DNA from: FCB group bacterium
Lineage (GTDB): Bacteria; Fidelibacterota; Marinisomatia; Marinisomatales; JAADGP01
Assembly: GCA_013152315.1 (NCBI GenBank)
Contig: JAADGP010000035.1
Location: forward strand, 1-46,418
Direction of reading: 5' to 3'
DNA length: 46,418 nucleotides
Shown: one piece after another, positions 1-46,418 of the stretch
Position numbering within the stretch: the stretch's first letter is position 1
Layout of the letters: each line of letters opens with the position of its first letter
Program-made: the position numbers and the translations under genes
The notes under the pieces: generated by a model
Databases searched by the model: none
What the model saw: only the letters and a program-made list of their open reading frames with translations
What the model was told of the DNA's origin: nothing

Positions 1-878
1 AAAGTAATGAGCAAGTCGGGCCGCAAGTCGGTTAATGCCGATTCGTCCTTCCGGGCCAAAATGATATCGGCATGTTTTACACAATTCTCCAGGGGATGAA
101 GATTGGTGATTACATCGCCGACAACCGGAATGTCGGCGTTTTTACATAATCGATTCAACGCTTCCAACAGGTCGGAATCTTTTTCCCCATGTCCTCCGAC
201 CAGCAACATCTTCTCAACACTCTGAATTTTGGTGACCAGTTTTCGCCACTGCTCATCGTCCAAAACAGCGGTACCATTTACCTCATCGATGATTCGGATA
301 TCGGAATCAAAACGGACTGTTTCGTCACCCCGGGGATAGAAGGGTTCCCGGATGGGGATATTCAGATGAACCGGCCCCGGAGGGAACGCCTGGGCGCAGT
401 TAACGGCATCGGAAACACTCCTTTCCACATGCCAGGCGGCATCGGCGTGCGCAGTATCCACGGGTAAATCGTAGCCGGCTTTAACATGCGGCGCATACAA
501 ATTCGATTGATGGATGGATTGGCCATCCTGTTGATCGATCCATTCCGGGGGACGATCGGCGGTGATCACGATAAGGGGAATATGCTGATAATAAGCTTCC
601 GTTACCGCGGGAGCATAATTCAGGGCCGCCGTGCCGGAAGTACACACGAGCACAACCGGTTTTTGTGTGCTCTGGGCGATTCCCAAGGCGATATATGCGG
701 CCGAGCGTTCGTCGCTGACCGTACGCACGTTTATCTTTTCATGTCGGGCAAAAGCCAGGGTCAATGGGGCGCATCGGGAACCGGGAGATAAAATCGCATT
801 GCTGATGCCCTTGCGGGCACAGATTTCGGCAATGTTAACGATTGCAGGTAAGAACATGGGTTTAGTGCCGTAACACAT
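1..878 (-). CDS. menD: 2-succinyl-5-enolpyruvyl-6-hydroxy-3-cyclohexene-1-carboxylate synthase, partial (3' end beyond left edge)
   Basis: Manual reverse translation gives MCYGTKPMFLPAIVNIAEICARKGISNAILSPGSRCAPLTLAFARHEKINVRTVSDERSAAYIALGIAQSTQKPVVLVCTSGTAALNYAPAVTEAYYQHIPLIVITADRPPEW..., a MenD ThDP-enzyme N-terminus. Overlaps the end of menF. Start at 878 or 857. Confidence 0.9.
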   Translation of the reverse strand, partial: MCYGTKPMFLPAIVNIAEICARKGISNAILSPGSRCAPLTLAFARHEKINVRTVSDERSAAYIALGIAQSTQKPVVLVCTSGTAALNYAPAVTEAYYQHIPLIVITADRPPEWIDQQDGQSIHQSNLYAPHVKAGYDLPVDTAHADAAWHVERSVSDAVNCAQAFPPGPVHLNIPIREPFYPRGDETVRFDSDIRIIDEVNGTAVLDDEQWRKLVTKIQSVEKMLLVGGHGEKDSDLLEALNRLCKNADIPVVGDVITNLHPLENCVKHADIILARKDESALTDLRPDLLIT

Positions 879-2088
879 TCAGTAAAGTCTGGCACTTCAA
901 ATTCGTCTCTTCCCATTCCTTTTCGGGGTCGGAATCGTGGGTAATGCCCGAACCGGCATACAAAACGGTTTTGTCGGCAAATAATTGCATGCATCTTAAA
1001 TTTACGTAGATGTATGTTTCGTCCTGAATGTTCACCGGACCGAGATAGCCGCTGTAAAAAGCCCGATCGAAGGTTTCATAATTCAGAATAAAATCAATCG
1101 CCCGTCGCTTGGGCATTCCGCACACCGCCGACGTAGGATGCAACAGGAAAAGCATGACCGAACCCAGTTCGGGAAAATTGACACTGTTCATATCCACCGT
1201 GAAATCGGTTTTCAGGTGCATTAAATTGCCGGCGGCCACGGTCCGGGGACCGAATTCTTCGAATTCCCGCAGGCGGATTTTTTTAAACTGATTAATGATA
1301 AAGCGGCTTACCATGGCCTGTTCTTCAATCTCCTTTTGCGTCCACGCCGCTCGCGCGGGATCAACATCCTCGTTGATCGGCTGGGTACCCGCCAGTGATA
1401 CGGTGCGAAAAATCCGTTCACGATTAATTTGAATCAATAATTCCGGGCTGACCCCCATCCAGGTTCCATAACCGGGGACGGAGAACAAGGATGCAAATGC
1501 GGCCGGGTATGTTTTGGCCAAAGCGAGAAACGTCAAAACCAGGTTAAAGTCCGGCGCCAGTTTTTCTTGTTTCGTACGTGCCGTAACCACTTTCTGGAAG
1601 ATTCCCCTCTCGATCGCCCGCAGTCCTTTATCGACAATAGCTAAGTAATGCTGTTTCTGATCCGCCCCGTTAAATACCGGATCACGACCGGTGTGATACG
1701 GTACTGTTGCTCTGCCGGAACCATGTTCCAATGCCTTGGTCAGCGACTCCAGGTATTGCCGTTTGCGTTCTTCATTTCCTCCCGAAATATTTTCCAGTTC
1801 GCCGGTATCGGAATGATAATATAAATCGGCGGGAATATAAATGGTCTCCTCCCCGGTGGGGTTCACAAAAGGACTGATAACAAACCCCGGAGGAGTGGCT
1901 TCAATTTCAATTTTCCGGGTTGTCCACTGATCGCTTAAATTGATTACGGCGTGGAATCCTTCCGTATTGGGTAAACGCCAGACGGCTATTGCGCCCTTCC
2001 GCTCGACGGCGGTTTGAATAAATACTCTTAATAATTCCGCTATCGAGTACCGTTCAAGCTCAATGGGTGTTGCGGTCTCCAAATACAT
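862..2088 (-). CDS. menF: isochorismate synthase
   Basis: 408 aa chorismate-binding family; C-terminal GSVMLFLLHPTSAVCGMPKRRAI...FYSGYLGPVN...YAGSGITHDSDPEKEWEET. Next to menD. Confidence 0.92.
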   Translation of the reverse strand: MYLETATPIELERYSIAELLRVFIQTAVERKGAIAVWRLPNTEGFHAVINLSDQWTTRKIEIEATPPGFVISPFVNPTGEETIYIPADLYYHSDTGELENISGGNEERKRQYLESLTKALEHGSGRATVPYHTGRDPVFNGADQKQHYLAIVDKGLRAIERGIFQKVVTARTKQEKLAPDFNLVLTFLALAKTYPAAFASLFSVPGYGTWMGVSPELLIQINRERIFRTVSLAGTQPINEDVDPARAAWTQKEIEEQAMVSRFIINQFKKIRLREFEEFGPRTVAAGNLMHLKTDFTVDMNSVNFPELGSVMLFLLHPTSAVCGMPKRRAIDFILNYETFDRAFYSGYLGPVNIQDETYIYVNLRCMQLFADKTVLYAGSGITHDSDPEKEWEETNLKCQTLLNVLRH

Positions 2089-2096
2089 GCGATTAT

Positions 2097-2519
2097 TTAT
2101 TTACGATTGGATCTTACAACCAGCGTCATTCGACTGATACAAATCAAGTTGTCGTCATCATCGGTAATTCGTGTTTCCCATACCTGGGTCCTCTTCCCCA
2201 GGTAAATCGGCTCAGTCCTGCCATGTACCCACCCCCCGGTGACACCCTTGATATGGTTCGCGTTAATCTCCAGTCCCACGCAGTATTGGTGCGGATAATC
2301 TATCGTTAACGTCCCGGCCACGCTCGCCAATGTTTCAGCCAGCGCCACCGACGCGCCCCCATGCAGGGAACCCATGGGTTGAACGGTACGATGATCCACC
2401 GGCATTTTCCCGCATAAATAATTTTCACCGACATCGGTAAACTCGATACCCAAATGGTCGGCCATTGTATTACGACTTATCCGGCGTATCTCGGCAAGGA
2501 TTTCTTTGTTACTTTTCAT
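2097..2519 (-). CDS. menI: hotdog-fold thioesterase (PaaI/YdiI family), probable 1,4-dihydroxy-2-naphthoyl-CoA thioesterase
   Basis: 140 aa; MGSLHGGASVALAETLASVAG is the hotdog thioesterase motif; men cluster context. Confidence 0.75.
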   Translation of the reverse strand: MKSNKEILAEIRRISRNTMADHLGIEFTDVGENYLCGKMPVDHRTVQPMGSLHGGASVALAETLASVAGTLTIDYPHQYCVGLEINANHIKGVTGGWVHGRTEPIYLGKRTQVWETRITDDDDNLICISRMTLVVRSNRK

Positions 2520-2528
2520 CGGGAAACA

Positions 2529-3305
2529 TTAATCACTGGAATAAATAAACAACCGCTCGTTCAGGTAGCGGCGTAAATCCATTTCATCAATATCGATGTG
2601 TACAAATCTTCCCTCTTCCGCTATGGAAACTCTTCGATTTTCCTCGGAAACCACAATAATGATGGCATCCGTTTCTTCCGACAATCCAAGCGCCGCACGA
2701 TGACGAGTGCCCATCGCCGGATCTACCATGGTGCTTTCCGTTAGGGGCAATATGCAGGCGGCTGCTTCGATGATATCGTTTTGAATAATCACCGCTCCGT
2801 CATGTAAAGGCGAAGTCGGATTAAAAATTGAAATCAGGAGCGGCCCTGTCACTTCCGCCTTCAAGGGCATACCGGCTTCCTTGTAATTACGCAATCCTGT
2901 TTCCCGTTGGATAACAATCAGCGCTCCCCAGCCACGGTCCTTCAATTGATTGGTCGCATCCACAATAGCTTCTATCGTTTTGGAGGTGCCGACACGGAAT
3001 ATCCGCCGGAAAAACCGGTGTTGTCCCACGTATATGAGCAAACGCCGGATTTCCGGTTGAAACAAGATAACAAAAGCGACCACCCAAACGGTCTGGAACT
3101 GGTTCACCAGCCAGGATGTCGCGCTTAATCCAAACGCGTTAAATATGAAGGATGATATTAACAGGATGATCAGCCCCACCAACATCTGCCCGGCACGGGT
3201 TCCGCGGAAATAGTGGTAAACTTTATAAAAAATCCAGCTGACGATAATTAAATCAATCAGGTCAACCAACGTGAACGTCAGGAAACCGATTTTAAATAAT
3301 TCCAT
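2529..3305 (-). CDS. cdaA: diadenylate cyclase CdaA (membrane-bound DAC domain)
   Basis: N-terminal TM helices, then the DAC domain with DGAVII and GTRHRAALGLSEETDAIIIVVSEE motifs; near folP. Confidence 0.93.
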   Translation of the reverse strand: MELFKIGFLTFTLVDLIDLIIVSWIFYKVYHYFRGTRAGQMLVGLIILLISSFIFNAFGLSATSWLVNQFQTVWVVAFVILFQPEIRRLLIYVGQHRFFRRIFRVGTSKTIEAIVDATNQLKDRGWGALIVIQRETGLRNYKEAGMPLKAEVTGPLLISIFNPTSPLHDGAVIIQNDIIEAAACILPLTESTMVDPAMGTRHRAALGLSEETDAIIIVVSEENRRVSIAEEGRFVHIDIDEMDLRRYLNERLFIYSSD

Positions 3306-3395
3306 TGCTGTTGGTACCTACACCATATTTATCGATTAATGTTCGTCATAGCGGAAAGATTACGCTGTTTTTCTCAAAATTCCAACCGATTGTAG

Positions 3396-3418
3396 GGCCG
3401 TCGCGGCCGGGATTTTTT
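3396..3418 (+). terminator. candidate rho-independent terminator reading on the plus strand
   Basis: GGCCG-TCG-CGGCC hairpin (3396-3408), then GGGA and TTTTTT (3413-3418); intergenic between folP and cdaA. Confidence 0.35.
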
Positions 3419-3453
3419 ATTGTTAATACCCTGTCAACCCGATCTGTTCCGGC

Positions 3454-4332
3454 TTAATTCACACCTTTTATTTTATCCGCGATTGCGATCACGCGTTTCA
3501 TGGCCTGAATATCATGAACACGGATAATTTGCGCGCCGTTTATTACACTGGCCGTAACCGCCGCGGCCGTGCCTTCCAATCGTTGATCGGACGGCAAATC
3601 AAGTGTCTGTCCGATAAAGGATTTCCTTGACGGGCCCACCAAAACGGGGTAACCAAGATCAGCGATCTGTTTTAATTCCCGGATGAGTTCAAAGTTATCG
3701 TTCAGCCTTTTTCCAAATCCGATACCCGGATCAATAATGATTTGTTCATCCTTAATTCCCCGTGCACGGGAATAAATCAACCGTTCCTGAAAATAATTCA
3801 GGATTTCCACCATCAGGTTTTCATAATGGGGATTTATCTGCATGTTTTTCGGGGTTCCCTTAATATGCATGATAACGACCGGGACGCCGGCTTCGCGAAC
3901 CACCTCAGCCATATCCATATCAAACGTTAAGCCGCTGATATCGTTAATTAAATCGGCTCCGGCCTGCAAGGCCTGCCGGGCAACATCCGCTTTATAGGTA
4001 TCGATCGAAATGAGCGTATCGGTACGTTCCCTGAGACCTTTGATGACCGGGATTACCCGGCTTAATTCCGTCCTGAACGACACCGGTTCCGCCCCGGGGC
4101 GTGTGGATTCACCCCCAACGTCGATGATATCGGCCCCTTCATCAATCATTTGTAACCCACGTTCTATCGCCCGTTCCGTTTCCATAAACTGTCCCCCGTC
4201 ACTGAAGGAATCAGGGGTTACATTCAAAACACCCATTATTAAAGTGAATGGTCGTGGATTGGATCGCCAGGAGTAATATTGATTTTTATTCATTGGAGAA
4301 TCGACGGAGTATGGATAGAACAAACATTCCAA
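3454..4332 (-). CDS. folP: dihydropteroate synthase
   Basis: IMGVLNVTPDSFSDGG, DVGGESTRPGAEPVS and DPGIGFGKRLNDN motifs. The true start may be the internal Met near 4293. Confidence 0.95.
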   Translation of the reverse strand: MECLFYPYSVDSPMNKNQYYSWRSNPRPFTLIMGVLNVTPDSFSDGGQFMETERAIERGLQMIDEGADIIDVGGESTRPGAEPVSFRTELSRVIPVIKGLRERTDTLISIDTYKADVARQALQAGADLINDISGLTFDMDMAEVVREAGVPVVIMHIKGTPKNMQINPHYENLMVEILNYFQERLIYSRARGIKDEQIIIDPGIGFGKRLNDNFELIRELKQIADLGYPVLVGPSRKSFIGQTLDLPSDQRLEGTAAAVTASVINGAQIIRVHDIQAMKRVIAIADKIKGVN

Positions 4333-4398
4333 TATGCGTAATCGATTTGATCGTATCTATCGTAAGTCGTTTGTTTGGCGGTGTAGAGAGCCGACCGA

Positions 4399-6459
4399 CT
4401 ATGGTGTATTCTTATCGGGGGTCGGTTTCTGGCTTGGCTTTCTGGCTGGTCGGCGACGCCTTCGGGAACGTGTATTCCCATTTTTGGAACGAATGATTTT
4501 CTTCCCTTCCAGAATCCGCTGAATATCATCCGCGTCAATTGTTTCATACTTCAGCAATTCTTCAGCCAGTCGGTGTAAAATATCCTTATTTTCTTCAATA
4601 ATACGTTCGGCTGTTTTTTGTGCTTTACGGACAACCCGGACAACTTCCTCATCAATGATTCGTGCCGTTACTTCGCTGTAATCGCGATGGGTCTGGATTT
4701 CCCGGCCCAGAAATATTTCCTCGTTTTTCTTTCCAAAGGTCATGGGACCCAAAACATCACTCATGCCCCACTCACAGACCATTTTACGGGCAATTATCGT
4801 AGCCTGCTCAATATCGTTTCCGGCGCCGGTTGTTAATTCATTGAAAATCCTTTTTTCCGCGGCCCGGCCACCCATCATGATCGCCAAACGTCCCTCGATA
4901 TATTTTTTGGAATAACCATGTTTTTCATCCATGGGAAGTTGCATCGTAACCCCCAGGGCCCGTCCCCGGGGAATAATGCTGACCTTATGTATCGGATCGG
5001 CGCCTTCGGTACGCACCGCGACCAGGGCATGACCGGCCTCATGGTAGGCGGTGATCTTTTTCTCCTCATCGGACAGAATCATGCTTTTTCGCTGAACCCC
5101 CATCATGACCTTGTCCTTGGCCTCTTCGAAATCCTCCATATCAACAGCCGTTTTTCGCTTACGGGCTGCCAGCAATGCGGCTTCGTTCACAATATTCGCC
5201 AGGTCAGCGCCCACCAAACCCGGCGTACCTTTGGCCAGGGCCTCAAGATCAACTTTTCGTTTATTGACCACGATATTTTTCGTGTGGACTTTCAATATGC
5301 CCAACCGTCCTTTGACATCGGGAACATCAACTACCACTTGTCGGTCGAAGCGTCCCGGACGCAGTAAGGCCGAATCCAGGACGTCCGGACGGTTGGTCGC
5401 CGCCATGACAATAATGTTCTGGTTCGGCTCAAATCCATCCAATTCCACCAGCAACTGATTCAGGGTTTGCTCACGTTCATCATGGCCGCCCCCCAGGCCT
5501 GCTCCACGCATACGGCCGACGGCATCCAATTCATCGATAAAAATGATACACGGATTATGCTTCTTCCCCTGTTCAAACAAGTCCCGAACACGGGAAGCGC
5601 CGACACCCACAAACATTTCCACAAAATCAGCCCCACTCAGACTAAAAAACGGTACGTTAGCTTCCCCGGCCACGGCGCGGGCCAGCAAGGTTTTTCCCGT
5701 TCCGGGAGGTCCGACCAACAATACCCCCTTGGGAATTTTCGCCCCCAATTTCTGAAACCGTTTGGGGTGCTTTAAAAAGGCGATAACTTCTTTTAATTCG
5801 TCCTTGGCTTCAACACATCCGGCAACATCATTGAAAGTAACTTTGGGCAGGTTGGTCGTCATTACCTTGGCGCGGGTTTTACCGAAATTGAAGATGCTTT
5901 TCATTCCTCCGCCCCCGCCCTGCATCCGGCGCATAATAAACAACCAGAACCCGATCAACAGGATCCACGGGAGCATATCCTTCAGCATATACACCGTCCA
6001 GTTAATGCTCTGTTCTTTGAAACTGTATTCCACGCCGTACTTATCCCATTCGGCCATGGCCTCCCGATCGATAAACGGCAGTTTAAGATAAAATCGGGTT
6101 ACGTTATCCAGGGTCCCGAACTCGGTTGTGACCGTTTGCGGCTCCGATAATTCACCGTGAAAAATGTCATCGATAATCGTTGCGGAAGTGATCTTACGCT
6201 GGGTTAAAAAATCACGGTACTGGAAATAATCTATTTCGACTTCTTTTCGGGCATTCTCGGTAAAAAGCCCCGAAAGAAAAATTGCCGCCATAATGATTAA
6301 CACCCAGATCAGGGATGTTTTACCGGCGCGTTTCCACTGGAAATTATTTTCAGGAATATTCGGTTTCCGGCTGTTTTTGGGCGCTTTCTTGGGCCGGCCC
6401 TTCACTTCTTTTTTTGGCCGTCGTGCTTTAGAAGAACGCGGTGATTCGTTTTTATTCAT
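4399..6459 (-). CDS. ftsH: ATP-dependent zinc metalloprotease FtsH
   Basis: AAA Walker [22 protein letters not shown] region, HEAGH zinc motif; 686 aa. Confidence 0.97.
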
Positions 6460-6994
6460 TTAAATTGTTTCCTTCCAGTCGGTATATGGCCGGTAAGTGG
6501 CGCATTTTTTGTTGGTAATCCAAACCATATCCGACGACAAAATCGGGAGGGATTTCAAATCCTACATAATCAATTGCGAATTTTACTTTCGCAACATCAG
6601 GTTTCAATAACAAGGTTACAATGGTTAATGACTTGGGACTTGCTCCTTCCAGGCGTTCTTTTAAAAATTGGATCGTTAACCCGGAATCGATAATATCTTC
6701 CACAATAATAACATGCCGGTTGGTAATATCGGCGGAAATATCTTTCAGCAATCTCACCGTGCCGGTGGATTCGGTTCCTGCGTAGCTGGATAATTTGATG
6801 AAATCCATTTCGCAGTCAATGGTCATTGCCCGCATCAGGTCCGCGAGAACAATAAAACTCCCATTTAATACGCCAATAAAAATCGGCACTTCATCCTTAA
6901 ACCGCTCCGATAATTGTTGCGCGATTTCCCGGACCCGATTCCGAATAACTTCGGCCGAAATAATTTCGGTTAAGGTATATTTACCGTATTGCAT
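6452..6994 (-). CDS. hpt: hypoxanthine phosphoribosyltransferase
   Basis: PRPP motif VIIVEDIIDSGLT; VGYGLDYQQKMRHLPAIYRL; tilS-hpt-ftsH context. Confidence 0.94.
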   Translation of the reverse strand: MQYGKYTLTEIISAEVIRNRVREIAQQLSERFKDEVPIFIGVLNGSFIVLADLMRAMTIDCEMDFIKLSSYAGTESTGTVRLLKDISADITNRHVIIVEDIIDSGLTIQFLKERLEGASPKSLTIVTLLLKPDVAKVKFAIDYVGFEIPPDFVVGYGLDYQQKMRHLPAIYRLEGNNLNE

Positions 6995-6996
6995 GT

Positions 6997-8379
6997 TTAC
7001 CCAACCTTAGGCACAATTGAAAGTTCCTCGAATCGCCTGGTTTGGGGAGTAACTTTCACCCGTTCGCTGATTCGCTGGCCACACAACCAGATAATTTCAT
7101 TCTTGCTCGCCAATACCAATTGACGCTGTTTGTTAAAACGATCCATTTTAATATCCGTTAGAAAATCACTGATCTTTTTATGCCCCTGCATACCGAGAGG
7201 CTGAAAATAATCGCCGGCGCACCAATTTCTCAGAATGAGTTTTTCATCCTTAATTACCTGTCCGTCGATTATCTCTTTCCAGGGATTTGTCCCCAAATCC
7301 TTGACAGAATCTACATCATTCCAGTTGAAGACAAAATCCCCACAATCAATTGATTTTCCGAATACCACGGGAATTTCCTTTTTCACACATGAGCCCGGTT
7401 GGTTCAATATCCAGTTTTCCCGGTCTTTCAATAGCAGCCAGCCGGCCGGAAAGGGCAACCAACTTCCGACTTTGGCCGATTTCAAAAAGGTCTTTAGTTG
7501 GGTGATCAAATGCCTTCTCGACAATGCATCGCCACCAAGCAACCGGGAAATTATCATTACTTGCAGAAGTACCGGCAACTTCGCCAATTCGCGAACCGCA
7601 AGCAGAAAACGACCATCACTCTCCCGGGTAACGACGGTACGCAGAGCATGCTCAACGGCATACTCCAGAATCGGTTCCGTTTCCCGAATATTTTCACATA
7701 CCTGATGAAAAGCCGCCACCAAGCCGGGATTGAGTTTCTCCCACTCGGGGATTACCCTGTGACGCAGATAATTTCTCGGATAATGAATATCCTTATTGGT
7801 TTCGTCTTCGCGGTACGGAATCTCATGCGCTTTCACATACGTTTCGATGACGGACCCGGGAAAAGGTAACAAGGGACGGATGATCCGGCCGCGCTTAGGA
7901 TGGATTCCACGCAATCCCTTAATTCCCGCGCCGGCGCCTAAACGCAATAAAATGGTCTCCACCTGATCATTTCCGTGGTGAGCGGTCGCGATCAGGTCGG
8001 CCCCTGTTTCCTGACGCATTTCTTCCAAAGCAAGGTAACGTTCTTTCCGCGCCCATGCTTCGATACTCTCCCCGGGCGATTTTGTCCGGGGATTTAATTT
8101 CCTTACGACAAAAGGGATGTTCCACTCTTTACAGATTTCGGCCACAAAATATTGATCGTTATCGGCGTTCGTCCGCAAACCGTGGTTCACATGGGCGGCG
8201 GTCAACCGCAATTGCCATTCCTCTTTAAGACCAGCCAGGAGATGCAACAAGCACAGCGAGTCCCTTCCCCCGGATACGGCGACCAATACATGTCGCCCGG
8301 GTTGAAGCAAGCGGGAAACGGCGGGATGAGCGATAAATTGTTTTTTCAAACCGGTAACACCGGAAGACATGAAACCCAA
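6997..8379 (-). CDS. tilS: tRNA(Ile)-lysidine synthase
   Basis: SGGRDSLCLLHLL PP-loop, HVNHGLR, ATAHHGNDQVETILLRL motifs; 460 aa. Confidence 0.94.
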   Translation of the reverse strand: MGFMSSGVTGLKKQFIAHPAVSRLLQPGRHVLVAVSGGRDSLCLLHLLAGLKEEWQLRLTAAHVNHGLRTNADNDQYFVAEICKEWNIPFVVRKLNPRTKSPGESIEAWARKERYLALEEMRQETGADLIATAHHGNDQVETILLRLGAGAGIKGLRGIHPKRGRIIRPLLPFPGSVIETYVKAHEIPYREDETNKDIHYPRNYLRHRVIPEWEKLNPGLVAAFHQVCENIRETEPILEYAVEHALRTVVTRESDGRFLLAVRELAKLPVLLQVMIISRLLGGDALSRRHLITQLKTFLKSAKVGSWLPFPAGWLLLKDRENWILNQPGSCVKKEIPVVFGKSIDCGDFVFNWNDVDSVKDLGTNPWKEIIDGQVIKDEKLILRNWCAGDYFQPLGMQGHKKISDFLTDIKMDRFNKQRQLVLASKNEIIWLCGQRISERVKVTPQTRRFEELSIVPKVG

Positions 8380-8386
8380 AACCTGT

Positions 8387-9334
8387 CTATTTTAATTGCG
8401 AGACAATCTCGGCCACTTCCGTAGCGGAAGACATAATATAAAAATGAATGCACGGAACTTTCGCCTCAATTAATTCATGACACTGTTGCAAGGCCCACTC
8501 AATTCCAACGCGTGTTATGTCTTCCTGCGATTGTTCCAAAATTTGTTCCGATAATTTCTCCGGGATATCTACGTAAAAGTTTCTGGGAATTGTCCGCAGG
8601 TGGAATTCCTTCGTCAAAATCTTGATCCCCGGAATAATGGGAATATCGATTCCTTCCGCTCTACAGCGGTCCACGAATGAAAAGTACGCCTGATTATTAA
8701 AATACATTTGCGTCACGATATAATCGGCTCCGGCATCGACTTTCGCTTTTAAATACTTAATATCGGTGGAAAGGTTCGGCGCTTCGTAATGTTTTTCGGG
8801 ATAACCGGCCACACCGATACAAAAATTCGTCGGCGTGGCATCCACCAGATCTTCCAGGTACTGGCCATTGTTCATGGCCTTTATTTGTTTAACCAGATCA
8901 ATAGCGTATTTATTCCGTGTTTTGCCACTGCGATTGGAAATATCCTGCCTGAGATCATCCCCCCGGACAGCCAATACATTATCGATCCCCAGATAGTTTA
9001 ATTCGATCAGGGCGTCTTCCGTTTCCTCCCGGGTAAATCCCCGACATAGAATATGGGGCACGGTCTCCACGTTATACCGATTCTTGATGGCGGCGCTGAG
9101 GCCGATGGTCCCCGGTCGCTTGCGCTTAACATGACGCCTGATCATACCATCCGGAAATTCTTCATAATATACCTCGGCCGAGCGACTCGTCAGATCAATA
9201 AAGGGCGGATCATAAGGCATCAATTGTTCAATTAAATCGAATACCCCCTGGATACTGCCACCCCGCCGGGGGGGGATAATTTCATAACTGAACAAGGTCT
9301 TGTTGGCTTTTTCGAGAAACTCGATGACTTTCAC
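8387..9334 (-). CDS. metF: methylenetetrahydrofolate reductase
   Basis: FSYEIIPPRRGG, NVLAVRGDD, GADYIVTQMYFNNQAYFSFVDRC motifs. Confidence 0.93.
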   Translation of the reverse strand: MKVIEFLEKANKTLFSYEIIPPRRGGSIQGVFDLIEQLMPYDPPFIDLTSRSAEVYYEEFPDGMIRRHVKRKRPGTIGLSAAIKNRYNVETVPHILCRGFTREETEDALIELNYLGIDNVLAVRGDDLRQDISNRSGKTRNKYAIDLVKQIKAMNNGQYLEDLVDATPTNFCIGVAGYPEKHYEAPNLSTDIKYLKAKVDAGADYIVTQMYFNNQAYFSFVDRCRAEGIDIPIIPGIKILTKEFHLRTIPRNFYVDIPEKLSEQILEQSQEDITRVGIEWALQQCHELIEAKVPCIHFYIMSSATEVAEIVSQLK

Positions 9335-9494
9335 AAATAAAACCTCAACTATTTAAACGGTGCAAAGTAATTAAAATATTGATCCAATAAAAGCAAACGC
9401 TCGTGGATACGCAGCCACGGGGAATATCGTGGACAAGATTGTTGCTAATAAATTGATCATTTTAACAATATCATACAAATTGATTATGCCGAAT

Positions 9495-10148
9495 TTACGA
9501 CAAATTTAATCGTCTTTGTACCGTAAGTAAAAAAGGGTTATGACGAATTTCCGATTCCATCGACGTCTCCGGGCCATGACCGGAGTAAATGGTGTAATGA
9601 CGAGGAATGACGGTTATCATTTTCTGCAGTGATTTTTCCAGGGTTTGCCAATCCCCGCCCGGGAGATCGGTCCTTCCGACGGAGCCGCGAAACAGGGTAT
9701 CCCCGACGAATACATGTTCATCGATAATAAAGCACGTTCCACCGGGCGTGTGCCCGGGAGTATGCAGTAATCCAACCCGGAAATTTTCAATTTCCAGGTC
9801 TTCCTGATCCCGGAACCAATAATCCACTTCCGGAGGCGCGCCCGGCACCAAACCGAACATACGGCAGGAATCAACATAGGTATTCAAAATCATTGCTTCT
9901 TCCCGATGTAAATAAAAGGGAATGGAAAAATGTTCGCGCAGGGGCTGGACGGCGCCGATATGATCCATGTGGGCGTGGGTATTCATGATGGCGACCGGCC
10001 GAAGCTCCAGTTTTTTAACCCAATTAATTAATTCATCGGCATCGTCGCCGGGATCGATAAAAAGCGCCTCCGGCGATCCCTCCCGCCACAGGAGGTAACA
10101 ATTTTCCTGGAATGGTCCGGTGACGATGGTTTGTATATTAAGACTCAA
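9495..10148 (-). CDS. MBL-fold metallo-hydrolase (glyoxalase II-like)
   Basis: NTHAHMDHIGAV zinc motif, HTPGHTPGGTCF, YSGHGPET; TTG start overlaps the TGA stop of the upstream gene. Confidence 0.9.
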   Translation of the reverse strand: MSLNIQTIVTGPFQENCYLLWREGSPEALFIDPGDDADELINWVKKLELRPVAIMNTHAHMDHIGAVQPLREHFSIPFYLHREEAMILNTYVDSCRMFGLVPGAPPEVDYWFRDQEDLEIENFRVGLLHTPGHTPGGTCFIIDEHVFVGDTLFRGSVGRTDLPGGDWQTLEKSLQKMITVIPRHYTIYSGHGPETSMESEIRHNPFLLTVQRRLNLS

Positions 10149-11209
10149 ATGTAGGCAAAGAATAGATCAGAAAGACATTGGATTTTATCCTCGTAGGAAT
10201 GAGGATACAGTAACCATTCGGTGGCGGAAATACTGCTTAAAATTGAGTTTCCGTCCTGGGGCGTGAAACAAAACCCGGTCACTTCGTGTTCATCCTTAAC
10301 ATTGATTGTTTGTTCAACGATGACGGTCTGGTTCAGAATGCGACCGAAATGACCCTGGTCCCGACCGAAAGAGAAAACGGTGCTGGTCATGTCTTTCGCC
10401 GTCAGGGCAACCAGCGGATTCGCCTGGAGTTGGTCCATGACTTTATTTACATTGGTAGGTTCTTTCACGACCAAACTAAACCACAGGACATGCATGTACT
10501 GGCTGTTAACCTTTAAAGCGGATGAAAAAAGATTGGGCTCAAGATTAACGGTACGGAACAGGTTGACGGCATCTTCGGCATGATGTGAACCAAATTTCGT
10601 CGATTGGTGCACCCCGACCTGGGGCGCCGGGATAAACCCGCCCGGTTGACTGATATCGTTTGCCCGCCGGATGCACACAAAGCGTCCTTCAATCAAATTA
10701 TCAGGACCGTCGCTAAAAGCTATGGTCTTCGTGATACATGACAGGTTATGCGTATTGCACGATACAATCTGGATGAATTGATCTCCCTGTTGCAGTGCTT
10801 CATCATTTATGCCCCGGGCATATTTTTTCCCGAACCCATCTTCACTTCCCTGGGCTAAAAAGCCATTTACCGAATCGCTATATTTGCGGTAATACTGTTC
10901 CTTGTTTTTGTGTCCGATTCCCCGGGGTGTACAGTCGATCACTACCGAAGCGCGGTGAATCGCCTGGTCGGACTCAAAGTCGGGATCCATTCCCAGGGCC
11001 CGAAAGCCCTCCATTTTATTTTCATCAACCACCAACCGGGCGCCCCGGGCAATCAAACTCATGACTTTGGAGCGGTCACGTTTCAACGGGGAATTCTTAT
11101 GGAAAGTTATTTCATCGATCCCCAACTGTTCCCGGTAATCACACAATAAGCCGATTAATGGCTCACCAATCGTACCGGTACCAACAATATGTACAATCCT
11201 TCGCTGCAT
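10145..11209 (-). CDS. archaeal type II glyceraldehyde-3-phosphate dehydrogenase-like protein
   Basis: GTGTIG Rossmann motif, VVIDCTPRGIGHKNKEQYY, FLAQGSE, VSCNTHNLSC (compare type II GAPDH SCNTTGL), SHHAEDAVNLFRTVNLE (compare SHHGPDVQT). 354 aa. Substrate not determinable from sequence. Confidence 0.72.
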   Translation of the reverse strand: MQRRIVHIVGTGTIGEPLIGLLCDYREQLGIDEITFHKNSPLKRDRSKVMSLIARGARLVVDENKMEGFRALGMDPDFESDQAIHRASVVIDCTPRGIGHKNKEQYYRKYSDSVNGFLAQGSEDGFGKKYARGINDEALQQGDQFIQIVSCNTHNLSCITKTIAFSDGPDNLIEGRFVCIRRANDISQPGGFIPAPQVGVHQSTKFGSHHAEDAVNLFRTVNLEPNLFSSALKVNSQYMHVLWFSLVVKEPTNVNKVMDQLQANPLVALTAKDMTSTVFSFGRDQGHFGRILNQTVIVEQTINVKDEHEVTGFCFTPQDGNSILSSISATEWLLYPHSYEDKIQCLSDLFFAYI

Positions 11210-11214
11210 TCAAT

Positions 11215-11352
11215 CTATTCCTTCGGGCTGATGTTTGATCTTCGCCGGATAATGCGACCCTCTTGTCTCAACTGATAAACAAACCAACCCAAAATAGTAA
11301 GGAACACCAGGGAGACGGCCGTCACGAAATAACTGAGGAAATTATAAACCAT
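11215..11352 (-). CDS. ccmD: CcmD-like small heme-exporter subunit
   Basis: Manual translation MVYNFLSYFVTAVSLVFLTILGWFVYQLRQEGRIIRRRSNISPKE*: one TM helix with a basic tail, overlapping the 3' end of ccmC. Not in the supplied ORF track. Confidence 0.72.
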   Translation of the reverse strand: MVYNFLSYFVTAVSLVFLTILGWFVYQLRQEGRIIRRRSNISPKE

Positions 11353-12013
11353 TTTCAGCCTCCTCATGCTTGAGTTTCAGAATATGGATCCGGAAACGCA
11401 ACATAATTATGTATAATAACGTAAAGGTGATTAACGAATAGAAGAAGGGAATTAAAATACGATGTGGCTGGGCCACCATTTCGATTTGCGGGTGCGATTG
11501 GATCTCCGGGGACCAGAATTTTACCGATAGAAAAATAATCGGCACATCCACGAAAGCCACGATACCAATGATCGCCGCGTAGCGGGCGACTCTTTCCGGA
11601 TGGCCGCCGAATTCCCGTAACATGAAATACCCGATGTAAACCAAAAACAAAATCAGGGTAGTGGTCAACCGCGGTTCCCAGATCCACGGTTTGCCCCAGA
11701 TCGGTTTCGCCCAGATCGGACCGGTAATCAGGACCAGAGTCGTATACATTGTGCCCAGTTCGGCGGCGGCCAGGCCGACGCGATCCCAGTAATAGTCCTT
11801 TTTGATCAAAAATAAAATCCCGGCAACCATCACTACAAAGTAGGACAGAAAGGCTGTCCAGGCTACCGGCACGTGTACGTAAAATATTTTTTGTGCCCAG
11901 TGTTGGTCCGGCACCATGGGGGTGTAAGTAACAACCACCCACATGTCTATTGCCAACATTAACAGAACCAACCCCAGCCACACACTATTTTTCTTATCGG
12001 CAAAAAAGCGCAT
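11342..12013 (-). CDS. ccmC: cytochrome c biogenesis heme-handling protein CcmC
   Basis: FYVHVPVAW, tryptophan-rich WGKPWIWEPRLT, multi-TM; between ccmB and ccmD. Confidence 0.9.
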   Translation of the reverse strand: MRFFADKKNSVWLGLVLLMLAIDMWVVVTYTPMVPDQHWAQKIFYVHVPVAWTAFLSYFVVMVAGILFLIKKDYYWDRVGLAAAELGTMYTTLVLITGPIWAKPIWGKPWIWEPRLTTTLILFLVYIGYFMLREFGGHPERVARYAAIIGIVAFVDVPIIFLSVKFWSPEIQSHPQIEMVAQPHRILIPFFYSLITFTLLYIIMLRFRIHILKLKHEEAENGL

Positions 12014-12675
12014 TATTCCTCCGTGATATGATCAAAAATGGTGTAGCCGACAATGGCAAATATTACTATGAAAGTCCCCATAATAAGAACCCATATTTGC
12101 CATTGCCAAAAAGGTGACCGATTAACCAACCCGACGGTTGCCTTGGTGGCGGCTATGATAATCGGGGATACCAGAGGGAAAAGTAGAATGGGCAATAATA
12201 CTTCGCTCATTTTCGCTCGCATGGCTAACCCCGAAACCAAACTGCCGATTACCATAATGCCCAAATTCCCCATTAAGAGCAACAGCAGCCCCTGGTAAAC
12301 ATTGAGCACCAGGTTTAACTGCAAAAACAGCAAAAAAGGAGGGACAATTAACAGTTCGGTTATAAATAGAAAAACAACACCGCTTACCCATTTCGCAAGA
12401 AATATCAGCCCTCGATCCACCGGCGCCGAAACCATCAGGCTAAAGGCGTCAAAATCCTTTTCATAAGCATACATGCGGTGCAATCCCAGAACGGCAATGA
12501 AGAGGATCATTATCCAAAACAATCCCGGGGCAAATGTTTTAAAAATAATGGGGGAAACATTAAAGGCAAACGCGAAGGTCAAAATCACCGTAAGCCCGAA
12601 GGCCAGCATGGATACGCTGATTTCCTTTGACCGCAGCTCGATCTGCATTTCCTTTTTCAGAAGGGTCCAAAACAT
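12013..12675 (-). CDS. ccmB: heme exporter protein CcmB
   Basis: Multi-TM; MFWTLLKKEMQIELRSKEISVSMLAFGLTVILTFAFAF, DRGLIFLAKWVSGVVF; CcmB family; position in ccm cluster. Confidence 0.9.
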   Translation of the reverse strand: MFWTLLKKEMQIELRSKEISVSMLAFGLTVILTFAFAFNVSPIIFKTFAPGLFWIMILFIAVLGLHRMYAYEKDFDAFSLMVSAPVDRGLIFLAKWVSGVVFLFITELLIVPPFLLFLQLNLVLNVYQGLLLLLMGNLGIMVIGSLVSGLAMRAKMSEVLLPILLFPLVSPIIIAATKATVGLVNRSPFWQWQIWVLIMGTFIVIFAIVGYTIFDHITEE

Positions 12676-12677
12676 GA

Positions 12678-13385
12678 TTAGGTCATTATCTCGGCATACT
12701 TATTTCTGATAGGCAGATTTTCACCCGCTTCGACCTTACCGTCAAACACAATATCTCCTTTTGCCAACAATACAATCCGGGTGCAAAAATTCAACGCCCA
12801 CTCCAGGTCGTGAATTACCAGTAAAAGAGTCTTTCGTTCCTGTTTCCATTTTTTTATCACCGTTTCGGCCAGATGCCGACCCTGAATATCCAATCCCGAA
12901 AACGGTTCGTCAAATAACAATAATGACCAGGGGATAAGAAATGCCAACGATAACTTTAAGCGCTGCAGCATTCCCTGTGAATAAACCTTGATCGCATCAT
13001 CCTGTTGGGTTATGAGTCCCACCTCACGTAGTGTGGATCTGATTTGTTTTTCAGAAACCGGCAGACCGTACAACGTCAGCGCCAGGGCCAGGTTTTCCAC
13101 GGCGGATAACGGTGGATACAACCCCACGGCATGGCCAAGATACAACGTATCTTTTCGGCCTTTAATGTTTCCGCTTTCAACGCTGTTGCCCAACACACGA
13201 ATGTTGCCGCCGTCGGATGAACTCAGACCGGCGATTATTCGCAGTAAAGTGGATTTACCAACGCCGTTTTTTCCCAACAAGCCGACAATTTCCCCTTCCC
13301 GGATGGTGAAAGAGATTTCCCTCAATATCGGACGGTGATAAAAAGATTTTCGAAGATTGGTAACTTTTAATAATGAGTCTGACAT
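12678..13385 (-). CDS. ccmA: heme exporter ATP-binding protein CcmA
   Basis: ABC ATPase: Walker A GLLGKNGVGKSTLLR, YSQGMLQRLKLSLA, LLLFDEPFSGLD. Confidence 0.88.
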   Translation of the reverse strand: MSDSLLKVTNLRKSFYHRPILREISFTIREGEIVGLLGKNGVGKSTLLRIIAGLSSSDGGNIRVLGNSVESGNIKGRKDTLYLGHAVGLYPPLSAVENLALALTLYGLPVSEKQIRSTLREVGLITQQDDAIKVYSQGMLQRLKLSLAFLIPWSLLLFDEPFSGLDIQGRHLAETVIKKWKQERKTLLLVIHDLEWALNFCTRIVLLAKGDIVFDGKVEAGENLPIRNKYAEIMT

Positions 13386-13564
13386 TTCAGATGATTAGCG
13401 CGTGGGCTGATTCGTCTCTTCAGTAGCCTTTGTTATTTCGCATAAAACCCGGAGCATGTCTGGCGGGCTTTTGACACTGCAACACGGTTATTTCCGGACC
13501 GGATGGTTAAATTTCCTGTTATGTTCAACGCTGTTTTACAAAGAACGAATAGTTGGAAATCGCA

Positions 13565-13849
13565 TTATTTCTTCCGGGAATAAGATTTTATCTTTTCGAT
13601 CACTTTTGCCACTTCCCGCTTCAGTTCGTTTCGTGTCAATAAGTAATCATCCTGGCTCAGATTACCGATTTCGTAATCCATTTCCAACTCTTTTATCTGG
13701 CGATATATTATCCGTTTTTTAAGCTTCAACAGTTCCAATTCATCGCTTTCGGCCGGGAAGCTCACAGATCGCTTGAAAAGCGGTTGAATAACAAATCCCA
13801 CGGAACCGACAAACATCAGGAAAATAAGGAGTAGACTCACTAAATCCAT
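13565..13849 (-). CDS. short CcmI-like protein (one TM plus coiled segment)
   Basis: MDLVSLLLIFLMFVGSVGFVIQPLFKR... LKLKKRIIYRQIKELEMDYEIGNLSQDDYLLTRNELKRE resembles the CcmI N-terminus. TAATG overlap with ccmF. The listed ORF (to 13927) includes an N-terminal extension that is unlikely to be real. Confidence 0.6.
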   Translation of the reverse strand: MDLVSLLLIFLMFVGSVGFVIQPLFKRSVSFPAESDELELLKLKKRIIYRQIKELEMDYEIGNLSQDDYLLTRNELKREVAKVIEKIKSYSRKK

Positions 13850-15813
13850 TATATCGTCCTCCTGCTCGGCCAGAGCGAAACCAGGGCTCCGAAAACCAAA
13901 ACATACCCACCTAACCACACCCACCAAACCAGCGGATTAATCATTATTTTAAAGTAGGCGGTATTTTTTTCAACCTCGATTCCGGTAAATACCGAATAAA
14001 TGTCCCTGATGATTCCTTCGTAAATATCAAGTTCACTGTGCGGTTGCCGACGATCAGGATCGGGATTACGGAAAAAATACACTCGTTTTTCCGGATGCAG
14101 GTTGGTTATGAACTTACCATGGGTGTCCGAAACGCGTAAATCGGCAATCCAGGCATAGTGATTCAGGCGTTCCTCTTCCCGCAGATTTTTCAGTTGAAAA
14201 TTGTATTCGCCAACGTGTTCGGATTCTCCGGGTTTCAGGCTGAATTCTTTTTCCTGGTTAAAAGCGGCCCCCACAAATCCGACAAACATAAATACGATCC
14301 CAAGATGGACAATATAACCGCCGTAACGACTACGGTTTTTCCGAATCATTCGCCATAACGCCTGGGCCGGGTTTTCTCCGAACCGCCGGCGACGGGCGTT
14401 AATCCCGCGATAAAACTCCAACAGAATGGCCACAAGCACGAATACGATCAAAGTCATGGAAACCAAGACGTAACCCGTGAATCCCAAATAGAAAAAGATA
14501 ATCAGGCCGATCAAAGCGGCAACAATGGGAATGGTGAAATTTTTGATAAAGCCCTGTTTGGAAGTTCGTCTCCAGGCCAATAGCGGACCGACTCCGGTTA
14601 AGAACAACAATAATAAGCCGATGGGAACATTCACCTGGTTAAAAAAGGGTGGCCCCACCGTAATCTTCGTGCCGCGAACAGCTTCCGAGATAATCGGGAA
14701 TATCGTTCCCCAAAAAACGGCGAAACAAATCACAATAAAGACGACATTATTGAATAGAAAACCGCTCTCCCGCGATGTAAACGACTCCAGTCTTTTCCGG
14801 CTTTTTAATACCGGCAAACGCCAAATAATTAAGGCCGTGGAAACCACGAGAATCAGGATGACAAAATCAATAAACATCGGACCCAACGGCGATTCCGCGA
14901 AGGAATGCACGGAAGACAAAACACCACTACGCGTCAGAAATGTGCCAAATACCGATAACGCAAACGTGAGGATAATCAGCACCATATTCCACACCCGCAA
15001 CATGTTTTTCTTTTCCTGAATCATGATCGAGTGAATGAAAGCGGTTGCTGTTAACCAGGGCATAAAAGAGGCATTCTCAACCGGATCCCAGGCCCAATAA
15101 CCACCCCAGCCAAGTTCCTGGTAAGCCCACCAGCCACCTAAAATAATTCCGATACTTAAAAACAACCAGGTCACCAGGGACCAGCGACGAATGGACCGGA
15201 TCCACAATGGGTTGGTTTCCTTGGTTATAAGGGCGGCGATGGCGAAAGCAAAGGGAATTGAAAATCCGACAAAGCCCAAATAAAGGGTGGGCGGATGAAG
15301 CGCCATGGTTACATTTTGCAACAACGGGTTTAGCCCGTTCCCGTTAGCCACAACAAAATTGGCACTTGTCGGTTCAAAAGGATTGGTAATAAAATTAATC
15401 AATATGTAGAAAAATAATTGCACTGACGTCAATACAATTAATATCCATGGCATCAGTTGTCGATGTCGATTCCGGTACAGGAAAATCACTATAATGGTGT
15501 AAACCGCAAGGATACATAACCAAAACAGCAAGGAACCGGCCTGCCCTGCCCACAGGGCGGAAAATTTGTATAACCAGGGCGTTTCCAGACTGGTATAATG
15601 GGCCACGTAATCCACGTTAAAATTGCTGCGAAGGAGTTCGTTGATCAGCACTAGCGTTGCGATTATGGCAAGCACGGAAACGCCTAACGCCGAACGTTGC
15701 CCCGTCAAATACAAACGATAATCATTGGTACGGAGATAAAAGGCCAGGATAAGAATGGTCAGGATGGAAAATCCCAACCCCAGACTCAAAGCAACGCTAC
15801 CAACAACAGGCAT
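13849..15813 (-). CDS. ccmF: cytochrome c heme lyase CcmF
   Basis: 654 aa multi-TM; WWD domain ELGWGGYWAWDPVENASFMPWL; ENPAQALWRMIRKNRSRYGGYIVHLGI. Confidence 0.94.
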   Translation of the reverse strand: MPVVGSVALSLGLGFSILTILILAFYLRTNDYRLYLTGQRSALGVSVLAIIATLVLINELLRSNFNVDYVAHYTSLETPWLYKFSALWAGQAGSLLFWLCILAVYTIIVIFLYRNRHRQLMPWILIVLTSVQLFFYILINFITNPFEPTSANFVVANGNGLNPLLQNVTMALHPPTLYLGFVGFSIPFAFAIAALITKETNPLWIRSIRRWSLVTWLFLSIGIILGGWWAYQELGWGGYWAWDPVENASFMPWLTATAFIHSIMIQEKKNMLRVWNMVLIILTFALSVFGTFLTRSGVLSSVHSFAESPLGPMFIDFVILILVVSTALIIWRLPVLKSRKRLESFTSRESGFLFNNVVFIVICFAVFWGTIFPIISEAVRGTKITVGPPFFNQVNVPIGLLLLFLTGVGPLLAWRRTSKQGFIKNFTIPIVAALIGLIIFFYLGFTGYVLVSMTLIVFVLVAILLEFYRGINARRRRFGENPAQALWRMIRKNRSRYGGYIVHLGIVFMFVGFVGAAFNQEKEFSLKPGESEHVGEYNFQLKNLREEERLNHYAWIADLRVSDTHGKFITNLHPEKRVYFFRNPDPDRRQPHSELDIYEGIIRDIYSVFTGIEVEKNTAYFKIMINPLVWWVWLGGYVLVFGALVSLWPSRRTI

Positions 15814-16244
15814 TACAATTCACCTGATTGGGAATTATTTTCCTCCCGGAGATCGCCTTCATAGCGTGAGGCACACTTGGTTTGAAGCTGATCCGCGATG
15901 AAAATTCCGTCCTCATATCGGCCTTCCAATATTACTTCCACACCATCTTTAAATAAATCCGGCCTGGTTCCGTAATAACGAACGGGCAGGGTTTCCCCAC
16001 CTTGTTCCAGCAGAAAGGTCACATCCAGTAAATCCGAATCGGAAATTACGATTGATCCGTCTTTCACAATGCCACCCAATTTCACCCGCGAAGTTTGATT
16101 CTGATCTTTCAATTCCTCGATGGACAGGTACCGAACCAATGTTGGGTTATCCGCAGACGAACTCACGGAAACCCAGTAAATCCAAAAAACGACGACAGCC
16201 ACAACGCCAATAATGGCAAATAGAAATTTATTCTTGGAAGCCAT
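15813..16244 (-). CDS. ccmE: cytochrome c maturation protein CcmE (CxxxY type)
   Basis: N-terminal TM anchor, OB-fold pattern (VKLGGIVKDGSI...VRYYGTRPDLFKDGVEVILEGRYEDGIFIADQLQTKCASRY). Cys-x3-Tyr stands where the classical heme-binding His motif would be. Confidence 0.88.
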   Translation of the reverse strand: MASKNKFLFAIIGVVAVVVFWIYWVSVSSSADNPTLVRYLSIEELKDQNQTSRVKLGGIVKDGSIVISDSDLLDVTFLLEQGGETLPVRYYGTRPDLFKDGVEVILEGRYEDGIFIADQLQTKCASRYEGDLREENNSQSGEL

Positions 16245-16331
16245 TTTCCATATCCTTCCTTCTTCAAATCCGGTTTAGGGTAAGGTTCAATTTTACTACA
16301 AACTCTACTATTGTTTTACTATTAACACCCG

Positions 16332-17990
16332 CTATATTACCGTTGTTTCCTGCCACTCTCCGAATTCTGTTTTCATGGCGGCGACAATTTCGCCCAGAGT
16401 GGCATATGTTTTTGCCGCTTCAATTATCCGGGGCATTAGATTTTCACGTGTGGAACACGCTTTTTTAATCGCAACCAGCGCATCCTGAGTTTTTCGCTCA
16501 TCCCGTTCCTCCCGTATTTGCCGTATTAACCGCTGTTGTTTTTCTTCGACTTCATGTCCGATTTTTAATATGGGGATGTCAATTTTTTCATCCGCCTTGG
16601 TAAAGGCATTAACACCCACAACGATTCTCTGTTTTTTATCGACCAATTTTTGATATTGGGCCGCCGCTTTGGCGATTTCGTGTTGAAAAAAGCCCGCTTC
16701 GATCGCCGGGATGACACCACCCATGTTGTCGATTTGCTGAAAATACGCTTCCGCTTCGGACTCCATGCGATTGGTAAGTGATTCGATAAACCAGGAGCCT
16801 CCCAGCGGATCGATGGTATTGGCAACTCCGGTTTCGTAGGCAATTAGCTGTTGGGTACGCAAGGCGATTTCGGCCGCTTTTTCCGAAGGCAAGGCCAGGG
16901 TTTCATCCATGGAATTGGTATGCAGGGATTGGGTCCCTCCCAATACGGCAGCCAGGGCCTGAAAAGCCGTCCGGGAAATATTGTTTTCCGGCTGTTGGGC
17001 CGTAAGCGAACACCCGGCCGTTTGGGTATGAAAACGGAGTTTCCAGGAGCGAGGATCCTTGGCATGATATTTTTCTTTCATACGACGCGCCCATATTCTC
17101 CGGGCGGCCCTGAACTTAGCAATTTCCTCGAAAAAGTCGAGGTGGGAATTAAAGAAAAACGACAGCCGTGGCGCAAACGAATCCACGTCCAATCCGGCCT
17201 TGATACCATATTCCACGTACGTAAAACCGTCGGCTAAGGTAAAAGCCAACTCCTGGACGGCCGTTGATCCCGCTTCCCTGATGTGGTAACCACTGATCGA
17301 AATCGTGTTAAATTTCGGCATGTGGTCCATACAATAGGCCATCATATCCGTAATGATCCGCATCGACGGCTCCGGTGGGAATATCCATTCCTTTTGGGCA
17401 ATAAATTCCTTTAGAATATCATTTTGTAATGTCCCCCGCAATTTCTCCAGGGGAACCCCCTGTTTTTCCGCCACGGCGATATAAAAAGCCAACAAAACAA
17501 TAGCCGGACCGTTTATGGTTTGGGAAACGGATATTTCACCGAGATCAATTCCGTCAAACAGGATTTCCATGTCCTTGAGAGAAGCAACACTAACACCACA
17601 TTTGCCGACTTCCCCGAGCGAAAAAGGATGATCGGGGTCATACCCCATTAAGGTGGGCATATCATAGGCGACGGAAAGACCGGTCTGGCCCTGTTCCATC
17701 AAAAAATGATAGCGCCGATTCGTCTCTTCCGGAGTGCCGAACCCGGCAAACTGGCGCATGGTCCACAATTTGCCGCGATACATATTGGCATGTATGCCGC
17801 GGGTATAAGGATATTGCCCCGGGAATCCCAATTGTTCCAGATAATCATTCTCTCCCTGAGGAGGATAATATAACAGGTCCACCTCTTCGCAACTAACGGT
17901 GCGGAAATCGTAATCCCGAACCGGTTCCGAAGCAACTTCCTGCTTCCATTGAGCTTCTTTTTCTCTAAACAACTCCAGTTGTTTACTCAT
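16332..17990 (-). CDS. methylmalonyl-CoA mutase large/N-terminal catalytic subunit (no B12-binding domain)
   Basis: [85 protein letters not shown]. Probable start [15 protein letters not shown] at 17990; the ORF track uses an upstream start at 18062 overlapping cstA. Confidence 0.92.
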
Positions 17991-18001
17991 CGTATTCCTC
18001 C

Positions 18002-19732
18002 CTATCCGGGTTGAGACTGTTTTATCCGGTAAACAGCCATCAGGCCTTCGGATATCATCCACAATATTAAAACCAATAATATAATTCCGAGGACAAATAA
18101 GAGCAGATTGGTTGAATAAAAAGACATCAGTTTTAAACCCAATGCCGAAAGGGTAACCAACATAACAAAAGCCATTGGTAAAATAAGGGGCACAATTTTC
18201 TTATTACGCAGCCAAAAATAGATGGTCAAGACCATTAATGTCAATGCCGCCAACATTTGATTGCTGGCCCCGAAAATGGGCCACAGAATCCATCCTGCCT
18301 GCTTAACCTGCCCGGAGGCCGGATCCGTGGTGCTGGTGAAGGCTAAGAAAACGGAAGGCACCACCGCCACCAGAGTGGCAACGTATCGGTTGGTCAGTAT
18401 TTTTACTTTGACAGCCTGTCCCAATTCCGATATTATGAAGCGTTGAACACGGGTTGCCGTATCAAGTGTCGTAGCGGCGAAGGCAATCACCAACACCGCA
18501 ATCAAGGTCCGGGCAATCCGGGCCGGCAGGCCGATTTGTTCGATCAACGCGCCACCCCCCAAAACAAATGCCGTTGCCTTGTTGGCGCTGGCGTGGGACC
18601 AGGAATCGTAATACACGGACCAGGATAATTTATCCACCTGGCCTACTGCCGGCAAGTCACACTTACTTACCAGGGCTATACCAGCTACCGCCGCCAGCGT
18701 TGCCGCCAAGGCCAGGGTACCTTCACCCAACATCCCTCCGTAACCAATAAAGCGCGCATCGCCAATTTTGTCCAACTGCTTGGAAGTCGTTCCCGAAGAG
18801 ACCAGGCCATGAAAACCGCTTATCGCTCCGCACGCAATCGTAACGAATAACAGTGGGAATATCGGGGGCGCCCCCGCCTCGAAGGAGGTACGCAACATGG
18901 GCGCTTCAATAATCGGCTGCGCCACGAACAGACCTAAATATAATAATCCCAAACCAACCAGCAATTGATGACTGTTTATGTAATCCCGCGGTTGCAACAG
19001 CAACCAAACAGGCAACAAACTAGCAATTGATGAATATACGAACAAAAGCACGATCCAGGTGTCTGTGGCGGTTGCTTTCGTCATTCCCAGCGATTCCAGT
19101 CGCAGGGGAAAATACGATCCAAACCACACAAAAAGATACAAAACAACCAACACGATCAGGGAAGGGGACAACGGTTTCACTCCCCGTTTATAAATCAATA
19201 TACCGATAATAACGGCAACCACAATTTGAATATTGATGGGCAACACGGAAGTCGGGACCGAAACGAATAAATCGGCAATCGCCATTGCGAATACCGCCAA
19301 AACCAGCCAAATGAGCATTAAGACAAACAGTTGGAACATGATTCTGGCTCGTCCGCTGATAGTCTTGTTGGTTATATCCGCGATACTTCTCCCTTTCTCA
19401 CGAACACTTACGATCAACGCGCCATAATCATGGACAGCACCCATGAAAACTGCTCCCAAAACAACCCATAAAAAAGCCGGTAACCATCCCCAATACGCGG
19501 CCACACAGGGACCGATAATAGGAGCGGCGCCGGCAATAGAAGTGAAATGATGTCCGAAAAGAATCGGCTTTTGGGTCGGCACGTAATCGATTCCATCCTG
19601 GAATTCGTGAGCCGGGGTAGGGCCTTGAAACTCGTCAGGACAATAAATCTTTCGGTCAATAAACCGCGAATAAAAACGGTATCCCAGAAAAAAGATCCCG
19701 AAACCAATCAATACCAGGATGATTGAATTCAC
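18002..19732 (-). CDS. cstA: carbon starvation protein CstA family transporter
   Basis: [64 protein letters not shown] motifs; many TM segments. Confidence 0.94.
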
Positions 19733-19739
19733 AAAATAT

Positions 19740-21638
19740 CTATCCTTTCACTGGTTCCGGTTCCACCATAAGCTGCCTTACTTGTTTTACAATCCCCGGT
19801 TTATCCAGGTGTGTATTGCTTAAAAGAATTTCCCGGGAGCCATGCGGTAAAAACTCATCGGGGAACCCTAAACGGACCAATTTTCCGGAAAATCCTTGTT
19901 CCACCAACCAGGCGGCGATCCCGTCGCCAAACCCGCCGGTTACAACCCCTTCTTCAATGGTTATAATTTTCGTGAACCGCTTTTCCATTGCTTTCAGATA
20001 TCGTATATCCATAGGCTTAATAAACCGACAGTTCACTACCTCGCAATTAATCCCCAGGGAAGCCAGTTGTTCGGCGGCATCCAAAGCGTTGTAAACCAGG
20101 GGACCAACAGCCAGAAGCGCTAAATCGGAGCCCGGTTTCACTATTTCCCAGCTCCCGATCGGCAGCAGTTCCGCCTGGCCGTGTTCATCGAACTCAACCG
20201 CGTCTGCTTTTGGATAACGGATTGCAAACGGAAAATCGGTTTGATTGAGAGCCGTATAAAGTAGATGCCGGAACTCATTCCCGTTCATGGGGGCGGCAAC
20301 AATCATATCCTGAACACAGCGCAAATAAGCGATATCCAGGGCCCCGTGGTGAGTCGGCCCGTCTTCGCCGGCAATACCGGACCGATCCATGCAAAATATT
20401 ACCGGCAAATGTTGAATCGCCACATCATGGACAATATGGTCAAAGGCACGTTGTAAAAAAGTGGAATAAACAGCGACAATAGGTCGAATTCCTTCCGCCG
20501 CCAAGCCGGCGGCGAAGGTAACTCCGTGTCCCTCCGCAATACCCACATCGTAAAAGCGGTCCGGAAATTCCTTTGCGAAGGGAACCAAACCGGTCCCTTC
20601 CCGCATGGCGGCGGTAATGCAGACCAGATCTTTGCGATTGCGGGCGATCTCGCACGCCAGGGTTCCGAAAACCGATTGAAACGAAGAAACCGGTGGCTCC
20701 ACAACTTCATATTTATTCGCGGTCTTGGCTTCCGGCTTGATGCCGTGATACGATATGGGATCGTCTTCGGCAACCTTCATCCCCTTACCTTTTTTAGTAA
20801 CAATATGCAGCAGAACGGGGGTCTTAATGTCTTTTATGTTTTCAATAGTACGAATCAGTTCCTCCAAATCGTGCCCGTCAATCGGTCCGAAATAGCGGAA
20901 TCCCAATTCGTCAAAAATAATCCCCGGAACAACCAGGTTTTTCAACCCTTCTTCCATCTTTTTCAGCAAAGTTCTGGTACTGGTTTTCCCAATCGGCAAA
21001 GCGCCGGTGAGATCCCAGATTTCATCCCGAATGCGATTGTAGAGGGGATTGGTTACCAGGCGGGTTAAATGGGTACGGAGGGCACCGACATTGGGACTGA
21101 TGGACATGTCATTATCGTTCAGAATTACCAGTAATTGTCGCCGTAAATGCCCGGCGTTATTCAACCCTTCAAACGCCAAACCACCGGTCATGGCTCCGTC
21201 TCCGATCACCGCCACCACCTTATAATCTTCCTTCTTATAATCCCGCGCCACGGCAATACCCAGGGCGGCGGAAATCGATGTTGAAGCATGGCCGGCACCG
21301 AAAACATCATATTCGCTTTCGCTGCGTTTCAAAAATCCGCTGAGGCCGCCATACTGCCGAATCGTTTTGAGTTGCTCGAAACGGCCGGTTAAAATTTTAT
21401 GAGCGTATCCCTGGTGTCCGACATCCCAGATTATTTTATCACGGGGTGTATCGTACACGTAATGAAGAGCCAACGTAAGCTCCACCACTCCCAGGGTCGG
21501 CGCCAAATGGCCACCGGTTTTGATGATGGTCTTGATCGTGTATTCCCGTATCTCCTTGGCCAGTTGGCGTAATTGATCAACGGTTAACGGTTTTAAATCG
21601 GAGGGCGATTTAATAGTGGGTAATAACTCAAGCGGCAT
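19740..21638 (-). CDS. dxs: 1-deoxy-D-xylulose-5-phosphate synthase
   Basis: GHLAPTLGVVELTLALHYV, GDGAMTGGLAFEGLNNAG, DRSGIAGEDGPTHHGALD, 632 aa. Confidence 0.97.
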   Translation of the reverse strand: MPLELLPTIKSPSDLKPLTVDQLRQLAKEIREYTIKTIIKTGGHLAPTLGVVELTLALHYVYDTPRDKIIWDVGHQGYAHKILTGRFEQLKTIRQYGGLSGFLKRSESEYDVFGAGHASTSISAALGIAVARDYKKEDYKVVAVIGDGAMTGGLAFEGLNNAGHLRRQLLVILNDNDMSISPNVGALRTHLTRLVTNPLYNRIRDEIWDLTGALPIGKTSTRTLLKKMEEGLKNLVVPGIIFDELGFRYFGPIDGHDLEELIRTIENIKDIKTPVLLHIVTKKGKGMKVAEDDPISYHGIKPEAKTANKYEVVEPPVSSFQSVFGTLACEIARNRKDLVCITAAMREGTGLVPFAKEFPDRFYDVGIAEGHGVTFAAGLAAEGIRPIVAVYSTFLQRAFDHIVHDVAIQHLPVIFCMDRSGIAGEDGPTHHGALDIAYLRCVQDMIVAAPMNGNEFRHLLYTALNQTDFPFAIRYPKADAVEFDEHGQAELLPIGSWEIVKPGSDLALLAVGPLVYNALDAAEQLASLGINCEVVNCRFIKPMDIRYLKAMEKRFTKIITIEEGVVTGGFGDGIAAWLVEQGFSGKLVRLGFPDEFLPHGSREILLSNTHLDKPGIVKQVRQLMVEPEPVKG

Positions 21639-22242
21639 GAATACGATCCGGTTGGTCCTGAATCAGAGTATTCGTCTGAGAACCAAACAATATATTATGA
21701 AAAAAAGGAACGTCATCCAATTCCGGGTGGAACGCCAGACCGATATGCTTATCCTGTTGAACGGCAACCGGTTCATCCCGGTAAACGGCTACCACCCGGA
21801 CGCCATCACCGAGGGCGGTGATTTTGGGGGCCCGGATAAACGTCGCCGGGATCCGGGTGTGATGCTGATTCACGGACACTTTCAAGGCATCCGTAAAGGA
21901 ATGGACCTGGCGTCCATAGGCGTTGCGTTCAACCGTGATATCCAACAGACCCAGGGGGTTGACCCGCGCGTCCGGCACTTCCGTCGCCATCAGTATTAAA
22001 CCGGCACAGGTCCCCATGACGGGGTTGGATTTCCCGAACTCGATCAGAGGCTCAAAAAAATGATTGCGGCGAATCAGTTTGGTCATGGTAGTGGATTCAC
22101 CGCCCGGAATAATGAGCCCTTCCACTCCGTCCAGTTGCCGGGGATAGCGGACATTCACCGGTTCCATCCCGAGAACTTCCAGGATCCGATGATGTTTGGC
22201 AAAGTCACCCTGGAGGGATAAAACCCCAACTTTCACTACCAA
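21628..22242 (-). CDS. pdxT: pyridoxal 5'-phosphate synthase glutaminase subunit PdxT
   Basis: [37 protein letters not shown]. Confidence 0.96.
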
Positions 22243-23117
22243 CCACGCTCCTGCAATAATTGTCCTTCGGGAATTTCCGAGATATCCAGTCCTTTCATAG
22301 CCGATCCCAAACCGGTGGAAATTTCCGCCAACTTTTCGGGATCGTTATAATAGGTTACCGCTGCCACGATCGATTCGGCGCGGGGTGCGGGATCTTCGCT
22401 CTTGAAAATACCGGAACCCACAAAAACCGATTCGGCGCCTAATTGCATCATTAAGGATGCGTCGGCGGGCGTGGCAATGCCTCCTGCCGCGAAATTCGGT
22501 ACCGGTAATTTCCCTAATTTGGCCACTTGCTGAACAACGTGAAACGGAGCGCCAAGTTCCTTGGCGCGCGCCATTAACGTGTCCTGGCCCATCACCGTTA
22601 ATTCTTTTATCTGGGCCTGAATCAGACGCATATGACGCACCGCTTCGACGATGTTGCCGCTGCCGGCTTCACCCTTGGTGCGGATCATGGCCGCCCCTTC
22701 GCCAATGCGTCTTAATGCTTCGCCCAGATCGCGGGCTCCGCAGACAAACGGCACTTTAAAATCGTGCTTCCAGATATGATTTGCCTCGTCGGCCGGTGTC
22801 AGGACTTCACTCTCGTCAATGAAATCCACTTCCAGGGCTTCCAGGATCTGGGCCTCGGCAAAGTGACCGATTCGACACTTGGCCATGACGGGAATGGAGA
22901 CCGCATCCTGAATACTTTTTATCATGGACGGGTCGCTCATCCGGGCGATACCGCCATCTTTCCGGATGTCCGCCGGTATACGCTCCAGGGCCATGACAGC
23001 AACCGCTCCGGCGGCTTCGGCAATCTTGGCCTGCTCCGGAGTGGTCACATCCATGATCACACCACCCTTTAGCATTTCGGCCAGACCAACTTTTACTTCA
23101 AATGATCCTTTATCCAT
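22236..23117 (-). CDS. pdxS: pyridoxal 5'-phosphate synthase subunit PdxS
   Basis: [93 protein letters not shown]. Confidence 0.98.
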
Positions 23118-23973
23118 AGACCATTTCCTCCTCTTTTATCTTACCAATTTTTCTAACCTCATTAATTACCTCAGTTATTATTTTGTCCGGCGTGGAAGCC
23201 CCGGCGGAAATACCCACCGTTTCAACTCCCGCGAACCATTCGGGCGCTAAATCATCGGCACAGGTTACCTGGTGCGAGTTGGGATTGCGTTCCAAAGATA
23301 ACTGTGTTAACCGGTTGGAATTAGCGCTCGTAAAGGATCCGATCACGATCATAACATCAACCATGGAGGCCAATTCCTTAATTTGCTCATGGTTCCGCTT
23401 AGTGGGAAAACAAATCGTGTTTACAAAATGCAAATCAAATACCTTTGTCATTAAAATATTAATAATGGCCTGCACATTTTCGATCATCTGCGTGGATTGA
23501 CTTACAACCCCGACCCGTTTCATTTTACGCAGTTTTTGCGCTTCCTCCGGGGTGGCAACGATGATCGGATCGTTTACCTGGCTGGCAATTCCAACAACTT
23601 CATCATGACCATGATCGCCAATAATAATGATTTTACGTCCTTCCGCTTCCAATTTGCGCGCTTCTTCATGGATTTCAATCACGAGCGGACACGTGGCGTC
23701 CACAATATTCAAACCTTTCTCCCGCGCCTGGTTCCAGACATCGGGTGCCGTGCCATGGGCCCGAAACAGGACCGGCTTATCGCGGGGGACTTCGTCGAGT
23801 GACTCCACCACTTTGGTGCCCACTTTTTCCAGGTCCCGAACCACGTTTTCATTGTGGACAATATGTCCCAACATATACACTTCCCCATGTTTCCGGGCGG
23901 TCGTGTACGCCAGGTTCACCGCATCCCTTACACCAAAGCAATATCCGGCATCTTTGGCAACAAATATTTTCAT
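23110..23973 (-). CDS. ispH: 4-hydroxy-3-methylbut-2-enyl diphosphate reductase
   Basis: [44 protein letters not shown]. Confidence 0.96.
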
Positions 23974-24977
23974 CGACCGTGACCGTTTTGACTTATTAGG
24001 GACTGTTTTGTCGCGCTAAGCACCCTGGGGACAACCGCATCCAACAAACCCTCAACCACCGCTCCGGCCGCGAACCGATGGCCACCACCGCCCAGAGATT
24101 TGGCGATTTCATTCACCGCGTACTTCCCTTTTGAACGGAAATTAACACGGCACGTCCGATGGTTGCTTTGAAAAACCATAAGGGCAACTTCCACCCCGCG
24201 TATCGTACGTATAAAATCGGTAAACCCGTCCACGTCTTCTTTCGTCGCTCCCACTTCCTTCAGCATGGTTGCGTTGATCGAGAACCATGCCAATTCGCCT
24301 TCCAACTCAAATTGCAAACTATTCAGGATTTTACCAAGCAGTTTCATACGAGCGGGAGAATGGGATTCATAAACCTGTTGATAAATGTAGGTCTGGTCGA
24401 TCCCGGACCGGATACATTCAATTGCAATTTCGTGACTGCGAATATTCGTATTATTGTAACGAAAAGAACCGGTATCGGTCATGATTGCGGTATAAAGTCC
24501 GACACATATTTCTTTCGACAAGGGACCTTTAATCACCGTTTTCAGATAATTGTATATTAATTCTCCGGTGGCGGCGGCCTGTTCATCCACCACGTTCATC
24601 GAAAAAGGAGGTTCCCCGGGATAAGGGTGATGATCGATATTCAGGGTCTTTAAAGCGAAACGTTGAATGGCAATACCTATGGACTGCAAGCGTTTATAGT
24701 CGCCCACGTCGAATATGATGACCAGGTCGGCTTTTTCCAACCAGGTATCGTGAGTGTCGGAACGATAGGTTTCAAATACGCCGTCGGGATCCAGGAACCG
24801 GTATTCAGCAGGAAGGGACGAATGGTTAATAACCCGGCAATCCTTTCCTTGTCCGATTAGGTAATGGTACATCGCGGCCGCACACCCCAAGCCGTCTCCG
24901 TCCGGTTTTTCATGAGTAGTCAGCAATATTTGCTGGGCTTCATTAATGAGTTTATTTACGTTTTTCCAATCAACCAT
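23970..24977 (-). CDS. nrnA: DHH/DHHA1 phosphoesterase, NrnA-like nanoRNase / pAp phosphatase
   Basis: THEKPDGDGLGCAAAMYHYL, NIDHHPYPG, MTDTGSFRYNNT, GGGGHRFAAG. Confidence 0.88.
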   Translation of the reverse strand: MVDWKNVNKLINEAQQILLTTHEKPDGDGLGCAAAMYHYLIGQGKDCRVINHSSLPAEYRFLDPDGVFETYRSDTHDTWLEKADLVIIFDVGDYKRLQSIGIAIQRFALKTLNIDHHPYPGEPPFSMNVVDEQAAATGELIYNYLKTVIKGPLSKEICVGLYTAIMTDTGSFRYNNTNIRSHEIAIECIRSGIDQTYIYQQVYESHSPARMKLLGKILNSLQFELEGELAWFSINATMLKEVGATKEDVDGFTDFIRTIRGVEVALMVFQSNHRTCRVNFRSKGKYAVNEIAKSLGGGGHRFAAGAVVEGLLDAVVPRVLSATKQSLISQNGHGR

Positions 24978-25127
24978 TGTTCATTTCTAATAAGACATAA
25001 AATTTAGGTGTTTTTTAGTAATAATTCTAACCTGACATGCTGTCCGTCGAAAATCCCGCGGAATGCGGTGGCGGGTGATTTATTCACAAGCTCATGAAAT
25101 AAATTCGGGTCAAGGGGAGAATTCAAC

Positions 25128-25679
25128 TCAGGATGTTTGCTCCCACATATTCTCCTTAACGCCCTGTTGGGAGTTGTGATACCTCGCAAGCACAAAGAAA
25201 TAATCGGACAAGCGGTTCAAATACCTTAACCAAACCGTTTGATGAATATCCGTTTCTTCGGACGGGAACCCAACAATATCGCGCTCGACCCGTCGGCACA
25301 CGGTTCGCGCAATGTGTAAACGAGCTGAAAATTCATCTCCACCGGGCAGAATAAACTCTTTCAGGGGAGGTAATTCCTCGTTCATGGCTTCGATTCTTTG
25401 TTCGAGAAAGCCTACCCGTTGTTCCGGCAATAACGATTTTTCCAGATTCGGGGTTGCGATTTCCCCTCCTAAGTTAAATAAATCATTCTGGATTGATTTT
25501 AATTCGGCAATGGTAAATGTATCGTTACAGGCAACAATCGCAAACCCGACCTGGGCATTTAACTCATCCACGCCGCCCAAACATTGAATCCGGGGGTGGG
25601 ATTTCGATACTTTTTCCCCCCGTCCTAATGAAGTCTGTCCCCGGTCGCCTGTTTTGGTTGTAACCTTTGAAATACGCAT
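25128..25679 (-). CDS. pduO: PduO-type cob(I)alamin adenosyltransferase
   Basis: TKTGDRGQTSLGRGEKVSKSHPRIQCLGGVDELNAQVG; FILPGGDEFSARLHIARTVCRRVERD. Confidence 0.94.
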   Translation of the reverse strand: MRISKVTTKTGDRGQTSLGRGEKVSKSHPRIQCLGGVDELNAQVGFAIVACNDTFTIAELKSIQNDLFNLGGEIATPNLEKSLLPEQRVGFLEQRIEAMNEELPPLKEFILPGGDEFSARLHIARTVCRRVERDIVGFPSEETDIHQTVWLRYLNRLSDYFFVLARYHNSQQGVKENMWEQTS

Positions 25680-27127
25680 CAGAAAAAGATAAAGGTAATC
25701 AGGATAAACAGCGGTATCAGTATCGGTAACGAATATTTCAACATATACCCGAAGAAACTGGGCATTACAATCCCGCTTTCCTGAGCGATTGATTTAACCA
25801 TGAAGTTAGGCGCGTTGCCAATGTACGTATTGGCGCCCATAAAAACCGCCCCGGCGGAAATCGCCAGGAGAGTATTATGGAAAGGTCCCATTAGTTCAAC
25901 AGGATTTCCTCCGGCGGCATTAAAAAACACCAGATAGGTCGGCGCGTTATCAAGAAAACTTGACAGAACACCGGTGCGCCAAAAGTACATAGCGTTCCAC
26001 GGTTCCCCGTTGCGGGTCAATGTTTCGATCACCGATGCCATTGCTCCATCGACACCGGCGCGTAAAATACCAATAACGGGAATGATGGTTACAAATATCC
26101 CCGCAAATAATTTCGCCACCTCCAAAATGGGGAACCATGTAAATTCATTCGCTTTCCGAACCACCATGGGAGTAAGGCGCCAACTCATAAGTGTTAATAC
26201 GAGCAATAAAATGTCGCGCGCGAGGTTTTGCAACTCAATTTCCACGTGATAAACCGTAAAGGTTTGATGAGGATTCCATAATCCGCTTAAAAGAACCGAA
26301 GCAATTACTCCCCCCAGCAATAAAATATTAAACGACCCTTCCAGTCCCAATTTTTTATCGCCGGGAATAAATTCGATTTGGCTTAGGTCCTCTTTACGAT
26401 AATAATATGAATCCAGTAGAAAAAATATAATTAAAAGTGATCCCACCATAAAAGACATGGGCAAAAACATCGCCTTGGTGGTCCAGAAAAAATCCACGCC
26501 CTTTAAGAATCCCAGGAAAAGCGGTGGATCCCCTAACGGCGTTAACGATCCGCCAATATTGGCTACCAGGAAAATAAAGAATACAATTGTATGGACCTGG
26601 TGTTTACGCCATTTGTTGGCTCGCAACAGGGGACGGACCAACAGCATAGCGGCGCCGGTTGTTCCCATCCAACTGGCCAGAACGGTCCCAAGTAACAGAA
26701 TAACAACATTTACGCCGGGGCTACCGACCAAACGACCCGTTAAGCGAATACCGCCCGATATGGTAAACAAGGATAATAAAAGAATAATGAAGGGAATGTA
26801 TTCCAACAGGCCGACGTGCAATAATTCATAAGTGGCCGTTGACAACCCCTCTTTGAAAATAAAAGGAACGACCAGGATCGCCCCCCAAAAGAACGAGATT
26901 TTACCAAAATTGTGATGCCAAAACCGGGGGGCAACCAGTGGAAACACGGCAATCGACAACAGGATACCCGCAAAGGGAATCATCCATATAATCGATAAAT
27001 CGGAACCGTCCAGATGCGGAACCGATGTTTGCCCGCCGCCGGAAGCCAAAATCACCCCGGGTGCCGCAAGGAAAAGAACTGGTAACCACCGCCATGCCAA
27101 AGCTTGATGTTTTTTCATATCGACCAT
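25679..27127 (-). CDS. NhaD-like sodium:proton antiporter / ion transporter superfamily protein
   Basis: Multi-TM; GTVLASWMGTTGAAMLLVRPLLRANKWR, GGSLTPLGDPPLFLGFLKGVDFFWT, SSFLDNAPTYLVFFNAAGG, NTYIGNAPNFMVKSIAQESGI. Confidence 0.85.
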   Translation of the reverse strand: MVDMKKHQALAWRWLPVLFLAAPGVILASGGGQTSVPHLDGSDLSIIWMIPFAGILLSIAVFPLVAPRFWHHNFGKISFFWGAILVVPFIFKEGLSTATYELLHVGLLEYIPFIILLLSLFTISGGIRLTGRLVGSPGVNVVILLLGTVLASWMGTTGAAMLLVRPLLRANKWRKHQVHTIVFFIFLVANIGGSLTPLGDPPLFLGFLKGVDFFWTTKAMFLPMSFMVGSLLIIFFLLDSYYYRKEDLSQIEFIPGDKKLGLEGSFNILLLGGVIASVLLSGLWNPHQTFTVYHVEIELQNLARDILLLVLTLMSWRLTPMVVRKANEFTWFPILEVAKLFAGIFVTIIPVIGILRAGVDGAMASVIETLTRNGEPWNAMYFWRTGVLSSFLDNAPTYLVFFNAAGGNPVELMGPFHNTLLAISAGAVFMGANTYIGNAPNFMVKSIAQESGIVMPSFFGYMLKYSLPILIPLFILITFIFF

Positions 27128-27213
27128 ACCACTACCCTGTAATTGAAAATAATGAGCGCAAAATTAACGGTTTTATCCCATAAAGGTTATGTAAAAATCC
27201 TTTTGGGCTTAAT

Positions 27214-27429
27214 ATGGAACCATATTTGATTAGTTTCGTAACTTGGTTTATGGAAATCGTACTATCCATTGTCGCTGTCGGGATCGCCCTCTTGGGGCTG
27301 GGGATCGGAGTTCTGTTCGGGAATCGACCTCTCAGGGGTTCCTGCGGAGGAACCGGCAATTGTTCCGTTTGCGGCGGCGACGCCGGCCACTGCGAAAGCA
27401 GTCCTCACACTCCACCCGATACCCTGTAA
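27214..27429 (+). CDS. nqrM: NqrM-like Na+-NQR maturation protein (DUF539 family)
   Basis: 71 aa: N-terminal TM helix, then GNRPLRGSCGGTGNCSVCGGDAGHC; the R-x-x-x-GSCGG Cys-rich tail matches NqrM as I remember it. Inside the nqr/apbE neighbourhood; convergent with apbE. Confidence 0.78.
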   Translation: MEPYLISFVTWFMEIVLSIVAVGIALLGLGIGVLFGNRPLRGSCGGTGNCSVCGGDAGHCESSPHTPPDTL

Positions 27430-27432
27430 TCC

Positions 27433-28503
27433 TTATTTATTCAGTTTCATTCCGGAAGAAACACGTTGCCGGAATTGCCCGTCACGCTCTCTGATTATGA
27501 TCAGGGCTTCCACTTCCGGTAATGATTCAATCAGTTTCAAGCCTTCTTCCTCTCCCAAAATCATCAATGCGGTTGCCAGTGCGTCGGCATCCATGCAAGT
27601 GGGAGCCATAACCGTGGCCGATGCCACTTTGGATTGGGTCGGATATCCCGTCCGGGGATCAATTGCGTGCGAATACAATTCTCCCTGATATTCGAAATAA
27701 TTGCGATAATCCCCGGAAGTTGCCAGCGCATTATTTTCCAGGAGAACAGTAGCACGAATATCCGCACCCGGGAATGAACCTAACCGGGGTTGGTCTATCC
27801 CGATCAGCCAGGGTTCCCCCTTTTGATTTTCTCCCAAACCGCGAACCTCGCCGCCGATCTCTACCAGAAATCGATTGAATCCACGATCCATCAGGTAATT
27901 CGCCACGGCGTCAACACCGTAACCTTTGGCAATGGCGTTAACATCGAGTTGGAGACCGGGAATGGCCTTTTGAATTGTTCCGTCTGCTACCGAAAGTTTA
28001 TCGAACCCGATTTTCCGCAACATGATTTCAATTTCGGATGCTTTGGGAGGAGACCAGATTTGATCATCCGCGGAATGGTGAGGACCGAAACCCCACAAAT
28101 CCACCAAAGGCATTACGGTTATGTCAAAGGCGCCCTTCGTAAGGGCCGATATTTCCAGTGCCCTTTGTACAACGGCGGCAAAAGCGGACGAAACCGGGAA
28201 AGGGGCTAAGTCACGGGACCGATTGAACCGACTTATTTCACTTTGTTCCGAATATGTGGACATCTGCCGGTTTATTTCCACGAGGACCGAGTCAATCCCG
28301 GCCTGCAAGGATTCGGAGTTCACCGGTAAATCCCCGGGTAAAACTTTCACCGTGTAGGTTGTACCCATGGTTTGTCCGGTAAGAACAATTTCCGGGGGTT
28401 TTCGGGTACACCCGACAAACAGGAGCAACAAGAAAAAAATGCCCAACCGGAATTGGGCATATAAACGATATTGTGGGTGACGCTTTTTAACCGAATTTAT
28501 CAT
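27433..28503 (-). CDS. apbE: FAD:protein FMN transferase
   Basis: Lipoprotein-like signal ([12 protein letters not shown]), [65 protein letters not shown]. Confidence 0.95.
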
Positions 28504-29713
28504 AAGCGATCATTTCCGGTTCGACTCCCAAGTCATATAACATCTTATCGACCGCATCAATCATCGGGGGAGGTCCGCACATGTAATATTCGATCTCGGT
28601 GGGATCTTCATGGTTTTTCAAATACATATCGTATAATACCTGATGAATAAATCCAACCGGCCCTTCCCATTTATCTTCGGGCAACGGTTCCGACAAGGCT
28701 ACCTGGTAAGTAAAGTTTGGAAATTTCTGCTCGAGTTTCCTGAAATCTTCATCGTAAAACATTTCCCTTACGGAACGCGCCCCGTACCAATAGGATACTT
28801 TACGACCCGTATTTTTGGTATAAAACAGGTCGAAGATATGGCTGCGCATGGGCGCCATCCCGGCACCGCCGCCGATGTAAACCATTTCCCGGTTCGTATC
28901 CTTGGCAAAGAATTCCCCGTAAGGACCCGATATCGTAACTTTATCGCCGGGCTTCAGATTGAAAATATAGGATGAGGCCTTTCCCGGAGGCGCATCGGGC
29001 GCCCAGGGGGGCGGCGACGCTATACGGACATTCAGCATAACGATATTACCTTCGGCCGGATGATTGGCCATGGAATAGGCACGGTAGATGGGTTCTTCAT
29101 TTACCGCGTGATATTTCCACATATCAAACTTATCCCACATATCCCGGTACTCCGGCTCGATGTCGAATTCCTTGTAATCAAGTTCGTAAGGCGGGATATC
29201 GATTTGAATATACCCTCCGGCTCTGAAATTCAAATTTTCCCCGGGCGGCAAGTCCATTATCAATTCTTTGATAAACGTGGCTACGTTGCGATTGGACCGA
29301 ACGGTGCATTCCCACTTCCGGATATTGAATATTTCATCCGGGACACGAATTACCATATCCTCTTTTACTTTTACCTGGCAAGCCAGGCGCCAATGCTCTT
29401 TTGCTTCCCGCCGGCTGATATGGTTGGTTTCGGTGGGTAAGATTTCTCCCCCGCCTTCCAAAACCTGGCACTTACATTGGGCACAGGTACCGCCCCCACC
29501 GCAAGCGGAGGGTAAATAGATTTTTTTCGACATCAAGGCTCCCAATAAAGAGGAGCCCGGTTTTACCTTCACCACTCTATCCGCATCACCGTTGATCCTG
29601 ATCTCCACCTCACCCTGAGGCAGAAGTTTGCTTTCCGCATAATTCAATATCAGAACCAGCAAGAGAATTAATACGGTAAAAACAATAACACCTGTGAGCG
29701 CAGTAATAACCAT
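28487..29713 (-). CDS. nqrF: Na+-translocating NADH:quinone reductase subunit F
   Basis: 2Fe-2S motif [36 protein letters not shown] site; [14 protein letters not shown]. Confidence 0.97.
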
Positions 29714-29722
29714 CTTTTCTTC

Positions 29723-30334
29723 CTATAAATCGATCCCTGAAAAAGCCATGAAAGCCATGGACAACAGACCGGTTAATAACATGGTAATTCCCAATCCCCG
29801 TAACCCTTTGGGCACATCCGAATATCGTAATTTATGTCGTATCGCGGCCATGGAGGTTATGGCCAGAAACCACCCCATCCCCGAGCCGAAACCAAAAACC
29901 GTCGATTCACCAAAAGTATATTGACGTTCGACCAGAAATAATGATCCTCCCAGGATAGCGCAGTTCACGGCAATCAGGGGAAGGAAAATCCCCAGACTCT
30001 GGTAGAGCGCCGGGGAAAAGCGGTCCAATATCATTTCAACCAGTTGAACCATGGCGGCGATAACCGCGATAAAAGCGATAAAATTCAGGTAACTTAAATC
30101 AACATCGGGCAATCCGGCCCAGGCCAAGGCCCCTTCTTCAAGAAAAAAGTGGTGAATCAACCAATTGGCCGGAGCTGTAATCGTCAAAACGAAAACCACC
30201 GCCACTCCCAAACCGATTGAGGTCTCCACTTTCTTGGAAATGGCCAGAAAAGAGCACATGCCCAGAAAGTAGGCCAGTAAAATATTTTCAATAAATATTG
30301 CTTTGGTAACTAAGGATAGATAATGTTCCAACAT
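29723..30334 (-). CDS. nqrE: Na+-NQR subunit E
   Basis: [56 protein letters not shown]. Confidence 0.96.
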
Positions 30335-30335
30335 C

Positions 30336-30962
30336 TCAGGCTTCCTCGTATTTGGTTAGCGAACGTTGAGCCCAGATAAATAATCCCAGGATAATGAACG
30401 CGCCCGGCGATAAAACAAACAACCCCGCATTGCTGTAACCGGCATCGTACAGGGCCTGGGGAACGACCTGGAAACCAAATATTGATCCGCTGCCAAACAA
30501 TTCACGGAAAAAGGAAATGGTTATCAGGATTAAGCCATATCCCATGGCATTGCCCAACCCATCCAGGAAAGCTTTGCCCGGGGGATTCTGCATGGCAAAG
30601 GCTTCCGCCCTGCCCATAACAATACAATTGGTTATAATCAGTCCCACGAAAACCGATAACTGTTTGCTGATATCATACAAATAGGCCCGTAGTATCTGAT
30701 CGGCAATGATAACCAGGGAAGCGATGATTGTTAACTGGACTATGATTCGCACACGGTTGGGAATCAGTTTTCTTATCATGGCGATTACCGTGTTTGATAA
30801 GCTCAATACGAACATTACCGCTAACGTCATAACCACCGCCGTGTCCATCTTAACGGTGACGGCCAGGGCGGAACAAATCCCCAGAATCTGAATCGCGATA
30901 GGATTATTACGGACTAAGGGATCGGCTAACACCTGTTGTGATTTTTTATTTAAGAACCCCAT
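30336..30962 (-). CDS. nqrD: Na+-NQR subunit D
   Basis: [47 protein letters not shown]. Confidence 0.96.
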
Positions 30963-31011
30963 GAGTTACTCACCTGCAATATTTTTCTTTTTATATAAGA
31001 CGGTTATGATC

Positions 31012-31689
31012 TTAATTAATACCGGCACGTATTCTCTGGAAAAAAGGACCGTACATCTTAATGTCTTTCTCCAGAAAACGGGAAACTCCCTTACCGGTCA
31101 TTGTCGCCCCTGAAATTCCATCCACTTCATGCACCGCATTTTTATCATTCGGATTAACTTTGCCCTTCACCACATGGATACCCACCGTATTGCCCTCGGC
31201 ATCGACAATTTGTTTGCCGACAAAATTCGAGGTGAACCACTCTTTCTCGATTTCCCCACCCAAACCGGGGGTTTCACCATGCTTGTAAAACGTGATCCCT
31301 CTTACGGTTTTGCCATCCGGCTCAATGGCCAAATAACCGTAAATCGTGGACCAGAGTCCTTTCCCGGAGACGGGAATGGCATATCCATCGGGTTTGCCGT
31401 TTTCCATTTTGATATAAACCAGCAAATTGCCCTTGGGATCTTCCTTGCCCTGTTCATTAACCCGAATGGTTTTTATCTTTTCGTCGAAGAGCGACTGAAC
31501 CTCCTCGGGCGATAATTTTTGCGACCGATCTTCCGGAATCCCCAGCGAGCGCAGGATATTTTTCTTAATATCCAGTTGAATGTTCAAATCCTGCTTTTCT
31601 TTTAAAGAAGTCGCAGCCAGTGAAAGTAATATGCCCAGGATTACCGTAATGCTGGACATAAAGCCAAGTACATACAAGTTACTGCGCAT
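31012..31689 (-). CDS. nqrC: Na+-NQR subunit C
   Basis: MRSNLYVLGFMSSITVILG...; flavinylation motif EVDGISGATMTGKGV. The listed ORF start (31737) lies further inside nqrB; 31689 is the likelier start. Confidence 0.93.
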   Translation of the reverse strand: MRSNLYVLGFMSSITVILGILLSLAATSLKEKQDLNIQLDIKKNILRSLGIPEDRSQKLSPEEVQSLFDEKIKTIRVNEQGKEDPKGNLLVYIKMENGKPDGYAIPVSGKGLWSTIYGYLAIEPDGKTVRGITFYKHGETPGLGGEIEKEWFTSNFVGKQIVDAEGNTVGIHVVKGKVNPNDKNAVHEVDGISGATMTGKGVSRFLEKDIKMYGPFFQRIRAGIN

Positions 31690-32854
31690 AGCGGGCCAAC
31701 CTCTTTTTAATATTTCCCTGCACAACAAAATAGTCAATGAGTGGCGAAAAGGCGTTCATCAGCAAAATCGCCAACATGGCTCCCTCCGGATAAGCCGGGT
31801 TAATCGCTCGTATTATTACCGTCAGGAATCCGATCAGAAAGCCGTATATCCATCGTCCTCGATTGGTAAAAGCGGCTGAAACCGGATCCGTGGCCATGAA
31901 AACAATTCCAAACAGGAACCCGCCCATTACCAAATGATATTGGGGCGGCAGCGTCAACATGGTATTCGTCGAATAAGGAGCGAAAAAATTGGTGATCAAG
32001 GCGGTCACAATCAACCCGATAACACCACTAACCATTATTCTCCAGGAACCGATTTTCGTGAATATTAGTATCGCCGCGCCGATAAGAATCATCAGTTTGC
32101 TGGTTTCACCGATGGAACCGGGAATCCAACCTATGAACATGTTGGTCCAGGAGTAATCAAATTGCTGTACGCGACTCAGTAATTCAACCGCGTTTTTGCT
32201 TATTTCACCGGCCGGAACGGACAAAGCCGTGGCGCCGGAAAAGCCATCCGGTCCGTTGACCCAAACCTGGTCCCCGGAAATGCTTTGCGGATAAGCGAAA
32301 AAGACAAAGGCGCGGGCCGTCAGGGCCGGGTTAAAAATATTCATCCCGGTACCGCCGAATATCATTTTCCCGATCACGACTCCAAAGGTTGTCGCCACGG
32401 CCACCTGCCAAAGGGGAACGGTGGGCGGCATAATCAGAGGAATTAGTAACCCGGTTACGAGGAAACCTTCATCCACATCGCGCCGCCGGACGATGGAGAA
32501 CAAGACCTCCCAAAATCCGCCGGTAAGATAACTGACAAGCACAATCGGAATAAACAATCTCATTCCGGCGGCAAGATTACTCGCCCAGTCTCGGGCGATT
32601 CCTTTGGCTAACGCTTCCTGATAACCAACGTTCATTACACCGAAAATCAGGGCCGGGATCAAAGCCACGACGACGATGATCATTACCCGTTTCAAATCAA
32701 TACTATCACGAATATGGGGGCCCTCGATGGTTTCTTCATCGGTGTTGAACAAAAAAGTATCGATCATCTCAAAGACGGGATACCAGCGTTTCAGCTTTCC
32801 TCCCGATTCAAAAGCCGGACGAATCCGGTCCATCGTTTTCCGCAGGAATTTCAT
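31679..32854 (-). CDS. nqrB: Na+-NQR subunit B
   Basis: MKFLRKTMDRIRPAFESGGKLKRWYPVFEMIDTFLF; flavinylation motif DGFSGATALS; MATDPVSAAFTNRGRWIYG. Confidence 0.97.
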   Translation of the reverse strand: MKFLRKTMDRIRPAFESGGKLKRWYPVFEMIDTFLFNTDEETIEGPHIRDSIDLKRVMIIVVVALIPALIFGVMNVGYQEALAKGIARDWASNLAAGMRLFIPIVLVSYLTGGFWEVLFSIVRRRDVDEGFLVTGLLIPLIMPPTVPLWQVAVATTFGVVIGKMIFGGTGMNIFNPALTARAFVFFAYPQSISGDQVWVNGPDGFSGATALSVPAGEISKNAVELLSRVQQFDYSWTNMFIGWIPGSIGETSKLMILIGAAILIFTKIGSWRIMVSGVIGLIVTALITNFFAPYSTNTMLTLPPQYHLVMGGFLFGIVFMATDPVSAAFTNRGRWIYGFLIGFLTVIIRAINPAYPEGAMLAILLMNAFSPLIDYFVVQGNIKKRLARYAQ

Positions 32855-32857
32855 GAT

Positions 32858-32980
32858 TTAAATAAAAGCTCCTAAAATGAAAAGGCTGCCGAACGGCCAA
32901 ATCGTTTCTTTTGTCTGTAACCGATTTTGACCATTCACCAAAAGCCTTACCTGTTCAAAATGCGTGTTCAATGTATTCAC
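32858..32980 (-). CDS. candidate 40-aa small ORF between nqrA and nqrB
   Basis: GTG start with upstream GGAAGGA (spacing about 5-6 nt); (M)NTLNTHFEQVRLLVNGQNRLQTKETIWPFGSLFILGAFI*; stop is 3 nt before the nqrB ATG. Not in the ORF track. No homology known. Confidence 0.3.
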   Translation of the reverse strand: MNTLNTHFEQVRLLVNGQNRLQTKETIWPFGSLFILGAFI

Positions 32981-33017
32981 AATATCCTTCCGATCGGTTC
33001 AATATCCGGGTTTGCGA

Positions 33018-34370
33018 TCAGATTTCCTTTTCCATTAAATCCAAACCCTCACGAATGACTCGTCCCAAATTTATTTTACTGGGACAGGCAAACGTGCAGA
33101 GCGCGAAATCCTCTTCATCGCACTCCAGGATACCCAGTTTTTCCATTTCTTCCACATCCCGGGCCAGAATACTACGGTAAAGAGGATTGGGCAGGATATC
33201 CATCGGCAATACTTCTTCCCAGGCGTCGATGGGTACCAGCGCCCGCGCGCTGCCGTTTTTTAAAGTGGTAAAGTCAAATTGTTCATGTTTGAAAGCCGCG
33301 TACGCCCGCGTCAGAGTGTATACCGTCTTATTGCTGCCCAGCCGTAACCAACCCAGGAAGGGGCGCTTCTTATTGATCGGAATTACGGAGACAGTGGTGT
33401 CATAAAACCGTAAGTAACCGTCCAGGTCCACTTTGTGACCCGTCAATACATCCCCGCTCACGATACGATGATCTCCTGTTTTCAATCGTTCCGACAATAG
33501 GGTCGCCAGAGCGACTCCCATCCGGGTTCTTACGTGAATCGGGCTCTTGACGGAAGGACCGCCAACGGAGACGACTATTGTGGGATCGTACTGACCGGTT
33601 AAAAACAGTTTGCCCAGAATAACCACTTGCTGGGCGGTTACGGTCCACACAATATCGCCGGGATTAATCGGGTCGATGTGATGAATCTGGATACCCACGT
33701 TTCCGGCGGGATGGGGTCCCGAAATCCGATGCAAAACCACATTTTTGGCACCGGTAAGGGCCGGTTGCCGGCATTGCGACGAAATGGTCAGATGCACCGC
33801 CCCCTCGGTTAACTGGTTCAGGACCGTCAGACCGGCCTGAAAGCTCCGCTCCTGCCCTTCCAGAGCCAGTTCCAAATCAACAGTCAGAGGCGCGGTATTC
33901 AATCCGGAAATAAAAATCGCTTTCGGTTTGTCATCCGGGTTAGCGATTTTATTGAAGGGCCTTTGCCGGATCAGGGGCCATAAATTTGCCGCCAACAACG
34001 TTTCAATGATTCTTCCCCGGTCCAGCGTGCTCAGGGTATCCTGATCATAAACCGGTACGGTGAAAATCTCCTCTTCACGATCCAGGGTAATGATTACCTT
34101 TTCGATCACCCGCCGCGGACCGAACTGAATTTTCGTAACCGTTCCCCCGCCCGGCGACGCCCAGCGTACCTGGGGGTTTCGCTTGTCAAAAAAGACAGGG
34201 GCGCCAAGTTGCACGGTATCCCCTTCCTTAACAAGCAATTTTGGTTTCACATATCGAAATTCCACCGGGACCAGAGCAACCGTTGCCGGGCGTTCTCCGG
34301 CTATTACTTCCGGTTTCGGCTCACCCGCTATTTTGATATTATGTCCTTTACGTATGCGTATATCTGTCAT
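33018..34370 (-). CDS. nqrA: Na+-NQR subunit A
   Basis: RIRKGHNIKIAGEPKPEV...; LLVKEGDTVQLGAPVFFDKRNPQVRWASPGGGTVTKIQFGPRR. Confidence 0.95.
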   Translation of the reverse strand: MTDIRIRKGHNIKIAGEPKPEVIAGERPATVALVPVEFRYVKPKLLVKEGDTVQLGAPVFFDKRNPQVRWASPGGGTVTKIQFGPRRVIEKVIITLDREEEIFTVPVYDQDTLSTLDRGRIIETLLAANLWPLIRQRPFNKIANPDDKPKAIFISGLNTAPLTVDLELALEGQERSFQAGLTVLNQLTEGAVHLTISSQCRQPALTGAKNVVLHRISGPHPAGNVGIQIHHIDPINPGDIVWTVTAQQVVILGKLFLTGQYDPTIVVSVGGPSVKSPIHVRTRMGVALATLLSERLKTGDHRIVSGDVLTGHKVDLDGYLRFYDTTVSVIPINKKRPFLGWLRLGSNKTVYTLTRAYAAFKHEQFDFTTLKNGSARALVPIDAWEEVLPMDILPNPLYRSILARDVEEMEKLGILECDEEDFALCTFACPSKINLGRVIREGLDLMEKEI

Positions 34371-34390
34371 GTATTACTTACCATAATTAA

Positions 34391-35881
34391 TTACATTCCC
34401 TGCGTGAAGAACATGAGCGACTGGTTGACCCAATCGGCCACCGGCGACCAGAAAATACCGAATACCAGGGCCGGAATCGCCAAACATATTAATACCACCG
34501 TCACCATTGTGGCCGGAGTAGTTAATACGTCTTTATGTTCACCTTCCAGAAACATCATTTTCATTACACGCAGGTAATAATATAATGAGACGACACTATT
34601 TAACACGCCGATTATTGCCAACCAATAGAATTGGGGACCGGCTTTAATTACGGCTGCAAAGAGGTAAAATTTTCCGATAAACCCGGCCGTGGGAGGAAGA
34701 CCGGTCAAAGAAAACATGAATACCATCATTACCATCCCCAGGAATGGCATCTCCCAGCCCAAACCACGAAAGGCCTCGAAGGATTCCTCACCGGTTTTGT
34801 TTTTCACCGCTATTACCACGATAAACGCGCCCAAATTCATGAATAAATACATGACCAGGTACAGCATGATGGCGTATAAGCCTTCACCGGATAATAAGGG
34901 CAGAGCCATCAACATATAGCCGGCATGGGCAATGCTTGAGTACGCCAGCATTCGTTTCACGCTGGTTTGTTGAAGCGCCACCACGTTTCCCAACGTCATA
35001 GTTACAACGGAGAGTACCGCCAACAACTGGGGCCAAGGCAAACCGGTGTCGCCGATCCAATTGGCGGCCGATAACGCTCCGCCATCCGTAAACACGGTAT
35101 GGAAAAAACGGATCAGGATGGCAAATCCGGCCGCTTTGGGAGCAACCGATAAATAGGCCGTGATCGTCGTGGGGGCCCCTTCATAAACATCCGGAGTCCA
35201 AAAATGAAAGGGAACAATGGATATTTTATATCCGAAACCGGCCAGGATCAATATCGCCGATAAAATAAGGGCATAATTGGCGCTGCTGTCAAGCTGCCCC
35301 AAAGCCGATCGGATCTCAAACAGCTTGGTGGTGCCGGTCAAACCAAAGAGGATACTGAGGCCAAAAAGCATTAATCCGGAGGAAAAAGCGCCATAAATCA
35401 CGTACTTTAAGGCCGATTCATTAGACCGCTTATCTTTCCTGAGGTATCCTGCCAAAACAAAAGAAGTAATCGACACAACTTCGATCGATAGATAAACCAT
35501 GATCAAATCAAGCGCCGAAACCATCAGGAACATTCCAAAGGCCATTATGGCTATCAGAATATAATACTCGCCTGTCCGGTAATTTTTTAATTCGTTACTA
35601 TAGGGACTTACCACCAGGATAAAAAACGTGGCCAGGATAATTACCGTTTTAAAAAATCGGCCGAAGGGATCAAAAGCAACTGAATCCAGGAACAAGGTCA
35701 GCGTCTCGTGGGGTTGCACGAAAATCGCAATCTGGGCCAAAAGGAAGCCCGCCAATACCCAATATCCCACTTTATACGATTGGGCACGCTGATAATGCAA
35801 GTCCATCAGGATGGCCACGATGGCGGTGCCCACCAAAATGAATTCCGGCCAGAAATAAGCTAAGCTCTGATAATTATCCAT
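34391..35881 (-). CDS. nuoN: NADH-quinone oxidoreductase subunit N
   Basis: Antiporter-like multi-TM; LSIEVVSITSFVLAGYLRKDKRSNESALKYVIYGAFSSGLMLFGLSILFGLTGT; PTAGFIGKFYLF. Probable start MDNYQSLAYF at 35881; the listed ORF starts at 35902. Confidence 0.95.
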   Translation of the reverse strand: MDNYQSLAYFWPEFILVGTAIVAILMDLHYQRAQSYKVGYWVLAGFLLAQIAIFVQPHETLTLFLDSVAFDPFGRFFKTVIILATFFILVVSPYSNELKNYRTGEYYILIAIMAFGMFLMVSALDLIMVYLSIEVVSITSFVLAGYLRKDKRSNESALKYVIYGAFSSGLMLFGLSILFGLTGTTKLFEIRSALGQLDSSANYALILSAILILAGFGYKISIVPFHFWTPDVYEGAPTTITAYLSVAPKAAGFAILIRFFHTVFTDGGALSAANWIGDTGLPWPQLLAVLSVVTMTLGNVVALQQTSVKRMLAYSSIAHAGYMLMALPLLSGEGLYAIMLYLVMYLFMNLGAFIVVIAVKNKTGEESFEAFRGLGWEMPFLGMVMMVFMFSLTGLPPTAGFIGKFYLFAAVIKAGPQFYWLAIIGVLNSVVSLYYYLRVMKMMFLEGEHKDVLTTPATMVTVVLICLAIPALVFGIFWSPVADWVNQSLMFFTQGM

Positions 35882-35958
35882 GGGACGTAATATCCATCTC
35901 AACGATACTGATTCGTTTCCAAGCTTTTACACGTTTGTATTGATTCGTCATTTTATTT

Positions 35959-37512
35959 TCAGGGCAACGGTCCAATGCTACCGCCATAAAGAGTAACATG
36001 ATTGATAATCACGATTACCGTTTCCTTGATTAAATCCAGGAAGGGCCGGGGATACACACCCAGGATCAACGTAATTACGGCCAGGGGCACGACGGCGAAC
36101 AACTCCCGGCCGTTGATATCCGGTAAGTCCTTATACTTTTCATTTAATTTTCCAAAGAATATCCGCTGATAAGCCCACAGGAAATAGGCGGCGTTCAACA
36201 AAATTCCGAGCGTGGAAAGGATGACAATAAGTCGAAACACCGGAAAAGCGCCCACAAAACACATAAACTCACTGATGAAACCTGACAAACCGGGCAGACC
36301 CAAGCCGGCGAAAAAGGCCACCGCCACGACTCCGGCATAAACCGGCATTTGCTTCGCCAACCCACCGAAACCGTTAATGTCCCGGTGATGGGCCCGGTCG
36401 TAGATAACCCCCACCAAAATAAACAACATGGCCGCGATGGTTCCGTGGTTGAACATCTGGAAAATCGCTCCGCTTAGTCCGGCCTGGGCCGCGCCAATGT
36501 TGGTACCGTGAATGGAACCCGCCGCTACGACCGCGGCCATCCCCAAAAGAGCGTATCCCATGTGATTAATACTGGAATAGGCGACCATTTTCTTCAAATC
36601 CGTCTGCGCCAACGCGCATAAAGCCCCCCAGATGACATTGATCAAACCCAATACGGCGAGGGTGCCCACAAACCACCAGACAGCCTCCGGCAACATGCCA
36701 TAATTAATTCGCAGGAGTCCGTAAAGTCCCATTTTCAGCAGGATTCCGGCCAGGATTACCGAAATCGCCGTCGGCGCTTCCACATGGGCTAACGGCAACC
36801 AGGTATGGAGCGGAAAAATCGGAACCTTTATCGCAAATCCAATGAACAACAAAACCCATATTACCTTGATTGCACTTATTCCCCACCAGAGTACGCCATC
36901 CAGGGCCTCGGGAGCGGTTTGTATCAGGAGCTGAATATCGAACGTGCGCCCGCAGGTAAAATACAAAGCCAAAATGGCAATCAACATCAGGACCGACCCC
37001 ACCAGGGTAAACAGGAAAAATTTAATCGCCGCGTATTCCCGCTGGGGACCGCCCCACATACCGATCAAAAAGTACATCGGTAACAACATGACTTCCCAAA
37101 ACACGTAAAACAGGAAGAAATCCATCGAAAGGAAAACCCCGATCATCCCCGTATCCAGCAGCAGGAAGAGGGCAAAATATCCTTTAACCGCCTTCTTGAT
37201 ATTCCAACTGACAAAAATCGCCAGGAACGACAGCAGCGGCGTCAGCAAAACCATGGGCAGGCTCAGCCCGTCGACACCTAACTTATAGGCGATGTTAAAC
37301 GTCGGAATCCATTCGGCTTGTTCCATAAATTGCATTCCGCCGGTGGTCGTGTCAAATCGTAACCACAGCATGACCGCCAGCCATAATTGCAATCCGGTGG
37401 TAACCGCCGCCACGATTTTAATTACTTCACTTTTTTCCCGCGGAATAAACGCGATGGCCACCATCCCGACAATAGGTAACCAAACCAACCAACTCAGAAT
37501 ATGTGTTTCCAT
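35959..37512 (-). CDS. nuoM: NADH-quinone oxidoreductase subunit M
   Basis: FFLFYVFWEVMLLPMYFLIGMWGGPQREYAAIKFFLFTLVGS; LPLAHVEAPTAISVILAGILLKMG. Confidence 0.97.
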   Translation of the reverse strand: METHILSWLVWLPIVGMVAIAFIPREKSEVIKIVAAVTTGLQLWLAVMLWLRFDTTTGGMQFMEQAEWIPTFNIAYKLGVDGLSLPMVLLTPLLSFLAIFVSWNIKKAVKGYFALFLLLDTGMIGVFLSMDFFLFYVFWEVMLLPMYFLIGMWGGPQREYAAIKFFLFTLVGSVLMLIAILALYFTCGRTFDIQLLIQTAPEALDGVLWWGISAIKVIWVLLFIGFAIKVPIFPLHTWLPLAHVEAPTAISVILAGILLKMGLYGLLRINYGMLPEAVWWFVGTLAVLGLINVIWGALCALAQTDLKKMVAYSSINHMGYALLGMAAVVAAGSIHGTNIGAAQAGLSGAIFQMFNHGTIAAMLFILVGVIYDRAHHRDINGFGGLAKQMPVYAGVVAVAFFAGLGLPGLSGFISEFMCFVGAFPVFRLIVILSTLGILLNAAYFLWAYQRIFFGKLNEKYKDLPDINGRELFAVVPLAVITLILGVYPRPFLDLIKETVIVIINHVTLYGGSIGPLP

Positions 37513-37548
37513 CCTACATCCTTTAAAATTTTATAGTACTTGAGCCCA

Positions 37549-39603
37549 TTAAATTGTTTGAAAAACCAGGATTATTATTATGCCCAAAAGAGCGAATAAG
37601 AGGTAACTCTGCAAACGTCCTGTCTGCAGTCCGCGTAAGACTGCTCCCAGATAACGAATCACGCGACCGATACCGTCGATAATCCCCTGATCAAGACCAT
37701 CGTAATCCAATTTACCGGACAGATTCGACAGCCAGGTCGTCACACGGCCAAACCCGTTGATAAAATATTTATCGTAAAGGTCCCAATCAAGGTAACCGAT
37801 ACGGTCAGCCAAACCAAGAACCGGGCGATAAAGATACTTCGCATATAACTCATCCACGAAATATTTACCCGCCGAAAGGCGATAAAAAGGCTTGAGCTTT
37901 TCGGCCCACGCCGCGGGCGATAGTTTTCCTTTCAGGTACATAAGCCAGGCCAGCAGGATACCAAGGGCCACAACCACGATGGAAATTCCCATGGCCGGAT
38001 AATGGCTGTGGTGCATTCCTTCCTCAATTTCGGAAGCAATGACCGGCCCCATTTCAACCGGTACCACGGAATCCCGGGCAACAATTAAAGTGCTGAACCA
38101 CCCTTTATCCGATAACGGATTCACGTTTGGCAGGGTATAAAAAATGAACAAACACAAGGTTGCCAACAAAATCAGCGGGAAAGTCATTTCCCGGGGGGAT
38201 TCCTGAATTTCATTATAAATATCGGGACGACGCGGCTGGTTATGAAACGTCATGTACATCAACCGAAACATATAGAAAGCCGTAATCAAAGCGGCGCCAA
38301 ATCCAAAAACGGGCAATAAGAAGTGTTGGGGATATTTACCGGCAAAGGACAATGTTCCGGCAAGGATCGCGTCTTTCGAGAGAAAGCCGGAAAAAAACGG
38401 GACCCCGGAGATGGCCAGGGTACTGGCCATCATCGACCAGTACGTAATCGGCATTTTGGATTTGAAACCACCCATGTTACGCATATCCTGCGGATCGGTC
38501 TCATGATCCTGTTTTTTATGCAGGGCATGATGCATGGAATGGATCACGCTGCCGGCGCCGTAAAACAAATTGGCTTTGAACATCGCATGGGTAAGCAGAT
38601 GAAAAAAGGCGGCCACGTACGCGCCGGTCCCCACGGAAAGGATCATGTACCCTAACTGGCTGACGGTCGAATAGGCCAACACCTGCTTGATATCGTTGCG
38701 GGTAATCGCAATCGTCGCCGCAAAAAAGGCGGTAAAGCCGCCAATATAGGCGACAACGAGCAAGGTATCGGGGGTCATTAATCCGAATAGACGCACCATC
38801 ATATATACGCCGGCGGCGACCATCGTGGCGGCATGGATTAAGGCGGAGACGGGAGTGGGACCTTCCATCGCGTCCGGCAGCCAGATATGCAGCGGAAACT
38901 GGGCTGATTTACCCACCGCTCCCATAAACAATCCGATTCCTCCCAGGGTAAGCAAGGTACCGGTAAGTTTTCCGGCGGCCACGCCCGCGAAAATATCGCC
39001 ATAAGAAAAGGAACCGATCGCCGTAAAGAAGATCAGAATACCGATAAAGAAACCAATATCACCAACGCGGTTGGTCAAAAAGGCCTTCTTTCCGGCATTG
39101 GCGGCGGAATCCTTCTCGAACCAAAAGCCGATCAGGAGGTACGAGCTCAATCCGACTAATTCCCAACTCATGTAAAGAAATACCAGATTATCGGCCAGAA
39201 TTATGCCGTTCATACTGAAAGTGAAGAGCGACAAGAAAGCGTAATATCGTGAATAACGTGGATCCCCGGCCATGTACTTGAGAGAATAAATATGACTCAT
39301 ACTGGAAATGAGCGCCACTACCAACAGCATGACAATGGTAATATTATCGATCAGGAATCCCATCCGGATCTGAAAGGCCCCCTGGTCAATCCAGGTGAAA
39401 GCCGCCTGGGTTTTAAAATCAGGATTATAATTCAACAACATGCTGGCAAACATGGCCAGGGCCAATACCAGGGTGGTTAAAATGGCCCCGATGGAAACCC
39501 AGTCGCCCTGCCGCGGGAGACGTTTTCCCACAAATATCTGTATCGCAAAAGCGATCAGCGGCAGGAAATAGATTACCAGGGCGTATTGAATGAAGATATT
39601 CAT
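37549..39603 (-). CDS. nuoL: NADH-quinone oxidoreductase subunit L
   Basis: MSWELVGLSSYLLIGFWFEKDSAANAGKKAFLTNRVGDIGF; LPDAMEGPTPVSALIHAATMVAAGVYMM. Confidence 0.97.
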   Translation of the reverse strand: MNIFIQYALVIYFLPLIAFAIQIFVGKRLPRQGDWVSIGAILTTLVLALAMFASMLLNYNPDFKTQAAFTWIDQGAFQIRMGFLIDNITIVMLLVVALISSMSHIYSLKYMAGDPRYSRYYAFLSLFTFSMNGIILADNLVFLYMSWELVGLSSYLLIGFWFEKDSAANAGKKAFLTNRVGDIGFFIGILIFFTAIGSFSYGDIFAGVAAGKLTGTLLTLGGIGLFMGAVGKSAQFPLHIWLPDAMEGPTPVSALIHAATMVAAGVYMMVRLFGLMTPDTLLVVAYIGGFTAFFAATIAITRNDIKQVLAYSTVSQLGYMILSVGTGAYVAAFFHLLTHAMFKANLFYGAGSVIHSMHHALHKKQDHETDPQDMRNMGGFKSKMPITYWSMMASTLAISGVPFFSGFLSKDAILAGTLSFAGKYPQHFLLPVFGFGAALITAFYMFRLMYMTFHNQPRRPDIYNEIQESPREMTFPLILLATLCLFIFYTLPNVNPLSDKGWFSTLIVARDSVVPVEMGPVIASEIEEGMHHSHYPAMGISIVVVALGILLAWLMYLKGKLSPAAWAEKLKPFYRLSAGKYFVDELYAKYLYRPVLGLADRIGYLDWDLYDKYFINGFGRVTTWLSNLSGKLDYDGLDQGIIDGIGRVIRYLGAVLRGLQTGRLQSYLLFALLGIIIILVFQTI

Positions 39604-39905
39604 CGTTGTAACTGTTGTGCTTCGTCGACGTTTATGGACTTAAAGTTCTGATATAGATTGATGATAATGGCCAAGGCCACGGCCGCTTCCGCAGCCGCCA
39701 TAATGATGACAAATAACGCGAAAATATGTCCGGAAAAATTCATCCCCCCAAATCGCGCAAAAGCCACGAAATTGATATTCGCGGAATTCAGAATCAGCTC
39801 AATACCCATGAGAACGGCCACTCCGTTACGACGGGTAATGACGGCGAATAAACCCAAACAAAACAAAATCGCGGCCACGATCAAATAACTGTTTAACTGT
39901 TCCAT
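39600..39905 (-). CDS. nuoK: NADH-quinone oxidoreductase subunit K
   Basis: VLMGIELILNSANINFVAFAR; VIIMAAAEAAVALAIIINLYQ. Confidence 0.97.
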   Translation of the reverse strand: MEQLNSYLIVAAILFCLGLFAVITRRNGVAVLMGIELILNSANINFVAFARFGGMNFSGHIFALFVIIMAAAEAAVALAIIINLYQNFKSINVDEAQQLQR

Positions 39906-40393
39906 TAGTTACCTTTCCGTGACAGGACCGCCGCGCCCAACAGCGCTCCCAGTAATAATACCGAAGCTACTTCGAACGGAAGCAGATAATCCGTCATTAA
40001 CAATTTCCCGATTTCACCGGCTGTTCCCTGCGGCTCCGGAGCCGCTGCCACCAACCATGGCGTCCTGACGATCATCCACGCCAAGGCGGCGAACAAAAAT
40101 AAAACGACGATTCCTCCCACGCCCTGCTGGATGCTGGTATGCGCAATATCCACGCTGGTGATTTTGTGGGTCAACATGATTCCAAACAAAATCAGGATCA
40201 GGATGCCGCCGATATAAATCAACACCTGGACACCGGCCAGGAAATCGGCCCACAGGAATATATAGAGACCGGCAACTCCGAAAAAGGTAAACAACAAGGA
40301 GATTGCCGAATAAAAAAGGTTCCTGCTGGTTACCACGATAAACGCCGATACCAGCGTTACCGCCACCACAAGCCAAAAAGCCGCTTCGGCCAT
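39905..40393 (-). CDS. nuoJ: NADH-quinone oxidoreductase subunit J
   Basis: RNLFYSAISLLFTFFGVAGLYIFLWADFLAGVQVLIYIGGILILILFGIMLT. Confidence 0.96.
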   Translation of the reverse strand: MAEAAFWLVVAVTLVSAFIVVTSRNLFYSAISLLFTFFGVAGLYIFLWADFLAGVQVLIYIGGILILILFGIMLTHKITSVDIAHTSIQQGVGGIVVLFLFAALAWMIVRTPWLVAAAPEPQGTAGEIGKLLMTDYLLPFEVASVLLLGALLGAAVLSRKGN

Positions 40394-40968
40394 TAAGCTG
40401 CCACTCCTTCCGTCCGGGGTTTGGCCGAAGAAGTGGTGATGCGCTCCACTTCCTCCGGACTAACGTTCGCGAAACGGTAGATCAAATTACACCGGTCGAA
40501 TTCGGAAAATTCGTAATCGATGGGATGCTTGCCGGAATTGGGACCTCCGGTCATATAAATACAACTTTCGGGACAGGGATAGGTACACAAATTACAATAC
40601 ATGCACTCACTCATATCGATATCGAAACGGGTGACCAACAGGCGTTTTTTGGTATCATTGGAGGTAGTCCCCAAATCAACATCCTTGGGTACTTTCACGG
40701 TGGTAATATGAATACAGCCCACCGGACATGCCCGCTCGCATTTCATGCATCCGATACAATCATCGATATCCACGTGCAACCGGGACCGGATTACGTTGTA
40801 ATCGTCATGATCGAAACCGATCTTGCGCTCCGGGCGCGGCCATTTTTCCTCCGGGTATTGCAGGGTCACGTATCCCCGGCGAATATGCCACAGGTGTTTG
40901 AGAGTCACTCCCAGGCCGATCATCAGGGTGGTCACCGTTTCCCATATATTTGCGAAATAGCGACTCAT
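40393..40968 (-). CDS. nuoI: NADH-quinone oxidoreductase subunit I
   Basis: Two 4Fe-4S motifs: CIGCMKCERACPVGC and CMYCNLCTYPCPESC. Confidence 0.97.
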   Translation of the reverse strand: MSRYFANIWETVTTLMIGLGVTLKHLWHIRRGYVTLQYPEEKWPRPERKIGFDHDDYNVIRSRLHVDIDDCIGCMKCERACPVGCIHITTVKVPKDVDLGTTSNDTKKRLLVTRFDIDMSECMYCNLCTYPCPESCIYMTGGPNSGKHPIDYEFSEFDRCNLIYRFANVSPEEVERITTSSAKPRTEGVAA

Positions 40969-41014
40969 TGCTCCGTCCCTTCCTTCGATTCCGATCGGAA
41001 GCCGAACATGAAAT

Positions 41015-42058
41015 CTATCCGATGTACAAAGACCACAATCCCACTCCGAAAATATTCAGCAAAGCCAATGGTAATAATACTTTCCAGGCCACACCCATCA
41101 GTTGGTCAACACGCAGGCGCGGAAAAGTCCAACGAAACCAGATCATAACGAATATCAGGAATAATACTTTTCCGAAGAACCAGAACAATCCCCACGCACC
41201 GGAATCCATAAACCCCGGAACCGGACTTTGCCAACCTCCGAGAAAGGCCACGGTGGCAATTCCGCAGACGATAAACATGTTGGCGTATTCGCTCAAAAAG
41301 AAAAACGCCCAACGCATGCCGGAGTACTCGGTGTGAAAACCGGCTACCAATTCGGATTCGGCCTCGGGGATATCGAAAGGAGTCCGGTTCGTTTCCGCCA
41401 CGCCACTGATGAAATAGATAAAGAAGGCCAGGAAAGCGAAAGGATTGTTAAATATGATCCAGTTCGGCAGGATGCCCCAGATTACCCCTTCCTGACTGCG
41501 AATAATGCCCTGGAGATCCAGCGTGCTGGTGAGCATAACAACGACAATAATGGAGAGGGCGGCCGGAATTTCATAACTGACAATTTGCGCGGCCGAACGC
41601 AAAGCTCCGTAAAGCGACCATTTATTATCGGAAGCCCAACCGGCCGTGATCAACCCGACCACACCAAGGGAGCAAACGGCAAGGAGATAAAAAATGCCAA
41701 GATTGATATCAATCACCTGAATATATTCGCTGAAGGGCAACGCGGCAATGGCGATAAACGCGCCGATGAAAATAATGTAAGGAGCGATGATAAACAGTCG
41801 CCGATCCGCAGCCCGGGGAATAATATCCTCTTTCAAAATCAATTTCAGGGCGTCGGCAACGGTCTGGAGCATTCCCCATTTGCCGGCATGGAACCCGGCC
41901 CCCTGCCCCATGGGGCCTAAACGATCCTGCATAAAAGCGGATAACTTTCGTTCCGCGTAAACGGCCGCCAGGGCATTCACCGCCATCAGGCCAAACAATA
42001 AAAGGCCGGCCAGAATCAGCCACAGTAACCATTCCAGGGATGTCAAATTTTCAAACAT
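41015..42058 (-). CDS. nuoH: NADH-quinone oxidoreductase subunit H
   Basis: AERKLSAFMQDRLGPMGQG; ETNRTPFDIPEAESELVAGFHTEYSGMRWAFFFLSEY. Confidence 0.98.
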   Translation of the reverse strand: MFENLTSLEWLLWLILAGLLLFGLMAVNALAAVYAERKLSAFMQDRLGPMGQGAGFHAGKWGMLQTVADALKLILKEDIIPRAADRRLFIIAPYIIFIGAFIAIAALPFSEYIQVIDINLGIFYLLAVCSLGVVGLITAGWASDNKWSLYGALRSAAQIVSYEIPAALSIIVVVMLTSTLDLQGIIRSQEGVIWGILPNWIIFNNPFAFLAFFIYFISGVAETNRTPFDIPEAESELVAGFHTEYSGMRWAFFFLSEYANMFIVCGIATVAFLGGWQSPVPGFMDSGAWGLFWFFGKVLFLIFVMIWFRWTFPRLRVDQLMGVAWKVLLPLALLNIFGVGLWSLYIG

Positions 42059-43200
42059 CAGCGGTCTATTTCTCCCAACACAATATCCAGACTACCCAAT
42101 ATGGCCAAGACATCGGAAATCATCCAACCCCGGGCAATTTCATCCAGGACACAAAGCGCCGTGAAGGCCGGTGAACGCATTTTTATCCTGAAGGGAACCG
42201 GCTTACCGCTACTGATAATATAATACCCCAAATCTCCCCGCGGACTTTCGGTCCGTTTATAAATGGACCCTTTGGGAGGTCGTACTTTTTTCGGCAGGGC
42301 GGCATGTACGTCGCCTTCGGAAGGCATTTTCTGCAATGCCTGACGAATAATCTTCACGCTTTCCAGCATTTCCTGCACCCGCACCCAGTACCGGTCCCAG
42401 CAATCTCCCACCGAACCCACCAGGCCTTTTCCTACCGGAATATCAAACTCAAATCGATCATAAACGGAATAAGGTTCCGCCTTCCTGAGATCCCAGGCCA
42501 CGCCGGAACCCCTCAGATTGGGACCGGTCACGCCGTAATTAATGGCCACCTCGGCCGGCAATACGCCGATATCGGCCGTCCGCTCAATGAAAATCTTGTT
42601 ATAGGTCAGGAGGTCATTATATTCTTTTACCTGGGGCTCAAAATAGTCCAAAAAGTCGTACGCCGCTTCGACAAAACCCACCGGCAAATCATGGGACAAT
42701 CCTCCGACCCACATGTAATTGTATAACAGTCGCGCTCCACACGTCATCTCGAACAGGTCCAGGATGCGTTCCCGGTCGCGAAACATGTACAGAAAGGGCG
42801 TGAAGGCGCCGATATCCAGGCCGTAAGTCCCCAGGGCCAGTAAATGGCTGGCAATCCGGTTTAATTCGGCCATGATCACCCGGATATATTCCACCCTTTC
42901 CGGAACTTCGATACCCATCAATTCTTCCACGGCCACCACGTAGCCGAAATTATTGTTCATGGAAGCAATGTAGTCACAACGGTCGGTGTACGGAATCACC
43001 TGCTCATAGGAAAGGTTTTCACAATGCTTTTCAAAACAACGATGTAAATAACCGATGATGGGGGTGATTTCGGAAACGATTTCCCCGTCGGTTTTTACTT
43101 TTAACCGTAACACGCCGTGGGTACTGGGGTGCTGAGGTCCTATATTGAGGACCATTTCCTCACCCTCTACCTGTAAAACGTTCAAATCCTGTTCACTCAA
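42058..43200 (-). CDS. nuoD: NADH-quinone oxidoreductase subunit D
   Basis: MVLNIGPQHPSTHGVLRL; GYLHRCFEKHCENLSYEQVIPYTDRCDYIASMNNN; GSLDIVLGEIDR. TTG start at 43200. Confidence 0.97.
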   Translation of the reverse strand: MSEQDLNVLQVEGEEMVLNIGPQHPSTHGVLRLKVKTDGEIVSEITPIIGYLHRCFEKHCENLSYEQVIPYTDRCDYIASMNNNFGYVVAVEELMGIEVPERVEYIRVIMAELNRIASHLLALGTYGLDIGAFTPFLYMFRDRERILDLFEMTCGARLLYNYMWVGGLSHDLPVGFVEAAYDFLDYFEPQVKEYNDLLTYNKIFIERTADIGVLPAEVAINYGVTGPNLRGSGVAWDLRKAEPYSVYDRFEFDIPVGKGLVGSVGDCWDRYWVRVQEMLESVKIIRQALQKMPSEGDVHAALPKKVRPPKGSIYKRTESPRGDLGYYIISSGKPVPFRIKMRSPAFTALCVLDEIARGWMISDVLAILGSLDIVLGEIDR

Positions 43201-43307
43201 CGGTTCTTACCATCCCAAATGGTTAAATCGGCAGTATTGACAACGGGTCTTCCCGCGCCACGGAAGGGGTACAACAAAAGGTCGATATCTGAAATTGGTT
43301 TCAACAT
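43197..43307 (-). CDS. candidate 36-aa small ORF between nuoC and nuoD
   Basis: ATG...TGA encoding MLKPISDIDLLLYPFRGAGRPVVNTADLTIWDGKNR*; its TGA overlaps the TTG start of nuoD (TTGA). Begins 15 nt after the nuoC stop. Not in the ORF track. Confidence 0.35.
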   Translation of the reverse strand: MLKPISDIDLLLYPFRGAGRPVVNTADLTIWDGKNR

Positions 43308-43322
43308 TCCCCCGTTATAAAA

Positions 43323-43814
43323 TTATTCCCACTCTTCCTTTATTTTCGGGACCACAATACCATGATACGTTTCCGGCGTCTCATAGTCCTTTCGCAAGGG
43401 CCAGCCGACCCAGTCATCCGGTAACAGGATACGACGCAAGTTTCGATGACCGGTGAATACGATCCCGTACATATCATACACTTCCCGTTCAAACCAGTCG
43501 GCCACGCGCCAAATCTTTTCGACCGAAGGCACTTCGGGAGCCGTTCGGTCAAGAACAATACGAATTTCCAGCTTATGTTTATGCTCCATGGAATGCAGAT
43601 TGTAACGCACTTCCAGGTGCGCTTCCGGTCCCCAGTCCACACCGGTAATACATTGCAGGGAATCAAATTTTAATTCGGGGGTATCGTGCAAAAAAGTGGC
43701 GATCTCAAACCATTCGCCGGGTCGCACTTCCAGATAGTCCTCGGTTTCGGCTTCCTGTTCAACGATGGCCGCGGGAAAGGCCTTTTTTAAAATGGTCCGG
43801 ATATCCTGGCTCAT
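43323..43814 (-). CDS. nuoC: NADH-quinone oxidoreductase subunit C
   Basis: [40 protein letters not shown]. Confidence 0.97.
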
Positions 43815-44305
43815 GTGCCGGTCTTCCTGGTTAAGGGGCGCTCATGCCTGATTTTTTCCTGTAATTTCAACAACCCGTCCAACAGGGCTTCCGGACGCGG
43901 GGGACACCCCGGGATATAAACATCGACGGGAACGACCAGATCCACGCCCTTTAACACGTGGTAGCCGTATTTCCAATAAGGACCACCGCTGGTGGCGCAA
44001 CTACCCATGGCAATCACATACTTGGGGTCGGCCATCTGTTCATATAAACGTTTCACACGGAGCCCCATTTTCAACGTCACCGTCCCCGAGACAATCATTA
44101 CATCGGCCTGTCGCGGCGATGACCGCGGCATCATTCCGATGCGTTCCAAGTCATGGCGGCTGGCGGCGGTAGCCATCATTTCAATGGCGCAACAGGCTAA
44201 ACCAAACTGGAAATACCAGGGCGACGTCGAGCGGGCCCAACTCAATAATTTATCCACGGAAGCGACAACAATATTGTCCTGGAATTTATGTTCTAACACA
44301 CCCAT
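43811..44305 (-). CDS. nuoB: NADH-quinone oxidoreductase subunit B
   Basis: [63 protein letters not shown]. Confidence 0.98.
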
Positions 44306-44307
44306 GG

Positions 44308-44730
44308 TTACTTCGTCTCCGGATTATCAAAACCCAATTCCCGGTAGCGGCCCCGGGCATATTTCAAGCGCAATTTAACCCAATTCAAATCGGACTTTTT
44401 CCAGACATAAATCAGGCCCACAATTAATATTAAGAGGAAGATTGCCATTTCCACAAACGCCAACAAACCTAATTCCTTAAATACCACGGCCCAGGGGAAT
44501 AAGAAAACAACTTCCACGTCAAAAATCAAAAAGATGAGAGCAATAACATAAAAACGGATATTGAACTGAACCCAGGCCGATCCCTCCGGCACTTCACCGC
44601 ACTCATACGTTGATAATTTTTCATAGCTTGGTTTTGAAGGGGCAATTAAACGCTGGATAAACAGGGGCATAGCGACAAGTATTATCCCCAGGAGGACAAG
44701 AAGTAAAACCGTTCCGTAGTCGTGAACCAT
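44308..44730 (-). CDS. nuoA: NADH-quinone oxidoreductase subunit A
   Basis: [40 protein letters not shown]. Confidence 0.97.
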
Positions 44731-44758
44731 CGTTCAGTAGGCCAATTGAAGGCTGAGA

Positions 44759-44787
44759 ATTTAGACCGTGCGCTTTCCGTCAGTCAA
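44759..44787 (-). promoter_or_regulatory. weak sigma70-like promoter candidate for the nuo operon
   Basis: Minus strand TTGACT, about 16-17 nt, then TCTAAAT, upstream of nuoA in the divergent nuoA/proline dehydrogenase region. The -10 match is poor. Confidence 0.25.
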
Positions 44788-44858
44788 GGTAAAGTTCCCT
44801 CAAACCATAGAATCAAATGTATTGTCGTGCACAAAGTGTGTACTCTAAATTTCACCTT

Positions 44859-45776
44859 ATGTCCTGGTTCAATTCTTCCCTGGCCGTTCTACTGCCCTTT
44901 TTCCCCCGCTGGTTTGCCAAACCGTTTGCCAAACCCTACGTAGCCGGTGAGACGGTTGAGCAGGCAATCGCGGTGGTACGGAGCCTCAATGATCGCGGAT
45001 ACGCCGTCACGCTGGACATTTTAGGTGAACACATTCATTCCCGGGAAGCTTCCTACCGGATTCGTGACGCATACCGGCAATTGTACGATCGGATCGCGGC
45101 GGAAGAAGTCCGTTCCACTATTTCACTGAAATTAACTCACCTGGGCCTGGAAATTGATCCGCTCCTGGCCGAGGAAAATGTACTGGCCGTCCTGGAAAAG
45201 GCACGGGAATACCACAACTTTTTGCGTATCGATATGGAAAATTCGCCCTACACCGATCATACCCTACGCATTTATCAGCGCTGCCGCGATCATTATCCCG
45301 GAGTCGGAACGGTCCTGCAAGCGTACCTGCACCGCACGTTGGCCGACATTGAGCGCCTCAACGGCCCCCGATTCAACGTGCGGATATGCAAGGGCATTTA
45401 CCGTGAGGATCCCACCATCGCCTACCAGGACAAACAAAAGATTCGGGACAATTTTATCCGTGCCGTGCAAACCGTTTTGGAAGGGGAAGGATACGCCGCC
45501 ATTGCCACCCACGACATAACCATTATCGATACCCTGGAAACCTGGATCGAAAACCGCGCGCTCCCGGCCGACCGGTTCGAATTCCAGGCGCTTTACGGGG
45601 TACCCATAGGCCGGCGTTTAAAAAGATTGCTGGCAAAAAACTATAAGGTGCGGATCTATGTCCCCTTTGGCGCAGAATGGTTTGATTACTCCATTCGTCG
45701 CCTGAAAGAAAATCCGCACATTGTGGGCTATATTTTGAAAAACCTGTTCAAACACAAACGCCGGGGACAATATTGA
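44859..45776 (+). CDS. proline dehydrogenase family protein
   Basis: YAVTLDILGEHIHSREAS; STISLKLTHLGLEID; RICKGIYREDPTIAY; ATHDITIIDTL; FEFQALYGVPIGRRLKRLL. Likely start MSWFNSSL at 44859; the listed ORF starts at 44817. Confidence 0.9.
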   Translation: MSWFNSSLAVLLPFFPRWFAKPFAKPYVAGETVEQAIAVVRSLNDRGYAVTLDILGEHIHSREASYRIRDAYRQLYDRIAAEEVRSTISLKLTHLGLEIDPLLAEENVLAVLEKAREYHNFLRIDMENSPYTDHTLRIYQRCRDHYPGVGTVLQAYLHRTLADIERLNGPRFNVRICKGIYREDPTIAYQDKQKIRDNFIRAVQTVLEGEGYAAIATHDITIIDTLETWIENRALPADRFEFQALYGVPIGRRLKRLLAKNYKVRIYVPFGAEWFDYSIRRLKENPHIVGYILKNLFKHKRRGQY

Positions 45777-45918
45777 CTCTGTTATCGATGTTTTACCGGA
45801 ATATTAGTGTCGGAGCGCAGCGGATGCGGGAAACGCGTGAAGTCCGCATACCGGTGGATCGATCACCCTTAGCCTTAACCTGAATGAATTTATCTGGTAA
45901 ATGTGAAGGAAAAAAGCC

Positions 45919-46347
45919 ATGAACGAACCGGAAACAATCCGCAAAATTTTGCAGTTAAAAACCATCGCCGTGGTGGGACTGTCACCCAAACCCGAGCGAC
46001 CCAGCTGGCGGATCGCGGCGTATTTAAAATCCGTGGGGTACAAGATCTTCCCCGTGAATCCCGGTTGTTCCGAAATCCTGGATGAACCGTGTTACCCCAC
46101 CTTAAGAGACATCCCTGAAACGGTGGACGTGGTGGACGTATTCCGTCGACCGGAACATGTTTTACCGATTGTGGAAGCGGCGATCGAAATCGGCGCCAAA
46201 GCCCTCTGGCTGCAAGATGGGGTAATAAATGAAAGCGCCGCGCAAAAAGCGGAACAGGCGGGATTACTGGTGGTTATGAACGACTGCATGTTGCGCCAAC
46301 ACAAGGCCCAACAAGACCCGGATTACCATCCGCATTGTGAATTGTAG
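45919..46347 (+). CDS. CoA-binding protein (YccU-like)
   Basis: IAVVGLSPKPERPSWRIAAYLKSVGYKIFPVNPG; VDVVDVFRRPEHVLPIVEAAIEIGAKALWLQDGVINESAAQKAEQAGL. Confidence 0.93.
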   Translation: MNEPETIRKILQLKTIAVVGLSPKPERPSWRIAAYLKSVGYKIFPVNPGCSEILDEPCYPTLRDIPETVDVVDVFRRPEHVLPIVEAAIEIGAKALWLQDGVINESAAQKAEQAGLLVVMNDCMLRQHKAQQDPDYHPHCEL

Positions 46348-46356
46348 ATTTAAAGT

Positions 46357-46418
46357 GTGAAATCCGCCAACCAGCGGACAAGAGCCCAAGAACCAAGAGC
46401 CAAAATTCACGTTTCACG
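46357..46418. repeat. possible start of an intergenic repeat element, cut by the right edge
   Basis: GTGAAA (46357-46362) and TTTCAC (46412-46417) form an inverted pair; TCCGC-CAACCA-GCGGA hairpin (46363-46378); CAAGAGCC direct repeat (46379-46386 and 46394-46401). Confidence 0.3.

Follow-up and report, generated by a model that had tools for sequence, protein, structure and literature searches.

The window, a stretch of 46,418 nucleotides from a genome of Candidatus Neomarinimicrobiota (Marinimicrobia, SAR406; GTDB Fidelibacterota), holds genes in the order mcm-ccmE-ccmF-small ORF-ccmA-ccmB-ccmC-(ccmD-like)-GAPDH-like-hydrolase-metF-tilS-hpt-ftsH-folP, in which ccmA, ccmB and ccmE were named from sequence and position (Table 1). 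A reading of this DNA made from its letters (hereafter the sequence-only reading) had placed the GAPDH-like open reading frame at exactly the limits that we find; its coding strand is the minus strand, and the plus-strand frame over the same interval contains many stops. All of the motifs quoted in that reading were located in the translation, namely GTGTIG (residues 10-15), DCTPRGIGHKN (92-102), VSCNTHNLSC (149-158) and SHHAEDAV (208-215). Five bases separate the end of the upstream 45-aa ORF from the GAPDH-like ATG, and in size, position and make-up this small predicted product resembles CcmD.

Table 1. Features of the window in and around the GAPDH-like gene
Feature	Position	Strand	Remarks
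GAPDH-like gene	10145..11209	minus (11209..10145)	354 aa, ATG start
Domains of the GAPDH-like protein	residues ~1-150; ~151-354		Rossmann cofactor domain; catalytic domain
Cys151 codon (VSCNTHN motif)	10757..10759	minus	aligned to M. fervidus Cys140
His240 codon (QYMH motif)	10490..10492	minus	aligned to M. fervidus His219
Metallo-beta-lactamase-fold hydrolase (glyoxalase II-like)	9495..10148	minus	4-base overlap with the GAPDH-like stop
CcmD-like ORF, 45 aa	11215..11352	minus	one membrane helix, then basic tail
ccmC, cytochrome c maturation	11342..12013	minus	ccmB, ccmA, ccmF, ccmE upstream to 16244
metF-like methylenetetrahydrofolate reductase	8387..9334	minus	downstream of the GAPDH-like gene
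tilS, hpt (HPRT), ftsH housekeeping genes	4399..8379	minus	

At almost every host locus the genes tilS-hpt-ftsH lie downstream of the GAPDH-like gene, and the order GAPDH-like-tilS-hpt-ftsH persists in family f29, whose copies are just ~48% identical to the window protein. The metallo-hydrolase family was present at 45 of the 67 host loci; an obligatory tie to this neighbour was rejected, given ~20 loci that lack the hydrolase and have tilS directly downstream, and a link with cytochrome c maturation was rejected as well, the GAPDH-like gene being kept at loci without ccm genes. The main context of the gene consists of cytochrome c maturation and housekeeping genes and is not glycolytic.

The sequence-only reading had proposed a profile search, a structure prediction and a phylogeny. 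The profile search returned a remote homologue of type II GAPDH: NCBIfam NF003251 matched the window protein with 91.5 bits (E=5e-26), below its curated cut-off of 185, and TIGR01546 with 65.6 bits (E=4.3e-18), below its cut-off of 232.9. The subfamily members tested scored 71-103 bits against NF003251, all well below the 185-bit cut-off, while canonical bacterial type II GAPDHs reached 439-454 bits. These type II models were the sole NCBIfam matches. Furthermore, phmmer against the PDB matched four sequences, every one an archaeal GAPDH (best E=3e-14), the best E improving to 9.6e-26 when a family profile of 46 relatives was used, and a profile comparison with canonical bacterial type II GAPDHs gave a probability of 99.4% (E=7e-22). 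Membership of the classical family (PF02800/PF00044) was not indicated (Pfam Gp_dh_C, E=0.029, not significant; PF02800 score of 14.4 bits, below the 24.4-bit cut-off), and the active-site motif reads SCNTHN rather than the classical SCTTN. Other dehydrogenase families were considered and discarded, as Pfam and NCBIfam gave GAPDH alone; homoserine and saccharopine dehydrogenases, which the sequence-only reading had named as outcomes that would speak against it, gave no match in either library at E<=1. Within the wider superfamily, significant homology was therefore confined to type II GAPDH.

The AlphaFold model of the window protein (pLDDT 92.4, pTM 0.91) has the two-domain GAPDH fold, and it lies nearest to archaeal structures: the six best Foldseek matches in the PDB (2yyy, 2czc, 1cf2, 1b7g) were all archaeal GAPDHs (TM 0.77-0.81), with classical GAPDH and E4PDH ranking below them (TM 0.57-0.68). 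The C-terminal ~110 residues had been described as divergent, and similarity is indeed weak past about residue 275; the fold is nonetheless kept there, and the region carries invariant motifs of its own (SFGRD, FTPQDGNS). In the phylogeny, very long branches set the whole subfamily apart from canonical type II enzymes. The protein is thus of the type II GAPDH lineage in the wide sense, outside the curated membership cut-off, and represents a distinct, divergent and previously uncharacterised bacterial subfamily of a known kind of enzyme.

Comparison with known enzymes delimits this subfamily further. With archaeal type II GAPDH (TIGR01546, NF003251; 1cf2, 2yyy, 2czc, 1b7g) the window protein shares the fold (TM ~0.8), the equivalent Cys and His, the RR and SHH elements, DCTPxGxGxKN and a lysine at the Lys33 position, yet it is only ~20-24% identical, has its own motifs (SCNTHN, AQGSExGFG, QYMH, SFGRDxG and FTPQDGNS) and belongs to a subfamily hosted by bacteria and phages. 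Canonical type II GAPDHs also occur in bacteria: Methylocystis, Meiothermus, Pontibacter and others carry plasmid genes annotated as such, and in some cases PFK or glycogen phosphorylase genes lie nearby. These enzymes are only ~24% identical to the window protein, and no branches in the tree are longer than those that part them from its subfamily. Classical (type I) GAPDH has the same superfold at lower TM (0.57-0.68), and its reaction is the one proposed for the window protein; it has the SCTTN active site and is encoded elsewhere in Marinimicrobia genomes, as a tandem pair.

The active site was examined by aligning the window protein with the PDB sequences. Relative to the M. fervidus enzyme, Cys151 corresponds to Cys140, Arg181/Arg182 to Arg167/Arg168, Asp185 to Asp171, His209/His210 to His193/His194, His240 to His219 and Lys38 to Lys33. 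In the archaeal enzyme Cys140 and His219 form the catalytic pair, and Cys151 and His240 are their putative equivalents. Across 67 host and 54 viral full-length proteins, Cys151, His240, Arg181, Arg182, Asp185, His210, Gln188, His201 and Lys38 are invariant, and His209 is conserved in all but one. The sequence-only reading was right to see a catalytic-type cysteine in VSCNTHNLSC, which is invariant in all 121 proteins, but it had mistaken the catalytic histidine: SHHAEDAV corresponds to the conserved archaeal SHHGPDV (His193/194), a separate active-site element, and the residue aligned with His219 lies in QYMH. Its broader claim of a bacterial homologue of archaeal-type GAPDH with Cys and His retained was borne out by the profiles, the PDB matches and the alignment. 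The surroundings of the active site differ from the canonical form (SCNTHN for SCNTTG, GSExGFG for GGEKH, plus FTPQDGNS near the C-terminus), and on these residues a shifted substrate is conceivable; the lysine at the Lys33 position makes a preference for NADP possible.

Within the phylum, the GAPDH-like gene was detected in 185 of 245 genomes and in 75 of the 94 of high quality. A scan of 85,000 species, which reaches close relatives only and on which the restriction to this phylum rests, yielded 66 loci, all from this phylum or from vaguely or doubtfully titled records that share its synteny. One such record (L028, PAWD01000039.1), titled Thaumarchaeota archaeon SAT137, shows Marinimicrobia synteny with a 72% identical GAPDH-like gene and is probably a mislabelled bin. 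A genome of the same genus as the window (G001, 99% complete) is without the gene, which nearly all of its relatives have, and holds the classical tandem GAPDH pair; its absence there reflects either recent loss or an assembly gap. A type II GAPDH from Marinimicrobia was not described in any paper that our literature search turned up.

The sequence-only reading had also asked whether the same genome encodes a classical GAPDH, and it does, as two tandem genes (G000:C134; L088 1012-2088 and 2085-3083). In this phylum classical GAPDH genes stand in tandem and in most cases overlap by 4 bases (L228-L233, L235-L239). The first of the two has kept the His but lost the catalytic Cys, which is replaced by Ser in most and by Ala in L233 (SSTTQ/SSTTN in place of SCTTN). 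Outside family f23, 12 of the 13 genomes sampled show this pattern, and the first copy is a conserved pseudo-GAPDH and perhaps a regulatory subunit.

Among the 94 high-quality genomes, 62 have both GAPDH types, 13 the GAPDH-like gene only, 18 the classical gene only and 1 neither. Since complementarity of the two types across this set was not significant (Fisher p=0.29), we place the argument for function on the streamlined family and the Calvin-cycle clusters. No classical GAPDH was found in the 11 genomes checked of streamlined family f15 (0.8-1.0 Mb), including G050 (2 contigs, 95% complete), G025 (5 contigs, 96%) and G015 (98%), where PF02800 matches, if any, were weak and fell inside the GAPDH-like gene; the PF02800 search likewise found none in several f16 and f9 genomes. 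Phosphorylating GAPDH handles the substrate of PGK in the forward direction and its product in the backward direction. The glycolytic partners are retained in f15 (PGK in 10/11 genomes, TIM in 10/10, enolase in 10/11), and over the genomes tested of the f15 and f16/f9 type PGK was present in 21 of 22 and TIM, adjoining PGK, in 18 of 18. Because PGK, TIM and enolase are kept where classical GAPDH is lacking, the GAPDH-like protein is the best GAPDH candidate in these streamlined genomes.

RuBisCO was found in only two of the 245 genomes of the phylum, both metagenome bins and from different families (G026 and G129), and each has a second GAPDH-like gene, which lies with those for RuBisCO form II and PRK. 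The two copies are 79% identical to each other, and that of G026 (L210 6152-7234) is ~49% identical to the window protein. The clusters run RuBisCO form II-PRK-CBS (seen in G026)-GAPDH-like-pyridine nucleotide-disulfide reductase; G026 continues with ribulose-phosphate epimerase, transketolase and RpiB, and the G129 contig stops after the reductase. The G026 assignments exceed their profile cut-offs (RuBisCO NF010002, 847 bits against 489; PRK, 365 against 236; transketolase, 701 against 682; Rpe, 271 against 212; RpiB, 166 against 135). No other GAPDH gene was seen within either cluster, and the simplest reading is that the GAPDH-like copy supplies the GAPDH step of the Calvin cycle. Both clusters (L210, G026:C28; L224, G129:C34) are preceded by a gene whose sequence suggests a sigma-54-type regulator.

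The subfamily extends to viruses. A profile-guided scan of IMG/VR recovered ~77 loci, 41-57% identical, on contigs of up to 284 kb. On one of these (L094) the GAPDH-like gene lies between genes for the terminase large subunit (phrog_675) and the portal protein (phrog_16240), which together with conserved synteny places it inside genuine phage sequence. In approximately 45 viral contigs the gene has a constant set of neighbours, among them genes for a PhoH-like ATPase (phrog_2765), a protease and an exonuclease; RecA-like, primase-like and DnaJ-like genes are neighbours at L101 and L110, and ribonucleotide reductase, topoisomerase and helicase at L151, those names given here without a phrog number being read from sequence. 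None of the genes seen adjoining the viral copies was glycolytic. PHROGs has no family for the GAPDH-like protein, a search of 50,697 phage records gave just one weak, unannotated match, and a BFVD fold search no convincing viral relative; the viral homologues all come from IMG/VR. Two further genes recur near the viral copies. A tubulin/FtsZ-like product, identified by eye (FIGVGGGGGKMAKAF...; L103 3363-4487 and related loci, cluster F12), is encoded a few genes upstream in 13 contigs and has no PHROGs match, and 53 phage contigs have a nearby gene for a trypsin-like protease (cluster F1, for example L167 6486-7268), which in most of them is encoded on the opposite strand.

Close viral pairs gave a dN/dS of ~0.06, a sign of strong purifying selection, indicating that selection preserves the protein in these viruses. 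On the best tree the viral copies need four changes, and by well-supported branches at least two, and the viral L092 is nested in a host clade (support 100/98); together these point to more than one transfer between host and virus. The tree also suggests that the phages infect Marinimicrobia. As with phage auxiliary metabolic genes for carbon metabolism, a central carbon enzyme is carried on phage contigs, here of a type II-like subfamily. GAPDH is among the viral genes that a 2025 study of soil metagenomes lists as new (PMC12615777), and our literature search found no report of a viral type II GAPDH.

Taken together, the occurrence as sole GAPDH candidate in streamlined genomes, the Calvin-cluster copies, and the fold and active site argue for GAPDH function, and we propose with considerable confidence that the protein is a divergent bacterial type II phosphorylating GAPDH, working beside the classical enzyme, alone, in Calvin clusters or on phages; the reaction and its direction, the cofactor preferred and the advantage to phages are what we infer. 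By genomic inference its place in the pathway lies between TIM and PGK. Cys151, activated by His240, would attack the aldehyde of glyceraldehyde-3-phosphate, hydride would pass to NAD(P)+ in the N-terminal Rossmann domain, and inorganic phosphate, held by Arg181/Arg182 and the His209/His210 region, would release 1,3-bisphosphoglycerate; CO2-fixing or sugar-making cells would run the reaction in reverse, probably with a preference for NADPH. In most Marinimicrobia the enzyme would work alongside classical GAPDH and in streamlined lineages as the sole GAPDH, with a dedicated Calvin-cluster copy in two lineages, and phages would carry it as a metabolic gene.

The sequence-only reading had instead raised a different aldehyde or acyl-phosphate substrate, or a role as redox sensor. 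Neither is supported, as a sole GAPDH candidate that occurs with PGK, TIM and enolase and has a paralogue in Calvin clusters fits an ordinary phosphorylating GAPDH; ordinary GAPDH function is more probable than either idea. The active-site motifs unlike those of canonical type II GAPDH, the E4PDH structures among the Foldseek matches and the presence of classical GAPDH in most hosts would suit a dehydrogenase of the same fold and Cys/His chemistry acting on another phosphorylated aldehyde, such as D-erythrose-4-phosphate for vitamin B6 synthesis. We consider this unlikely, for archaeal GAPDHs outrank E4PDH by both sequence and fold, and such an enzyme would leave without a GAPDH candidate both the genomes that keep PGK, TIM and enolase and the RuBisCO-PRK clusters, which show no other GAPDH gene.

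It is more improbable still that the protein is a non-phosphorylating NADP-dependent glyceraldehyde-3-phosphate dehydrogenase, with GapN-like chemistry on a GAPDH fold and a one-way reaction to 3-phosphoglycerate and NADPH. Such cofactor supply would suit phages and Lys38, at the M. fervidus Lys33 position, is invariant; however, in the Calvin cycle the enzyme must work reductively from 1,3-BPG, a genome with PGK and no other GAPDH depends on the phosphorylating reaction, and the phosphate-site Arg and His residues are retained. An equally small chance is left to a catalytically dead or regulatory protein (a redox or aldehyde sensor, or a moonlighting protein), to which the non-glycolytic main context and the phage copies without glycolytic neighbours would correspond, but against which stand the invariance of catalytic and substrate residues across 121 proteins, the purifying selection in phages, the copies in Calvin-cycle clusters and the contrast with the classical paralogue of the same genomes, in which the Cys is visibly lost.

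GAPDH is among the most conserved enzymes of central metabolism. Under the preferred reading of a phosphorylating GAPDH, the chemistry is very probably ordinary, and it is the lineage and distribution that are unusual. A wider scenario, on which we are evenly divided, is that phosphorylating GAPDH has a third separate branch, which originated or survived in Marinimicrobia, took the place of the classical enzyme in streamlined lineages, serves a rare Calvin cycle and moved more than once between bacteria and phages, which may use it to redirect triose-phosphate and NADPH flow in the host. Because curated models miss this form, which falls below their cut-offs, streamlined SAR406 genomes appear to lack GAPDH; once this enzyme is recognised, their glycolysis and gluconeogenesis are complete, the Marinimicrobia Calvin-cycle clusters have an assigned GAPDH, and a phage metabolic gene absent from the PHROGs library comes to light. 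The phylum is one of abundant ocean bacteria, and the gene is almost universal in it.
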